From an uncultured Bacteroidales bacterium (GTDB lineage Bacteria > Bacteroidota > Bacteroidia > Bacteroidales > Muribaculaceae), in the NCBI GenBank assembly GCA_902792895.1, contig CADBBK010000021.1:1-52761 (forward strand): DNA of 52,761 bases. Reading direction: 5' to 3'. The notes under the pieces are model-generated. The model did no database searches, was not told the origin of the DNA, and saw only the letters and a list, made by a program, of their open reading frames with translations. Both the position numbers and the translations under genes were made by a program. Below, in pieces: positions 1 to 52,761 of the stretch. Numbering within the stretch: position 1 is the first letter of the stretch; each line of letters begins with the position of its first letter.

Positions 1-47
1 CCAGCCACCACAGCAAGTGCCAGCATCCATGTCAATATCCTCTTCAT
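1..47 (-). CDS. Secreted protein, N-terminal fragment (runs off left edge)
   Basis: Read leftward from an ATG at 45-47, the fragment begins MKRILTWMLALAVVAG: a charged start followed by a hydrophobic stretch, as in a Sec signal peptide. Only about 15 codons are inside the window, so the protein's function cannot be told. It lies 214 bp beyond the end of the next leftward gene, from which a strong terminator separates it, so it is probably transcribed independently. Confidence 0.6.
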   Translation of the reverse strand, partial: MKRILTWMLALAVVA

Positions 48-204
48 GTGATTATTAAATTGATTACTTGCACCAAAAGTAATCAAAAAAACGACATAGG
101 CGGTTCAGTGAACCGTCACTTTTTTTTCATTTTCCGAGACGTAGGCCCAATCTGTAATCGCCCAGAAAGGCGCATTTCACATCTGTCGGCTGGATTCGAA
201 ACAA

Positions 205-238
205 TAAAAACGGGCCCGGCTGGAGTAGCGGGCCCGTT
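205..238 (-). terminator. Rho-independent terminator of the 1003-residue protein gene
   Basis: Perfect 10-bp GC-rich arms at 209-218 and 229-238 (AACGGGCCCG / CGGGCCCGTT) enclose a 10-nt loop. In the leftward sense they are followed by a TTTTTA tract. The site starts 24 bp after the stop of the gene at 262-3273. Confidence 0.9.
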
Positions 239-261
239 AGGTTCAGAAGTGTCGGGAAGGG

Positions 262-3200
262 TTACTTCACGAGGACTTTGCGCACAGTGCCGTTGCTGTA
301 ACGGATGATATTGATACCGGGTTGCAACTCGCTGTGCTGACGGCCCTGAACATCATAGATGCGGGCATCGGTGGGCATGGTGGCCATCACTTCCTCGATG
401 GCAGTCACCTGGATGGTCACCTCGTTGCTGGGCAGGCTCTCGCCCTGCTCGTAAACGGCAGTCACGCAATAGGTGGCATCGCTGTCGGACTTCTCGCTGG
501 TGTAGGTCGTCTCGGGTGCGGGAACAAAGGCGATGAGTTCGCCGTCACGATAGACGTTGTAGCCCGTGAGGGTGCGCGGAGCCTCGGCGGTGGCAGCGGG
601 AGCGAAGGTGAAGTCGTCAACCATGAGCATCACGCTGCGACGAATGCAACGCACAGCGAAGTAGCTGGTACCCTCGGGTACGTCGAACGAGTATTCACGC
701 CAACCGTCATTAACGTAGATACGCTCCTCCTCGTTCAGCTTCACGAAGCTGTCGTGGTGACTGTCGGTCGTCGAGGTATAGACGTTGATCCACTCCGAGT
801 CGAAGGTGGCAGCCTTAGCCCAGAACTTGATGGTCTGTGCACGGCCGTCGAGACGCGGGGTAATCAGCCAGTCATCGTTCTCGAAGGGGTAGTCCACGCT
901 GGGAGCTGCCATGTACTGCTCACCGCTGTGGGGCATGAAAGCATTATCCATGTTGTCCTCGACCCAGGTCTGCGTCGCAGTGGTGTTGAACACCTGGAAG
1001 GCCATGGGAGCGCCCTGGTTCTCGTAGGTTACAGGGATACGCGGTGTCACCAGCGTTGTGGCCTGGTCACCGTCATAGAGAGTCCACTCACCGACACCGT
1101 CGATGGCAAAGGGGCTATAGGACTCAAAGTCATCGGTTACATAGGCCATCTCACCCTGTGCCGGCTCTACCGACTGGCAAGCAGCCCACGTCAGGGTGAC
1201 GTTGCCACCGCTGGTGGTTGCCGAGAGGTACTCGGGTGCGGGCAGTTCGTTGGGGCGAACCGAGGTGGCTACCTCGGCGCTCATGTTGTTCTCGGGCATC
1301 TGGTCGTCGGCCCAGACCACCTCGAGTTGCCAGTTGATGGACTCTGCATCGGCATCGGCTACGGTAGCAGTACAGGTGGCGGTGCCGGTGGTCGAAGTGC
1401 CAGCGGCAAGGCTCTGTCCAGCGACGCTCTGATAGAGTTCGCCGTCACGGTAGAGGTTCACGGTATAGTCCTGAGCCTGCTGCGAGCCACGGTTCAGGAT
1501 GTCGTACTTGATGACAAAATCCTCGCCCACGTTGACGCGCTTCGGGTCGATGGTGAAGGCGGTAACAGCGAGATCGTTCTCCACGCTGGCCTCACCAATG
1601 CGGATGTTGTCCACATACAGGTCTCGACGGGCACCCATCTGGTCGCTCAAGGCCGAAGCCAGCAGACCGATGTTGGCAAAGTTGGCATCTGCGTTCTTGG
1701 GCAGAATTACTTCGCACTCCACCCACTGGTCGGTCATCTCATTGAGGAAGAACTGGGCGTTCTCGACATCCTGCCACTCGCCGCCGTCAAAGGAAACCTG
1801 TACCTGGATGTTGTCGTCGATTTCTCCGTCCCACTCGGGGTCATACCACGCGCTGCGGCCATAGTGGAACATGAACTTCATGGTGGGCACGCTCACGCTG
1901 TTCAGGTTGAGCATGGGCGAAACGAGACGGCTGTGCGTGTCATAGTCGGCATACTGGCTCTCAGCAACGAGGAAGCCGCCGTCATAGTCGGGAGCCTCAA
2001 TCAGCGGTTCTCCAGTCCAGTCGTCATAGATGTCGCCCGTAGCATAGAAGTCAAAGTCATGAACCTCGCCGTCCTGAGTCCAGTTCTCCTGCTCACCCCA
2101 TGCAAACGAAGCCTTGTAGGGCAGGTCGAGGGGCTTGCCGGTGACCACGCTGTTGCTCTGCACGGCCTCACCCTCATTGCCGTTATACAGCGGCGTAATG
2201 ATGTAGCTGGCATTGACTTGGCCCTCGGTGACGGGAATGACATCGGTATAAGTGGTCTCGCTGGTACCCTCGGCAACCACGCCGCTCGACTGGCTGACGC
2301 GCTCCACGCGATAGGTGATTGCGCTGAAGTCAACATAGCCGCCGTTGACCGACTGCGTCGGGGCATCCCAGGTCACGGTAACACTCATGTCATTGTTCAA
2401 ACGGGCGACCGCGTTGGAGGGTGCCACGGGCATATCCATGCCCACAAAGGCCGTCACCTCGACGGCGCTACCCTCGCCCTCACTGTTGCGGGCAACAATG
2501 CGGTAGGTGTTGAAACCATTCTCGACCTCGGTGTCCACATAGGTCAAGGCCTCGCCAGGAGCGGGATTGTCAAAGGTCTTCTCGAGCACACCACCCACCA
2601 GCACATCGATGGCGGTAATCTGCTCCAAGGGCTCGCCAGCGGCAGTTACCGCGGGGGCTGTGAAGGCCAACGTGGCCTCGCAGGCACCCATGGCGGCAGG
2701 TGTCAGCACAACGTCGGTCACCTCACCGGGAACGCCCTTGGGCGATTTCTCGACGAGCTTCACGTTGTCGATTTCTACGCGGTGCTGGTTGGGTTCACTG
2801 TAGGCGTAGAAGGCCAGGCGGTACTTGCCGCTGGTGGCAGCATACACCTTGACCGTCTTGTCGCCCGAGTCACTCTTGACCACGCCGGGATAATCGGCCA
2901 GCACCTGGGTGAACGAGGCGGGATCGGTGCTCGTGCCGAGCAACACACGCAGGTTCTCGGTCATGGACAGCACGCCCATGTAGAATGTCAGTTCATACAC
3001 ATTGCCGCCATCCAGCTCAAATTCCGGCGAAATGTAGTAGTCATCGCCGGGAAGGCCGGTCTGGTAGTCGAGCATGTAAGCAGCCATGCCATTGAGGTAC
3101 TCCCACGTGCGACCTCCGTTCTGGTCCACGATGGTCCAGGAGTCAAACGCTTCCTGCGTGTCGAAGGTCTCTTCAAGCAGGACATCACCGGGACTGGCCC

Positions 3201-3273
3201 ACGCCGTAGCAGCGGCCAGCACCATTAGGCCCGAAAACAGGGCCCGGCAAGAAGTGAAAATTCTTTTTCCCAT
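262..3273 (-). CDS. Large secreted adhesin-like protein with C-terminal sorting domain
   Basis: A 1003-residue protein. Residues 1-26 form a signal peptide ending AWA. Three regions look like choice-of-anchor-J/cleaved-adhesin beta-sandwich modules (about 27-175, 385-560 and 720-890), each with an ETF/DDFES-type start and a late VDN-x-R/K or VDDF strand. Fibronectin-III-like modules lie between them. A CARDB-like module (about 565-675) reads NDLAVTAFTIDPKRVNVG. The last 70 residues (YDVQGRQ ... NGTVRKVLVK) resemble the type IX secretion (Por) C-terminal sorting domain. Inference: exported to the cell surface or medium, with a binding rather than catalytic role, since no catalytic motif is visible. 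A TATATTTG box lies 50 bp upstream and a strong terminator follows. Confidence 0.85.
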   Translation of the reverse strand: MGKRIFTSCRALFSGLMVLAAATAWASPGDVLLEETFDTQEAFDSWTIVDQNGGRTWEYLNGMAAYMLDYQTGLPGDDYYISPEFELDGGNVYELTFYMGVLSMTENLRVLLGTSTDPASFTQVLADYPGVVKSDSGDKTVKVYAATSGKYRLAFYAYSEPNQHRVEIDNVKLVEKSPKGVPGEVTDVVLTPAAMGACEATLAFTAPAVTAAGEPLEQITAIDVLVGGVLEKTFDNPAPGEALTYVDTEVENGFNTYRIVARNSEGEGSAVEVTAFVGMDMPVAPSNAVARLNNDMSVTVTWDAPTQSVNGGYVDFSAITYRVERVSQSSGVVAEGTSETTYTDVIPVTEGQVNASYIITPLYNGNEGEAVQSNSVVTGKPLDLPYKASFAWGEQENWTQDGEVHDFDFYATGDIYDDWTGEPLIEAPDYDGGFLVAESQYADYDTHSRLVSPMLNLNSVSVPTMKFMFHYGRSAWYDPEWDGEIDDNIQVQVSFDGGEWQDVENAQFFLNEMTDQWVECEVILPKNADANFANIGLLASALSDQMGARRDLYVDNIRIGEASVENDLAVTAFTIDPKRVNVGEDFVIKYDILNRGSQQAQDYTVNLYRDGELYQSVAGQSLAAGTSTTGTATCTATVADADAESINWQLEVVWADDQMPENNMSAEVATSVRPNELPAPEYLSATTSGGNVTLTWAACQSVEPAQGEMAYVTDDFESYSPFAIDGVGEWTLYDGDQATTLVTPRIPVTYENQGAPMAFQVFNTTATQTWVEDNMDNAFMPHSGEQYMAAPSVDYPFENDDWLITPRLDGRAQTIKFWAKAATFDSEWINVYTSTTDSHHDSFVKLNEEERIYVNDGWREYSFDVPEGTSYFAVRCIRRSVMLMVDDFTFAPAATAEAPRTLTGYNVYRDGELIAFVPAPETTYTSEKSDSDATYCVTAVYEQGESLPSNEVTIQVTAIEEVMATMPTDARIYDVQGRQHSELQPGINIIRYSNGTVRKVLVK

Positions 3274-3322
3274 AAAAAACGCATGAATGTTGATTAAATG
3301 ATTAGTATAGCATAAAGCACCG

Positions 3323-3330
3323 CAAATATA
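3323..3330 (-). promoter_or_regulatory. -7 box TATATTTG for the 1003-residue protein gene
   Basis: Matches the Bacteroidetes TAnnTTTG consensus on the minus strand, 50 bp upstream of the ATG at 3273. No clear TTG -33 element is seen at the usual spacing. Confidence 0.55.
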
Positions 3331-3469
3331 CTGATATTTGTCGATTTAGCGCATTCATCCTGATATAAAAAAACAAAAATCAGTGGGATGAGCAGCACGA
3401 CTACAGTTTTGGGGAGGGAATAAACACGTGACATGGCAGGCGATGATTCACCCACCATGTTTCATTGAA

Positions 3470-3546
3470 CCTCGCGTTGCTCGGTGCAGAATGGTTAATG
3501 GATAATGTTTAAAGAGGCATCCGCACACCTGATTAAACATTATCCT
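3470..3546. repeat. REP-like palindromic intergenic repeat, copy 1
   Basis: Begins CCTCGCGTTGCTCGGTG. The core is a perfect 12-bp inverted repeat (3500-3511 and 3534-3545; GGATAATGTTTA / TAAACATTATCC) around a loop containing GAGGCATCC. Related copies lie near 17745, 17845 and 22167, always between genes. Confidence 0.75.
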
Positions 3547-3561
3547 TAATGCGCCGGTTTT

Positions 3562-4653
3562 TTAAAGCTCTTTTGAAACCAGATTTTCCTTGAAGAACTG
3601 CTCCAGCTTGTCGTAGGGAATTCTCCCGTTCTTGTCATCATAGAGGTCGGTGTGCACCGCCCCGGGAATGATAAGCAGTTCCTTGTTGCCGACGGTCTTG
3701 CTCTCGCCCTCGACATGGACGCCCGTCATCTTCTCAAAAGCGTACTCGCTGAAGTAGCGACTGTGGGCTTTCTCGCCGTGGATGAGCAGCACGGGCGTCT
3801 CAATCTCATGAGCCCAGGCCAGCAGGGGCTGGTTGAGGAACGACTGACAGCCGGTCACGTTCCAGCCATCGGTGGAGTTGCCGCTGCGCTCATGGTAGCC
3901 GCGCTTGGTCTTGTAGTAGTCGTAGTAGTCCTTGACAAAGAAGGGCGCATCGTCGGGTAGCGGGTCGACAACGCCTCCGGCACGCTTGTAGGTGCCGTTG
4001 CGATAGTCCTCGGTGCGCTGGGCGGCCATGGCACGACGCTTGTCCATGCGCTGCTCCTTGCTGTCCTCACTCTTAAAATAACCCTCGGCATTGACCTTGG
4101 ACATGTCGTACATCGTCGAGGCCACGGTAGCCTTGATGCGCGGATCGAGGGCTGCAGCGTTCACGGCCATGCCACCCCAACCGCAGATGCCGATGATGCC
4201 GATGCGCTCCGGGTCCACATTGTCCTGAGTAGACAGGAAATCAACTGCAGCGAGGAAGTCCTCGGTGTTGATGTCGGGCGAAGCCATGCGTCGGGGCTCT
4301 CCCCCACTCTCGCCCGTGAACGACGGGTCAAAGGCGATAGCCAGGAAACCGCGCTCGGCCATGTGCTGGGCGTAGAGGCCCGAGCACTGCTCCTTGACGG
4401 CGCCGAAAGGACCGCTCACGGCGATGGCTGCCAGGCGTCCCGTGGCGCCCTTGGGGGTGTACATGTCGGCCGCCAGCTCTATGCCATAGCGGTTACGGAA
4501 CGTGACCTTCTTGTGGTCCACCTTGTCACTCTTGGGGAACGTCTTGTCCCACTGTTGTGTCAGTTGCAATTTCTCTTTCATCTGTTCTTGGTTTTGATTA
4601 CAGCCCGTGAGCAGCAGGCTCATGAGCACTACCATGATTAAACTATGTTTCAT
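3562..4653 (-). CDS. Alpha/beta-hydrolase lipoprotein with Cys nucleophile
   Basis: A 363-residue protein. It starts with a lipoprotein signal (lipobox LLTGC, Cys18), so it is probably membrane-anchored in the envelope. The hydrolase core shows IIGICGWGG, with Cys157 at the nucleophile elbow in place of the usual Ser, as in dienelactone hydrolases. The expected His is in PGAVHTDLYD (about 334). The stretch IHGEKAHSRYFSEYAF (about 290-305) is typical of the YcjY/YqiA-like family often annotated as dienelactone hydrolase-like or S9-like peptidase. The substrate is unknown. It lies 34 bp after the cyclophilin-like lipoprotein gene, so the two are probably one operon reading away from the AraC gene at 5410. 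Confidence 0.8.
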   Translation of the reverse strand: MKHSLIMVVLMSLLLTGCNQNQEQMKEKLQLTQQWDKTFPKSDKVDHKKVTFRNRYGIELAADMYTPKGATGRLAAIAVSGPFGAVKEQCSGLYAQHMAERGFLAIAFDPSFTGESGGEPRRMASPDINTEDFLAAVDFLSTQDNVDPERIGIIGICGWGGMAVNAAALDPRIKATVASTMYDMSKVNAEGYFKSEDSKEQRMDKRRAMAAQRTEDYRNGTYKRAGGVVDPLPDDAPFFVKDYYDYYKTKRGYHERSGNSTDGWNVTGCQSFLNQPLLAWAHEIETPVLLIHGEKAHSRYFSEYAFEKMTGVHVEGESKTVGNKELLIIPGAVHTDLYDDKNGRIPYDKLEQFFKENLVSKEL

Positions 4654-4687
4654 TCTCTTATATTTTTATTATCTGTGTCAATGACTG

Positions 4688-5257
4688 TTACACCTTGTTA
4701 GCGCCATTCAGCAGTATGTCTATGATCGCGTTGACGTCGGCAATGCTGACTTCTCCGTCCTGGTTCACATCGCCCAGCATGGCTGTCGTTGCCGCAGGAA
4801 GCCACAGCATCACCTTGATATTGCTCTCGCCTGCATGGAGAAACGAGCGCAGCTCGCTCTGTGAGAGGCCATCGATGTGGCCCAGCCGAGTATAGCTCCA
4901 TGAGTTTGAGCCATAGAACAAGCACACGTTGCTGCCATTATAGAGAATGACATCGCCAGGCTGAGCGGTCATCTGCTCGTTGTCGGTGGGCAGCGAGAAG
5001 CCCAAGGCGCCCCAAATCTCGAAGCCGCCGCTGGTGTTGAGCGTCACGGTGACCGGCGATTCCTTCAAGCGTGCGACGAGTGCCCTGGCAGCGGCATTAT
5101 CGACCAGCGTCACCTGTTGTGTCACGCCATCAATGGTGATATTCATCTTTTGTGTCAAGTTTTGCGCCATGACATCGTTGTTGTCGCCGGAACATCCGCA
5201 CAGCAGCAGGGCGGCGACCATCAGCAGGTTTCTAGCAATATTCTTTATCATAGTCAT
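4688..5257 (-). CDS. Cyclophilin-like lipoprotein with dockerin-like tail
   Basis: A 189-residue protein. The N-terminus MTMIKNIARNLLMVAALLLCGC is a lipoprotein signal; a second ATG two codons in (MIKN) is equally plausible as the start. Residues about 38-150 match the bacterial cyclophilin-like fold seen in small Bacteroidetes and Clostridia proteins (MNITIDGVTQQVTLVDN; GDVILYNGSNVCLFYGSN; YTRLGHIDG). The C-terminus, GDVNQDGEVSIADVNAIIDI, is a single dockerin/EF-hand-like calcium motif. Whether the family has isomerase activity is uncertain. It shares an operon with the downstream hydrolase and is divergent from an AraC gene. Confidence 0.75.
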   Translation of the reverse strand: MTMIKNIARNLLMVAALLLCGCSGDNNDVMAQNLTQKMNITIDGVTQQVTLVDNAAARALVARLKESPVTVTLNTSGGFEIWGALGFSLPTDNEQMTAQPGDVILYNGSNVCLFYGSNSWSYTRLGHIDGLSQSELRSFLHAGESNIKVMLWLPAATTAMLGDVNQDGEVSIADVNAIIDILLNGANKV

Positions 5258-5283
5258 CGGGTTTATTGAATGTTTTACGGGTA

Positions 5284-5291
5284 CAAAATTA
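5284..5291 (-). promoter_or_regulatory. -7 box TAATTTTG, leftward operon
   Basis: Minus-strand TAATTTTG lies 27 bp upstream of the ATG at 5257. It is back-to-back with the AraC promoter about 100 bp away, an arrangement in which one bound regulator could control both directions. Confidence 0.6.
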
Positions 5292-5389
5292 TTGGATTTA
5301 TCGGCCGATGCCCTTATCTGAAATGGCCGAAAAACTACCCGTTTTACATTTTCTCATCCTTGGCGCGGTCCCAATTGGGTAGAAATCAG

Positions 5390-5397
5390 TATCTTTG
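5390..5397 (+). promoter_or_regulatory. -7 box TATCTTTG, AraC gene
   Basis: A perfect TAnnTTTG box ends 12 bp before the ATG at 5410. It overlaps an upstream in-frame TTG at 5395, which rules that TTG out as the start. A 10-bp palindrome CCCAATTGGG (5370-5379) lies just upstream, a possible operator. Confidence 0.75.
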
Positions 5398-5409
5398 TCC
5401 CAACGAACG

Positions 5410-6315
5410 ATGAAGAATCTGCTGTACATCAACAAGGCGAATGACTACGCTATGGACGTGGGTGCCGAGGTGTGGCATCCCATGGTGAGCGTGATCCACT
5501 TCGATGAGCTGGGGGCAATACGCCACTCGCTGAACAAGCTGGGGGTGTATGCCATCTTTGTGCAGGACAACTTCCCCACCGAGCCTGCCTACGGAATGGG
5601 CAGCTATGACACTTCCAAGGGTTCGCTCACGGCGGCCTCGCCCGGGCAAATCATCGGCAAGGCCGACGACGGCCACCTGGAGGTGTACCACGGCTGGGCA
5701 CTGCTGTTTGACGCGGAGTTCATGCGCGGCACGGTGTTTGAGCAGAGGCTGAGTGACTACCATTTCTTCTCCTACAACGTCAACGAAGCGCTGCACACCA
5801 CCGAGGGCGAGAAACAGGTGCTGTGGCAACTGATGGAGCGCATCCTCAGGTTCATCCGTCACCGTCAGCCGTCGCCAGCAGCCGACCGCATCGTCCAGGA
5901 CTACATCGTACTCGTGTGCGACTACTGCCTGCTGTTCTACCAGCGCCAGTTCCAGGACTCCTCAGCCCAGCGGAGCGATGTGCTGACGCGGTTCCGCCAA
6001 GTGCTCACCGACTACTATGCCCGGCAGCTGCATCAACGCTACGGCCTGCCCAGCGTCAAGTACTGCGCCTCGGAGCTGTGCCTGTCGCCGAGCTACTTCG
6101 GCGACGTGGTGCGCGGCGCCACGGGCGACAGCCCCACGCGCGTCATCCAGCGTTTCCTTATCGACCGTGCCAAGAGCCTGATGATGGGTGGCATGACGGT
6201 CTCGCAGGTGGCCCAGGAACTGGGCTTTGAATATCCACAGCACTTCACCCGCTACTTCAAGAAGCATGAGGGGATGACGCCATCGGGCTACGTCGCCTCG
6301 ATGCGCAAGCCATGA
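5410..6315 (+). CDS. AraC-family transcriptional regulator
   Basis: A 301-residue protein starting MKNLLYINKANDYAMDVG. The N-terminal half is a cupin-type AraC sensor domain. The C-terminal 100 residues hold two helix-turn-helix motifs: LPSVKYCASELCLSPSYFGD and MTVSQVAQELGFEYPQHFTR, followed by the family ending YFKKHEGMTPSGYV. The ATG at 5410 is chosen over the TTG at 5395 because the -7 box covers the latter. It is divergent from the cyclophilin-like/hydrolase operon and convergent with the CMD-cupin gene. It probably regulates one or both, by analogy with similar AraC-linked redox gene clusters. The effector is unknown. Confidence 0.88.
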   Translation: MKNLLYINKANDYAMDVGAEVWHPMVSVIHFDELGAIRHSLNKLGVYAIFVQDNFPTEPAYGMGSYDTSKGSLTAASPGQIIGKADDGHLEVYHGWALLFDAEFMRGTVFEQRLSDYHFFSYNVNEALHTTEGEKQVLWQLMERILRFIRHRQPSPAADRIVQDYIVLVCDYCLLFYQRQFQDSSAQRSDVLTRFRQVLTDYYARQLHQRYGLPSVKYCASELCLSPSYFGDVVRGATGDSPTRVIQRFLIDRAKSLMMGGMTVSQVAQELGFEYPQHFTRYFKKHEGMTPSGYVASMRKP

Positions 6316-6346
6316 GCCGCCGAGTCAGGCCCAAACCCTGCGGGGC

Positions 6347-6384
6347 TAATGCCAAAATCGCCAATATTGGCGAAATTGGCATTA
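6347..6384. repeat. Long palindrome between convergent genes
   Basis: Arms TAATGCCAA (6347-6355) and TTGGCATTA (6376-6384) enclose a perfect 16-bp inner palindrome, TCGCCAATATTGGCGA. It lies between two gene ends, but neither direction has a clean uridine run directly after it. It could be a bidirectional terminator stem or a protein-binding palindrome. Confidence 0.6.
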
Positions 6385-6409
6385 AAAAACTTTTAGCGCC
6401 AACAGTTTT

Positions 6410-7417
6410 TTATTTCAGCTGGTTGTAGATCTCGTCGGTGACGGGCTCCAGCCACTCGTTGGAGGCTCCCTCCTGCACATCCTTGTGATAGGTCAAGTGC
6501 TGGAACCATGAGTCGCGGGCAGCGCCGTGCCAGTGCTTGGCCTCGGCAGGGATGGCGATAACGGTACCGGGCGTCATCTCGACGGGTTCCTTGCCCCACT
6601 CCTGATACCAGCCACGGCCAGCGACGCAGATGAGCACCTGCACTTGCTTGTGGTGGACGTGCCAGTTGTTGCGGCAACGGGGCTCGAAAGTGACATTGAA
6701 CATTCCGTCGCCCATATCAGCCAGGTAGCTGTTGCCGATGAAGAATTGCCCGTAAGGATTGAGTTCGCCTTTGGGCCACTGGCTGCGCAGGGTGTAGCCC
6801 TCACTGCCTAGCCAGGCACAGAGTTCGTCGACGAGCGCCTGCGAGTTACCCATGTTGACTGCGCCCTGCTTGTGGGCAGCCAACTGCGGAGCGACACCCT
6901 CAAGACCGCTCAGGGCAGCCACAGTGACAATTTCGCGATCGGCAGCCGATAGCTGGTCGCCGGCAAAGATGTCGCCAAAGAGGTGCGCCTTCAGGTAGTA
7001 ATCGTCCTGCTGGCAGAAGGTATAGTCAAACGGACGGCCTGAGAGCTGCGTCTGGTTTTTCACGCCCAGCTCGTAGGCTCGACGGGCATCGTCCCACTCG
7101 GTGGGGCGCGTCCAGGGCTTACCCTCTTGCCAGCCGGGCTGGCGGTTTTCCAATACCTTGTTCAACACACCCAGCGCGTTGAGCGAACGCGGGAATCCCG
7201 TGTAGGCATAGAGTTGCGAGAAAGCCTCTTTCAGTTCGTTGATGGTCACGCCATGGTCAAGAGCCATGCGCACAGAAGGCTCCAACCGTTCCAGGTCACC
7301 CTGCGCCATCAGGCAGGCACATGCTGCCAAGCCTCGTTGACGCTCAGTCATGATTTGTCCTTGTACTGTTGCCATTGTCAATACAGCTGTTAAAAGTAAT
7401 GTTACGATTCTGTTCAT
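6410..7417 (-). CDS. Secreted carboxymuconolactone decarboxylase-cupin fusion
   Basis: A 335-residue protein. Residues 1-20 are a signal peptide (LLTAVLTMATVQG). Two CMD/AhpD-like all-helical repeats follow: about 25-90 (RQRGLAACACLMAQGDLERL) and about 125-210 (LSAADREIVTVAALSGLEGV). A cupin barrel occupies about 225-335 (FEPRCRNNWHVHHKQVQVL; GTVIAIPAEAKHWHGA), with His residues that could bind metal. Similar fusions are usually called 4-carboxymuconolactone decarboxylase or ChrR-like proteins, but true decarboxylase activity is unproven and the export signal argues for an envelope redox role. It follows the aldo/keto reductase gene by 16 bp, so the two are probably co-transcribed. Confidence 0.85.
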   Translation of the reverse strand: MNRIVTLLLTAVLTMATVQGQIMTERQRGLAACACLMAQGDLERLEPSVRMALDHGVTINELKEAFSQLYAYTGFPRSLNALGVLNKVLENRQPGWQEGKPWTRPTEWDDARRAYELGVKNQTQLSGRPFDYTFCQQDDYYLKAHLFGDIFAGDQLSAADREIVTVAALSGLEGVAPQLAAHKQGAVNMGNSQALVDELCAWLGSEGYTLRSQWPKGELNPYGQFFIGNSYLADMGDGMFNVTFEPRCRNNWHVHHKQVQVLICVAGRGWYQEWGKEPVEMTPGTVIAIPAEAKHWHGAARDSWFQHLTYHKDVQEGASNEWLEPVTDEIYNQLK

Positions 7418-7433
7418 ATCCTTGATGATGTTG

Positions 7434-8468
7434 CTATTGGTTTTTTGCAGCCTGAACCCACACCGGCTCCTCGCTCATTACGGGCTTGTTGACGGCCATC
7501 ACACCCGACAGGTTGTGCGGCACGTAGGGCTCTTCCAGATAACGGATGTCATCGGTAGTGAGCTTGACATCGAGCGAGCGGACAGCGCCCTCGATGTGGT
7601 GCAGCTTGGTGGCCCCGACGATGGGCGACTCCACCTTGGTCAGCAGCCAAGCCAGCGATATCTGCGTCATGTCCACCCCGTAGCGTTCGGCCAACTCCAC
7701 CACGCGCTCGACAATGCGGTTGTCCTGCTCGGCTGTGGCGTCATACTTGAAATGCATGAACGAGTCCTCCTGCTGCCGCTTCGATGTCTCCCCCGGGCGC
7801 TTGGCCAGTTTGCCTGACGCCAGTGCGCTATAGGGTGTCATGGCGATATTGTCCTCGCGGCACAGCGGGAACATCTCGCGCTCCTCCTCGCGCATGATGA
7901 GGTTGTAATGGTTCTGCACGCTGATGAACTTTGCCCAGCCGCGTTTCTCGGCCAGCGCATTCATCTTGGCCAGTTGGTAGGCGTAGGCATTGGCAATGCC
8001 GATGTAGCGGGCCTTGCCGGTGCGGACGGCTTCGTTCATTCCCTCGAGAATCTCCTCGGCAGGCGTCTTGTAGTCCCAGATGTGATAGATGTAAAGGTCC
8101 ACATAGTCCATGCCCAAGTGCTCCAGGCTGCTCTCGATGTTGTTCAGCACATGCTGGCGGCCGTCGATGCCCTGCTGGATTTCCTCCTCGGTGCGAGGCA
8201 GGAACTTAGTGGCGACCACAACGTCCTCGCGGCGGGCCATATCGCGCAGCGCCCGTCCCACGTACTGTTCAGAGGTGCCCAGCTGATAGGCAATGGCCGT
8301 GTCGAAGAAATTCACGCCCAGGTCGAGCGAACGACGTATAATCTGACGTGTCGCATCCTCGCTGATGGTCCAAGAGTGCTGCCCGATGCTCGCATCGCCA
8401 AAGCCCATACAGCCCAGGCAGATGCGTGACACCGTGAGGTTTGAGTTACCGAGTTTTACATATTCCAT
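7434..8468 (-). CDS. Aldo/keto reductase (YajO/Tas-like group)
   Basis: A 344-residue protein starting MEYVKLGNSNLTVSRICLGC, the family's usual N-terminus. The catalytic tetrad is visible: Asp and Tyr in NFFDTAIAYQLG, Lys in VVATKFLPR and His in DLYIYHIWDY. It should reduce carbonyls with NADPH in the cytoplasm; the substrate cannot be read. The ATG at 8468 is chosen over one 12 codons upstream because a TATTTTTG -7 box overlaps the upstream codon. It is first in a likely two-gene operon with the CMD-cupin gene. Confidence 0.88.
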   Translation of the reverse strand: MEYVKLGNSNLTVSRICLGCMGFGDASIGQHSWTISEDATRQIIRRSLDLGVNFFDTAIAYQLGTSEQYVGRALRDMARREDVVVATKFLPRTEEEIQQGIDGRQHVLNNIESSLEHLGMDYVDLYIYHIWDYKTPAEEILEGMNEAVRTGKARYIGIANAYAYQLAKMNALAEKRGWAKFISVQNHYNLIMREEEREMFPLCREDNIAMTPYSALASGKLAKRPGETSKRQQEDSFMHFKYDATAEQDNRIVERVVELAERYGVDMTQISLAWLLTKVESPIVGATKLHHIEGAVRSLDVKLTTDDIRYLEEPYVPHNLSGVMAVNKPVMSEEPVWVQAAKNQ

Positions 8469-8501
8469 ATCACAGTCAAGTTTATAGTATATTTCACTGT
8501 G

Positions 8502-8509
8502 CAAAAATA
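8502..8509 (-). promoter_or_regulatory. -7 box TATTTTTG, aldo/keto reductase operon
   Basis: Minus-strand TATTTTTG lies 33 bp upstream of the chosen ATG (8468) and covers an alternative in-frame ATG, which decides the start. Confidence 0.65.
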
Positions 8510-8527
8510 GGTATAAAATGTAATATC

Positions 8528-8540
8528 AGGTGTTACACCT
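8528..8540. promoter_or_regulatory. Operator-like inverted repeat AGGTGT-T-ACACCT
   Basis: A perfect 6+1+6 inverted repeat sits where the -33 element of the TATTTTTG promoter should be, and no TTG is present there. This suits a site used by an activator or repressor. Confidence 0.45.
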
Positions 8541-8604
8541 ATCATCTGATTATCTACCCGTTTTATCGAAAATAAACTTTTTCCGAACCCTCATCAACCC
8601 CGAA

Positions 8605-9051
8605 CTAATAGGTGGATGCCTTTGACTCGGTAAACAGCCATCGGCCATCACGTTTCACCAATTGGAAGGTGAGTTGCAACGGCCATGTGTGGCGGCTACC
8701 GCCGAAGACCGCTGCCGAAACACGGCTGCGACCTTGCAGCGTAGCGTGATCGTCGTCGATGGTCACATCCATCTGTTCATGCTCTGCCGAAAAATAGTTC
8801 AGCGTGCCATCGGCAATCGCTTGAATATATGCCTGCTTGGGCTGGCGCATTCCCGTCATATGCACTAGCACAAATTCCGGAGCATGGAGGTCGTCGAGCG
8901 TAACGGTATCTTTTTCAACCATAGCTTGATACATCTGATGGTAAAGTGCGATAATCTGTTCTTTGTCGTCCATCGTCCTTTCGTTACTTTTCTGTTGTGC
9001 CAATAATATTAGAGCCGTCCCTGCCGACAAGATGAATATGAGCCAACGCAT
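8605..9051 (-). CDS. SnoaL/NTF2-like protein with N-terminal signal
   Basis: A 148-residue protein. It starts MRWLIFILSAGTALILLAQQ (signal or membrane anchor). A DUF4440/SnoaL-like domain follows (IIALYHQMYQAMVEKDTVTL; LVHMTGMRQPKQAYI; LTFQLVKRDGRWLFTES). The fold is a small cone-shaped barrel used for isomerases or ligand binding; no specific activity is assigned. The start overlaps the stop of the dehydrogenase gene by one base (TGATG), so translation is coupled. A TTG codon immediately upstream is less likely. It is last in a leftward operon beginning with the SnoaL gene at 11985. Confidence 0.75.
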   Translation of the reverse strand: MRWLIFILSAGTALILLAQQKSNERTMDDKEQIIALYHQMYQAMVEKDTVTLDDLHAPEFVLVHMTGMRQPKQAYIQAIADGTLNYFSAEHEQMDVTIDDDHATLQGRSRVSAAVFGGSRHTWPLQLTFQLVKRDGRWLFTESKASTY

Positions 9052-9890
9052 CAATGTGTGGTTTTAAGATACTGCAAGTCGCCATACCAGTAGCTGGCTG
9101 TGCAGCCACCATCGATGAGCAGGTCGGCACCGCTAATGAAACGGCCACGAGAAGACATCAGGAACTCAGCCAGATCGCCCACCTCATCAGGGGTACCGGC
9201 ACGACGGGCAGGCATCCCCTGAATCATTTTCAAGTAACCTTCCTTGCGCGGGCCATGCAGTTCATCGTTGGCCAGCGGAGTGATAATGATGCCGGGCGAG
9301 ATGGAGTTGACGGTGGCACCGCGCTTGCCCCATCGAGTAGCCTCCATCATCACGCGGAGCACGTTGCAGCGCTTGGAGTACTGGTAAGCCTTCAGTGTAT
9401 CGTTGATTGCCTTGAGGAACGGCAGGTCCAGCAACTGGTCAACCGGTGTCGTTGCCAGCGCCTCGTTCTGGTCGTGTGGCAATGCCGGCAGACGGTGACC
9501 GCTCTGCGAAGAAATGATGACTCCGGAGCCACCCTCGGCAATCACGTGCCCAAACTCCTCCAGCAACACGCTTGTACCATAAAGGTCCACACGCAGAATT
9601 TCTTCGACTGGAGCTTGCGAGGGCGAAACACCAGCGGCATTCACTAGGTTCACCACGTCACCCTTGCTGGTAGCGAAATCCAGCAGCGCCAGAATATCCT
9701 CCTTAGAGCCAAGGTCACACCTGATCGTCGAGCACTCAAAGCCCGCATCTTCCAGCGTCTGGGCTGCCCGTTGGGCGTTGTCCATGGAGTAGTCTGCCAG
9801 CACAACGTGTTTGCCAGCCGACACCCGCCGGATAATCGCCTGTCCGATGCTGCCCGCGCCCACTAATACCGATACCACTTTCCGTGCCAT
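9051..9890 (-). CDS. Short-chain dehydrogenase/reductase
   Basis: A 279-residue Rossmann-fold protein starting MARKVVSVLVGAGSIGQAI. The N-terminal glycine pattern GAGSIGQ is a divergent form of the SDR TGxxxGxG. NLVNAAGVSP matches the NNAG region. A conserved Ser follows in GVIISSQSGHR. The YxxxK site appears to be YQYSKRCNVL (Y-x-x-S-K). The C-terminus, RFISGADLLIDGGCTAS, is classical for SDRs. It should oxidise or reduce an alcohol or carbonyl with NAD(P)H; the substrate is unknown. The ATG at 9890 leaves a 4-bp gap after the reductase gene; an ATG at 9911 that would overlap it is possible. Confidence 0.85.
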   Translation of the reverse strand: MARKVVSVLVGAGSIGQAIIRRVSAGKHVVLADYSMDNAQRAAQTLEDAGFECSTIRCDLGSKEDILALLDFATSKGDVVNLVNAAGVSPSQAPVEEILRVDLYGTSVLLEEFGHVIAEGGSGVIISSQSGHRLPALPHDQNEALATTPVDQLLDLPFLKAINDTLKAYQYSKRCNVLRVMMEATRWGKRGATVNSISPGIIITPLANDELHGPRKEGYLKMIQGMPARRAGTPDEVGDLAEFLMSSRGRFISGADLLIDGGCTASYWYGDLQYLKTTH

Positions 9891-9894
9891 GGCC

Positions 9895-10740
9895 TTATCC
9901 GTAATTCTCAATCAGGTACTTCACAAACTGCGGGTCGCCAAAGTTGATGGTGCCGGTGTCGTGCTGGTTCAGCGTTGCAATCCGGGCCATTTCGTCGGCA
10001 TTGAGTGCGAAATCAAAGATGTCAAAGTTTTGTGCCATGCGCTCCTTGTGGCTCGACTTGGGGATGGCTACAATACCGCGCTGCGTGAGCCAACGAAGGG
10101 CCACTTGAGCGGCGCTCTTATTGTATTTGGCGCCAATAGCGGCCAGTTCCTCGCTCTTCACAATGCCATCGACGCCCTGTCCGCCCAGCGGTCCCCACGC
10201 CATCATCCGGGTGCCAAATTCATCATGAATCGGCTCGATTCCCGTCTGTTGGATGAGCGTGTTGCACTGCAGCTGGTTAACCATCGGCTTCACATCCACA
10301 TAGTGGGCAAAGTCAAAGAAACGGCCAGCCTGGAAGTTGCTCACGCCAATGGCGCGCACCTTGCCGGAACGATAGGCCTTTTCCATCGCGCGCCAGGAGC
10401 CGAACACGTCACCGTAAGCCTGATGGATGAGCAACAGGTCAATGTACTCGGTCTGTAACTTGCGCAGGCTTTCGTCGATGCTCTTTGCAGCTTTTTCTTC
10501 GCCCGCATTGCTGATCCACACTTTGGTCACCAGAAACAAGTCCTCGCGCTTGATGCCGCTCTTGGTCCAGGCATTGCCCACGCCCTCCTCGTTTTGGTAA
10601 GCCTGTGCCGTGTCAATCAGGCGGTAGCCCACGCTCAACGCATCGCTGACGCAACGTTCACACTCGTCAGGGCTCACCAGAAAAACGCCGTAGCCCAGAG
10701 TCGGCATCTCAACACCGTTATATAACTTGATGTATTCCAT
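9895..10740 (-). CDS. Aldo/keto reductase (2,5-diketo-D-gluconate reductase-like, AKR5 type)
   Basis: A 281-residue protein starting MEYIKLYNGVEMPTLGYGVF. The AKR tetrad is present: Asp and Tyr in LIDTAQAYQNE, Lys in LVTKVWI and His in LLLIHQAYGD. The cofactor loop IPKSSHKERMAQN suggests NADPH use. It belongs to the small soluble AKR group that reduces diketogluconate, methylglyoxal and similar carbonyls. It lies between a flavodoxin and an SDR gene on the same strand. A 14-bp tandem array occupies the 158-bp gap to the upstream flavodoxin gene, where no promoter box was found, so it may depend on read-through. Confidence 0.88.
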   Translation of the reverse strand: MEYIKLYNGVEMPTLGYGVFLVSPDECERCVSDALSVGYRLIDTAQAYQNEEGVGNAWTKSGIKREDLFLVTKVWISNAGEEKAAKSIDESLRKLQTEYIDLLLIHQAYGDVFGSWRAMEKAYRSGKVRAIGVSNFQAGRFFDFAHYVDVKPMVNQLQCNTLIQQTGIEPIHDEFGTRMMAWGPLGGQGVDGIVKSEELAAIGAKYNKSAAQVALRWLTQRGIVAIPKSSHKERMAQNFDIFDFALNADEMARIATLNQHDTGTINFGDPQFVKYLIENYG

Positions 10741-10757
10741 AATTTTTTAATTGTAAA

Positions 10758-10913
10758 CCTAATACCTAAAGCCTAATACCTAAAGCCTAATACCTAAAGC
10801 CTAATACCTAAAGCCTAATACCTAAAGCCTAATGCCTAAAGCCTAATGCCTAAAGCCTAATACCTAAAGCCTAATACCTAAAGCCTAAAGCCTAATACCT
10901 AAAACCTAATACC
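10758..10913. repeat. 14-bp tandem repeat (CCTAATACCTAAAG), about ten units plus partial units
   Basis: Nine consecutive 14-bp units run from 10758 to 10883; two of them read CCTAATGCCTAAAG. A 7-bp half unit, one further unit and a partial unit follow. Each unit is two related heptads. The array overlaps the 3' end of the flavodoxin gene and encodes its last four codons and stop. The same heptad family lies just after three other stop codons near 41.0, 42.3 and 44.4 kb. Confidence 0.92.
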
Positions 10914-11540
10914 CTTCAGCCACTTCTCCACCTTGGCCTTGCCGGTGCGCACCTCATGGCCGTAGATGCTGAAGCCCTTGGTGACGTTGGCCCCGGAGAA
11001 AGCCGCTTTCACGTCCTCCACGCAATTGGCCAGACCGCTGCCCTCGTGGGTGGTGAAAGGGATGACCGTCTTGCCCTGCAGGTCATCAGCGTGTTTCTTG
11101 AAGAAGGTGAACATCACCTGGGGATAGGTGCCCCACCACACGGGACCGCCGATGAACACGGTGTCATAGCCGCTCAGGTCCACGTCGCCCTCATACTCAG
11201 GCAATTCGCCGTTATTTGCCTCTTCTTGGGCAAGGTTGATCAGCGGCGTATAGGCCATACCGTCGTACTTGTGCGTCACAATCTCAAATTGGTCGGCACC
11301 CGTCATTTCGCTGATATAGTCGGCGACAATCTTGGTGTTGCCCACTTCAATGTTTCCTACTGAGTAATTGTCTCCCGCATGCGAGAAAAACACTACCAAT
11401 GCTTTGCCTTCGTTATTCTTCATCTCTGTTTTGGCGTTTATTTCATTAACTTTATTATCATTTTGATTGATGCCGATACATGCCGTAGAAACCAGCATAC
11501 ACAATACTGAAGCAAGGATATATTTCAGATGAGTACTCAT
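10899..11540 (-). CDS. Flavodoxin-family lipoprotein
   Basis: A 213-residue protein. It has an N-terminal signal with lipobox-like VSTAC (Cys21), then a low-complexity linker rich in Asn and Lys. The flavodoxin fold runs from about 47 (ALVVFFSHAGDNYSVG, equivalent to the FMN phosphate loop) through YDTVFIGGPVWWGTYPQVMF to TVIPFTTHEGSG. It probably binds FMN and carries electrons; envelope anchoring is unusual but common for this Bacteroidetes group. The last residues GIRF and the stop lie inside the 14-bp tandem array, so array changes can alter the C-terminus. It follows the SnoaL gene by 10 bp. Confidence 0.85.
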   Translation of the reverse strand: MSTHLKYILASVLCMLVSTACIGINQNDNKVNEINAKTEMKNNEGKALVVFFSHAGDNYSVGNIEVGNTKIVADYISEMTGADQFEIVTHKYDGMAYTPLINLAQEEANNGELPEYEGDVDLSGYDTVFIGGPVWWGTYPQVMFTFFKKHADDLQGKTVIPFTTHEGSGLANCVEDVKAAFSGANVTKGFSIYGHEVRTGKAKVEKWLKGIRF

Positions 11541-11550
11541 AACCTTGCGT

Positions 11551-11985
11551 TTAGCCTAAGACCTGGTTGGTTGACCACTCGAAGTGCTGCTCACGCTCGC
11601 TAATCCACCAGCGACCGTCAATCTTCTCATACTTGTCGTAGTAGCGCACAGCATGGGTGGTCAGAACATCCTTATCGTCCTGCTCGGTTACCAATGTAGC
11701 AAGCGCATAACACGTTCCTGTAGCATGTGTTTCGTCAACAAAGTCAACATTCTGCTGCCCATTCATGTGGAACGACACCTTAGTAGCGCCAAATGCCTTG
11801 TATTGGCGAATCATGTCCTGCACATCGCGCGCCTGCATCCCCAATTTGCCACCGAAGTAAACATCAAGCTTGATGTCCGGACGGAAAATATCAACATAGC
11901 AATCCTGGTTGTTTTTGTCACTCTCGGTTGCATAGAAATCTACTAAAGCCTTCAATTCCATGCGGTCTTGCATTCTGAAATCCAT
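11551..11985 (-). CDS. SnoaL-like (NTF2-fold) protein
   Basis: A 144-residue cytoplasmic protein with no signal peptide. LKALVDFYATESDKNNQDCY at the start and a C-terminal strand reading AVRYYDKYEKIDGRWWISER are typical of SnoaL_4-type polyketide-cyclase/dehydratase-like proteins. Its catalytic role is unproven. It is first in a leftward operon of SnoaL, flavodoxin, AKR, SDR and SnoaL/DUF4440 genes. It is divergent from the AraC gene at 12131, which is the likely regulator. Confidence 0.8.
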   Translation of the reverse strand: MDFRMQDRMELKALVDFYATESDKNNQDCYVDIFRPDIKLDVYFGGKLGMQARDVQDMIRQYKAFGATKVSFHMNGQQNVDFVDETHATGTCYALATLVTEQDDKDVLTTHAVRYYDKYEKIDGRWWISEREQHFEWSTNQVLG

Positions 11986-12021
11986 TGTTTATAATTTTTA
12001 TTTGTTTAACTTTTGACACTG

Positions 12022-12029
12022 CAAAATTA
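12022..12029 (-). promoter_or_regulatory. -7 box TAATTTTG, redox operon
   Basis: Minus-strand box 36 bp upstream of the ATG at 11985. It shares the 145-bp divergent region with the AraC promoter. Half-sites TTTCACAAAAAGCA and TTTTCACTTTTTGCA (about 12052-12086) are candidate operators. Confidence 0.6.
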
Positions 12030-12117
12030 CTGCCCATTTTTGAGGTCGATATTTCACAAAAAGCACTACAATTTTCACTTTTTGCACAATTCATTCGTTT
12101 AATAAAAAAATAGGATG

Positions 12118-12125
12118 TAATTTTG
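12118..12125 (+). promoter_or_regulatory. -7 box TAATTTTG, second AraC gene
   Basis: The box ends only 5 bp before the ATG at 12131, so the transcript should start at or next to the initiation codon. An in-frame GTG at 12125 overlaps the box and cannot be the start. Confidence 0.7.
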
Positions 12126-12130
12126 TGGCG

Positions 12131-12961
12131 ATGAAGGTAGATTTTCTTTTTTCCACCGACTTCTACGGGATGAACGCCACGGAACTGGGCAATACCTGTA
12201 TGCACCTGCTGTGCACAGCGGGCGAAGGGAGCTTTGTGTTCAATGAGCGTTGTTACCACATCGTGAAAAACGACCTGGTGGTGATTCCTATGCCCAACAG
12301 GATCAAGAATCTAGCCGCACCTTCAGACATGCAGGTGGAGTGGTTTGCGGCCGACTACAAGTTCCTGCAGAATCTGCTGCCGTCCAACAACTACAGCATC
12401 GGGGGAAGCATCTCGCTGAACCAGGATCCCGTTATCCCGGTCACCGATGAACAGGCCAGGCATCTGCTGGACGATTTCCACAGGCTTCGCGACCGCCTCG
12501 AGGAGCGACACCTGCAGTTCTACCACCAGCTGATGGGCAGCCTGTGCCTGACCATGATGTATGACATCTTTGAGGTCCATGCCCTGCGCGACGCCACCGA
12601 CACACACACCGACCGCACGGCCTATATCGTGAAACAGCTGATGGCCCTGCTCGCCACAGGCATCAGCCGCACCGAGCGCGACGTCAGCTACTATGCCGAG
12701 CGGCTGCACGTATCCCCCAAGTATCTCTCAGCCACCATCAAGCGTGTGACGGGCCATAGTGTCACCTCCTATATCGACCGACATACCGTCCCCATACTGA
12801 AAGACCTCCTGGATGACGAACGTCTGTCGCTCACCCAGATAGCCGAACACATGAATTTCACCTCGTTGAGTTACTTCAGCCGATACTGCACCAAGCATCT
12901 GGGGCAATCGCCCAGCAGCTACCGCCAGAGCCTGCAACCCAAGCGACAACAACCAACATGA
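12131..12961 (+). CDS. AraC-family transcriptional regulator
   Basis: A 276-residue protein starting MKVDFLFSTDFYG. The N-terminal AraC sensor-type domain contains LVVIPMPNRIKNL, a cupin-like strand pattern. C-terminal HTH motifs are DVSYYAERLHVSPKYLSATI and LSLTQIAEHMNFTSLSYFSR, ending TKHLGQSPSSYRQS. It is divergent from the SnoaL-flavodoxin-AKR-SDR operon and is its probable regulator. The very short or absent 5' leader suggests leaderless initiation. A strong bidirectional terminator separates it from the convergent MBL gene. Confidence 0.88.
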   Translation: MKVDFLFSTDFYGMNATELGNTCMHLLCTAGEGSFVFNERCYHIVKNDLVVIPMPNRIKNLAAPSDMQVEWFAADYKFLQNLLPSNNYSIGGSISLNQDPVIPVTDEQARHLLDDFHRLRDRLEERHLQFYHQLMGSLCLTMMYDIFEVHALRDATDTHTDRTAYIVKQLMALLATGISRTERDVSYYAERLHVSPKYLSATIKRVTGHSVTSYIDRHTVPILKDLLDDERLSLTQIAEHMNFTSLSYFSRYCTKHLGQSPSSYRQSLQPKRQQPT

Positions 12962-12968
12962 CAACAAT

Positions 12969-13008
12969 AACGGCGGTCTCACCAAGCCGATGCGGTGAGA
13001 TCGCCGTT
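12969..13008. terminator. Bidirectional terminator hairpin
   Basis: 15-bp arms at 12969-12983 and 12994-13008, paired throughout with one G-U, lie between convergent stops at 12961 and 13035. Confidence 0.75.
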
Positions 13009-13034
13009 GTAGTCGTGTACAGACCCGAAATGAA

Positions 13035-13781
13035 TTACAGTTTCATTACCCGTTTCATCTCCAGGTTCTCGTAGCCCTCGGGGCAATGGGTAGAGAGATA
13101 GACGGTGGGATTCTGCTTGATGAATTCACGCACGCGGTCGAGCGTCTCGCGGGCTGCCGCCAGGTCCTCGAAAATAATCGAGAGCTTATTGGCCTTGAGC
13201 GCAGCGTCGCAATAGGTCACGTCGCCATGGAACATGTAGTAGAGCCCGTCATGCTCCAGAATGACGATGCTGTTGCCACGGGTATGTCCCTTGGCCTCGA
13301 TGAACCACAGACCATCGGCCACCTGCATCGCGTTGGGGAAGTTGTGATAGGGTTGGCCATACTGGGCGCGGACAATGTTATCGCCCTCCAACTTCATTGC
13401 GTCGGCATCCTCGGGAGCGATATACACCTTGGCGTTAGGAAACTCGCCGATGCAGTCGCTGTGGTCGGGATGCTTGTGGGTAATAAGGATCTTCGTCACC
13501 TGCTCAGGCTTGTAGCCCGCGGCGGCGAAAGCCTCCATAAAGTCGGCCACCTTCTCGCCCATATAGAGCGGAGCGCCATACTTCTTGGCCGGGGCAGCGA
13601 AGCTCGCCTTGAAGCCGGTATCAACAAGTATCACCTCATCGCCAGTGTCGATGAGGAAGTTCTGCAGACTGCTGCGGTAGATAATCTGCTCGTCGAAAAC
13701 CTCACGTCCCTCCTCGCCACCGAAGGCGAAGGGCTGGTTCATGAAGCCGCCGTCAAACATGCGGATTGCTTTGATTTCCAT
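13035..13781 (-). CDS. Metallo-beta-lactamase-fold hydrolase (lactonase-like)
   Basis: A 248-residue protein. The MBL metal motif is THKHPDHSD (HxHxDH), with later ligands His in EAKGHTRGNS, Asp in MFHGDVTYCD and His in YLSTHCPEG. The arrangement resembles N-acyl-homoserine lactonase/AttM-like enzymes, but no substrate is assigned. No signal peptide is present. It lies 39 bp after the iron-sulfur flavoprotein-like gene on the same strand and is probably co-transcribed with it. Confidence 0.85.
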   Translation of the reverse strand: MEIKAIRMFDGGFMNQPFAFGGEEGREVFDEQIIYRSSLQNFLIDTGDEVILVDTGFKASFAAPAKKYGAPLYMGEKVADFMEAFAAAGYKPEQVTKILITHKHPDHSDCIGEFPNAKVYIAPEDADAMKLEGDNIVRAQYGQPYHNFPNAMQVADGLWFIEAKGHTRGNSIVILEHDGLYYMFHGDVTYCDAALKANKLSIIFEDLAAARETLDRVREFIKQNPTVYLSTHCPEGYENLEMKRVMKL

Positions 13782-13820
13782 TTTCAGTATCGAATTATAA
13801 TAGTTTATAGCTATGTCCTG

Positions 13821-14336
13821 TTACAGTTTGTTGACAAGGTCTTGGATCTTCTGCTTGGTGGCATCGGTCTTCTGCTCATCGACGGTGGCGGTCACGATGC
13901 CGGTGTCCTCGACTTTCCAGTAGTTGCAGATGTCACGGTACTCGGCCATGGCGCCGTCATACACACCAGGCGAATAGGAAGACATGAGCAACGCCATCTT
14001 TTTCACCTTGGCAGGGCTGTTCACGCAGTACATGCGCTGGATGGGCGCCTGAATCTGGGCATTCATCGTGAAGTAGTAGATGGGAGCAGCCAGTACCAGC
14101 ACCTCGGCCTCGGCCATCAGCGGATACAGTTCCTGCATGTCGTCCTGCTGGATGCAGGCACCGTTGCCCTTGCCGTGGCAATACTCGCAGGCTAGGCAGC
14201 CCGCAATCTTTTTCTTTGACACGTTGACCAGTGTCACCTCATGACCTGCTGCCTCGGCAGCCTTCTTGTACTCGTCAGCCATCCAGGCCGTGTTGCCGTT
14301 CGCTCTGGGTGAGCTCTGTAAAATCAGGATGTTCAT
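13821..14336 (-). CDS. NAD(P)H-dependent FMN reductase / flavodoxin-like protein
   Basis: A 171-residue protein starting MNILILQSSPRANGNTAWMA, the FMN-phosphate loop of the FMN_red family. AAPIYYFTMNAQIQAPIQRM is the typical second flavin-contact region. Cysteines in GCLACEYCHGKGNGAC resemble those of iron-sulfur flavoproteins, though the spacing is not the canonical cluster motif. It should transfer electrons between NAD(P)H and acceptors such as quinones. The upstream promoter is complete (TTG-N20-TATCTTTG), with a leader of about 120 nt. Confidence 0.85.
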   Translation of the reverse strand: MNILILQSSPRANGNTAWMADEYKKAAEAAGHEVTLVNVSKKKIAGCLACEYCHGKGNGACIQQDDMQELYPLMAEAEVLVLAAPIYYFTMNAQIQAPIQRMYCVNSPAKVKKMALLMSSYSPGVYDGAMAEYRDICNYWKVEDTGIVTATVDEQKTDATKQKIQDLVNKL

Positions 14337-14464
14337 AATGATTGTATTTTAGTGTGAATAAATTAAATATCAGCCCTTATTGCGGCCATCACGACGCCAT
14401 TCGGAATCCAACAGTTCGTTATCAAAAATGGCCGGATGAATCCAAATTGACACTTATCAAAGGG

Positions 14465-14495
14465 CAAAGATAGTGATTTTTTGCCAAATACCCAA
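14465..14495 (-). promoter_or_regulatory. Promoter TTG-N20-TATCTTTG, FMN reductase/MBL operon
   Basis: Complete Bacteroidetes-type promoter on the minus strand: -7 box at 14465-14472 and TTG at 14493-14495 with 20-bp spacing. Confidence 0.75.
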
Positions 14496-14509
14496 TTTCC
14501 GTAAGAATT

Positions 14510-14549
14510 AAATGCGAGATGGCTTTTTCAAAACAGCCATCTCGCATTT
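14510..14549 (-). terminator. Terminator of the membrane-anchored esterase gene
   Basis: A perfect 15-bp inverted repeat (14510-14524 and 14535-14549) starts 22 bp after the stop at 14572 in the leftward sense. A T-rich stretch, TTAATTCTT, follows. Confidence 0.85.
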
Positions 14550-14571
14550 GGAGGGTTACCCTGTAGTCAGA

Positions 14572-15522
14572 CTACTGCAGGATGATGTCGGCAATCTCCT
14601 GGCGTGCCTTAGTGCCCTCGGGGCAGGGCCAGAGGGGATAGACATGGCCCATCTTCTTGGCCACATGCAAGCGAGCATCCACTCCAGCAGCCTTCATCTT
14701 GTCACAGGTGCTGACGATATCAGTATAGAATATCTCCCATGTGCCCGTGAACAGGTCGGTGGGCGGCAGTCCCTGCATGTTGCCATACAGGGGTGAAATC
14801 ATCGGGTCGCGCGGATCCATTTCGCCTGCCCAATCGGCACCCACTTTCCTTAACACTTCGGCATTGAGGAAATCATCGTGCTGCTGCAAAGCATCATCGC
14901 CGCCCAACACATCAACCCATGGAGAAATAAGCACCAAGTGCTTGGGCTGCTCGAGCGAGTCGCCCTGTATCTCTTGCGCCAAGGCAAGCGTAAAACCGCC
15001 ACCAGCCGAGTCACCCATGATGATGATGCGCCGTGCGGAGTACTGCTTGACCAGTTGCTGGTAAAGCTGCATCATCAGCGGATGGGCATCCTTAGCCGTG
15101 TAGCGGTAAAGCAGAGGATAATTGGGCGTCACGATGCCACAGTCCGTCGACGTTGCCCACTCGGCCATCGCGGCCCAATGCCGCGAGGAATAGTTGTGGT
15201 AGTAGGCTCCGCCATGGATGTAGAGCACGACGGGTTTGCTGTCGTCCTGAGGCTCCATGTGGAACACCTGCATTCCTCCAAGTCGGTACTGACGCATGTC
15301 GCGAGGGAACTTCACATTGTCAGGAATTTCCACAGTACTCTGATCTGTCATGTCGCCCCGGGACTGTGCATAATCCTCCAGCGTTGACTTTGGGAATGAA
15401 TGGCTAATGATGATGGCTTGCGGTGAGCGCCCGTCAATGAGCCAGACGGCGCCACCGATGACGATGATAGCGACAATGATGCCAACCAATGTCCGTAGTA
15501 CGTTCTTTGTTCTTCTTTTCAT
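14572..15522 (-). CDS. Membrane-anchored alpha/beta-hydrolase (HSL/Aes-type esterase)
   Basis: A 316-residue protein. A hydrophobic segment (about 11-27, TLVGIIVAIIVIGGAVW) anchors it in the inner membrane, with the catalytic domain outside the cytoplasm. It carries the hormone-sensitive-lipase oxyanion motif HGG (VLYIHGGAYYHNYS) and the nucleophile elbow GDSAGGG. The Asp is probably in the DLFTGTWEIFY region and the His in AKKMGHVYPLWP. It should hydrolyse short-chain esters such as acetyl groups; the substrate is unknown. It is transcribed alone, with its own -7 box and a strong terminator. Confidence 0.87.
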   Translation of the reverse strand: MKRRTKNVLRTLVGIIVAIIVIGGAVWLIDGRSPQAIIISHSFPKSTLEDYAQSRGDMTDQSTVEIPDNVKFPRDMRQYRLGGMQVFHMEPQDDSKPVVLYIHGGAYYHNYSSRHWAAMAEWATSTDCGIVTPNYPLLYRYTAKDAHPLMMQLYQQLVKQYSARRIIIMGDSAGGGFTLALAQEIQGDSLEQPKHLVLISPWVDVLGGDDALQQHDDFLNAEVLRKVGADWAGEMDPRDPMISPLYGNMQGLPPTDLFTGTWEIFYTDIVSTCDKMKAAGVDARLHVAKKMGHVYPLWPCPEGTKARQEIADIILQ

Positions 15523-15567
15523 AATATAATATCCTTAAAATCAAACAGAAATAATTTGCCGAGGCTG

Positions 15568-15575
15568 CAAATGTA
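15568..15575 (-). promoter_or_regulatory. -7 box TACATTTG, esterase gene
   Basis: Minus-strand TACATTTG lies 46 bp upstream of the ATG at 15522. Confidence 0.6.
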
Positions 15576-15795
15576 CAATATTTTTAGACAAATCAGAGTT
15601 TTGACCTCAAAAAAGTCCCAAGTTTAATTCATTTTTCAAAAAGAATTGGGATTTCAAGCGATAACGGCAAAACTAGGCGGCGCCTCGGGTAAAAAAACGA
15701 ATGAATTCTTTTTTTTCCGCTCGGGTTGGATAAATTCCTCACGCTCGACAATGAAAACAAGCTTTCATTGTTCTCGCTTAATCGGAATTTTGCAC
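15576..15795. other. AT-rich intergenic region with inverted repeat before the radical SAM gene
   Basis: No credible gene. It contains a 9-bp perfect inverted repeat ACAATGAAA / TTTCATTGT (15748-15756 and 15763-15771), 24 bp upstream of the -7 box and so a possible operator. It also contains an imperfect hairpin near 15617-15652 and poly-A/poly-T runs flanking GAATGAATTC. Confidence 0.5.
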
Positions 15796-15803
15796 TATCT
15801 TTG
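15796..15803 (+). promoter_or_regulatory. -7 box TATCTTTG, radical SAM operon
   Basis: A perfect box ends 21 bp before the ATG at 15825. The nearest upstream TTG (15769-15771) is 24 bp away, longer than usual, so an activator may be needed. Confidence 0.7.
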
Positions 15804-15824
15804 CCCAAAAATGAGAAGTTGCCC

Positions 15825-16904
15825 ATGAATGTGCATCAACAACAATGGCTCGAGGCAAACCGTGACTACGTGCAGCGCCTGAAGAAAGAACACCCCCTGC
15901 GGCAGCTGTTCTGGGAGTGTACCCTGCGCTGCAACATGGCGTGCCGGCATTGCGGCAGCGACTGCATGAAGGTGTCGTCGGTGCCCGATATGCCACTGTC
16001 CGACTTCCTGCCTGTGCTCGACGATGTGGCGGCGCACTGTGACCCCAGCCAAGTGCTGGTCAACACTGTGGGCGGTGAGCCGCTGGTGCGCCCCGACCTG
16101 ATGGACTGCGGACGCAGCATCCGTGAACGCGGTTTCATGTGGGGCCTAGTGACCAACGGCATCGGGCTGGACCGCTCGATGGCCCGCGAGATGGCACAAG
16201 CCGGCATCAACACGCTGGCCATCGATGTAGATGGTACGCGCGAGGACCACAACTGGCTGCGCAACTCCACCACGGGCTTTGACCGTGCCATGGAGGCAGT
16301 GGAGGCGGTGCAAACCATCCCCCACCTCACCTGGGATGTGATTACCTGTGTCAACAGCCGCAATATCAACCGGCTCGATGAACTCAAGCATCTGCTGGTC
16401 GAGGCGGGCGTCACCCGATGGCGCTGCTTCACCATCATCCCGATGGGGCGCGCCGCCAACGACGAGAGCCTGCAACTCACCGATGAACAGTTCCGCGACC
16501 TGCTCAACTTCATTGTCGTCACCCGCCGCGAGGGCAAAATCAGGCTGAGCTATGCCTGCGAGGGTTATCTGGGCGCCTATGAAGGGCTCGTGCGCGACTA
16601 CTTCTACAACTGCCAGGCCGGGCTGACGGTGGCCAGCGTACGCGCCAACGGTGACATCTCGGGCTGCCTGAGCGTACGCAGTGACTACCATCAGGGCAAC
16701 ATCTACCGCGACCGGTTCTGGGACGTGTGGGAAAACCGCTTCGAGCAGTACCGCGACCGCGAGTGGATGCGTCACGGCATCTGCCAGGACTGCGAGGCGT
16801 TCCGCTACTGCGAGGGCAATGGTTTCCACCTGCGCGACGAGCACGGCGACCTGATGCTGTGCCACTATAACCGACTGAAGAACATCAAACTCCAACCCCA
16901 ATAA
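15825..16904 (+). CDS. Radical SAM/SPASM enzyme, rSAM/lipoprotein-system type
   Basis: A 359-residue protein. The 4Fe-4S motif is C36-x3-C40-x2-C43 in FWECTLRCNMACRHCGSDC, with extra cysteines at 32 and 47. The SPASM region (about 265-350) carries further cluster ligands in YFYNCQAGLTVAS, GDISGCLSVRS, HGICQDCEAFRYCEGNG and LMLCHYN. From memory it closely resembles the Bacteroidetes family TIGRFAMs calls rSAM enzyme of the rSAM/lipoprotein system (TIGR04133), whose product is unknown. SPASM enzymes usually modify peptides or proteins. The ATG at 15825 is chosen because the -7 box lies upstream; an ATG at 15811 is out of frame. It overlaps nothing and is followed 13 bp later by the putative target gene. 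Confidence 0.9.
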   Translation: MNVHQQQWLEANRDYVQRLKKEHPLRQLFWECTLRCNMACRHCGSDCMKVSSVPDMPLSDFLPVLDDVAAHCDPSQVLVNTVGGEPLVRPDLMDCGRSIRERGFMWGLVTNGIGLDRSMAREMAQAGINTLAIDVDGTREDHNWLRNSTTGFDRAMEAVEAVQTIPHLTWDVITCVNSRNINRLDELKHLLVEAGVTRWRCFTIIPMGRAANDESLQLTDEQFRDLLNFIVVTRREGKIRLSYACEGYLGAYEGLVRDYFYNCQAGLTVASVRANGDISGCLSVRSDYHQGNIYRDRFWDVWENRFEQYRDREWMRHGICQDCEAFRYCEGNGFHLRDEHGDLMLCHYNRLKNIKLQPQ

Positions 16905-16917
16905 TACCCAAGGCACT

Positions 16918-17733
16918 ATGAAGAAGAGAAAGAACAAGAACAAGAAATCACTGACCGCCATGAGTGCAGTGGTCGCTGCCGGCCTCACGCCGGGCATTGC
17001 CCTCGTCTCGTCCGCCGCTCAACAGCCCAGGCTAGACGTGGAATATACTGCTGCCGACATGGTTTCGATCAACGGCGAAGTGATGGACTTTGACGAACTG
17101 TTTGACATGCAGCTAGGTGATAACGGAGATACCACCCAGAGCAAAAAACAGCAGGAACGGGCCATCCGCGATTCCATCTCCCGTGCCAACAAGAGCCATC
17201 AGAAGGTCTATGGCCCGCCACCTCCCAACAGGGTCAAGAAGGACCGGAAACGAGACAAAATCGATCAGGAAACGCGCGATAGGCAGATTGCTGATTCGAT
17301 CGCGCAAGCCTACGAGAAGCGAACAGTGCTCGTCTATGGACCTCCCACTCCTATCAACATCGAAGAGATGAAAGCGGCTCACGATGCCGAAGTCAGGGAA
17401 CGCGAAGAGCAAATGGAGCGTGCAATACTGCAGCAGGCCTACAACACCGCCCAAAGCGGGGACAAGGAGGGTGCCATTGAGAAGATTCAGTTCATTCTCA
17501 TGGACTACTGTGCCAGTTTGGTTCAGGATGATGCCAAAGGTCTCCCCATTAGTCCCGACAGCCACTTTATCGATGACCTGAAGATGGATGACAGCCAGTT
17601 GGAGATGCTGAAGCAGAAGGTGGAAGACAGCTTTGACCTGATACTGGCCAACAACGAGCTGGGACAACTCACCTCCCCGAGCCGCCTGGCCAGGTACATC
17701 GTCGAGACCGCCTTGTCACGCCAGCAGCAGTAA
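16918..17733 (+). CDS. Putative radical SAM target: YGPP-repeat protein with carrier-like domain
   Basis: A 271-residue protein. A lysine-rich start precedes a hydrophobic stretch (about 12-33, LTAMSAVVAAGLTPG), an export signal or anchor. TAADMVSINGEVMDFDELFD follows, a pattern that recurs near Bacteroidetes radical SAM genes. Two repeats of about 27 residues end in KVYGPPPP (96-103) and LVYGPPTP (138-145), each preceded by D-S-I-x-x-A. Charged, probably helical linkers surround them. Residues about 183-265 resemble an acyl carrier protein (SPDSHFIDDLKMDDSQLEML), but the DSL phosphopantetheine site reads DDS, so the canonical serine position is Asp225. Its position in the operon suggests it is the enzyme's substrate. 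The function is not established. Confidence 0.75.
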   Translation: MKKRKNKNKKSLTAMSAVVAAGLTPGIALVSSAAQQPRLDVEYTAADMVSINGEVMDFDELFDMQLGDNGDTTQSKKQQERAIRDSISRANKSHQKVYGPPPPNRVKKDRKRDKIDQETRDRQIADSIAQAYEKRTVLVYGPPTPINIEEMKAAHDAEVREREEQMERAILQQAYNTAQSGDKEGAIEKIQFILMDYCASLVQDDAKGLPISPDSHFIDDLKMDDSQLEMLKQKVEDSFDLILANNELGQLTSPSRLARYIVETALSRQQQ

Positions 17734-17744
17734 CGGGTAAATCA

Positions 17745-17834
17745 CCTCGCGTTGCTCGGTGGAGAATGTTTAAAGTTTAATGTTTAATGAGGCATCCGCA
17801 CTTCATTACACATTCTCCATTCTGCATTATGCAC
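17745..17834. repeat. REP-like intergenic repeat, copy 2
   Basis: Begins CCTCGCGTTGCTCGGTGGAG and contains GTTTAATGAGGCATCCGCAC, followed by an imperfect inverted arm CATTACACATTC. Same family as 3470. Confidence 0.7.
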
Positions 17835-17853
17835 GGCTGAAAGCCGTTTTTAA
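17833..17853 (+). terminator. Probable terminator of the radical SAM operon
   Basis: ACGGCT-GAA-AGCCGT is followed by a TTTTAAA tract, about 100 bp past the stop of the YGPP-repeat gene. Confidence 0.6.
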
Positions 17854-17912
17854 ACCTCGCGTTGCTCGGTGGATAGAGGTTAATGGATGATGTTTAATGA
17901 GGCATCCTGCCA
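17845..17912. repeat. REP-like intergenic repeat, copy 3
   Basis: Again starts CCTCGCGTTGCTCGGTGGA and contains TGTTTAATGAGGCATCC, but the right arm is lost. It is a tandem neighbour of copy 2. Confidence 0.65.
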
Positions 17913-17933
17913 CTTCACTGAACCGGAAACAAC

Positions 17934-17964
17934 GAGGCGCGGCCACAATCGGTGGTCGCGCCTC
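17934..17964. terminator. Terminator hairpin before convergent secreted-protein gene
   Basis: 13-bp arms with one mismatch (17934-17946 GAGGCGCGGCCAC; 17952-17964 GTGGTCGCGCCTC) lie 27 bp beyond the stop at 17992. The position fits termination of the leftward gene. Confidence 0.65.
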
Positions 17965-17991
17965 GTGTTGTCAGGTTAAACCTGTTTGAGG

Positions 17992-19221
17992 TTACTTGAT
18001 GACCTTGGTAGTGGCGGTGGTGCCGTCACTGTAGGTGGTCACCTGGATGGTGAGGCCACGGGGATTGGTCACCTGCTGGCCAGCAACGTTGTAGTAACGT
18101 GTGCCGGTCACCTTCCTGCTAGCCGATACCTCGTTCACTGCAGTGTGGGGATAAACCTCGAGATAAACGATGTCACTCTTGTTGTTGATACCGTCAACCG
18201 TGTAGCTGACCTGGATACCGATGCGCCATGAGAACATGGGGTTGTCGCCCGTGTTGGTGCGGTAGAAGTAAACACGGCGCAGGTAGAAGTCCTCACCACT
18301 GTAGCCATAGGGGATCTCGGTCATGTCGGTATCGAAACCGTTCAGCTCGCCATAGGTGGCGTAGTCGAAGGTGAACAGCTCATCATTGTCGGTGAAGATG
18401 CTGTAAGTCAAGCAGTCAGGATCGAGCGGGTTGCCGTCAACATCCTCCAGGTTGATGTTGAAGTCAAAGCGCGTGTAACCGTCCTCACGGCCGCAGTCAA
18501 AGAACTCCAGAGCCTCGGGGTTGGAGGGAACAGCAGGAACAGCGTCGCTGAGGGGCGTCCAGGTCGAGCCCCACTCGATGGTAGCAAGACTGCCGTCATC
18601 GCTCCACACGCCGGCAAGACCAGTAGCCTCGCAGTTGTAGGGATAAGGCTTGTTCACGTCACCCTCGCTGTCCAGCAGCGTGATGGTACCATCCTCGGGA
18701 TCAATGGCATAGGTCACTACTTCCTTGGCATCGTCGGCATAGAAATCAACCCAATAAAAGTCATCGCCCAAGTCGAGGACCATTGTTGAACCCCATGCCA
18801 GGACCAAGCCGTAGTCATACTCCTCGTTATAGGACACATACTGCCCCAGCGGCACACTGATGGTCTGGCCGTCTTCGCTCAGCTCACCATAGACCCATGC
18901 ACCAACGCCCTCGCCATAGCACAAGGGATCCTTGATGTAAACCGTCTGACCGTCGTCGGCGTATACCACCTTGACGCGGCCCATCTGAGCTGAAGCCTCG
19001 TAGCCATAGAAGCTCACCGTCACCATCTCGCCGGCGCGGGCATAGGTCACCATGGTGCCCTCGGGCTGCTCGGTGATGATGTCCACTTGGCTCGGGGCCC
19101 TGAGGGCCGTGGCATGAGCCGTCTTGTCTATCGGGCGATAGGCATTGCCTGCCGATTTCACTACTGCCGACGCACTGACAGCGACGGCCACACTCATGAT
19201 AAGTAATGCTAATTTCTTCAT
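17992..19221 (-). CDS. Secreted protein with C-terminal sorting domain
   Basis: A 409-residue protein. The signal peptide is MKKLALLIMSVAVAVSASA. Residues about 40-220 are beta-rich with aromatic strands (YARAGEMVTVSFYGYEASAQ; SEDGQTISVPLGQYVSYNEE). This arrangement recurs in unnamed Bacteroidales secreted proteins. A further beta domain runs to about 345. The C-terminus (TRYYNVAGQQVTNPRGLTIQ, then YSDGTTATTKVIK) is a type IX-like sorting domain similar to those of the three genes at 41-45 kb. No catalytic motif was seen and the function is unknown. Confidence 0.8.
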   Translation of the reverse strand: MKKLALLIMSVAVAVSASAVVKSAGNAYRPIDKTAHATALRAPSQVDIITEQPEGTMVTYARAGEMVTVSFYGYEASAQMGRVKVVYADDGQTVYIKDPLCYGEGVGAWVYGELSEDGQTISVPLGQYVSYNEEYDYGLVLAWGSTMVLDLGDDFYWVDFYADDAKEVVTYAIDPEDGTITLLDSEGDVNKPYPYNCEATGLAGVWSDDGSLATIEWGSTWTPLSDAVPAVPSNPEALEFFDCGREDGYTRFDFNINLEDVDGNPLDPDCLTYSIFTDNDELFTFDYATYGELNGFDTDMTEIPYGYSGEDFYLRRVYFYRTNTGDNPMFSWRIGIQVSYTVDGINNKSDIVYLEVYPHTAVNEVSASRKVTGTRYYNVAGQQVTNPRGLTIQVTTYSDGTTATTKVIK

Positions 19222-19258
19222 ACGCTAGTTTTGTTGATGTTTAAATAATATAGTGATG

Positions 19259-19266
19259 CAAATTTA
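19259..19266 (-). promoter_or_regulatory. -7 box TAAATTTG, leftward secreted-protein gene
   Basis: Minus-strand box 37 bp upstream of the ATG at 19221, divergent from the rightward TAGCTTTG promoter. Confidence 0.55.
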
Positions 19267-19309
19267 GTGATTATTTTAGAATAATTGCTCAATTTAATAA
19301 AAAAAGTAT

Positions 19310-19317
19310 TAGCTTTG
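19310..19317 (+). promoter_or_regulatory. -7 box TAGCTTTG, small BspA-like gene
   Basis: The box has an ATTG element 22 bp upstream (19284-19287) and lies 34 bp before the ATG at 19352. Confidence 0.6.
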
Positions 19318-19351
19318 TGGTCGCAATAATAACATTCTAACAAAAACCCAA

Positions 19352-19996
19352 ATGACGATGAAACATCTTATCAAAACATCTGTGTTCCTGTTGGCGTTGA
19401 TGCTGCCCCTGGCAGCCATGGCTTATGACTTTGTTATTGACGGTGTGTATTACACCTCTGACTTGTGGGGCGACTATGTGATGGTCAGTGACCAAGGCGC
19501 AGACGGAGGGCATTACAGCGGCAATGTGACAATTCCCGCTTCGGTCACCCATGAAGATACGACCTATCCAGTTAGCAGAATCAACGCTTATGCCTTCAGT
19601 AACTGTGCTGATCTTACCGGCGTAACCATTCCCGCCTCGGTTACCGAAATCAGCGACCATGCGTTTGAGAATTGCACAAGCTTGGCAGCGGTGGAACTCC
19701 CTGAGAAACTTACCGAAATCGGTTCAGCCGCATTTGAAGGCTGCACATCATTCACCCGGATTGACATCCCAGCAAGCATCACCAAACTAGGAATATGGTC
19801 CTTCCAGAACTGCACCAACCTGACCGACGTGTATTGCCACATCACCGACCCGTCGCAGGTGGACTTCGGCTTCAATTCCTTTGCCCTGGAGGATGAGAAC
19901 TACGCTCCGCGCACGCTCCACGTCCCTGCAGGCACGGTAGAAGCCTTTAAGAATGCCGGATGGGGTGATTATTTCGGCAACATCGTTGAGATGTAA
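19352..19996 (+). CDS. Small secreted BspA-like leucine-rich-repeat protein
   Basis: A 214-residue protein. The signal peptide ends LPLAAMA. A short beta segment (YDFVIDGVYYTSD) precedes four BspA-type LRR_5 repeats of 23-24 residues (VTIPASVTEISDHAFENCTS; VELPEKLTEIGSAAFEGCTS). The capping region YCHITDPSQVDFGFNSFA and the ending RTLHVPAGTVEAFKNAGWGD are the same type as in the 818-residue protein at 35.9 kb. Proteins of this type can bind host matrix or other bacteria; here that is inference. The ATG at 19358 (MKHLIK) is an alternative start that matches the larger relative better. Confidence 0.82.
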   Translation: MTMKHLIKTSVFLLALMLPLAAMAYDFVIDGVYYTSDLWGDYVMVSDQGADGGHYSGNVTIPASVTHEDTTYPVSRINAYAFSNCADLTGVTIPASVTEISDHAFENCTSLAAVELPEKLTEIGSAAFEGCTSFTRIDIPASITKLGIWSFQNCTNLTDVYCHITDPSQVDFGFNSFALEDENYAPRTLHVPAGTVEAFKNAGWGDYFGNIVEM

Positions 19997-20059
19997 CTTA
20001 GGCTCATCTCGCGTAAAAGGCACACCCACGGGCCAACGCATCGTAGCAGCCATCACCTG

Positions 20060-20097
20060 GATTTCTGGTGAAAAAAATCAGTTTTTCACCAGAAATC
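20060..20097. repeat. 16-bp perfect inverted repeat next to symporter promoter
   Basis: Arms GATTTCTGGTGAAAAA (20060-20075) and TTTTTCACCAGAAATC (20082-20097) have a 6-nt loop. The right arm ends 2 bp before the -7 box. It may be the terminator of the upstream BspA gene, an operator, or both. Confidence 0.75.
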
Positions 20098-20099
20098 GT

Positions 20100-20107
20100 T
20101 ATCTTTG
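20100..20107 (+). promoter_or_regulatory. -7 box TATCTTTG, alanine symporter gene
   Basis: A perfect -7 box with no TTG at the usual -33 spacing, because the inverted repeat occupies that place. It rules out a TTG start at 20105. Confidence 0.7.
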
Positions 20108-20134
20108 CACATTCAACCTGATAATTACCACACT

Positions 20135-21514
20135 ATGATGGAAACCTTAAACGACTTTTTCACGACACTGAGCGGCTACCTGTGGGGATGGCCCATGATT
20201 ATATTACTGTTGGGGACGCACATCTACCTCACCTTCAGGCTGGGAGTGCCTCAACGCAAGCTACTGACGGCCATCAAGCTGTCGGTCAGCAAAGATAAAG
20301 ATTCCACGGGCGACGTATCGCAGTTCGGAGCACTGGCGACGGCGCTGGCAGCGACCATCGGCACAGGCAATATCGTGGGTGTGGCCACGGCGGTAGCCCT
20401 GGGAGGACCGGGGGCCGTACTGTGGTGCTGGTTGTCGGGCGTGTTCGGCATGGCGACAAAATACAGTGAGGGCCTGTTGGCCATCAAGTACCGCGTCAAG
20501 GCCGAGGACGGCCGCATGCTGGGAGGCCCGATGTACGCACTGGAGCGTGGCCTAGGATGGAAATGGCTCGCCGTGCTGTTCGCCTTGTTCACGGCATTGG
20601 CCTCGTTTGGTATCGGCAACACAGTGCAGGCCAATGCCATCTCGACCATAGCCAACGAGTCCTACGGTATCCCCGTGTGGCTCACGGGTGGAGCCGTCTG
20701 CGTACTGACTGGCCTGGTGCTGCTGGGCGGTATCAAGAGCATCGCCCGCGTGTGCGGTGCGTTGGTACCGTTCATGGCGTTCTTCTATGTGCTGGGCTGC
20801 ATCTACATTCTGATTGTCAACGGTCAGTACGTCTGGCCCGCCATCAAACTCATCTGTGAATCGGCTTTCACGGCCAAGGCTGCCGGTGGCGGCTTTGTAG
20901 GCACCACGGTCATTATCGCAGCCCGCATGGGTATCGCACGCGGACTGTTCAGCAACGAGTCAGGTCTGGGTTCCGCGCCCATCGTGGCCGCTGCGGCCCA
21001 GACGCGCAACCCCGTGCGACAGGCGCTGGTGTCCTCGACAGGCACTTTCTGGGATACGGTAGTCATCTGCGCCTTCACGGGCCTGGTTATCGTCAGCTCA
21101 ATCCTCGCTTACCCCGATATCAGCAGCACCGACGGTGCCGCCCTGACCAAGGCCGCTTTCTCCAAGATTCCCTATGTGGGCACGCCGCTGCTGTCCTTCG
21201 GCCTGCTGACCTTCGCCTTCACCACTATCCTGGGATGGTGCTACTATGGTGAACGCGCCGTCGAGTACCTCAAAGGCAAGCGCTGGATGCTGGCCTACCG
21301 CATCCTGTTCGTCATCATGGTATTCATCGGCAGCATCATCAGCCTCGATGTCGTGTGGAACGCAGCCGACTGCATGAACGCCCTCATGGCGATTCCCAAC
21401 CTCGTCGCCCTGTTGCTGCTGAGCAACGTCATCGCGCGTGAGACCAAGCACTACCTCTACGGCAACCGCCTGGACGACCACGCGAAAGACCAGACAGACA
21501 ACATTATATCATAA
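20135..21514 (+). CDS. Sodium:alanine symporter family (AGCS) transporter
   Basis: A 459-residue inner-membrane protein with about ten hydrophobic helices. Family signatures are the N-terminal WGWPMIILLLGTHIYLTFRL, the substrate region ATIGTGNIVGVATAVALGGP, and the mid-protein ARMGIARGLFSNESGLGSAP. It should import alanine or glycine with sodium. The ATG at 20135 (MMETL) is chosen because the -7 box overlaps the upstream TTG; the ATG at 20138 is equally possible. A small unknown gene follows 18 bp later and is probably co-transcribed. Confidence 0.92.
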   Translation: MMETLNDFFTTLSGYLWGWPMIILLLGTHIYLTFRLGVPQRKLLTAIKLSVSKDKDSTGDVSQFGALATALAATIGTGNIVGVATAVALGGPGAVLWCWLSGVFGMATKYSEGLLAIKYRVKAEDGRMLGGPMYALERGLGWKWLAVLFALFTALASFGIGNTVQANAISTIANESYGIPVWLTGGAVCVLTGLVLLGGIKSIARVCGALVPFMAFFYVLGCIYILIVNGQYVWPAIKLICESAFTAKAAGGGFVGTTVIIAARMGIARGLFSNESGLGSAPIVAAAAQTRNPVRQALVSSTGTFWDTVVICAFTGLVIVSSILAYPDISSTDGAALTKAAFSKIPYVGTPLLSFGLLTFAFTTILGWCYYGERAVEYLKGKRWMLAYRILFVIMVFIGSIISLDVVWNAADCMNALMAIPNLVALLLLSNVIARETKHYLYGNRLDDHAKDQTDNIIS

Positions 21515-21532
21515 ATTCAAAACGAGAAAATA

Positions 21533-21922
21533 ATGGATATATTTGACTATACCGATGATCTCGAATTCCTAAAAGATTTCTATCACCTGCAAGGTAAGGA
21601 TATCGAGTGGGCCGTCATTGAGGAAGCCGATGAGGACAACACACAGGACAACAAATTAAAGCCTGGACTCGTCATCAAGGACAGCAGCATATATGTCAAT
21701 TTGTTTGACCGCAAATTACAGAAATCCATCCGCTTAGGTAACTATTCACGGAAAGCCTATCCCGCAAACAAAGAAATTGCAGGGAAGAATGGTGAGTATG
21801 CTATATTGGTCGCCAAAGAAGACCAATCCAAGCAGATTATCCTCCCCGTCAGCTTCGTCCTGGACATTCATCGCGAGTGCTGGTATGGCGAATGGATGGA
21901 AACAGAGATAATGAGCATATAG
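21533..21922 (+). CDS. Hypothetical protein, 129 residues
   Basis: A 129-residue, highly charged, acidic protein starting MDIFDYTDDLEFLKDFYHLQ. It has no signal peptide or membrane helix. A central beta-like stretch (PGLVIKDSSIYVNLFDRKLQ) and a C-terminal IILPVSFVLDIHRECWYGEW with several aromatics suggest a small folded cytoplasmic domain. I do not recognise a family. It is more AT-rich than its neighbours, which may mean separate origin. The 18-bp spacing to the symporter gene suggests an operon. Confidence 0.7.
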   Translation: MDIFDYTDDLEFLKDFYHLQGKDIEWAVIEEADEDNTQDNKLKPGLVIKDSSIYVNLFDRKLQKSIRLGNYSRKAYPANKEIAGKNGEYAILVAKEDQSKQIILPVSFVLDIHRECWYGEWMETEIMSI

Positions 21923-22012
21923 GCCATAGGCCAACCCGAAGAAAAAACAATCTTAAATCGCTATATATTATACTGTTGAATATAGCCTGATAATTTTTTT
22001 CCCGAAAAAGCC

Positions 22013-22043
22013 TTGCCAGTTCGGGAAAAAGAAGTACTTTTGC
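22013..22043 (+). promoter_or_regulatory. Promoter TTG-N20-TACTTTTG for SRP RNA
   Basis: TTG at 22013-22015 and TACTTTTG at 22036-22043, with 20-bp spacing. The RNA's 5' stem begins 6 bp after the box, as expected for the transcription start. Confidence 0.8.
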
Positions 22044-22048
22044 AGCCG

Positions 22049-22151
22049 GGTAAGTCCTACACGGCCAGCTCCCTCCTAATCCCCCAGGTCTTGACCGAAG
22101 CAAGGGTAACGAGGTTGTAGCGGCGCGCTGTAGCTCACTTGCCCTTTTTTT
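22049..22151 (+). ncRNA. ffs: Signal recognition particle RNA (4.5S type)
   Basis: The 5' GGGTAAGT (22049-22056) pairs with the 3' ACTTGCCC (22137-22144), closing a rod of about 96 nt. The apical part carries the conserved SRP domain IV signature CCCCAGGTC ... GACCGAAGCAAGGG, where Ffh binds. A T7 run after the stem (22145-22151) acts as terminator. It is the short bacterial form without an Alu domain. The complete promoter upstream supports an independent transcript. Confidence 0.9.
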
Positions 22152-22166
22152 GTACCCTAATCTAAA

Positions 22167-22256
22167 GCTCGCTTTGCTCGCTGCATAAAGGATAAAGGAT
22201 AATGTTTAATGAGGCATCGGCATGCCATTAAACATTATCCTTTAAGCATTCTGCAC
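22167..22256. repeat. REP-like palindromic repeat, copy 4 (best hairpin)
   Basis: A 19-bp perfect inverted repeat (22193-22211 and 22226-22244; core AAAGGATAATGTTTAATG) surrounds a 14-nt loop with AGGCATCGGCATGC. The left flank GCTCGCTTTGCTCGCTG is a variant of CCTCGCGTTGCTCGGTG in the other copies. Confidence 0.8.
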
Positions 22257-22273
22257 GCACCCTCGTGCGCTAA

Positions 22274-23476
22274 TCACCGGAGCATGTCGCGGACCTCGTC
22301 GAGGTTGCCGTCGTTGGGCGACGGGGTGACACCCAGCAGATAGCACAGCAGTGAGTAAACGCAGACGTTGCGGAAGCGGTCAGGCTTCTCGTAACCTACC
22401 TTGAAGTCGGGACCGATGGCACGGAAGCCGACCTGCATGTCGGAGGAAGTGTGGTCAAAGCCGTGGCTGCCGCGCTGCTTTTTGGACGGTTTGTCGGCAA
22501 AGAGCCAGCCTACATCGGGCATCACGACCACATCACCCATATTGGGGTTGGTACCGTATCCCAGGTAAGCGGGTACATCGGTGCGTTTCCAAGCCCTGAT
22601 GTGGTCCACTGCCTGCAGGGCCTGGCAGATGGAGTCGATGTACTGCGGCGCGCTGGCATAGATGAGCGTGGGATAATCGTTGCAGAAACGTTCATACCAC
22701 CGCTTGGGAAGCAGGTCGTCGATGTCCACAAAGCGCTTGGGATCGACGCTCGTCATGCCGTGGTCACCAGTGATGATGAGATTCACCTTGTCGGCGATGG
22801 GCAGCAGCTGGATGCGCGCCCACAGCTTGCTCAGCAGCAGGTCCATGTCCTCAACAGCGCGGCGCGTGAGGCGGTTCATCGGGCCGTAACTGTGGCCGCT
22901 GCGGTCAGGTTCTTCAAAGTAGGCCATTACCAGGTGGGGACGCTTGTCCTCGGGCATCGACAACAGGCGGATGATTTCGTCAACACGTCCGGGATAATCC
23001 AGTTGCTGCGTCTGGTAGTCGCGCCAGTAGGTAGGACATTCGCCTTGAACGGCGACATCGCTGCCCACCCAGAAGACCGTCGCTGTCGGCACGCCCTGGT
23101 GCTTGGCAGTCAGCCACACCGGGTCGCCGCCGTAGTAGCGTCCGTCGGCACGTGTCACCTTGTTGCCCAGGGAGAATTCCACGCCATTTTCACGGTCCCA
23201 AAAGGTGTTGGCAATAATGCCGTGGTGGTCGGGAGTGAGCCCCGTTGCCAGCGTGTAGTGGTTAGGGAAGGTCTTGCTCGGGAACGAGGGTTGCATCACG
23301 GCCTTGACGCCCTCGCGTGCCAGCTGGTTCATGAACGGCACGTCGTAGGTGTCCAGATAGTCCCAACGCAAGCCGTCGAGCGAGATAATCACGGTGTAGT
23401 TGTCACGACCGGCAGCCCACACTTGCAGTGACGCCACCATCAATAATCCAAGAAGCAATACTCGTTTCATCATCAT
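22274..23476 (-). CDS. Secreted nucleotide pyrophosphatase/phosphodiesterase (alkaline phosphatase superfamily)
   Basis: A 400-residue protein with signal peptide MMMKRVLLLGLLMVASLQVWA. Metal and catalytic residues of the NPP family are visible: Asp34 in ISLDGLRWDY, the nucleophile Thr69 in PSKTFPNHYT, Asp and His in EEPDRSGHSYGP, Asp-His in TGDHGMT and His in GSHGFDH. The mammalian-type KTFPNHYT signature supports phosphodiester or pyrophosphate cleavage in the periplasm. The substrate could be nucleotides, phospholipid head groups or similar diesters. It has its own complete promoter, downstream of the BACON/OB lipoprotein gene on the same strand. Confidence 0.9.
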   Translation of the reverse strand: MMMKRVLLLGLLMVASLQVWAAGRDNYTVIISLDGLRWDYLDTYDVPFMNQLAREGVKAVMQPSFPSKTFPNHYTLATGLTPDHHGIIANTFWDRENGVEFSLGNKVTRADGRYYGGDPVWLTAKHQGVPTATVFWVGSDVAVQGECPTYWRDYQTQQLDYPGRVDEIIRLLSMPEDKRPHLVMAYFEEPDRSGHSYGPMNRLTRRAVEDMDLLLSKLWARIQLLPIADKVNLIITGDHGMTSVDPKRFVDIDDLLPKRWYERFCNDYPTLIYASAPQYIDSICQALQAVDHIRAWKRTDVPAYLGYGTNPNMGDVVVMPDVGWLFADKPSKKQRGSHGFDHTSSDMQVGFRAIGPDFKVGYEKPDRFRNVCVYSLLCYLLGVTPSPNDGNLDEVRDMLR

Positions 23477-23500
23477 TCTAAATGCTTATTAATCGTGCTA

Positions 23501-23531
23501 CAAAGATAGCAGGAATCCCGCATACGGGCAA
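23501..23531 (-). promoter_or_regulatory. Promoter TTG-N20-TATCTTTG with palindromic spacer, phosphodiesterase gene
   Basis: -7 box at 23501-23508 and TTG at 23529-23531, spaced 20 bp. The spacer contains a CCCG-CATA-CGGG inverted repeat (23517-23528), a possible operator. Confidence 0.75.
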
Positions 23532-23552
23532 CTGTTATGTCATGAAAAAGCA

Positions 23553-23587
23553 TAAAGAGGGAGCGACCATCAAGGCCGCCCCCTTTA
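23553..23587 (-). terminator. Terminator of the TonB receptor/lipoprotein operon
   Basis: An imperfect hairpin (AAAGAGGGAGCGACC / GGCCGCCCCCTTT) with bulge and G-U pairs lies about 70 bp past the stop at 23659. In the leftward sense an A/T-rich stretch follows. Confidence 0.55.
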
Positions 23588-23658
23588 CAAATTCATGTGT
23601 TGAAATGTAATCGCTTAGTAACGGGACTCAGAAATTTAGTGAAAATTGTCTCTTTCCG

Positions 23659-25176
23659 TTACTCGGCCTTCTCGTGCGAGAAGTATACACCATTGGACAT
23701 CTGCGGAGTGCCGTTGAAAGTCTTGCGCACACCGATTATCGACAGCTTGTCGCCAACCTCGATGCCGAGAGCCTCGAACAAGCCCTTGCGGTTGTCGCCG
23801 GTAGCACCCCAACCGGGATAGCAGCCATAGACATAGATGCTGTTGGTGTCATCCTCCAGATAGACATTACCGTATACGGGGTTGTCAATCGCGGTGATGG
23901 TACCGGAGATCATGTAATAGGTATCGGGATCGTCCTCCAGATCGAGGAACTCGTCGATGGTGATGGGAGTTACAGTCTTGCTGTCCTCGAGAACGGCGCC
24001 ACCCATTTGCGGGGAGCCCTTGTACTCAGCACGTTTGCCCACGAGGGTAACGACGTCACCAGCCTTCAGGCCAGCAGCCTCAAAGTCACCCGGGGCACCG
24101 ATGCCATAAACGTAGGTCTCGCCCGACCAGTCACGCACGTACACGTTGCCATAGGCGGCCTTAGCTACACTGGTAATCACACCGGTGATGCGATACTGGG
24201 TCTCACCTACCTCGGCCTCCAGGAACTCTGCGATCGAGCAATCTACAATTGCACCCTTCTGGTTGATAACAGCCACAGCGGTATATTCCTTACCACTGTC
24301 GTCGGTGGTCTTGAACGTTACCTCACAGCTGCGGTCACCAGCGGGGTTGGCGTTAGCATGGAACACCACAACGGGCTCCGAGCCGCCAGTTACCGACACG
24401 ATACCCAGCCAGTTCTTGTCCTCTTCGGGGATCTCAACCGAAATGCCGTTGTTGGTCTTGCAGCTCAGGTTGACCTTCACATTGCCACCCTCCTTAGGAA
24501 TGAGGGCATCCTCGGGGTCATAACCCTCGACCTTAACGAGCGACTTCTGGATTTTGATAACGGTCACGTCAACCAGCTCTACAGTACCATTATACACGGT
24601 CTTGGGACCCTCAACGGTGACGATGTCGCCCTCCTCGAGGCCCAGGCTGGAGAAGTTCTTGGTCTGGCCCTTGGCGTCGAGCGTACCATAGATATAAACC
24701 TCGCCGGTCTCATCAACCAGATACCAGTTACCATAGATGGTGTTGCTGATGCGAGTCACGGTACCGGTCACGCGGTAGGTCTTGCTCTCGGGACCCTCAA
24801 TGACCTGGGCACAGGTGGCTACGCTAACGGTAGCGAGGCCCTGGATCACATTGATGGTCTGCTTCTTGTCGGCACAAGCGACGTGCAGCACGGCAGTGCG
24901 GCCGTCGGGGGTAGCGGGAGCGGTGAAGGTCACCGTGGTCTCACCAGCGCCACCACTCATCGGGCTGACGGTCAGCCAAGCGGGGAGTTCAGCCTCGTCA
25001 AACGACCAAGCCTCTTTGGCTTTAACGATAATCGTGTTGGAACCGCCGGCCTCGTCGATGCCCACGTAGGACGACGAAACCTGGATCTCATCGAGCAGCG
25101 TCAGCGCATTATCATCAGAGCAAGACGACAGCAGGGCAACCAGTGCAAAAAACGAAATAAAATATCTCAGTTTCAT
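23659..25176 (-). CDS. Lipoprotein with BACON and OB-fold-like repeats
   Basis: A 505-residue protein. The ATG at 25176 gives MKLRYFISFFALVALLSSC, a clean lipoprotein signal (lipobox LLSSC). Domain order: BACON-like (about 25-115, AWSFDEAELPAWLTVSPMSG); OB-like (118-215, YRVTGTVTRISNTIYGNWYL); second BACON-like (215-310); two further OB-like repeats (312-405 and 405-505), each with Y-x-I-(S/T)-G-x-I-T-x-(I/V) and (Y)GNVY. These OB repeats resemble those of Bacteroidetes DUF6359/YhcR-type extracellular proteins, some linked to nucleic-acid binding. It follows the TonB receptor by 23 bp, in the place where SusD would normally be, so it is probably the surface partner of that receptor. Confidence 0.83.
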   Translation of the reverse strand: MKLRYFISFFALVALLSSCSDDNALTLLDEIQVSSSYVGIDEAGGSNTIIVKAKEAWSFDEAELPAWLTVSPMSGGAGETTVTFTAPATPDGRTAVLHVACADKKQTINVIQGLATVSVATCAQVIEGPESKTYRVTGTVTRISNTIYGNWYLVDETGEVYIYGTLDAKGQTKNFSSLGLEEGDIVTVEGPKTVYNGTVELVDVTVIKIQKSLVKVEGYDPEDALIPKEGGNVKVNLSCKTNNGISVEIPEEDKNWLGIVSVTGGSEPVVVFHANANPAGDRSCEVTFKTTDDSGKEYTAVAVINQKGAIVDCSIAEFLEAEVGETQYRITGVITSVAKAAYGNVYVRDWSGETYVYGIGAPGDFEAAGLKAGDVVTLVGKRAEYKGSPQMGGAVLEDSKTVTPITIDEFLDLEDDPDTYYMISGTITAIDNPVYGNVYLEDDTNSIYVYGCYPGWGATGDNRKGLFEALGIEVGDKLSIIGVRKTFNGTPQMSNGVYFSHEKAE

Positions 25177-25199
25177 AATATTGTCTTTGTCTTTAGGAA

Positions 25200-28100
25200 T
25201 TAGTTGAAGATGTACTTGATACCGATGGAGGCGTTCCAGCACTGACCGATGGCCTTGTTGGGAACAAAGGTCTTGGTGTCGCCATTGATAGCAGGATTGG
25301 TCGAGAAGGTGGGATAACCCTGAGCGTCGATGCCCTCATACTTGAGCAGACGGGGGTCGCTACCGATTTCAGGATTCAGATACTTGCTCACGCCCCAGCT
25401 CGAGTTGAAGAGGTTGAGCACGTTCTTCACGTCGAAGCTCAGCTGCAGGGTGTGCTTTGCACCGCACACGCGTACCGAGAAGTCATGCTTGTAGCTCAGG
25501 TCAACACGGTGTACCCAGGGGCTGTACAGGCTGTAGGGCTCTGCATACTCGCCCTGATGGTTCTTCAGAGTCTTGTTATTGTGAACATAGTCCATGAAGC
25601 GGTTCTTGCTGTCGTTGTTGACGAAGCGGAACTCGCCGTTCTCAACCTGTGCATCGGTGGGGATGTACATGGCGTCGTAGTTGTAACCGTCACCGTTCAT
25701 GTCGTTGTTCATCATGTAGGAGTACTTGTAGCCGCCGCGCCAGGTCTCATAGATCAGGCCGTAGTGGTTACCGCTCTTGTCATGACCAGTTGCCGAGAAG
25801 ACGAAACGGTCGGGAGTCACATACTGCGAGTTGTGCAGCTTGATGTTGTTGGGACCCTCAACGGTGGGAACATAGGTGAAGGCGCTCTCAGCAGCCGAAC
25901 CGGGCATACCGGTAACCTCCTTGTTCACGGTGTGGGTGTAAGCGGCCATCAGGCTCAGCCAGTCAACAGGACGGGCATTGACGGTCACGTTGGCAATCCA
26001 ACCATAACCACGGCTGGTGTTCTCCAGAACGAAGGCCTTGGTGCCACGACGGAAGTTGTCGGGGAAGATGGGACGGTTGTCAGCACCGTTGAAGCGGGCA
26101 TAACCACCCACGCCGGGCATGCTCCAGTCACTGATGCTGGCAGCATTGATGTTGCGGTTGAAGATACCCTCAACAGTCACGCTGAAGGGGAACGAAACGG
26201 GGATGTTGTAGTCAACAGCCAGCGAGCTCTTCCATACCATCGGCATCTTGAACTTGGGATCAACTGCCGAGATCGAGCTGGGAACGGTACCCATGTCAGA
26301 GGTTACATTCTCGGGATAGCCCATGCTGATGAGCTTGTCGCGCAGAGCGGCAATCGTGGCCTTGCCAGTGGCGTCGGTCACCAGACCGCCGGCAAACTGG
26401 CTCATGTCGGTATTCTTGCTGTTGAGCTGTGCCTGATACTGTACCAGACCACCGTTGGTGGGCATGTTGGTGAAGAATACCAGGGGCAGACGGCCCGAGA
26501 ACAGACCAGAACCACCACGCACCTTGAGAGCCTGGGTGCCAAATACGTCCCAAACGAAGCCCACGCGGGGTTGAACGATCAGGTTGCTGCTCGGCCACTT
26601 ACCGGTGTCGATGTGGCGAACGTTACCCTTCTTGTCGTAGTAGTCCAGCGCCAGGATGGCGTTGTTGGTGATCAGGTCACCATTGTTGAAGAACAGACCG
26701 TCGAGGCGCAGACCGTAGGTCAGCTTGAAGTTACGGGTCATGTTCCACTCGTCCTGCAGATACAGGCCAGCCTTGTTGAACTGCACGCGGGCAGCAGGCT
26801 TGGTCTCGCTACCGTAACCGTAGGTCAGGCAGACTACCTCGGGGATAGCACCGCTGATGAAGTCATCCACGCTGTTGTAGCGGTAGTAACCGGTACCATT
26901 ACGCATGTACTGGTTGTCGGCCATCTGATGCTCAAAGGTGAGACCACCCATGAACTTATGGTTACCATAGTACCAGGTCACGTCGTCACGAAGGTTCCAG
27001 ATGGTGTTGTGAACGGCGTTGTTCCAGGTGAAGAGCTCATAACCCAGAGCCATGTAGTTGTCCTTGTTGCCATATTCATCGGTCATCGTGATGTCGATGA
27101 AGGGGAACTCGCTCGAGTTGCTGGCGCGGATATCGTCCAGCTTGGAGTAGGTTGCCAGGAACTCGTTCGACAGGTTGTCGGTCAAACGGCTGTTCAAGTT
27201 GGCAGCGAAAGAGTGTACCAGGTTGTCCATGCCATACATCGAGTTGGCAAACGAGAAGGAGTACTGCGATACACGGGCATTGGCCATACGGGTACCACCG
27301 TCCATCGAGGTAGCGTTGGGGTTGGACCAGTAGCGGTTCTTGGTGTAGTTATAACGCAGTGACAAGTGGTGGTCGTGGCTGATGTTCCAGTCCAGACGGG
27401 CGAGAATCTTATAGTTGTTCTCGTCGGCTGGGAAGTTGGTGTAAGAACCCGTGTCATAACCATACTTGCCCATCACGTGCTCGCTCACGCGGGCCAGGTC
27501 GCGCAACGTGGTGCGCGAGATAAAGGCGTCAGCATTGCCGACACCGTTCTCTGATGCACGCCAGCGGTTAACGATGGTCGGCTGCTTGGTCATCTCACCG
27601 TTCACGAAGAAGAACAGCTTGTCCTTCCAGATCGGGCCGCCCAGGGTGAAACCGTAGGTGGTTACCTGGTCCTTCTCACGGGCCGAGGAAATCTGGAAAC
27701 GCTCAACAGCGTCACCACGCATGTTCTCGTTGCGGTGGAAGATGTAGGCACTGCCACGGAAGGTGTTGGTACCGCTCTTGGTAACGGCGTTGACACCACC
27801 ACCGATGAAGTTGGTCTGACGCACGTCGTAGGGCGAAATCACTACCTGCATCTCCTCGATAGCCTCGATCGAGATGGGGTTACCGCCACCAGGCAGGTTG
27901 TCGCTCAGACCGAAGTTGTTGTTGAAGTTTGCACCATCGACCGTGAAGTTGGCCAGACGACCATCGGTACCGGCAAAGCTCATGCCGTTACCACCGTAGG
28001 GCGACAGGCGGGTCACATCGGTCAGACTGCGCGTTACCGTAGGCAGGCTGCTGATCTGGGCGCTGTTGATGTTAGTGGCAGCACCGGTCTTCTCGGTCCT

Positions 28101-28484
28101 GAACTTGGTAGCCTCGGAGGTGATGACCACCTCGCTCAGCGTGTTGGAGCCAACACTCATGTCAACGCTCAGGTCGTAGGTCTCGGCCAGCTGCAGCGTT
28201 ACATCCTCGATCTGACGAGTCTGATAGCCGATGTAACTTACAGTAACCGTGTAGGGACCACCGGGACGCATACCACGCATGGTGTAGCGGCCGTCGATGT
28301 TGGTAACGGCGTTGTACTTCGTGCCCGAGGGCGTGTGCAACGCGGTAACCGTAGCGCCAATCAGCGCCTCATGGTTTTCATCGGTCACAACACCCGAGAG
28401 AGCCGAGGTCGTCACCTGGGCACTTGCCGACAATGCTACAACGAACATTGCCACCAAAGCCAAAAGCTTAACTGTTCTCAACAT
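25200..28484 (-). CDS. Oar-like TonB-dependent outer-membrane receptor
   Basis: A 1094-residue protein. The signal peptide ends ALSASA. A carboxypeptidase-regulatory-like domain (about 24-110, TTSALSGVVTDENHEALIGA) and a plug (about 115-235, with RLSPYGGNGMSFAGTDGRLA and FIGGGVNAVTKSGTNTFRGS) precede a large beta-barrel ending in the aromatic IGIKYIFN. The plug sequence is the Oar type, rather than the SusC type with its DGV-x-x-x DIESI pattern. It should move a substrate across the outer membrane using TonB energy. In Myxococcus an Oar protein is needed for export of a protease, so the direction of transport is open. A structured leader of about 250 nt precedes it. Confidence 0.93.
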   Translation of the reverse strand: MLRTVKLLALVAMFVVALSASAQVTTSALSGVVTDENHEALIGATVTALHTPSGTKYNAVTNIDGRYTMRGMRPGGPYTVTVSYIGYQTRQIEDVTLQLAETYDLSVDMSVGSNTLSEVVITSEATKFRTEKTGAATNINSAQISSLPTVTRSLTDVTRLSPYGGNGMSFAGTDGRLANFTVDGANFNNNFGLSDNLPGGGNPISIEAIEEMQVVISPYDVRQTNFIGGGVNAVTKSGTNTFRGSAYIFHRNENMRGDAVERFQISSAREKDQVTTYGFTLGGPIWKDKLFFFVNGEMTKQPTIVNRWRASENGVGNADAFISRTTLRDLARVSEHVMGKYGYDTGSYTNFPADENNYKILARLDWNISHDHHLSLRYNYTKNRYWSNPNATSMDGGTRMANARVSQYSFSFANSMYGMDNLVHSFAANLNSRLTDNLSNEFLATYSKLDDIRASNSSEFPFIDITMTDEYGNKDNYMALGYELFTWNNAVHNTIWNLRDDVTWYYGNHKFMGGLTFEHQMADNQYMRNGTGYYRYNSVDDFISGAIPEVVCLTYGYGSETKPAARVQFNKAGLYLQDEWNMTRNFKLTYGLRLDGLFFNNGDLITNNAILALDYYDKKGNVRHIDTGKWPSSNLIVQPRVGFVWDVFGTQALKVRGGSGLFSGRLPLVFFTNMPTNGGLVQYQAQLNSKNTDMSQFAGGLVTDATGKATIAALRDKLISMGYPENVTSDMGTVPSSISAVDPKFKMPMVWKSSLAVDYNIPVSFPFSVTVEGIFNRNINAASISDWSMPGVGGYARFNGADNRPIFPDNFRRGTKAFVLENTSRGYGWIANVTVNARPVDWLSLMAAYTHTVNKEVTGMPGSAAESAFTYVPTVEGPNNIKLHNSQYVTPDRFVFSATGHDKSGNHYGLIYETWRGGYKYSYMMNNDMNGDGYNYDAMYIPTDAQVENGEFRFVNNDSKNRFMDYVHNNKTLKNHQGEYAEPYSLYSPWVHRVDLSYKHDFSVRVCGAKHTLQLSFDVKNVLNLFNSSWGVSKYLNPEIGSDPRLLKYEGIDAQGYPTFSTNPAINGDTKTFVPNKAIGQCWNASIGIKYIFN

Positions 28485-28733
28485 ACAAAAACTTGTTTTA
28501 ATGGATGAAAAAATGATGAATTATTAAAAAATTGATTGGTTTGATTGTTTTCTATAAAAGAAAATCGCGCCACATTAGCGGGGTACTCCCCATCTAGTGT
28601 GACGCGTGTGACGCTGTATACCCCCTCTTGCAGCGGGTTGTAGAACTGGCTTGCTGCCTCTCCGCTACAAGTTATCCTGAAAGGTATTCCCAATGAATAA
28701 ACTGACATTTTCTTAAAGTTCTGCCTTCAATTC
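28485..28733 (-). other. Long structured 5' leader of the TonB receptor mRNA
   Basis: The transcript should start near 28733. It contains a stem CGCGTCACA / TGTGGCGCG with inner hairpin GGGG-AGTA-CCCC (about 28567-28606 on the plus strand), then an A/T-rich single-stranded stretch before the start codon. A 76-codon reading frame (28478-28708) starts MSVYSLGIPFRITCSG and ends in ATGTTGA, overlapping the receptor start. It has no recognisable domain. It could be a leader peptide or chance. Confidence 0.5.
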
Positions 28734-28738
28734 GGGTG

Positions 28739-28769
28739 CAAAGGTAGTCATTTTTCCCCATACTACCAA
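28739..28769 (-). promoter_or_regulatory. Promoter TTG-N20-TACCTTTG, TonB receptor operon
   Basis: -7 box at 28739-28746 and TTG at 28767-28769, spaced 20 bp. The spacer closely matches that of the ruvC promoter at 29504-29535. Confidence 0.78.
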
Positions 28770-28923
28770 CAACATTTCATAATAAATTATCAACAACCCG
28801 ATGAATTAGTTGAGTCAGTAGCTGTTAGCCACTTGCAGGCGATGCCGGGATGAAAGCACCTAACCGAAAACCATAGCATCTTACCGGCTCACCGTGAGGC
28901 CATGGGCATGAAATCCAGGGGCC
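28770..28923. other. Intergenic region after ruvC
   Basis: No gene was seen. It contains one arm of a TGAGGCC / GGCCTCA inverted repeat (28895-28901; right arm 28920-28926 overlaps the ruvC stop), a weak terminator candidate without a T-run. No tRNA-like fold was found. Confidence 0.4.
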
Positions 28924-29493
28924 TCAGTTTTTCTTGACGCGGTCGGGGTGCTGGGCAATGAAGGCTTTCCAGGATTTGGCGCCCTTGCCGGTGAAGGGCT
29001 TGCTGCGCTCGTAGAAGTGGCACAGGGCGGCAGCCAGGGCATCGGTGGCATCGAGCAGGGCGGGCATCCGCGACTCGTCGATGTTGAGAATGCGCTGCAG
29101 CATCATCGCCACCTGCTCCTTGCTGGCGGCGCCATTGCCGGTGATGGCCATCTTGATTTTGCGCGGCTCATATTCGGTGATGGGAATCTCACGGTTGAGG
29201 GCTGCGACCATCGCCACACCCTGGGCACGTCCCAGCTTGAGCATCGACTGCACGTTTTTGCCATAGAACGGGGCCTCGATGGCCATCTCGTCGGGCAGAT
29301 ACTCCTCGATGACACCGCTCACGCGCTCATAGATGTGCCGCAGCCTCATGTAGTGGTTCTCCATGCGGCTGAGCTGCAACACGCCCATGACGATGAGTTC
29401 GGGCGTCTTGCCGTTGATGCCCAATAGCGCATAGCCCATCACATTGGTGCCGGGGTCAATGCCGATGATGATATTCTCGTACTGCCTCTCCAT
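28924..29493 (-). CDS. ruvC: Holliday junction resolvase RuvC
   Basis: A 189-residue protein. Acidic catalytic residues of the RNase H-like nuclease are visible: Asp13 in [15 protein letters not shown], Glu73 in [12 protein letters not shown], and Asp148 and Asp151 in [16 protein letters not shown]. It cleaves four-way DNA junctions in the cytoplasm with RuvAB. The C-terminal tail ([20 protein letters not shown]) extends beyond the usual core. It is a single gene with a complete promoter only 11 bp upstream, so its mRNA should have almost no leader. Confidence 0.95.
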
Positions 29494-29503
29494 TTTCTTA
29501 CTG

Positions 29504-29535
29504 CAAAGTTACCATTTTTCCCCCATTCTACCAAA
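29504..29535 (-). promoter_or_regulatory. Promoter TTTG-N20-TAACTTTG, ruvC
   Basis: -7 box at 29504-29511 and TTTG at 29532-29535. The start codon follows the box by about 10 bp. Confidence 0.78.
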
Positions 29536-29545
29536 AAATGAGCGA

Positions 29546-29602
29546 CGATATAGCTGCCGGCCCCAACCTTAAAAAAACTTGGAAACGATATAGCTGCCAG
29601 CC
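29546..29602. repeat. 17-bp direct repeat CGATATAGCTGCCRGCC
   Basis: Two copies at 29546-29562 and 29586-29602 differ at one base and are spaced exactly 40 bp. A degenerate inverted third copy (GGCCAACTGCTATATC) lies at 29721-29736. All are between ruvC and the YARHG genes. Confidence 0.7.
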
Positions 29603-29621
29603 CTAGTCGGCGTCATTTTTT

Positions 29622-29710
29622 TTAAAACTACGAATTTCGCTAATTAAACTAATGAATTCTGGCTTCGCAAAGTAATCAATTCGTAAGGTTCGTGTAATTC
29701 GTAGTTTTAA
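29622..29710. repeat. Long inverted repeat with ACGAATT motifs
   Basis: Perfect 15-bp arms TTAAAACTACGAATT (29622-29636) and AATTCGTAGTTTTAA (29696-29710) enclose a loop that itself holds AATGAATT and CAATTCGTAA half-palindromes. It looks like a dispersed intergenic repeat and could form a cruciform. Confidence 0.75.
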
Positions 29711-29846
29711 CCCATTGATGGGCCAACTGCTATATCACGGCCAAAAACTTTCAGGGCCAACGCCCATATTGTTTCTAAAGATTTAATGCAGACAGCTCTT
29801 TGTCCTGCTATCGGTGGCGTATTGCAGAATAAAAACGGCTGCATTG

Positions 29847-29877
29847 TTGGACAAACGGAAAAATATGCCTACATTTG
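29847..29877 (+). promoter_or_regulatory. Promoter TTG-N20-TACATTTG, YARHG gene pair
   Basis: TTG at 29847-29849 and TACATTTG at 29870-29877, 27 bp before the ATG at 29905. Confidence 0.75.
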
Positions 29878-29904
29878 CCACAGCAATAACTAAATCTCGA
29901 CTCA

Positions 29905-31080
29905 ATGATGAAAAGGACCCTGACATCAACCATGATTGTGCGCTGTGCCCTGCTGCTGGCAATAGCAGCGACATGCCTGACCACGAGAGCCCAGGACAGG
30001 GAACAACAGTTTGTACAGCTGGACTTCTATGAAGACACCGCAGCGCTCTATCTCCGCAACCACATTGACCGCAGCCTGGCCACAAGAGGCAATCCGCGAA
30101 AAGTGCTCAAGATGAACCGCCTGTGGGAGGACAAGATGTACTGGACCGACGGCGTCCACGTTTATAGCAGTTATTATGACGAAGACGAACGCCAGCTCAT
30201 GGTCTTCCATGAGCCTCCCTATCCTGGCCACGACCGCACCACCCAGGCCGTTTCCTTTCCCGTCAAGGGCGGCAAACTGACCGCCAGGAGCCCCGAGGAT
30301 GGCCGTTTCACCCTTGAACGCATCGGCGGCTACACCATGCTGGTCCAGCGCAATGCTGGAGGCACGCCCGTGAAGGCTTACTATGCAATCTCCAGCGGCG
30401 ACTACCACCACGGCAAGTGGACCGTGTTCATGCACTACCTGCTGATGGGCAACTACCTTAATCCCCAAGCCCCTGAAGAGTGCAACAACGTGTTCGACGT
30501 GAATATGCCCTACTATGATCATGCCGAATACAGCCATGACCCCGGCATCTACACCTATCATGCCGAGCCCGACTCCCAGTACATTCTGCTATCTTATGGC
30601 GGCGGACGTGTCAGCAGGGGCAAGCCCGGTTATGAGCACAGCACGCTGAATGGTGCTGGCGGCCGCGGCGCGATCATGGGGCCCATGCTATGGCAGGTCA
30701 CGCCTTCGGTCGACGGTGTGACAGCCATCATCGTCCACGATCAGCCTTACGTCGCCCACATGCCGGGCATCGGACAAGAGGGCGACACAGTGAGCCTGCC
30801 CAAACTGCAGACGCCATTCCAGGACATCCCCGGCAAGTGGCCCATGGCCTCGGTCATTCCGCTGACCCACACTATATTGAAAATCTGTCCCAAGGAGGTG
30901 CTCACCCTCATGCGCGGCGAGATCTATGCCCGCCACGGCGACACCTTCAGGGATCCCGAGACGCAGCGCTACTTCGACGCCCAGCCCTGGTACAGGAAAT
31001 CGGGGCGGGCGGTCACGCTCACCGACCTGGAACGCTTCAATTACCAGCTCATCAAGCAAGTGGAGGCCTCCAAGCCGTAA
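29905..31080 (+). CDS. Secreted YARHG-domain protein, first of tandem pair
   Basis: A 391-residue protein with a signal peptide (MKRTLTSTMIVRCALLLAIA ... TTRAQ). The ATG at 29908 is an equally good start. The central region is beta-rich and has no recognised domain (NRLWEDKMYWTDGVHVYSSY; RIGGYTMLVQRNAGGTPVKA). The C-terminal 70 residues are a YARHG domain (LMRGEIYARHGDTFRDPETQ, RYFDAQPWYRKSGRAVTLTD). YARHG is a conserved extracellular module, found also beside peptidases and kinases, of unknown function. It is followed 48 bp later by a paralog whose 3' end is nearly identical in DNA sequence. Confidence 0.82.
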   Translation: MMKRTLTSTMIVRCALLLAIAATCLTTRAQDREQQFVQLDFYEDTAALYLRNHIDRSLATRGNPRKVLKMNRLWEDKMYWTDGVHVYSSYYDEDERQLMVFHEPPYPGHDRTTQAVSFPVKGGKLTARSPEDGRFTLERIGGYTMLVQRNAGGTPVKAYYAISSGDYHHGKWTVFMHYLLMGNYLNPQAPEECNNVFDVNMPYYDHAEYSHDPGIYTYHAEPDSQYILLSYGGGRVSRGKPGYEHSTLNGAGGRGAIMGPMLWQVTPSVDGVTAIIVHDQPYVAHMPGIGQEGDTVSLPKLQTPFQDIPGKWPMASVIPLTHTILKICPKEVLTLMRGEIYARHGDTFRDPETQRYFDAQPWYRKSGRAVTLTDLERFNYQLIKQVEASKP

Positions 31081-31128
31081 TCATCCTATCCGTTTTTTTT
31101 ACATTCATCTCTTAAAACCCGACCCATC

Positions 31129-32280
31129 ATGAAGATCCAGTTCTTTTCACTATTGACGATGGCAACCATCGCATTCAGCATCAATGCCCAGGGCTATCAG
31201 CAATTCATCGGCAGGTGTGACGATGATGCATATGAAGCCAAAAATGTTGCAACAGCCGGCATTGCCGACTACATGAGCCAGCGGACCGCTCCAGCACAAG
31301 TCTTGCCTGCATCCAAGTTCCTGCTCGATGAACGGTACTGGACCGACGGCGTTTACACCTTTATGACTTATGATGAGGGGGATGGCGACATCGGCATGAG
31401 TTTCTACATGATCAGCGAGCAGCCGCTTGAGGACTTCGACTACATCGGTGCAATGGTCGTTAAAAACGGAAAAGTGATCGTCGAGGACAAACCCAATGCC
31501 CAGGTGAGCATCGAGAAGCTGGGAGGCCAGATCATGCTGGTGGAGCGCAACCCCCAGGGAGTACCTGTCAGGGCATACTACAACCTGGCAGGCCGGGAGG
31601 AACTGGACCATACCTATGTGGGGATGTTTGCCAACTACATGCTCATGGGCAAATATGTCACGCCCGACGGCACCAGTGCCGTCTTCGGCCCCAACATGCC
31701 GGGCTACAACCTCAGTGATTACCTGCATCGGGATCCTGGTTTTGTGGCCTACCATATCGATGGCAAGGGCCGCGTGGTGCACATCCTCTACGGTGGCGGG
31801 AGAATTAGCCGCGGGGACCCCAATAGCCCCAACTACAACAAGAATGTACCGGGCGGCGGTGGCGCTGGAGCAATGACTGCCCCCATGCTCTGGGATCTCG
31901 TGCACACTGCCACGGGGATGAACGTGACCATTGTCCGTGATGAACCCACGGCCGACCACTATCCCGACTTTGGCGGGACAGGCAAGACCTTCAGCCTGCA
32001 GTTCGTGCAGTCGCCCTTCGAGGGCATTCCTGGACGGTGGGCTTTTACCTCGGTCATCCCCTTGTGCCACACCCTCCTCGAGATGTACCCCAAGGAGGTG
32101 CTCACGCTCATGCGCGGCGAGATCTACGCCCGCCACGGCGACACCTTCAAGGACCCGAAGACGCAGCGCTATTTCAACGCCCAGCCCTGGTACAAGAAAT
32201 CTGAGCAGGCCGTCACGCTCACCGACCTGGAGCGCTTCAACTACCAGCTCATCAAGCACGTCGAGTCCACCAAGAAGTGA
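31129..32280 (+). CDS. Secreted YARHG-domain protein, second of tandem pair
   Basis: A 383-residue protein with signal peptide MKIQFFSLLTMATIAFSINA. It has the same layout as its upstream neighbour: a DERYWTDGVYTFMTYDEGDG segment, KLGGQIMLVERNPQGVPVRA, HILYGGGRISRGDPN and a C-terminal YARHG domain (LMRGEIYARHGDTFKDPKTQ). The N-terminal two thirds have diverged far more than the last 190 bp, suggesting duplication with later gene conversion or strong constraint on the YARHG end. No promoter box was found in the 48-bp gap, so it is likely co-transcribed. The function is unknown. Confidence 0.82.
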   Translation: MKIQFFSLLTMATIAFSINAQGYQQFIGRCDDDAYEAKNVATAGIADYMSQRTAPAQVLPASKFLLDERYWTDGVYTFMTYDEGDGDIGMSFYMISEQPLEDFDYIGAMVVKNGKVIVEDKPNAQVSIEKLGGQIMLVERNPQGVPVRAYYNLAGREELDHTYVGMFANYMLMGKYVTPDGTSAVFGPNMPGYNLSDYLHRDPGFVAYHIDGKGRVVHILYGGGRISRGDPNSPNYNKNVPGGGGAGAMTAPMLWDLVHTATGMNVTIVRDEPTADHYPDFGGTGKTFSLQFVQSPFEGIPGRWAFTSVIPLCHTLLEMYPKEVLTLMRGEIYARHGDTFKDPKTQRYFNAQPWYKKSEQAVTLTDLERFNYQLIKHVESTKK

Positions 32281-32305
32281 GGATTCCCGCCCGCCACACA
32301 CCACA

Positions 32306-32337
32306 AAAAACGCCCACCGTCAAGGATGGGCGTTTTT
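32306..32337. terminator. Bidirectional terminator between YARHG pair and amylase
   Basis: Perfect 11-bp arms AAAAACGCCCA (32306-32316) and TGGGCGTTTTT (32327-32337) give A-run/T-run flanks in both directions, between convergent stops at 32280 and 32359. Confidence 0.9.
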
Positions 32338-32358
32338 CTTGTAGGATAAGACCGGTGA

Positions 32359-35300
32359 TTACCAGGCACTCGTCAGCAGGTAGTCGATGAGTCGGGCAAC
32401 GTCGCCGATGGCGACTTCTCCGTTCTGGTCACAGTCGGCATTGGCCTCGTTGACGGGCAGTCCGGCCAGCAAATGGTCGATCAGCAGCGAGGCGTCGGTG
32501 ATGTCGATGCTGCCGTCGGCGTTCACGTCACCGCGCAGGACGGGCGTCCAGCGGTCCACCACCAGAATGCCCTGGCTCAGGTAGAGCGTCAGGTTGTACT
32601 TGCCCGTTGCCACCCTGAAGGCGTTCTCGCCAGCCACCACGGGAAGCGGCGTACCCAGGCGAGCCTCGGTGATGAGGAAGTTGTTGCTCGTGGCACCCAT
32701 GCGGTTGGCGGCAATCTCGCTCCATGCGGTGGCACTCGAGGCCAGCGCGGTCGAGAAGCTGAAGAAGCTGTAGCCGCCGTAGGGATCGACAAAGTTGATG
32801 GTAGCGGTGTACTTCTCACCGTTGGTGGTCGTCATCTGGTAGCCGTTGTTGGCAGCCCACCCCGTGGAATTGATGTTACCCAGCACATAGACCTTCTCGT
32901 AGCTGGCGGCTCCTGCACCGGCATACCGCTCGGTCACGTCGACGTAGGTGTCGGCAGCGGCATACTTGAAGGTGGTCAAGTCGCTGTTGGGATACAGGAA
33001 GAAGGCGTCACGGTCGACGGTGATGTCGGCCGTCTGGTTCTCGAAGCCGAACTCGCCGTTGTTGAAGTTGAACGACACCTCATCGGCATCGACATGCAGG
33101 CAATACCACTCGATGTCGTTGACCTTGACCTTGTTCAGGTCGCTGATGGCCACGCCAGGCCAAGTGGTACCCGTCACGCTGCCCTCACTGGTCCACGCCC
33201 AGATGTGGGCACCGGCCATCGAGCTCTTGACATAGACGTTGATGCCCGTGGTGGTGGCATCGGTGATGGTATAGATGTAGTGCTCCACGTTCTCGACCTG
33301 GTCGCCGTTGAGCACGCCCACGCGCAGGGTGGTGTTCTCGCTGAAGGTCATCGAGGTCGAGGTGGTGATGGTGGCGCTGGAGGGGGTGGGCTCGCTGCCG
33401 TCGGTGGTATAGACGAGCGTCGTGCCGCTCTTGCTGGGCGCTACGGTAAGGTCCACGCTGCCCACATAGTTGCCGGCGGCCTTGCTCACCACGGGATAAC
33501 CCAGGATGCTGCCGTCCTTGGCCACATGCTGCCAGTCGATGCCCTCGCTGATGAACAGGTTGTAGCCGTCGCCGCCCTGCACCAGGGTATAACCTGCCGG
33601 GGTGCCGTTGAACACGGCGCCGCCCACCTGCAGATAGAGGTTGCCGCGGGTGCCCTCGGTCTCGAGGATGTAGCCACCGCTGCTCTCCTGCTGGGTGAGG
33701 ATGTCACTCTGGTTGTGGATGCCGGCGGCACGGCGGGCCTTGATGCAGTTGTTGATCTCATCGGTATACACCAGGTAGTGCTTGTAGAAGATACACGGCG
33801 TGCCGGGCATGGTCAGAATAAACGCGTTGGCAGGCATGACGTTGGTCTTCAGGCAGTCGTAGTTGGTGTTCTGGCCCGTGTCGTGATTGTCGACGAAGGT
33901 CACCGAGTAGCGCTGATAGTTCTTGTCGGCAGCCAGGCCCTTGTCGCTCAGGGCGCTCCAGTTGCCGGCGGCAAAGGCGCTCTGCAGCGGGTACTTGAGG
34001 GCGAAGTCAAACACGGCGGTCTGGATGCGGCCGTCCTGCTTGGTCTCGTTCAGCCACCAGCGCAAGGTCTCGGCATTGCCGTCCCAATACTCGCCCACCG
34101 AGAAAGTGGGTTCGGAAGCCTTGTTGTACAGGCCCACGTAGTAGCCGGCATAGCCCTTGCACATGTCATAACGGAAACCGTCATACCCCAGTTCCTTCAA
34201 CACGTACTGCTGGTAGGTCTTGACATTCTGCTGCACATTGGCGCTGGTGTGGTCCAGGTCACGGCTGCCGTCGAAGTTCTCGCCCTCGTCGGCAGCACCT
34301 GTCGGGGCATAGCCCGAGCCCACACACTCATCGTTGCTGCAGATGTCGGCGAGCGACCAGGTCATGCTGTAGGTCTCACCGGTCACGGGGCCAGTCACGG
34401 TCTCGTTGGGGAAATCCACCCACCCGTTCTTGCCGCTCTTGTGGTTGATGACCATATCCATCAGCACACTGGTGTTGTGGGCATGGAAGGTGTCAATCAT
34501 CGTGCGCAGCTGCGACTCGGTGCCGAAACAGGTGTTGTGCTTCAGCCAGTAGACAGGCATGTAGCCCATGCTCTCGGCGGTGCCGTTCGCATCGACGCTG
34601 CCCGAGTTGGGCACCCACACGATGTCGAAGTACTGGCCCAGTTCCTGCACGTTGTCGTTGAGGTTGGCCCAGCGCGTGGGCTTGTAGCTGTCCCAGTAGA
34701 AGCCCTGGAGCATCACACCACCGTACATCCCAGGCCAGCCCTTTCCGGCGACAGGCGTGCTGCCTCCCTCACGGGTGATCACGCAAGTGAGGGCATTCAG
34801 GTCAACGGTGAGCGTATAGGTGCCAGCGGGGATACGGAACGACACATCGACGTCCTCGCCGAACTGATTCAACGGAATCGTCTGGCCCAGCGTCGTTGAG
34901 GTCACCCAGTAGTTGCCCTCGCTCACGGGGGAGAGACGGTAAGGCAGGATGCCGTTCCAGTCTTCGCTGCTGCCGGACAACTTGGTCGTAAACGAGAAAT
35001 AACTCACGTTGGCATCTTCCTCCGACCACTCGCCGTTGAAGGTCACCTGGGCGGTGAAGACGTTACCGCCAGCCGAATTCATCTCGACGCCTACCGAGGG
35101 ATCCCAACTGTTGCCCTGGGCTTCACCCAGGATGTAGAGATGACCGGTCAAGGGATTGATGGGCTCGCCACCATTCTCATTGAAGATCCTGAAACGCTTG
35201 TTGATGGTGTCAAACGTGAAGGTGTAACTCGTGCCGTTACCCGTGATGTAGTAAGCACCTTCGGGACTCTTCTGGGTAGGAATCCACGTGTCATTGGCCG

Positions 35301-35586
35301 AGACCGCCTGATTACCGCCGCCTTGCGGGCCATAGCGGTAATTGTTGTTGAACGTCTCCCAATCATCGGTCGATGAAGCCTGGTTATCGGCAAACACAAA
35401 ATACACCTTGCCGCTAACGGTCGTCGTCAGGTAGTACGTGCCGTCGGCCTTGGCGTTCATCCGGACACCGCCGGCAGGGTTCCACCCACCGAACGGCCCA
35501 TCGCCCACGATATACATCTGGGCGCTGGCCTGCAGTGTCAGCAACGACACCACAAGCGCTAGAAGTAATCTAAACGTCTTTTTCAT
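32359..35586 (-). CDS. Multidomain GH13 alpha-amylase with dockerin-like tail
   Basis: A 1075-residue secreted protein; the signal peptide ends LQASA. Two beta-sandwich modules resembling SusE/SusF-type starch-binding repeats (about 24-135 and 148-272) precede the GH13 barrel (about 285-650). Catalytic residues fit GH13: nucleophile Asp474 (GFRYDMCKGY), acid/base Glu499 (SVGEYWDG), Asp569 (FVDNHDTGQ), and region I MDMVINHKSG. After the barrel come a beta-sandwich with a TTDGSEPTPSSA strand, a CBM26-like starch-binding module (HIWAWTSEGSVTGTTWPG), another SusE-like module and two EF-hand/dockerin-like motifs (GDVNADGSIDITDASLLI; CDQNGEVAIGDVARLI). It should cleave alpha-1,4 glucans outside the cell. 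No sus genes are adjacent. Confidence 0.92.
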   Translation of the reverse strand: MKKTFRLLLALVVSLLTLQASAQMYIVGDGPFGGWNPAGGVRMNAKADGTYYLTTTVSGKVYFVFADNQASSTDDWETFNNNYRYGPQGGGNQAVSANDTWIPTQKSPEGAYYITGNGTSYTFTFDTINKRFRIFNENGGEPINPLTGHLYILGEAQGNSWDPSVGVEMNSAGGNVFTAQVTFNGEWSEEDANVSYFSFTTKLSGSSEDWNGILPYRLSPVSEGNYWVTSTTLGQTIPLNQFGEDVDVSFRIPAGTYTLTVDLNALTCVITREGGSTPVAGKGWPGMYGGVMLQGFYWDSYKPTRWANLNDNVQELGQYFDIVWVPNSGSVDANGTAESMGYMPVYWLKHNTCFGTESQLRTMIDTFHAHNTSVLMDMVINHKSGKNGWVDFPNETVTGPVTGETYSMTWSLADICSNDECVGSGYAPTGAADEGENFDGSRDLDHTSANVQQNVKTYQQYVLKELGYDGFRYDMCKGYAGYYVGLYNKASEPTFSVGEYWDGNAETLRWWLNETKQDGRIQTAVFDFALKYPLQSAFAAGNWSALSDKGLAADKNYQRYSVTFVDNHDTGQNTNYDCLKTNVMPANAFILTMPGTPCIFYKHYLVYTDEINNCIKARRAAGIHNQSDILTQQESSGGYILETEGTRGNLYLQVGGAVFNGTPAGYTLVQGGDGYNLFISEGIDWQHVAKDGSILGYPVVSKAAGNYVGSVDLTVAPSKSGTTLVYTTDGSEPTPSSATITTSTSMTFSENTTLRVGVLNGDQVENVEHYIYTITDATTTGINVYVKSSMAGAHIWAWTSEGSVTGTTWPGVAISDLNKVKVNDIEWYCLHVDADEVSFNFNNGEFGFENQTADITVDRDAFFLYPNSDLTTFKYAAADTYVDVTERYAGAGAASYEKVYVLGNINSTGWAANNGYQMTTTNGEKYTATINFVDPYGGYSFFSFSTALASSATAWSEIAANRMGATSNNFLITEARLGTPLPVVAGENAFRVATGKYNLTLYLSQGILVVDRWTPVLRGDVNADGSIDITDASLLIDHLLAGLPVNEANADCDQNGEVAIGDVARLIDYLLTSAW

Positions 35587-35661
35587 ATTCTTGGTTTTAT
35601 AGCTAGTGTTTGGTTATTCCGATGGTGACGGGCTCTGAGCCCCATTTTCCTTTAGCGTCTC

Positions 35662-35669
35662 CAAAATTA
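35662..35669 (-). promoter_or_regulatory. -7 box TAATTTTG, amylase gene
   Basis: Minus-strand box 76 bp upstream of the ATG at 35586. No clear -33 element is seen. The remaining 180 bp up to the rightward BspA promoter shows no gene or clear structure. Confidence 0.5.
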
Positions 35670-35849
35670 CTGATTTCTAGCCACATCATAAATACACTGC
35701 CGCTTTATCCAAGTCCAAAAACAACGCAAACGATTGCACGGCCGCTTGAATTTCAGCCGATTATTCACCCGAACGCAATTCATGGCAATAGTCCATTATC
35801 CGCTACATCTAAAACAACTCTCAAACATACTAAAACCTAAAAAAAAAGT

Positions 35850-35857
35850 TATCTTTG
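35850..35857 (+). promoter_or_regulatory. -7 box TATCTTTG, large BspA-like gene
   Basis: A perfect box 36 bp before the ATG at 35894. A mini-frame ATGATAAAAACC... at 35874 ends in ATGA overlapping the true start; it is probably incidental. Confidence 0.7.
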
Positions 35858-35893
35858 CAACATTGAACACAACATGATAAAAACCGAAAGGCT

Positions 35894-38350
35894 ATGAAAC
35901 ATCTCATCCACACAATCATGCTGATGCTGGGCCTGATGCTGCCGACCACAGCCCTGGCCTATGACCTCGAGGCCGATGGCATCTACTACAATATCAACGG
36001 CCAGAATGCCACCGTGACCAGCGGCCCCATCTACTATAGCGGTGATGTGGTCATTCCCGCAGCTGTCACCCACAACGACAAGACGGTCAATGTGACCGCT
36101 ATAGGCAACTCGGCTTTCCGCAACTGCACCGGCCTCACCAGCATCACCATCCCCAACACGGTCACCGAGGTGGGCGAACATGCCTTTGCGGGGTGTACCG
36201 AACTTGACAGCGTTGACATCGGCGATATCGCTGCCTGGTGCAGGATTGAGTTTGCCTCCAGCCTGTCTAATCCGTGCTATTTTGCCCACCGCCTGTTCCT
36301 GGACGGTCAGGAGATCACCCAAGTCGCCATCCCCGATACCGTAACCGCCATCGGTTCCCATGTGTTCTCGGGCTGCTGGGCCCTTAACAAGGTCACCATT
36401 CCCAGCACGGTCAACGCCATCGGGGTATCGGCATTCAGCAACTGCCCCGCGCTCACGAGCATCATCGTGGCCGACGACAACCCCACGTTTGACTCACGTG
36501 ACGGCTGCAACGCCATCATCGATAGCGCCACGGGCACCCTGATTGCGGGCTGCCAGGCGACCACTATCCCTGCCACAGTCAAGGCCATCGGCGCATGGGC
36601 ATTCTATGAATGCACCACGCTGACGGGTATCAATATCCCCAACTCGGTCACCAACATCGGCATGGAGGCCTTCTATCGCTGCACAAGCCTCATGGGAGTC
36701 ATCATTCCCAACTCGGTAACCACAATCGGTTTCCAGGCATTTTACCACTGCTCGGAGCTCCGTGGCATCCACATCCCGCAATCGGTCAGGAGCATCGGCA
36801 CATCGGCACTGGAATTCTGCCCCGCACTCTCCAGCATCACCGTGGCCGACGGCAACCCCAGATATGACTCCCGCGACGGGTGCAACGCCATCATCGAGAC
36901 CGCAACAGGCACGCTGATTGCAGGCTGCCGCAATACCGTCATACCCACTACCGTCACCGCCATCGGTGACTATGCCTTCTCCGGGGCATCGGCACTGCAC
37001 AGCGCCGACATGCCCATCTCGGTGAAGGAAATCGGTGACTATGCTTTCCGTGGCTGCCACGCCCTTGCCAGCGCCACCCTCCCCGACTCGCTCACGGCCA
37101 TCGGCTCCTCGGCATTCTTTGAGTGTTCCTCGCTCAAGGGCATCAACATTCCCGCGACAGTCACCAGAATCGGCCCCTTTGCCTTCGAGCATTGCCCCGC
37201 GCTTGCACAGATTACCGTGGCAAGCGATAACCCCATCTATGACTCGCGCAAACGCTGCAACGCCATCATCGAGACTGCGACCAACGCGTTACAGGCAGGG
37301 TGCATGAACACCGTTATCCCCGGCACGGTTACCCGAATTGGCGACAACGCCTTCAGCGGCAGTCACATGCTCACCGAGGTTTACATCCCCAAGTCGGTCA
37401 CCGTCATCGGCGATTTCGCCTTTGCGGGTTGTTCCTCGTTGGCCAGCGTCAATATTCCCAACTCGGTCATCAGCATCGGTTATGCCGCCTTCAGCGAGTG
37501 CTCGGCGCTCACGAGCCTCGACATCCCCAATTCGGTGGTGAGCATCGGCCAGGCCGCCTTCGGTGGCTGCGTTTCCCTGACCAGCGTCAGCCTGCCCAAG
37601 TCAGTCACTGCCATCGGCGATTATGAGTTCCACGGCTGTGCCCAGCTCACCAGCGTGATCATCCCCAAGACCGTCACAGCCATCGGCCAAGCCGCCTTTG
37701 AGGGTTGCCTATCGCTCGAGAACATCAGTCTGCCTGCCACGGTCACCACTATCGGCGCCTCGGCCTTCCGCGGCTGCTCGGCCCTTAAGAGAGTGAACAT
37801 CCCCTACGGTGTCGCCACCATCGGCAGCAACGCCTTCCGCAACTGCGCCAGCCTCACCAGCGTCACCATCCCGAGCACCGTTGCCGGCATCGGGCATACC
37901 GTCTTCAGCGGCTGTTCTTCACTCTCAACCATCATTGTGGTCAACGACAACCCCGTGTATGATTCACGCCAGAGATGCGACGCCATCATCGAGAGAGCCA
38001 CGAACAGGCTGATTGCCGGCTGCAAGAGCACCGTCATTCCCAGCTCGGTCGTGGCCATCGGCTATGCCGCCTTTGAGGGCTGCAACGACCTCACCCAAAT
38101 CAGCATTCCTCAGTCGGTCACCGCCATCGAGAAAAAGGCTTTCCACGACTGCCCCGCCCTGAAAGACGTGACCAGCCACATTGCAGACCCCACCGGAGTC
38201 ACCGTGGCAGCCGACGCCTTCAAACTGCCATCGGGCAAATACACCGACCGCAGCCTCCACGTCCCCTTCAACAAGGCTGACGCTTATCGGGCCATTACGG
38301 CCTGGAGTGAACACTTCGGAACCATCGACGAAACCATCCCCCAACGATAG
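35894..38350 (+). CDS. Large secreted BspA-like leucine-rich-repeat protein
   Basis: An 818-residue protein with signal peptide MKHLIHTIMLMLGLMLPTTA LA. About 26 LRR_5 repeats of 23-24 residues follow the pattern (I)P-x-(S/T)VT-x-IG-x-x-AF-x-x-C-x-(S/A)L. Four insertions of about 45 residues (IIVADDNPTFDSRDGCNAII, LIAGCQATTIPATV) interrupt them; the first three are spaced exactly 375 bp, revealing a 125-residue super-repeat. The ending DRSLHVPFNKADAYRAI matches the small BspA protein at 19.4 kb. No sorting domain is seen, so surface attachment is unclear. The role is likely adhesion or binding of other cells or glycans (inference). Confidence 0.85.
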   Translation: MKHLIHTIMLMLGLMLPTTALAYDLEADGIYYNINGQNATVTSGPIYYSGDVVIPAAVTHNDKTVNVTAIGNSAFRNCTGLTSITIPNTVTEVGEHAFAGCTELDSVDIGDIAAWCRIEFASSLSNPCYFAHRLFLDGQEITQVAIPDTVTAIGSHVFSGCWALNKVTIPSTVNAIGVSAFSNCPALTSIIVADDNPTFDSRDGCNAIIDSATGTLIAGCQATTIPATVKAIGAWAFYECTTLTGINIPNSVTNIGMEAFYRCTSLMGVIIPNSVTTIGFQAFYHCSELRGIHIPQSVRSIGTSALEFCPALSSITVADGNPRYDSRDGCNAIIETATGTLIAGCRNTVIPTTVTAIGDYAFSGASALHSADMPISVKEIGDYAFRGCHALASATLPDSLTAIGSSAFFECSSLKGINIPATVTRIGPFAFEHCPALAQITVASDNPIYDSRKRCNAIIETATNALQAGCMNTVIPGTVTRIGDNAFSGSHMLTEVYIPKSVTVIGDFAFAGCSSLASVNIPNSVISIGYAAFSECSALTSLDIPNSVVSIGQAAFGGCVSLTSVSLPKSVTAIGDYEFHGCAQLTSVIIPKTVTAIGQAAFEGCLSLENISLPATVTTIGASAFRGCSALKRVNIPYGVATIGSNAFRNCASLTSVTIPSTVAGIGHTVFSGCSSLSTIIVVNDNPVYDSRQRCDAIIERATNRLIAGCKSTVIPSSVVAIGYAAFEGCNDLTQISIPQSVTAIEKKAFHDCPALKDVTSHIADPTGVTVAADAFKLPSGKYTDRSLHVPFNKADAYRAITAWSEHFGTIDETIPQR

Positions 38351-38443
38351 GCTTTTTCCCATTCCCTGCCCGTCCCAAATAAAAATCTCAACTGAGCGGA
38401 AAACTATTCTCAGTCTATAGCCCAGTAAATGCTAAAAAAGCAC

Positions 38444-38451
38444 TACCTTTG
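38444..38451 (+). promoter_or_regulatory. -7 box TACCTTTG, HAD phosphatase gene
   Basis: The box lies 24 bp before the ATG at 38476 and overlaps a TTG at 38449 that would otherwise extend the reading frame. Confidence 0.65.
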
Positions 38452-38475
38452 CAGCATCATTCTGGAGATCATGAC

Positions 38476-39144
38476 ATGAAGAAACTGGTGATTTTTGACT
38501 TGGACGGCACGCTGCTCAACACCATCGAGGACTTGGGGCATGCAGCCAACTATGCGCTGGAGCGCAACGGCTATGCCACTCACAGCATGGCTAGTTACCC
38601 CTACTTTGTGGGCAACGGCGTGCGGCGCCTGATGACGCGCGTATTGCCCGAGGATGCCCGCGACAATGAGACGGTGGACCGCGTGCTCAGCGACTTCCTT
38701 GAGTACTACGACGAGCACTGCACCGACTGCACCAAGCCCTACAATGGCATGCCCGAACTGCTGCAGGACCTGAGTTATCAGGGTGTGGCTATGGCGGTGG
38801 CCAGTAACAAGTACCAGAAGGCCGTCGACAAAATCATTCCCCACTTCTTCCCCGACATCAACTTCATTGCCATCGAGGGGCACCGCGAGGGCGTTAACGT
38901 CAAGCCCGACCCCAGCGTGGTGTTTGCCATCCTTGCCAAGGCCCAGGTTTCCAAGGCCGACACGCTCTATGTGGGCGACAGCGGCGTGGACATGGAAACT
39001 GCCCGCCGCGCCTGCATCGACTCGGTGGGCGTGACCTGGGGATTCCGCAGCAAGAAGGAGCTCGTCGAGTACTATGCCGATGTCATTGTCAACGACCCCG
39101 TGGAGATTTTCGATATCGTCGAGAACGGCATCAAGATCTCTTGA
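38476..39144 (+). CDS. HAD-family phosphatase, phosphoglycolate phosphatase-like
   Basis: A 222-residue protein starting MKKLVIFDLDGTLLNTIEDL. HAD motif I is DLDGTL (nucleophile and acid Asp), motif II AVASNK, motif III Lys in VNVKPDPSV, and motif IV VGDSGVDMETA. The cap (about 15-85) is the helical C1 type, as in Gph/PGP. It should remove phosphate from small molecules such as 2-phosphoglycolate; exact specificity is not readable. The ATG at 38476 has GGAGA 6-10 bp upstream, and the alternative TTG lies within the -7 box. It precedes the YidE-like transporter by 63 bp and may share its transcript. Confidence 0.9.
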   Translation: MKKLVIFDLDGTLLNTIEDLGHAANYALERNGYATHSMASYPYFVGNGVRRLMTRVLPEDARDNETVDRVLSDFLEYYDEHCTDCTKPYNGMPELLQDLSYQGVAMAVASNKYQKAVDKIIPHFFPDINFIAIEGHREGVNVKPDPSVVFAILAKAQVSKADTLYVGDSGVDMETARRACIDSVGVTWGFRSKKELVEYYADVIVNDPVEIFDIVENGIKIS

Positions 39145-39207
39145 TACATTGAGCCGCTGCTGGCGGCAGTTTAACTCATAACAATAACTAAGACCTCTAA
39201 TACAATC

Positions 39208-40893
39208 ATGGACTGGTTTACTGATTTATTCATCGGCAATAGTGTGGCCCACACGATCATCATCTATGCCATCGTCATTGCCATGGGCGTCATCCTGGGC
39301 AAGGTCCGCTTCTTCGGCATCTCGCTGGGAGCGACTTTCGTCTTGTTCTGTGGCATTCTCATCGGCCACCTGGGGGTGACCGTTGACGGAGCGACGCTCA
39401 AGTTTATCCAGGAGTTCGGCCTCATCCTGTTCATCTTCTCTATCGGTCTGCAGGTGGGTCCCAGTTTCTTCTCGTCGTTCAAGCACGAGGGCATTCAGCT
39501 CAACGGCATCGCGATGCTCATCGTGGCCCTCAACGTGGTGGTAGCACTTGCCATCTACTTTATCGCCGGCAACATCACCATGACCGACCTGGTGGGCGTG
39601 ATGAGCGGTGCCGTGACCAACACTCCCGGACTGGGTGCCGCACAGCAGGCACTCATCGAGACTGTCGGTGACCGTGCCAGTGACCTCAACGAGTCGATGT
39701 CGCTGGGTTATGCCGCTGCCTATCCCCTGGGCGTCATCGGCATCATCCTGTCGATGGTGCTGCTGAAAGCCTTCTTCCGCATCAACGTGGACAAGGAAAT
39801 CGAGGACATCGAACGCGAGAAGGAAGACAGCCAACTCAAGCCCCACGTCATCACCTACCAGGTGACCAACAAACTCATCTACGACATCCCCGTGACGCGC
39901 CTGCACAGCATCATCGACCACAACTTCACCATCTCGCGCCTCAAGCGTGCCGACGGCACCGTCGAGATTCCGCAGGGCGAGACCATCATCCGCAAGGATG
40001 ACGTGCTGCGCATCGTCATGAGCGCCCACGACCAGGACATCTTCGATGCCATCATCGGTCCCCATGTGGACTTCGATTGGCAACTCGAGACGTCACCCAA
40101 GGGCATCGTCAGCAAGCGCATCGTCATCACCCAGAACGAGCTCAATGGCCGCAAGATCGGTTCCATCCGTCTGCACGAGGGCTACAAGGTCAACGTCACC
40201 CGCCTCTATCGTGCCGGTGTCGAACTCCTTGCCAGCCCCAACCTGTCGCTGCAGGTGGGTGACCGCCTCACCGTTGTGGGACGCGAGGAGGACGTGGATC
40301 GACTCGGCAAGCGCATGGGCGACTCCTACAAGCGCCTGGAACATCCTAACCTGTTCACCATGTTCATCGGCATCGTTCTGGGTATCATTGTGGGTTCGAT
40401 ACCCTTCATGCTGCCCGGCATGTCGGTACCCATGAAACTGGGCCTCGCCGGCGGCCCGCTGGTCGTTGCCATTCTCATCGGGCGCTATGGCCACAAGGCC
40501 AAGCTGGTGACCTATACCAGCACCGCTGCCAGCCTCATGTTGCGTGAACTGGGATTGTGCCTCTTCCTGGCCTCGGTGGGCATCGCTGCAGGCGGCAGGT
40601 TTGTCTCGACCATCCTGAGCGCCAACGGCGCCATGTGGGTACTGTACGGCTTCCTGATCACCATCATCCCGCTGATCATCGCCGTCATCGTGGCGCGAGG
40701 CAAACTGCATCTCAACTACTGCACCATCATGGGCCTTGTCGCCGGTGCTACCACCGACCCGCCCGCCCTGGGCTATGCCAACACCACGGCCGGCAACGAC
40801 GCGCCTGCAGTGGCTTACGCTACCGTCTATCCGTTGACGATGTTCATGCGCGTGCTGATTGCCGAACTCATCATCATCTTTGCTGTCGCATAG
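39208..40893 (+). CDS. AspT/YidE/YbjL-family transporter with RCK-C domains
   Basis: A 561-residue inner-membrane protein. Two homologous membrane halves of about five helices each lie at about 10-190 (GVILGKVRFFGISLGATFVL; FGLILFIFSIGLQVGPSFFS) and about 385-560 (LAGGPLVVAILIGRYGHKAK; GLVAGATTDPPALGYANTTA). Two TrkA-C-like regulatory domains (about 205-375) separate them, with VTRLHSIIDHNFTISRLKR and GDRLTVVGREEDVDRLGKR. This is the aspartate:alanine-exchanger superfamily; the Bacteroidetes members' substrates are unknown. Two halves with inverted topology are a family trait. A bidirectional terminator follows. Confidence 0.92.
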   Translation: MDWFTDLFIGNSVAHTIIIYAIVIAMGVILGKVRFFGISLGATFVLFCGILIGHLGVTVDGATLKFIQEFGLILFIFSIGLQVGPSFFSSFKHEGIQLNGIAMLIVALNVVVALAIYFIAGNITMTDLVGVMSGAVTNTPGLGAAQQALIETVGDRASDLNESMSLGYAAAYPLGVIGIILSMVLLKAFFRINVDKEIEDIEREKEDSQLKPHVITYQVTNKLIYDIPVTRLHSIIDHNFTISRLKRADGTVEIPQGETIIRKDDVLRIVMSAHDQDIFDAIIGPHVDFDWQLETSPKGIVSKRIVITQNELNGRKIGSIRLHEGYKVNVTRLYRAGVELLASPNLSLQVGDRLTVVGREEDVDRLGKRMGDSYKRLEHPNLFTMFIGIVLGIIVGSIPFMLPGMSVPMKLGLAGGPLVVAILIGRYGHKAKLVTYTSTAASLMLRELGLCLFLASVGIAAGGRFVSTILSANGAMWVLYGFLITIIPLIIAVIVARGKLHLNYCTIMGLVAGATTDPPALGYANTTAGNDAPAVAYATVYPLTMFMRVLIAELIIIFAVA

Positions 40894-40937
40894 CACCGAG
40901 GGGGCAATATCCACAAGTTACCCTATCAGACACAACA

Positions 40938-40968
40938 AATCAGGCGGCCCACAATGGGTCGCCTGATT
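40938..40968. terminator. Bidirectional terminator after the YidE-like gene
   Basis: 13-bp arms AATCAGGCGGCCC (40938-40950) and GGGTCGCCTGATT (40956-40968) with one G-U pair. A near copy of this hairpin lies at 44397-44428. Confidence 0.8.
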
Positions 40969-40980
40969 GTCTCATTATTT

Positions 40981-41008
40981 GCTAATAGCTAACAGCTAAA
41001 GCCTAATA
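40981..41008. repeat. Heptad tandem repeat, consensus GCTAATA, four units
   Basis: GCTAATA GCTAACA GCTAAAG CCTAATA ends 2 bp from the stop codon of the leftward gene at 41011. Same family as 10758, 42340 and 44441. Confidence 0.75.
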
Positions 41009-41010
41009 GC

Positions 41011-42126
41011 TTACTTCATCACCTTAACAGCGCTGGTGGTGCCGTCGGTGTAGGTGGTAACCACGATGGTCATGCCATTGGCCTGGCTCATCTCCTCACC
41101 TACCATGTTGTAGTAGCGTACGCTGGCTACACTCTTTTCGGCGGTCATCTCCTCGATGCCGGTCGTCGGGCTGACGTTGAACTCTACAGCACCGGGTTCG
41201 CTGGGCAGCTTGTCATCGGCTACAGCGTAGAACTCTACGCGATAGTGGCCATCGGCGGTAACCGAGAAGGCGTCAACATAGGGGGTCCAGTCACCCTCGG
41301 TAACATTACCGTCGGGATCGGTGTAGATGATGCGGTAGTAAGCATCGCCCTCATACGGAGTGATGGTAACAACAACCTCGTGCTGGCCAGGTACTACAGA
41401 GTAAGAGCCGTCGGGAGTCTGGGTCTGCTCGTAGGAGATGTACTGGAAGTGCGTCAAGGGAAGATCGACGTTGGTGCCGCAACCCAGCGTAGCAGTAGCA
41501 TCGGGGAAGTCAGGACCCTCAGCATAGGCTTCGAAGCCGGTCCAGTTGTTGGTGTAGGTCATGGCCTTACCACGAACGCCCGAGGTGTAGAAGGGAGCGT
41601 AGTCACTGCCCATGGTGCAGTTGTCGTCGTCCAGAGCGTCACAAACGATAGTCACCAACAGGCCCTTGCCAGGGTGGTAGGGGAAGTTCAGGCGGAATGA
41701 GTAATCCACGTCGTCACCATACATATAGGACAAATCCAGGTCACGCTCCTCTTCCCAAACGAGCTCACCCAAGGGGAAGAATTGCTTCACGCCATCCACT
41801 ACAGCAAACTCAGTTGCGTCGGTTTCCTGCATGTAAATCCTCACATTGCGCATAATCTCCTCAAAGGTCTCATTCATGAACCTGAAGCTGATCATGTTGA
41901 TGGTCACGTTCTGCTTGCCATTCATGTCGCTCAGCAGGTCAGGCGTGTAAAGCATCTGGGCGCCAGTGTGAGCCACATAGAAGTTGGTCGGTGCCATGTC
42001 AAAGTAGGAACCGTTGTAGGTGGTGGCATTTTCGGGATCGCCAACATAGAAATCACCCCAAATCTGGGCATTGGCTGTCATTGTCAGTGCAGCGATTGCT
42101 GCGAGAATCATGTAAACTTTTTTCAT
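41011..42126 (-). CDS. Secreted sorting-domain protein (family member A)
   Basis: A 371-residue protein with signal peptide MKKVYMILAAIAALTMTANA. Residues about 20-215 are a beta-sandwich with YFDMAPTNFYVAHTGAQMLY and LLVTIVCDALDDDNCTMGSD. A module beginning TQTPDGSYSVVPGQHEVVVT, about 80 residues long, is shared with the next two genes. The last 65 residues (TGIEEMTAEKSVASVRYYNM ... TYTDGTTSAVKVMK) are a type IX-like sorting domain. The final 300-400 bp are nearly the same as the ends of the two upstream genes, so they arose by local duplication. No enzyme motif was seen; the function is unknown. It has its own TTG-N21-TACTTTTG promoter. Confidence 0.82.
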   Translation of the reverse strand: MKKVYMILAAIAALTMTANAQIWGDFYVGDPENATTYNGSYFDMAPTNFYVAHTGAQMLYTPDLLSDMNGKQNVTINMISFRFMNETFEEIMRNVRIYMQETDATEFAVVDGVKQFFPLGELVWEEERDLDLSYMYGDDVDYSFRLNFPYHPGKGLLVTIVCDALDDDNCTMGSDYAPFYTSGVRGKAMTYTNNWTGFEAYAEGPDFPDATATLGCGTNVDLPLTHFQYISYEQTQTPDGSYSVVPGQHEVVVTITPYEGDAYYRIIYTDPDGNVTEGDWTPYVDAFSVTADGHYRVEFYAVADDKLPSEPGAVEFNVSPTTGIEEMTAEKSVASVRYYNMVGEEMSQANGMTIVVTTYTDGTTSAVKVMK

Positions 42127-42214
42127 TTCGCAAATAAAAATAAATGGTTAATAAACGTTGATTTCTAATTCATTATGGGCACTGACTGCCCAGTTATTGT
42201 CGGTTATGATGGCA

Positions 42215-42246
42215 CAAAAGTAACATTATTTTAAATATTACACCAA
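42215..42246 (-). promoter_or_regulatory. Promoter TTG-N21-TACTTTTG, family member A
   Basis: -7 box at 42215-42222 and TTG at 42244-42246 on the minus strand, 88 bp upstream of the ATG at 42126. Confidence 0.7.
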
Positions 42247-42297
42247 CAAATCAGACTAAAAAACAATACAGATTTGCTGATTTCATGAAAAAGAAGA

Positions 42298-42321
42298 TGA
42301 GCCAAACCGAGGTTTGGCTCA
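42298..42321 (-). terminator. Terminator of family member B gene
   Basis: A perfect 11-bp inverted repeat TGAGCCAAACC / GGTTTGGCTCA (42298-42308 and 42311-42321) lies 60 bp past the stop at 42384. TCTTCTTTTT follows in the leftward sense. Confidence 0.75.
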
Positions 42322-42339
42322 CCCTCATTTTCAAATTTC

Positions 42340-42381
42340 GCCAATAGCTAAAGCCTAACAGCTAATAGCTAAGGCCTAATA
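42340..42381. repeat. Heptad tandem repeat, six units
   Basis: GCCAATA GCTAAAG CCTAACA GCTAATA GCTAAGG CCTAATA runs up to 2 bp before the stop codon of the leftward gene at 42384. Confidence 0.78.
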
Positions 42382-42383
42382 GT

Positions 42384-44225
42384 TTACTTCATCACCTTAA
42401 CAGCGCTGGTGGTGCCGTCGGTGTAGGTGGTAACCATGATGGTCAGACCATTGGGCTGGCTCATCTCCTGGCCAACAGCGTTGAAGTAGCGAACGCCAGC
42501 AACGGTCTTGCCGGTGGTCATCTCCTCGATGCCGGTCATCGGGCTAACGGTGAACTCTACAGCACCGGGATCGCTCGGCAGCTTGCCATCGGCAATTGCG
42601 TAGAACTCGATGCGATAGCGACCATCCTCGTATACCGAGAATGAATCAACATACTCCATCCAATCGCTCTCGGTAACGGTGCCGTCGTCAGCGGTGAAGA
42701 TGATGCGATAGTAAACAACGCCCTCATACGGGGTGATGGTTACAACTACCTCGTGCTGACCAGATACTACAGCGTAAGAGCCGTCGGGGGTCTGGGTCTT
42801 CTCGGTGGGCTGTGCACCAGCCTCGAGGGTGGTGAAGACAACGGGAGCGGTCCAGGCGCTGGTGCGGCCGTCCTCGCTTACCGACTGTACCTCAACCTCG
42901 TAGGTGGTCTCGGGGGTCAGGCCCTCGATGGTGTAGTTGGTTCCGGGCAGATCGTTAACATAGATCCACTCCTCGGGCTGAATAACATCGTTGGGATCGC
43001 CTACATAGATATCATCGACGTAAAGTTCCCACTCGTCATAGGTACCATAGTTGCGGAAGACGATGCAACCCATCTCACCGTTGAACTGGCTCAGGTCAAC
43101 AACGTACTCGATAGGAGTCGTGGTTGAGATAAGATCCTCGTCAAAGAGGGGAACCAGGTTGTCGAGATCCATCTCCTCACCAAGCATAGCATAAACCATG
43201 AGTCTCTCGGGGAAATAATCCGAGTAGCCCCACAAGGTGAACTTGAGCTGACCCTTCAAGGCTACAGTGGGGGTACCGAGATAGTTGTCGGGAGAAGTTG
43301 CGGTGTAATCTACATAGGATCCAGAGTAGAAGCATACATCATCCTGAGCGTCGCTGGAATAAGCCAGACCCCAGTTGAATCCGTCACCATCTGCATCATA
43401 GATCCAGAAGCCCTCATTAATCTCATCCTCATAGGTGTCAATGCCGAAGTGCCACTCCTTAGGACCACCGGAGGTGTCAGTCCAGGGCCTGTAGCGCAGG
43501 TTGAAGGCCATGTCGTGATCGTTCTCCCAAGCTACGTCAGCAGTGGTAGCGGCGGGATCAACGGTCAGGTTGGTGGGCACAACGGGAGCGGTGGGATCAA
43601 GGATCTCCAGGTCAACGCGGTCGTTGCTTCCACCCAGGCTTACGGTGAAGATGTAGGTTCCACCGGCTGCGAACTCGAAGTCATTGTAACGGCCGGGAAT
43701 GCTACCATTCGAGCTAGCGATCCAGACTCTGTCACCAGGAGTCGGGTTGGTGATGCACCAGTCATAGATACCAGCGGGAATGAGGATGGCGACTTCATCG
43801 TTAATTACAATGTTGGTAGTGTACAGGTTTCCATCGGCATTCTCGGGGATTTTGTACTCAAACTCTGCATAGGTAGCAGCAGATGCGTTGCCTCCAGTGG
43901 TCAGACCACCAGTCTCGGGGATGACCGTGCCATAGGTGTTAGCATCAGCATCGAGCAGCATCTGGTAGCCAGAACCGTCCTGCCATACATCACCGGCAGC
44001 AAGGATAACACAGCTGTAGCCCTCGGGAATGTCATCACGCAGCGAGTTGATAGCTACGGTGTAGGGTGTGGATACCGTACCGGGAGCAGCCTTGCGAACA
44101 ACCTGCTCAGTCTTGGTTTTGTTGCTGTTAAACTTTGCAACCTTCGTCTGAAGAGCGTTCTTAACGCCAGCCGAAGCAGAAACTGCAACAGCAACGCTTA
44201 CCATTAAGAATAAAAATTTCTTCAT
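42384..44225 (-). CDS. Secreted DUF2436/choice-of-anchor-J sorting-domain protein (family member B)
   Basis: A 613-residue protein with signal peptide MKKFLFLMVSVAVAVSASA. A DUF2436-like module (about 48-215; GYSCVILAAGDVWQDGSGYQ, IPAGIYDWCITNPTPGDRVW) is known from Porphyromonas gingipain and haemagglutinin proteins. FN3-like segments flank a choice-of-anchor-J/cleaved-adhesin module (about 265-420; WHFGIDTYEDEINEGFWIYD, ELYVDDIYVG). The shared QTPDGSYAVVSGQHEVVVTI module and a type IX-like sorting domain (YTDGTTSAVKVMK) end the protein. It is a probable surface adhesin. It serves as the intact reference for the broken paralog upstream. Confidence 0.83.
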   Translation of the reverse strand: MKKFLFLMVSVAVAVSASAGVKNALQTKVAKFNSNKTKTEQVVRKAAPGTVSTPYTVAINSLRDDIPEGYSCVILAAGDVWQDGSGYQMLLDADANTYGTVIPETGGLTTGGNASAATYAEFEYKIPENADGNLYTTNIVINDEVAILIPAGIYDWCITNPTPGDRVWIASSNGSIPGRYNDFEFAAGGTYIFTVSLGGSNDRVDLEILDPTAPVVPTNLTVDPAATTADVAWENDHDMAFNLRYRPWTDTSGGPKEWHFGIDTYEDEINEGFWIYDADGDGFNWGLAYSSDAQDDVCFYSGSYVDYTATSPDNYLGTPTVALKGQLKFTLWGYSDYFPERLMVYAMLGEEMDLDNLVPLFDEDLISTTTPIEYVVDLSQFNGEMGCIVFRNYGTYDEWELYVDDIYVGDPNDVIQPEEWIYVNDLPGTNYTIEGLTPETTYEVEVQSVSEDGRTSAWTAPVVFTTLEAGAQPTEKTQTPDGSYAVVSGQHEVVVTITPYEGVVYYRIIFTADDGTVTESDWMEYVDSFSVYEDGRYRIEFYAIADGKLPSDPGAVEFTVSPMTGIEEMTTGKTVAGVRYFNAVGQEMSQPNGLTIMVTTYTDGTTSAVKVMK

Positions 44226-44276
44226 AAGCTGAAAAATAATTAAAAGTTAAACAAAACTAAAGTTGGATTTGGTGTA

Positions 44277-44308
44277 CAAAATTATTGACAATATTTAAAA
44301 TCAGCAAA
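44277..44308 (-). promoter_or_regulatory. Promoter TTTG-N20-TAATTTTG, family member B
   Basis: -7 box at 44277-44284 and TTTG at 44305-44308, a full consensus match 51 bp upstream of the ATG at 44225. Confidence 0.78.
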
Positions 44309-44396
44309 TTTTTTTGAAAAAAAAACGAATTAGTAACAATAAATTATTACTATTTATAATTTTGGTTTAGTATTGAGGAGATTGAGCATAACAATA

Positions 44397-44428
44397 AATC
44401 AGGCGGCCCGTATGGGGGCCGCCCGATT
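44397..44428 (-). terminator. Terminator of the broken family member C
   Basis: 13-bp arms AATCAGGCGGCCC (44397-44409) and GGGCCGCCCGATT (44416-44428) with one A-C mismatch. It shares its sequence with the terminator at 40938. Confidence 0.75.
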
Positions 44429-44440
44429 GTCTCAATTGTA

Positions 44441-44461
44441 GCTAATAGCTAACAGCCAATA
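44441..44461. repeat. Heptad tandem repeat, three units
   Basis: GCTAATA GCTAACA GCCAATA ends 2 bp before the ancestral stop codon of family member C at 44464. Confidence 0.7.
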
Positions 44462-44463
44462 AC

Positions 44464-45445
44464 TTACTTCATCACCTTAACAGCGCTGGTGGTGCCGTCG
44501 GTGTAGGTGGTAACAACGATGGTCAGACCATTGGCCTGGCTCATCTCCTGACCTACAGCGTTGAAGTAGCGAACGCCAGCAACGGTCTTGCCGGTGGTCA
44601 TCTCCTCGATGCCGGTCATCGGGCTAACGGTGAACTCTACTGCACCGGGATCGCTCGGCAACTTGCCCTCGGCGATAGCGTAGAACTCTACACGATAGCG
44701 GCCATCCTCATATACCGAGAATGCGTCAGTATACTCCATCGATGATGCGATAGTAAGCGACACCCTCATACGGAGTGATGGTAACAACTACCTCGTGCTG
44801 ACCAGATACTACAGCGTAAGAGCCGTCGGGGGTCTGAGTCTTCTCGGTGGGAGTGGGAGGAGTTACGGGTTCGCCATCGGTGATTACCAGATCAACGCCA
44901 TCATAGCCATAATCCGTCATGAAAAGGGAGAAGGCATACTCTTTACCCGCTTCGAATACGAAGTCGTCGGCACGGCCATTGACATTGCCAAAGTCCGAAG
45001 CAATCCACATAGCATAACCAGCCTCGGGATTGGTGATGCACCAGTCATAGGTACCTGCGGGAATCAGGATGCTAACGATGTCATCAAAAACAACGTTCTC
45101 GGTGTAAAGTGAACCATCGGCGTTCCAGGGGATCTTGTACTCAAATTGTCCGTAAACTTCATCTGAAACGCTGGCATACAGAGACAGAGCACCAGTCTCG
45201 GGAATGATCGTGCCATAGGCAGTGGCATCTTCGTCGAGCAGCAGCTGGTAGCCAGAGCCATCACCCCAAACGTCGTGAGCCTCGAGGGATACCCTTGCCA
45301 TACCGGCAGGAATCTCGCCGGCGTTGATGGAGGTACGGGTGGGAGCAGTAACAACAGCATTGTCAGTGTGACGGAAGAGCTGATCGGCGTTGGCCTGCAT
45401 CGACAGAGTAGCAGCTAATGCTAAAAGGAAGAATTTAGTCTTCAT
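44464..45445 (-). pseudogene. Broken secreted sorting-domain gene (family member C)
   Basis: The intact start is MKTKFFLLALAATLSMQANA at 45445. The reading frame runs through a DUF2436-like module (IPAGTYDWCITNPEAGYAMW) and the shared QTPDGSYAVVSGQHEVVVTI module. It stops early at 44726, after RIIDGVY (239 residues). The rest of the module and the whole sorting domain (GIEEMTTGKTVAGVRYFNAV ... TSAVKVMK) continue in another frame to 44464. Compared with family member B, about 38 bp are missing between CGCATCATC and GATGGAGTAT, which shifts the frame. The product, if made, would lack its sorting signal. Sequencing error is possible but a clean 38-bp loss is unlikely to be one. Confidence 0.82.
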
Positions 45446-45511
45446 AAGCAAAAAACTTTTTTTGAAATTAAACAATAAAAATAAACACAAAAAATATTCA
45501 TTATATGGCCG

Positions 45512-45541
45512 CAAATTTACAACATTTTTAATAACCCACAA
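45512..45541 (-). promoter_or_regulatory. Promoter TTG-N19-TAAATTTG, family member C
   Basis: -7 box at 45512-45519 and TTG at 45539-45541, 66 bp upstream of the ATG at 45445. It rules out the upstream in-frame ATG at 45556. Confidence 0.7.
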
Positions 45542-45746
45542 GCATATCACGACCAATTCTTGTCCACTGCACGGAAAGAATTCCCACTGGAAATAATAGT
45601 ATCGAGAGTTGTCATTAACACTAATTCTCTATATGGCAGAGTTTTGGATAAATGATATAAAAAAGTGCCCGAATCTCCCTAATTGTGCTTGCATCGCTAC
45701 AGGCTCGGGCGGTCGCACCACAAGCAACTGAAAGATTGCTTACAAC
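45542..45746. other. Intergenic region before the hut promoter
   Basis: No gene is recognised. It contains a short stem GCCCGA ... TCGGGC (45667-45709), possibly part of regulatory architecture. The hut promoter and direct repeats follow. Confidence 0.4.
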
Positions 45747-45780
45747 TTGGGAGGAAAAAATTTGCCCGATTGGGAGGAAA
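45747..45780 (+). promoter_or_regulatory. Direct repeats TTGGGAGGAAA flanking the hut -33 element
   Basis: Identical 11-bp copies at 45747-45757 and 45770-45780, 23 bp apart (about two helical turns), lie one on each side of the TTTG -33 element. This is a likely operator of the histidine-utilisation operon. Confidence 0.6.
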
Positions 45781-45792
45781 GCAGTACTTTTG
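45761..45792 (+). promoter_or_regulatory. Promoter TTTG-N20-TACTTTTG, hut operon
   Basis: A full Bacteroidetes consensus match: TTTG at 45761-45764 and TACTTTTG at 45785-45792, 53 bp before the ftcD start. Confidence 0.85.
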
Positions 45793-45845
45793 TTCGAAAA
45801 TTAACCTTTAAATATAAAATAACAACTTAAACTACTAATTATCAA

Positions 45846-47555
45846 ATGAGTATGGAGAAGAAAATCGTGGAATGCGTGCCTAACTTCAGTGAGGGACGCA
45901 ACATGGCCATTATCAAACAGATTACCGATGAGATTGAACGTGTTAAGGGCGTGAAACTGCTCGACGTAGACCCGGGAGAAGCCACCAACCGCACGGTGGT
46001 GACCTTCGTGGGTGAGCCCGACGCTGTGCTTGAGGCCGCTTTCCAGGCCGTAGGCAAGGCAGGACAGCTCATCGATATGCGTGGCCACCACGGAGCTCAT
46101 CCTCGCATGGGTGCCACCGACGTGTGCCCGCTCATCCCTGTAGCAGGAATCACCCTGGAGGAATGCGCCGAACTGGCCCACAAACTGGCCGAACGCATTG
46201 CCCGTGAACACAACATCCCCTGCTACTGCTATGAGGCTGCTGCTATGAAGCCCGGCCGCCAAAACCTGGCTGTGTGCCGCGCTGGTGAGTACGAGGCGCT
46301 GCCCGAGAAGATGGGTAACCCCGAGAAGGGTCCCGACTTCGGCGACCGCCCCTTTGACGAGGGCGTTGCCCGCACCGGTTGCACCGCTGTAGGCGCCCGC
46401 GACTTCCTCATCGCAGTGAACTACAACCTGAACACCACCTCGACCCGCCGTGCCAACGCCATAGCCTTTGACGTGCGTGAGAAAGGCCGCCCCGTGCGTG
46501 AGGGCAACCCCATCACCGGCAAGATTGTCAAGGACGAGAACGGCAACAACGTGATGAAGCCCGGTACCCTCAAGGGCACCAAGGCCATCGGCTGGTATAT
46601 CGACGAGTACAAGATTGCTCAGGTATCGATGAACATCACCAACATCAATGTGACGCCGCTGCATGTCGCCTTTGACGAGGTGTGCCGCTGCGCTCAGAAC
46701 CGCGGCATCCGCGTGACGGGTACCGAGATCGTGGGCCTGATGCCCAAGCGCTGCCTGATTGAGGCCGGCAAGTACTTCCTGGAGAAGCAGCAGCGTTCGA
46801 CGGGTATCCCCGAGGAGGATATCATCAACATCGCTATCCACTCGATGGGCCTGGACGACCTCAAGCCGTTTGACCCCAACGAGAAGGTCATCGAGTTCAT
46901 GCTCGAGGCCGACAATAAGACGGGCAACCGTCTGGTGGACCTCACCGTGACCGGCTTTGCCGACGAGACCTCGCGCGAGTCGCCCGCTCCCGGCGGTGGC
47001 TCCATCAGCGCCTATATGGGTGCCCTCGCCGCTTCGCTGGGTACCATGGTTGCCAACCTGTCGAGCCACAAGCCCGGTTGGGACGACCGCTGGAACGAGT
47101 TCAGCGTGTGGGCCGACAAAGGCCAGGCACTCAAGGTCGAGCTGCTGCACCTCGTTGACGAGGATACTGATGCCTTCAACAGGATCATGGCCGCCTTCGG
47201 CATGCCCAAGAAGACCGAGGAGGACAAGGCTGCCCGCACCGCCGCTATCCAGGATGCCACCCTGTATGCTACCCAGGTGCCCCTGCGCACAATGAAGGCT
47301 TCGTTCAAGGCATTCGAGATCTGCCGTGCAATGGTCGAGACCGGTAACCCCAACAGCGTGACCGACGCTGGCGTGGGTGCTCTCGCTGCCCGTGCTGCCG
47401 TGATTGGCGCCGGCATGAACGTGAAGATCAACGCTCAGAGCCTTACCGACCGCGAGGTGGCCAACAAGCTCATCGGCGAAGCCAACGAACTGGTGGCCAA
47501 GGCCAATGCCGAGGAAGCCGAAATCACCGCAATGGTTGAAGAGAAAATCAAGTAA
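45846..47555 (+). CDS. ftcD: Glutamate formiminotransferase-formimidoyltetrahydrofolate cyclodeaminase
   Basis: A 569-residue bifunctional enzyme. The N-terminal formiminotransferase part (about 1-330) has IVECVPNFSEGRNM, LLDVDPGEATNRTVVTFVGE and RGHHGAHPRMGATDVCPL. The C-terminal cyclodeaminase part (about 350-569) has SPAPGGGSISAYMGALAASL and helical repeats. It transfers the formimino group of formiminoglutamate to tetrahydrofolate, releasing glutamate, and then removes ammonia to give methenyl-THF. The fused two-domain form is like the mammalian enzyme. It is the first gene of hut; the start is either 45846 (MSMEKK) or 45852 (MEKK). It acts last in the pathway. Confidence 0.95.
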   Translation: MSMEKKIVECVPNFSEGRNMAIIKQITDEIERVKGVKLLDVDPGEATNRTVVTFVGEPDAVLEAAFQAVGKAGQLIDMRGHHGAHPRMGATDVCPLIPVAGITLEECAELAHKLAERIAREHNIPCYCYEAAAMKPGRQNLAVCRAGEYEALPEKMGNPEKGPDFGDRPFDEGVARTGCTAVGARDFLIAVNYNLNTTSTRRANAIAFDVREKGRPVREGNPITGKIVKDENGNNVMKPGTLKGTKAIGWYIDEYKIAQVSMNITNINVTPLHVAFDEVCRCAQNRGIRVTGTEIVGLMPKRCLIEAGKYFLEKQQRSTGIPEEDIINIAIHSMGLDDLKPFDPNEKVIEFMLEADNKTGNRLVDLTVTGFADETSRESPAPGGGSISAYMGALAASLGTMVANLSSHKPGWDDRWNEFSVWADKGQALKVELLHLVDEDTDAFNRIMAAFGMPKKTEEDKAARTAAIQDATLYATQVPLRTMKASFKAFEICRAMVETGNPNSVTDAGVGALAARAAVIGAGMNVKINAQSLTDREVANKLIGEANELVAKANAEEAEITAMVEEKIK

Positions 47556-47614
47556 GCCGACGGCTTGGTATAGAGTTTAGTATTTAGAGAACAACAACAA
47601 TAGTATTATATATT

Positions 47615-49642
47615 ATGACCAAAGAAGAATTCATTGCCGACATTCGCGGTGGTATCCCCGAGGAACTGCCCGAGTTGCAGCCCTATGACAAAGAGATTAA
47701 CCATGCGCCCAAGCGCAAGGACATCCTCACCCCCGAGCAGAAGAAGCTCGCCCTGAGGAACGCCCTCCGCTACTTCCCCAAGCATCTCCATGCCGCCCTG
47801 GCACCCGAGTTTGCCGAGGAGCTGAAAACCTATGGCCGCATCTATATGTATCGCTATCGTCCCCGCTATGAGATGTATGCCCGTCCCATCGACGAGTATC
47901 CCGCACGCTCACGCCAGGCAGCTGCCATCATGCTGATGATCCAGAACAACCTGGACCCGCGCGTGGCACAGCACCCCCATGAGCTCATCATCTACGGCGG
48001 CAACGGTGCCATCTTCCAGAACTGGGCACAGTACCGTCTGGTGATGAAATACCTGAGCGAGATGACCGACGAGCAGACGCTCGTCATGTACTCGGGACAT
48101 CCCCTGGGACTGTTCCCCTCGCACAAGAATGCGCCCCGCGTGGTGGTGACCAACGGTATGGTGATCCCCAACTACAGCAAGCCCGACGACTGGGAGCGTG
48201 ACAACGCCCTGGGCGTGAGCCAGTATGGCCAGATGACCGCCGGCTCCTACATGTACATCGGCCCGCAGGGTATCGTGCACGGCACGACCATCACGGTGCT
48301 CAACGCTGCCCGCAAACAGCTCGTGAAACGCGGACAGAAGGGTGGCGACATCCACGGCATGCTGTTTGTAACGGCAGGTCTGGGTGGCATGTCGGGTGCA
48401 CAGCCCAAGGCTGGTAACATCGCCGGTGTGGTGAGCGTTACCGCCGAGATCAACCCCCTCGCTGCCAAGAAGCGCTACGAGCAGGGCTGGGTAGATGAGC
48501 TGCACGACAACCTCGACGAGCTGATTCCCGCCATCCGCAAGGCTGTGGCCGGCAAGCGCACCGTCTCGATGGCCTATGTGGGCAACGTCGTTGACCTGTG
48601 GGAACGCCTCGCAGCCGAGGACATGCATGTTGACCTGGGTAGCGACCAGACCTCGCTGCACAACCCGTGGGCAGGCGGTTACTATCCCGTGGGCCTCACC
48701 CTCGAGGAGAGCAAGCAGATGATGGCCGAGGACCCCGACGAGTTCAAGGAGCGCGTACGCGCATCGCTGCGCCGGCAGTGCGCTGCCATCAACAAGTTGG
48801 CCGACAAGGGCATGTACTTCTTTGACTACGGCAACGCCTTCCTGCTTGAGTCGAGCCGTGCCGGTGCCGACATCATGACGGCCGACGGCAAGTTCCGCTA
48901 TCCGTCCTACGTGCAGGACATCATGGGCCCGATGTTCTTTGACTACGGCTTCGGTCCCTTCCGTTGGGTATGCACCTCGGGTGATCCCAAGGATCTGGAA
49001 ACTACCGACCGCCTGGCAGCCCAGGTGCTCGAGGAAATCCGCAAGGACGCTCCCGAGGACATCCAGGGCCAGATGGACGACAATATCCACTGGATCAAGG
49101 AGGCTGGCCCCAACAAGCTCGTTGTGGGTTCACAGGCCCGTATCCTGTATGCCGACGCCGAGGGTCGCGCCAAGATTGCCCTGGCATTCAACGACGCCAT
49201 CCGCAGCGGTGAGCTGAGTGCTCCCGTCGTGCTCGGCCGTGACCATCACGACGTGTCGGGTACCGACTCGCCCTTCCGCGAGACCAGCAACATCTATGAC
49301 GGCTCGCAGTTCTGCGCCGACATGGCTGTACAGAATGTCATCGGCGACTCCTTCCGCGGTGCCACGTGGGTAAGTATCCACAACGGCGGCGGTGTAGGCT
49401 GGGGCGAGGTCATCAATGGTGGCTTCGGTATGGCCATCGATGGCAGCGAGGATTCGGCTCGTCACATCCGCGAGATGCTCTTCTGGGATGTGAACAACGG
49501 TATCGCACGCCGCAGCTGGGCCCGCAACAAGGGCTCGATGGACGCCATCCGTCGCGAAATGGAGCGCACGCCCGAGTTGACCGTCACCATGCCCAACCTG
49601 GTGGATGACGACGTGATCGACAATGCCGTGACCATCTTCTAA
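47615..49642 (+). CDS. hutU: Urocanate hydratase
   Basis: A 675-residue cytoplasmic enzyme converting urocanate to imidazolone propionate with tightly bound NAD+. Visible family regions include LMIQNNLDPRVAQHPHELII, YGGNGAIFQNWAQYRLVMKY, VTAGLGGMSGAQPKAGN (nucleotide-binding glycines) and GPFRWVCTSGDPKDL, the usual active-site cysteine region. At 675 residues it is the long form, close to eukaryotic urocanases and about 120 longer than the Pseudomonas type. It lies 59 bp after ftcD and 42 bp before hutH, so it is in the same operon. Confidence 0.96.
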   Translation: MTKEEFIADIRGGIPEELPELQPYDKEINHAPKRKDILTPEQKKLALRNALRYFPKHLHAALAPEFAEELKTYGRIYMYRYRPRYEMYARPIDEYPARSRQAAAIMLMIQNNLDPRVAQHPHELIIYGGNGAIFQNWAQYRLVMKYLSEMTDEQTLVMYSGHPLGLFPSHKNAPRVVVTNGMVIPNYSKPDDWERDNALGVSQYGQMTAGSYMYIGPQGIVHGTTITVLNAARKQLVKRGQKGGDIHGMLFVTAGLGGMSGAQPKAGNIAGVVSVTAEINPLAAKKRYEQGWVDELHDNLDELIPAIRKAVAGKRTVSMAYVGNVVDLWERLAAEDMHVDLGSDQTSLHNPWAGGYYPVGLTLEESKQMMAEDPDEFKERVRASLRRQCAAINKLADKGMYFFDYGNAFLLESSRAGADIMTADGKFRYPSYVQDIMGPMFFDYGFGPFRWVCTSGDPKDLETTDRLAAQVLEEIRKDAPEDIQGQMDDNIHWIKEAGPNKLVVGSQARILYADAEGRAKIALAFNDAIRSGELSAPVVLGRDHHDVSGTDSPFRETSNIYDGSQFCADMAVQNVIGDSFRGATWVSIHNGGGVGWGEVINGGFGMAIDGSEDSARHIREMLFWDVNNGIARRSWARNKGSMDAIRREMERTPELTVTMPNLVDDDVIDNAVTIF

Positions 49643-49684
49643 ACACGATTGAACAACCTAAAACAATAATAGCAAATCATTCAT

Positions 49685-51172
49685 ATGACACATCAAATCA
49701 GTGCCGAGCATCTCACGGTCCAGAAGATCGCCGAGATCATCGAAGGCCATCATATGCTCAAGCTCAGTGCCGATGCCATCAAGCGCATCACCCACTGCCG
49801 TGAATACCTCGACAAGAAGATTGCCGAGAGCGAGAAACCCATCTATGGCGTGACCACGGGTTTCGGTTCGCTGTGCAAAATCTCCATCAGCAACGACCAG
49901 TTGTCGCAGCTGCAGATCAACCTGATGATGTCTCACGCCTGTGGCGTGGGCGAACGCGTGCCCAACGACATCGTCAAGATCATGATTCTGCTCAAGGTGC
50001 AGTCACTCTCCTACGGTTACTCGGGCGTGAAGCTTGACACCGTCGAGCGACTCATCGACCTGTTCAACAACGACGTCTATCCTGTAGTCTACAAGCAGGG
50101 TTCGGTAGGTGCATCGGGCGACCTCGTGCCGCTGGCTCACCTCTGCCTGCCCATCGTGGGCCTGGGACAAGTGGAATACAAGGGCGAACTCATGAGCGGT
50201 GCCGACCTGTGCAAGAAGATGGGCTGGGAGCCCGTCAAGTTGGGTTCCAAGGAAGGCCTGGCCTTGTTGAACGGTACACAGAACATGAGCGCTCATGCAG
50301 TGTGGGCCCTCATCAAGGCCGAGCGTCTGAGCCGTTGGGCCGACGTCATCGCCGCCATCTCGCTGGAGGCTTACGATGGCCGCATCGAGCCGTTCACCCA
50401 TGCTGTGCATGCCGTACGTCCCCACCAGGGCCAGATCGAGACGGCTGCCCGCATGCGCGAGCTGCTGGAGGGCAGTGAGCTCATCCGTCAGACCAAGGTC
50501 AACGTGCAGGATCCCTACTCGTTCCGCTGCATCCCGCAGGTTCACGGTTCGGTGAAGGACACCATCCGTTACGTCGGCTCGGTCATCGACACCGAAATCA
50601 ACTCGGCAACCGACAATCCCACCGTTTGCCCCGATGACGACCTCATCATCTCGGCCGGTAACTTCCACGGTGAGCCCATTGCCATGCCCATGGACTTCCT
50701 GTGCATCGCTATGGCTGAGCTGAGCAACATCTCGGAGCGCCGCACCTACAAGCTCGTGTCCGGCACCCGTGACCTGCCCAGCTTCCTCGTGGCACAGCCC
50801 GGTGTGAACAGCGGTTTCATGATTCCGCAGTACACCGCCGCTGCCATCGCTAGCCAGAGCAAAACGCTGTGCATGCCCTCGTCGGCCGACACCATCCCCA
50901 CCTCGCAAGGTCAGGAAGACCACGTGAGCATGGGTGCCAATGCCGGTGTGAAGCTGTGTAAGGTGGTTGAGAACACCGAGCGCGTGCTGGCCATTGAGCT
51001 CTTCAATGCCGCCCAGGCACTGGAGTTCCGCCGCCCGCTCAAGTCATCGGCTATCCTCGAGCACGTGATTGCCGACTACCGCAAGTGTGTCCCCTTCATC
51101 AACGAGGACCAGCCCATGTATCCGCACATCGCCAAGTCGGTAGAGTTCTTGCAGAACAACAAGATTGACTAA
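49685..51172 (+). CDS. hutH: Histidine ammonia-lyase
   Basis: A 495-residue enzyme removing ammonia from histidine to give urocanate, the first step of the pathway. The self-made MIO cofactor comes from Ala143-Ser144-Gly145 in GSVGASGDLVPLAHL. Tyr54 in IYGVTTGFGSL is the catalytic tyrosine. The stretch QEDHVSMGANAG is the conserved C-terminal active-site loop. The length is typical (about 500). The protein is cytoplasmic and forms a tetramer in the family. It is followed by a 100-bp gap holding an inverted repeat, then hutI. Confidence 0.97.
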   Translation: MTHQISAEHLTVQKIAEIIEGHHMLKLSADAIKRITHCREYLDKKIAESEKPIYGVTTGFGSLCKISISNDQLSQLQINLMMSHACGVGERVPNDIVKIMILLKVQSLSYGYSGVKLDTVERLIDLFNNDVYPVVYKQGSVGASGDLVPLAHLCLPIVGLGQVEYKGELMSGADLCKKMGWEPVKLGSKEGLALLNGTQNMSAHAVWALIKAERLSRWADVIAAISLEAYDGRIEPFTHAVHAVRPHQGQIETAARMRELLEGSELIRQTKVNVQDPYSFRCIPQVHGSVKDTIRYVGSVIDTEINSATDNPTVCPDDDLIISAGNFHGEPIAMPMDFLCIAMAELSNISERRTYKLVSGTRDLPSFLVAQPGVNSGFMIPQYTAAAIASQSKTLCMPSSADTIPTSQGQEDHVSMGANAGVKLCKVVENTERVLAIELFNAAQALEFRRPLKSSAILEHVIADYRKCVPFINEDQPMYPHIAKSVEFLQNNKID

Positions 51173-51181
51173 CAACTATTT

Positions 51182-51255
51182 CTCACGCTAAGTCGCTAAG
51201 ACGCTAAGAACATTATATAATTATAAAACTTAGCGACTTCGCGGCTTAGCGTGAG
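51182..51255. repeat. Octad tandem/inverted repeat between hutH and hutI
   Basis: Left side CTCACGCTAAG (51182-51192) pairs with CTTAGCGTGAG (51245-51255). An inner pair GTCGCTAAG / CTTAGCGAC lies at 51192-51200 and 51229-51237. The left arm is three tandem ACGCTAAG/TCGCTAAG octads. The hairpin lies in the operon between two genes and could attenuate or stabilise the transcript. Confidence 0.8.
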
Positions 51256-51272
51256 GCATTTTTGAACATGAT

Positions 51273-52514
51273 ATGAAAAGATTGATTAAGAATATCGCTT
51301 GCTTGGCAGGCATTGATACCGACAGGAAACATTGCCTGCGGGGCAGCGAGATGGCAACGCTCAACTGCATCAACGATGCATGGCTGCTCGTTGACGGCGA
51401 CCGCTTTGACTCTTGGGGCGAAATGGCAACCATGCCCGTGCCCCAAGACGATTGGGAAGTCATCGATGCACAGGGCGGCACGGTGCTGCCCTCGTGGTGC
51501 GACAGCCACACCCACATCGTGTACGCCGGAAGCCGTGAAGGTGAATTCGTGGACAAAATCCGCGGACTGTCCTATGCCGAGATTGCACGCCGTGGAGGCG
51601 GCATCCTCAATTCGGCCGACCGTCTGCACCTCTTGAGCGAAGATGAGCTCTACGAGCAGGCGATGCGCCGCGTGCGCGAGATTATCGCTAAGGGTACAGG
51701 TGCCGTCGAAATCAAGAGCGGTTACGGCTTGAACACCGAGGACGAGCTGAAGATGTTGCGCGTTATCCGCCGTATCAGCGAGACCTCGCCCATCAAGGTG
51801 GTTTCTACCTTCCTGGGTGCCCATGCTGTGGGACGTGAGTATACGGGCCAACAAGGCGAGTATGTCGATATGCTCATTCGTGAGATGATTCCCGAGGTTG
51901 GCAAGCAGCACTTGGCCGACTTTATTGACGTCTTCTGCGACGAGGGGTTCTTCACCCCCGACGAGACTTCGCGCATTCTCGAGGAAGGTGCCAAGTGGGG
52001 CATGAGGCCCAAAATCCACGTCCAGGAGCTGGCACCGTCAGGCGGTGTCGAAGTCGGTGTGAAACATAACGCCGTTTCAGTCGATCACCTCGAGAGCATG
52101 ATTGATGAGGACATCGAGATGCTCAAGGGCACCAATACCATTCCCACCGGCTTGCCCGGCACCTCGTTCTTCCTGAACATGCCGTTCGCTCCGGCGCGCA
52201 AGATGATTGAGGCCGGGCTTCCCGTAGCCACTGCCAGTGACTACAATCCTGGTTCCACACCCAGCGGTGACATGAAGTTTGTCGTTTCCCTGGCTTGCAT
52301 CAAGATGCGGTTACTGCCTGCCGAGGCCATCAACGCAGCCACCATCAACACGGCCGCCGCTATGGACCTCAGCAAGGACTACGGCAGTATCGCCAGTGGT
52401 AAGGTCGCCAACTACTTCATCACCGACCCCATCCCCTCGATCGACTTCATCCCCTACTCCTACACCACGCCCATCATCGCGAGAACTTTCCTCCAGGGCC
52501 AGGAAGTGAAGTAA
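51273..52514 (+). CDS. hutI: Imidazolonepropionase
   Basis: A 413-residue amidohydrolase. It opens the imidazolone ring of imidazolone propionate to formiminoglutamate, the third step of the pathway. Metal ligands His79 and His81 are in WCDSHTHIVYAGSREGEF. Further family features are VEIKSGYGLNTEDELKMLRV, FLGAHAVGREY, HVQELAPSGGVEVGVKHNAV and ATASDYNPGSTPS. The C-terminus GKVANYFITDPIPSIDFIPY is typical. The ATG at 51273 starts MKRLIKNIACLAG. It ends the operon; a strong terminator follows 19 bp later. Confidence 0.96.
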   Translation: MKRLIKNIACLAGIDTDRKHCLRGSEMATLNCINDAWLLVDGDRFDSWGEMATMPVPQDDWEVIDAQGGTVLPSWCDSHTHIVYAGSREGEFVDKIRGLSYAEIARRGGGILNSADRLHLLSEDELYEQAMRRVREIIAKGTGAVEIKSGYGLNTEDELKMLRVIRRISETSPIKVVSTFLGAHAVGREYTGQQGEYVDMLIREMIPEVGKQHLADFIDVFCDEGFFTPDETSRILEEGAKWGMRPKIHVQELAPSGGVEVGVKHNAVSVDHLESMIDEDIEMLKGTNTIPTGLPGTSFFLNMPFAPARKMIEAGLPVATASDYNPGSTPSGDMKFVVSLACIKMRLLPAEAINAATINTAAAMDLSKDYGSIASGKVANYFITDPIPSIDFIPYSYTTPIIARTFLQGQEVK

Positions 52515-52533
52515 CAGGAGATCACACAACACC

Positions 52534-52577
52534 AAGCAGGCGGCACCACCCCATCGTGATGCCGCCTGCTTCATTTT
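52534..52577 (+). terminator. Terminator of the hut operon
   Basis: Perfect 12-bp arms AAGCAGGCGGCA (52534-52545) and TGCCGCCTGCTT (52560-52571) are followed by CATTTTTATAT. Confidence 0.9.
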
Positions 52578-52593
52578 TATATACTAATATCTG

Positions 52594-52665
52594 CTCTATA
52601 ACCTCTATAGCTTCTATAGCCTCTATAGATTCTATAGCTGCTATAGTTTCTATGGTTGCTATAAA
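52594..52665. repeat. 9-bp tandem repeat (YTCTATAGC), eight units
   Basis: Units include CTCTATAAC, CTCTATAGC, TTCTATAGC, CTCTATAGA, TTCTATAGC, TGCTATAGT, TTCTATGGT and TGCTATAAA. The array sits between the hut terminator and the rRNA terminator; the last unit overlaps the latter's T-run. Confidence 0.8.
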
Positions 52666-52701
52666 AAACGAGAGGCGACATCATTGCTGACATCACCTCT
52701 C
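52663..52701 (-). terminator. Terminator of the rRNA operon
   Basis: In the leftward sense GAGAGGTG ... CGCCTCTC (52694-52701 and 52670-52677) is followed by GTTTTTTAT, just after the 5S 3' end. Confidence 0.8.
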
Positions 52702-52705
52702 TTAG

Positions 52706-52761
52706 GGGGCGGTTACCTACTCTCCCACTTTCGCAGTACCATCGGCGTGGTGAGGCTTAAC
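52706..52761 (-). rRNA. rrf: 5S ribosomal RNA, 3' part (runs off right edge)
   Basis: The complement reads CCTCACCACGCCGATGGTAC and then GAAAGTGGGAGAGTAGGTAA, the conserved 3' half of bacterial 5S rRNA, ending near CCGCC at about 52706. The rest of the rRNA operon should lie beyond the right edge. It is convergent with the hut operon. The exact 3' end may differ by 1-3 bases. Confidence 0.93.

Follow-up and report, generated by a model that had tools for sequence, protein, structure and literature searches.

A TIGR04133 radical SAM enzyme and its linked partner protein as a candidate unit for modification at a conserved Tyr-Gly site

The window, which is the whole 52,761-nucleotide stretch of DNA analyzed here (contig C21 in a 3.2 Mb genome), contains a radical SAM/SPASM enzyme gene and an adjoining partner gene that we propose to be a two-gene protein-modification unit. 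The best overall explanation is that this TIGR04133 unit modifies the Tyr-Gly (YG) of its partner, most likely by excision of tyramine, and we give it a probability of roughly 0.55. The YG segments stay constant across the partners, which makes them the likeliest modification sites; that YG is the site is very probable. The tyramine-excising splicing chemistry, drawn by analogy with a characterized enzyme class, stands at slightly better than even odds.

The enzyme gene was located at 15825..16904 on the forward strand, with an ATG at 15825 and a TAA stop at 16902-16904, and encodes 359 aa. Its product scored 510 bits against NCBIfam TIGR04133 (cut-off 425) and is thus a member of this family, as an earlier note on this DNA had suspected. 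Pfam matches were obtained for Radical_SAM (PF04055) and SPASM (PF13186), and the enzyme itself is of an already known kind, a plain TIGR04133 member. The radical SAM cluster motif CxxxCxxC is present as CNMACRHC at residues 36-43 (15930..15953, forward strand), and C36, C40 and C43 were invariant in 146/146 aligned TIGR04133-like enzymes. The earlier start of the system at 15796 is not that of the ORF; it coincides with TATCTTTG (15796..15803, forward strand), 21 bp 5' of the enzyme gene, which by its letters resembles the Bacteroidota -7 promoter consensus and is a possible promoter box. The gap between the enzyme and the partner gene is exactly 13 bp. The partner gene was located at 16918..17733 on the forward strand, from the ATG at 16918 to the stop at 17733, and encodes the 271-aa proposed substrate. 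The coordinates and hydropathy agreed with the previous description of a SPASM enzyme followed 13 bp later by a protein that looks secreted. No third gene was found with the window pair.

The N-terminus of the window partner (residues 1-35; 16918..17022, forward strand) is basic and moderately hydrophobic, with the best 19-residue Kyte-Doolittle mean of 1.83 at residues 12-30, and this character is conserved among the partners. It is a probable export signal or anchor. No lipobox Cys was found, as residues 1-48 contain no Cys; a lipobox-like Cys is kept in 14/70 close partners, and the window partner is not among them. The conserved leader motif TAADMVSING occupies residues 44-53 (17047..17076, forward strand), and an alignment of 34 N-termini has A45 and A46 invariant and T44, V49 and G53 conserved to 90 percent or more. 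The two proposed modification sites are VYGPPPP at residues 97-103 (17206..17226, forward strand) and VYGPPTP at residues 139-145 (17332..17352, forward strand), exactly where near-repeats ending in VYGPPxP had been placed before. They lie in DSISRANKSHQKVYGPP and DSIAQAYEKRTVLVYGPP, respectively, and supply the X-Tyr-Gly triplets V97-Y98-G99 and V139-Y140-G141. An acyl-carrier-like domain lacking the phosphopantetheine Ser was assigned to residues 189-263 (17482..17706, forward strand). The window partner did not match TIGR04134 at E<=1, and no Nif11/NHLP-type match was found in NCBIfam or Pfam.

The genetic linkage of enzyme and partner was established by comparison within the genus. An enzyme relative at E<=1e-100 was present in 63/101 genomes. 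Enzymes at least 63 percent identical to that of the window were defined as clade 1 (the remaining genus relatives are mostly 55-59 percent identical), and they were found in 46 of the 101 genomes at 48 loci. Directly downstream of the enzyme, 47 of these 48 loci contain one to four ORFs sharing the N-terminus of the window partner (one at 31 loci, two at 10, three at 5 and four at 1), and the remaining locus, L050, is cut by a contig end. The resulting partner set comprised 70 ORFs, of which 68 are complete. When the N-terminus common to these partners was modeled, it matched 49/101 genomes, one of them marginally (G012, E 0.008); among the other 48, 46 have a clade-1 enzyme, with G128 and G107 as the exceptions. 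The survey of co-occurrence that the earlier note had proposed gave 46 genomes with both, none with the enzyme alone, two with the partner alone and 53 with neither (Fisher p 8e-27, a value overstated by relatedness).

Several loci departed from this arrangement. The partner copies of G128 lie at a contig start. In G107, two YG partners, one TonB_C-like and one ACP-like, were observed at L212:5254-6537, and the 11 kb examined contained no TIGR04133 enzyme, which suggests that they are orphan or trans-modified. In G110, two shortened partner ORFs of 90 and 60 aa precede an intact ACP-type partner (L102:4124-4860) and reflect either decay or an assembly error.

The Tyr-Gly was a constant feature of the divergent clade-1 partners. 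In the alignment of the 68 complete partners, mean column identity was 17 percent, Ala45, Ala46 and Tyr98 were invariant, and Gly99 and Tyr140 were conserved at at least 90 percent. YG occurs beyond residue 55 in 68/68 partners. In the linker as cut, it was found in 66/68, against a mean of 12.8 and a maximum of 22 in 1000 shuffles. The two partners without YG in the cut linker are that of L058, which has no C-terminal domain, and L109:2889, in which a TonB-like domain lies either side of the YG. The proposal that the YGPP segments are the modification sites gained from this conservation and from the YGxP ORFs of other loci described below; the Y and G were held in homologues beside the enzyme, and the Pro-Pro at +2 and +3 was not. 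A strict YGPP repeat was therefore rejected as too narrow. The residue before YG in clade 1 is mostly M (33 percent), V (22), R (16), K (11) or L (11), and the linkers include NPIRLLYGPRPNP and RPIHLMYGPRRPRP.

The rest of the TIGR04133 family was examined through ORFs of 40-320 aa at 108 distinct loci outside clade 1, all with an upstream flank of 1 kb or more; the downstream kilobase was complete for 101. A same-strand ORF with YG.P, mostly lipoprotein-like, was present within 1 kb upstream at 97/108 loci, compared with three in the downstream kilobase and one on the opposite strand. Two of the three downstream ORFs, at L172 and L177, look like true partners. Inspection of the 11 loci without such an upstream ORF showed a YG partner at seven of them, with a non-ATG start (L202), further upstream (L156), downstream (L172, L177, L183 and L203) or with a variant motif (L032). 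YG without Pro at +3 is kept at L183, L203 and L032 (QYGSWED, CYGVDEG and MYGVRR). No YG partner was seen at four of the 108 loci (L037, L169, L173 and L188). For comparison, 2.9 percent of 443 background YG sites have Pro at +3. In the alignment of 61 longer non-clade-1 partners, a set picked for YG.P, the motif Tyr, Gly and Pro each reached at least 90 percent. Outside clade 1, the residue before YG is mostly V (50 percent), C (12), K (10) or E (10). At L044 and similar loci, such as L187, L191 and L048, the upstream partner has YG straight after the lipobox Cys (QACYGTP, AACYGTP), which would put the site at residues 2-3 once the lipoprotein is mature.

An adjoining YGxP partner gene is therefore common to the window enzyme and most other TIGR04133 members, and it lies downstream in the window and mostly upstream elsewhere. 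Unlike the TIGR04134 partners, the window partner is encoded downstream, does not match TIGR04134, lacks the lipobox Cys and has an ACP-like domain. The view that this architecture replaces the usual lipoprotein partner proved too strong: the usual partners carry YGxP as well, 14/70 close partners keep the lipobox-like Cys, and 15 of the 46 genomes with a clade-1 enzyme also encode another TIGR04133-like enzyme that is more distantly related and in most cases is preceded by YGxP ORFs. Together with the swapped domains of clade 1 described below, these ORFs indicate that YG is the constant of TIGR04133 partners and that the C-terminal domain and lipidation vary.

The chemistry was considered by comparison with PlpX-type spliceases (IPR026482), which we take to be the nif11-class maturase 3 of TIGR04103. 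In Nostoc, a plasmid gene annotated as nif11-class maturase 3 adjoins a Nif11-type precursor ending in ALYGLPPELF and a 71-aa protein. According to PMC11002830, the SPASM enzyme PlpX, assisted by PlpY, removes tyramine at Xaa-Tyr-Gly, so that an alpha-keto amide remains. PMC10533398 gives MYG and LYG as the natural sites of PlpXY and describes the leader as not required. PIRPGYGLPI, a 10-residue tag derived from the PlpA2 core and carrying an engineered GYG, was modified when placed in an affibody and in two of the listed FtsZ constructs; most FtsZ tag constructs, those with PIRPLYGLPI included, were unmodified (PMC10533398). This source also credits Scott 2022 (Chem 8:2659) with 27 other characterized and 939 predicted splicease systems. 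The PIRPGYGLPI tag and the Nostoc ALYGLPPELF resemble NPIRLLYGPRP/NPIRLLYGPRPNP and KLVYGPPPP of the partners described here. In the PlpX-type and the TIGR04133 systems alike, a SPASM radical SAM enzyme adjoins a protein with X-Y-G, often X-Y-G-x-P.

The NCBIfam ranking speaks in part for the PlpX type: the second-best family of the window enzyme was TIGR04103 (126 bits, cut-off 725 not reached), with AhbD, TIGR04053 and NirJ2 close behind. TIGR04103 also ranked second for L034 and third for L003, which scored higher with TIGR04053. The TIGR04133 system differs from the PlpX type in several respects. On the enzyme tree, TIGR04133 formed its own long branch (100/100, length 1.95), so that shared ancestry is no proof of chemistry. 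This separate deep branch did not nest with TIGR04103. No PlpY relative was matched in the genome of the window with one Nostoc small-protein query, whose PlpY identity we assumed and which had no positive control. The partners are exported-looking multi-domain proteins and not leader peptides of the Nif11 or nitrile-hydratase type. Whereas PlpXY substrates have MYG or LYG, the X of TIGR04133 partners is broader: roughly one non-clade-1 site in three has Cys, Glu or Lys, and roughly one clade-1 site in four has Arg or Lys.

Eight PDB relatives of the enzyme were obtained at E<=0.001, and they indicate only general radical SAM folds, such as those of cytosylglucuronate decarboxylase, PqqE and anSME. 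NCBIfam lists TIGR04133 as a hypoth_equivalog with no reaction given. Cys 36, 40, 43, 47, 245, 263, 281, 320, 323, 329 and 346 were invariant in 146/146 aligned enzymes, as was His335, and the position of the anSME CX3C cysteine was never Cys (Gly 103, Pro 26, Ala 12, Ser 5). Because this cysteine is absent and His335 is invariant, one of the auxiliary clusters may leave a coordination site open or have it occupied by His.

An unlikely alternative to splicing is that the enzyme joins the Tyr of the YG site to a neighboring residue through a cyclophane- or ether-type cross-link (-2 Da), the kind of change made by other SPASM peptide maturases. Three-residue cyclophane SPASM enzymes act on aromatic motifs including Tyr, according to PMC11002830, and Pro, Thr, Val or Ala is common at +2 and Pro at +3 in the partners. 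However, the residues at +2 and +3 differ between partners, with the Y and G alone retained, and in two partners (L004 and L180) the sole site is YGG, which provides no C-beta at +2 and argues against a cross-link.

The possibility that YG(xP) is a docking motif only, while the enzyme alters another partner residue or a third molecule, appears less probable still. A conserved motif by itself cannot separate a site from a docking element, and the clade-1 partners do have a second conserved stretch (TAAD..V..DG). Against this, the non-clade-1 partners, a set picked for YG.P, share the YG motif besides the lipobox Cys and one Gly, and several partners carry two to three YG sites, as expected for repeated targets.

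The C-terminus of the window partner gave weak direct evidence for an acyl carrier protein. It matched TIGR00517 with E 0.0074 at residues 210-263 (16 bits, cut-off 70 not reached), the best PDB ACP had E 0.09, and the Pfam run that the earlier note had recommended found no PF00550 at E<=1. Its relatives were more informative. Among the 68 complete clade-1 partners, PF00550 was matched in 29 and TonB_C (PF03544) in 17, and most of the others, the window partner included, align with the ACP-type partners. In hhalign, the window subclade (7 sequences) gave a probability of 88 (E 3e-6) with seven ACPs of these genomes and 96.5 with 10 Ser-intact partner domains. The ACP likeness, judged from these profiles, is therefore weak alone and firmer via relatives. 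Asp225 (17590-17592) occupies the phosphopantetheine Ser position, as the first reading of the sequence had it. The accompanying claim that the domain no longer carries a pantetheine arm fits the window and does not extend to all relatives: in 50 ACP-type partners, this column is Ser in 14, with a DS[LI] context in 10, and Ser is absent in 36. Compared with the seven genome ACPs, each of the ten DS[LI] domains shares 33-46 percent identity with its best match, across 36-80 residues. Sixteen ACP-like domains with LNTLRLI gave an hhalign probability of 15.9 against ACPs directly and 95.7 via the Ser-intact partner domains.

The clade-1 C-termini thus match ACP or TonB C-terminal domains but, unlike them, follow an N-terminus resembling an export signal and a linker with YG in the same protein; the Ser is lost in the window. 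TIGR04069, the acyl-carrier-related family of peptide maturation systems, likewise places an ACP-like domain in a peptide-maturation context and was matched by 5/68 clade-1 partners at E<=0.01; generic ACP models matched more of them with better E-values, and the ACP here is fused to the proposed substrate.

Comparison of loci established that the domains are swapped. Clade 1 was a single group on the enzyme tree (100/98), with ACP-like partners in both halves and TonB_C partners confined to one subclade (100/98). This distribution suggests that the ACP fusion is old within clade 1 and that TonB_C was probably acquired after it; the phosphopantetheine Ser was probably lost more than once. An old fusion would suit the earlier idea of the carrier-like domain as a docking module recognized by the enzyme, but this idea is very improbable, since TonB_C partners without ACP share one enzyme locus with ACP-like partners (L106, L107, L109, L110 and others), the partners of L116 have TonB_C only, that of L058 has neither domain, and no PF00550 match was obtained for 61 longer partners of other TIGR04133 enzymes. 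In these 61, neither PF00550 nor TonB_C was found by Pfam; 47 match TIGR04134 and 34 match the carboxypeptidase-regulatory-like PF13620.

Under the preferred explanation of tyramine excision at YG, the TIGR04133 enzyme would act in the cytoplasm, and its targets would be the X-Y-G sites (in most cases X-Y-G-x-P) of the partner's flexible linker, with a mass change of -135.08 Da per site. The modified partner would then be exported and stay anchored in or at the envelope, so that the modified stretch would sit between the anchor and the domain. The C-terminal domain would be a variable module behind the modified linker and not a recognition element: a degenerate ACP in the window, and ACP, TonB_C, carboxypeptidase-regulatory-like or none elsewhere. 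Speculatively, a tether with a reactive ketoamide might trap a nucleophile or impede a protease. Export is suggested by the N-terminus, by TonB_C in sibling proteins and by lipoboxes in relatives; the partner of L058, which has no hydrophobic stretch, runs counter to it. This odd partner of a clade-1 enzyme (L058:1039-1491; G017, contig C12) lacks the hydrophobic N-terminus, and its single LYGPPYP precedes a tail rich in Cys (CEGCIDRDSCSGDFMSC).

TIGR04133 was named for its lipoprotein neighbor. The near-constant Y-G-(x-P) of the partners, combined with the X-Y-G site of a characterized class, offers a defined reaction at a defined site, with a mass shift that can be tested. A broader reading is tentative and falls a little short of even odds: a Bacteroidales-wide finishing step would cut tyramine from X-Tyr-Gly of lipoproteins, TonB-like proteins and exported acyl-carrier-like proteins, and so plant reactive alpha-keto-beta-amino acids in tethers beside the membrane anchor. 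If true, many bacteria of the gut and rumen would routinely have backbone-edited proteins, TonB-like and carrier-like ones included, in their envelope. We know of no such modification in TonB-like or carrier-like proteins. The open-access literature searched gave no account of TIGR04133, of the "radical SAM-associated putative lipoprotein" or of YGPP with radical SAM, and none of the fusion partners or the family-wide YG rule; Scott 2022 lies outside that scope and may already list some TIGR04133 enzymes.

In a sample of the order, the enzyme was present at E<=1e-90 in 65/295 genomes, 60 of them above the cut-off, and in a sample of the class in 4/295, the genome of the window included and two outside the order. 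Named records with enzyme relatives (32 loci) were mostly Bacteroidales, Muribaculaceae and Prevotellaceae, several of them from rumen or ruminants. The plasmid search placed a TIGR04133 enzyme on plasmid pTS1 of the spirochete Treponema saccharophilum (L274:3592-5068), where a lipoprotein with TSCYGMPENYY is encoded upstream and a DNA invertase gene lies alongside. Thus, the family is not limited to Bacteroidota, and this pair suggests horizontal transfer.

Proteins with YG were also observed beside TIGR04103-like radical SAM enzymes. In a distant Bacteroidota genome, a 165-aa protein ending in LLYGTPPVPLYQAPSK lies just upstream of such an enzyme (L269:2622-3116). Short proteins with PYGVA(I/V)REA or a similar YG adjoin TIGR04103-like enzymes at L266:3018-3468 and L267:828-1248, and similar enzymes adjoin genes annotated DUF1843 at L277 and L279; YG may serve as the site there as well. 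Also in Bacteroidota, the protein at L271:2955-3596 (214 aa) carries six copies of KYGYP(C/G), adjoins a TIGR04103-like enzyme and is a possible multi-site splicing substrate.
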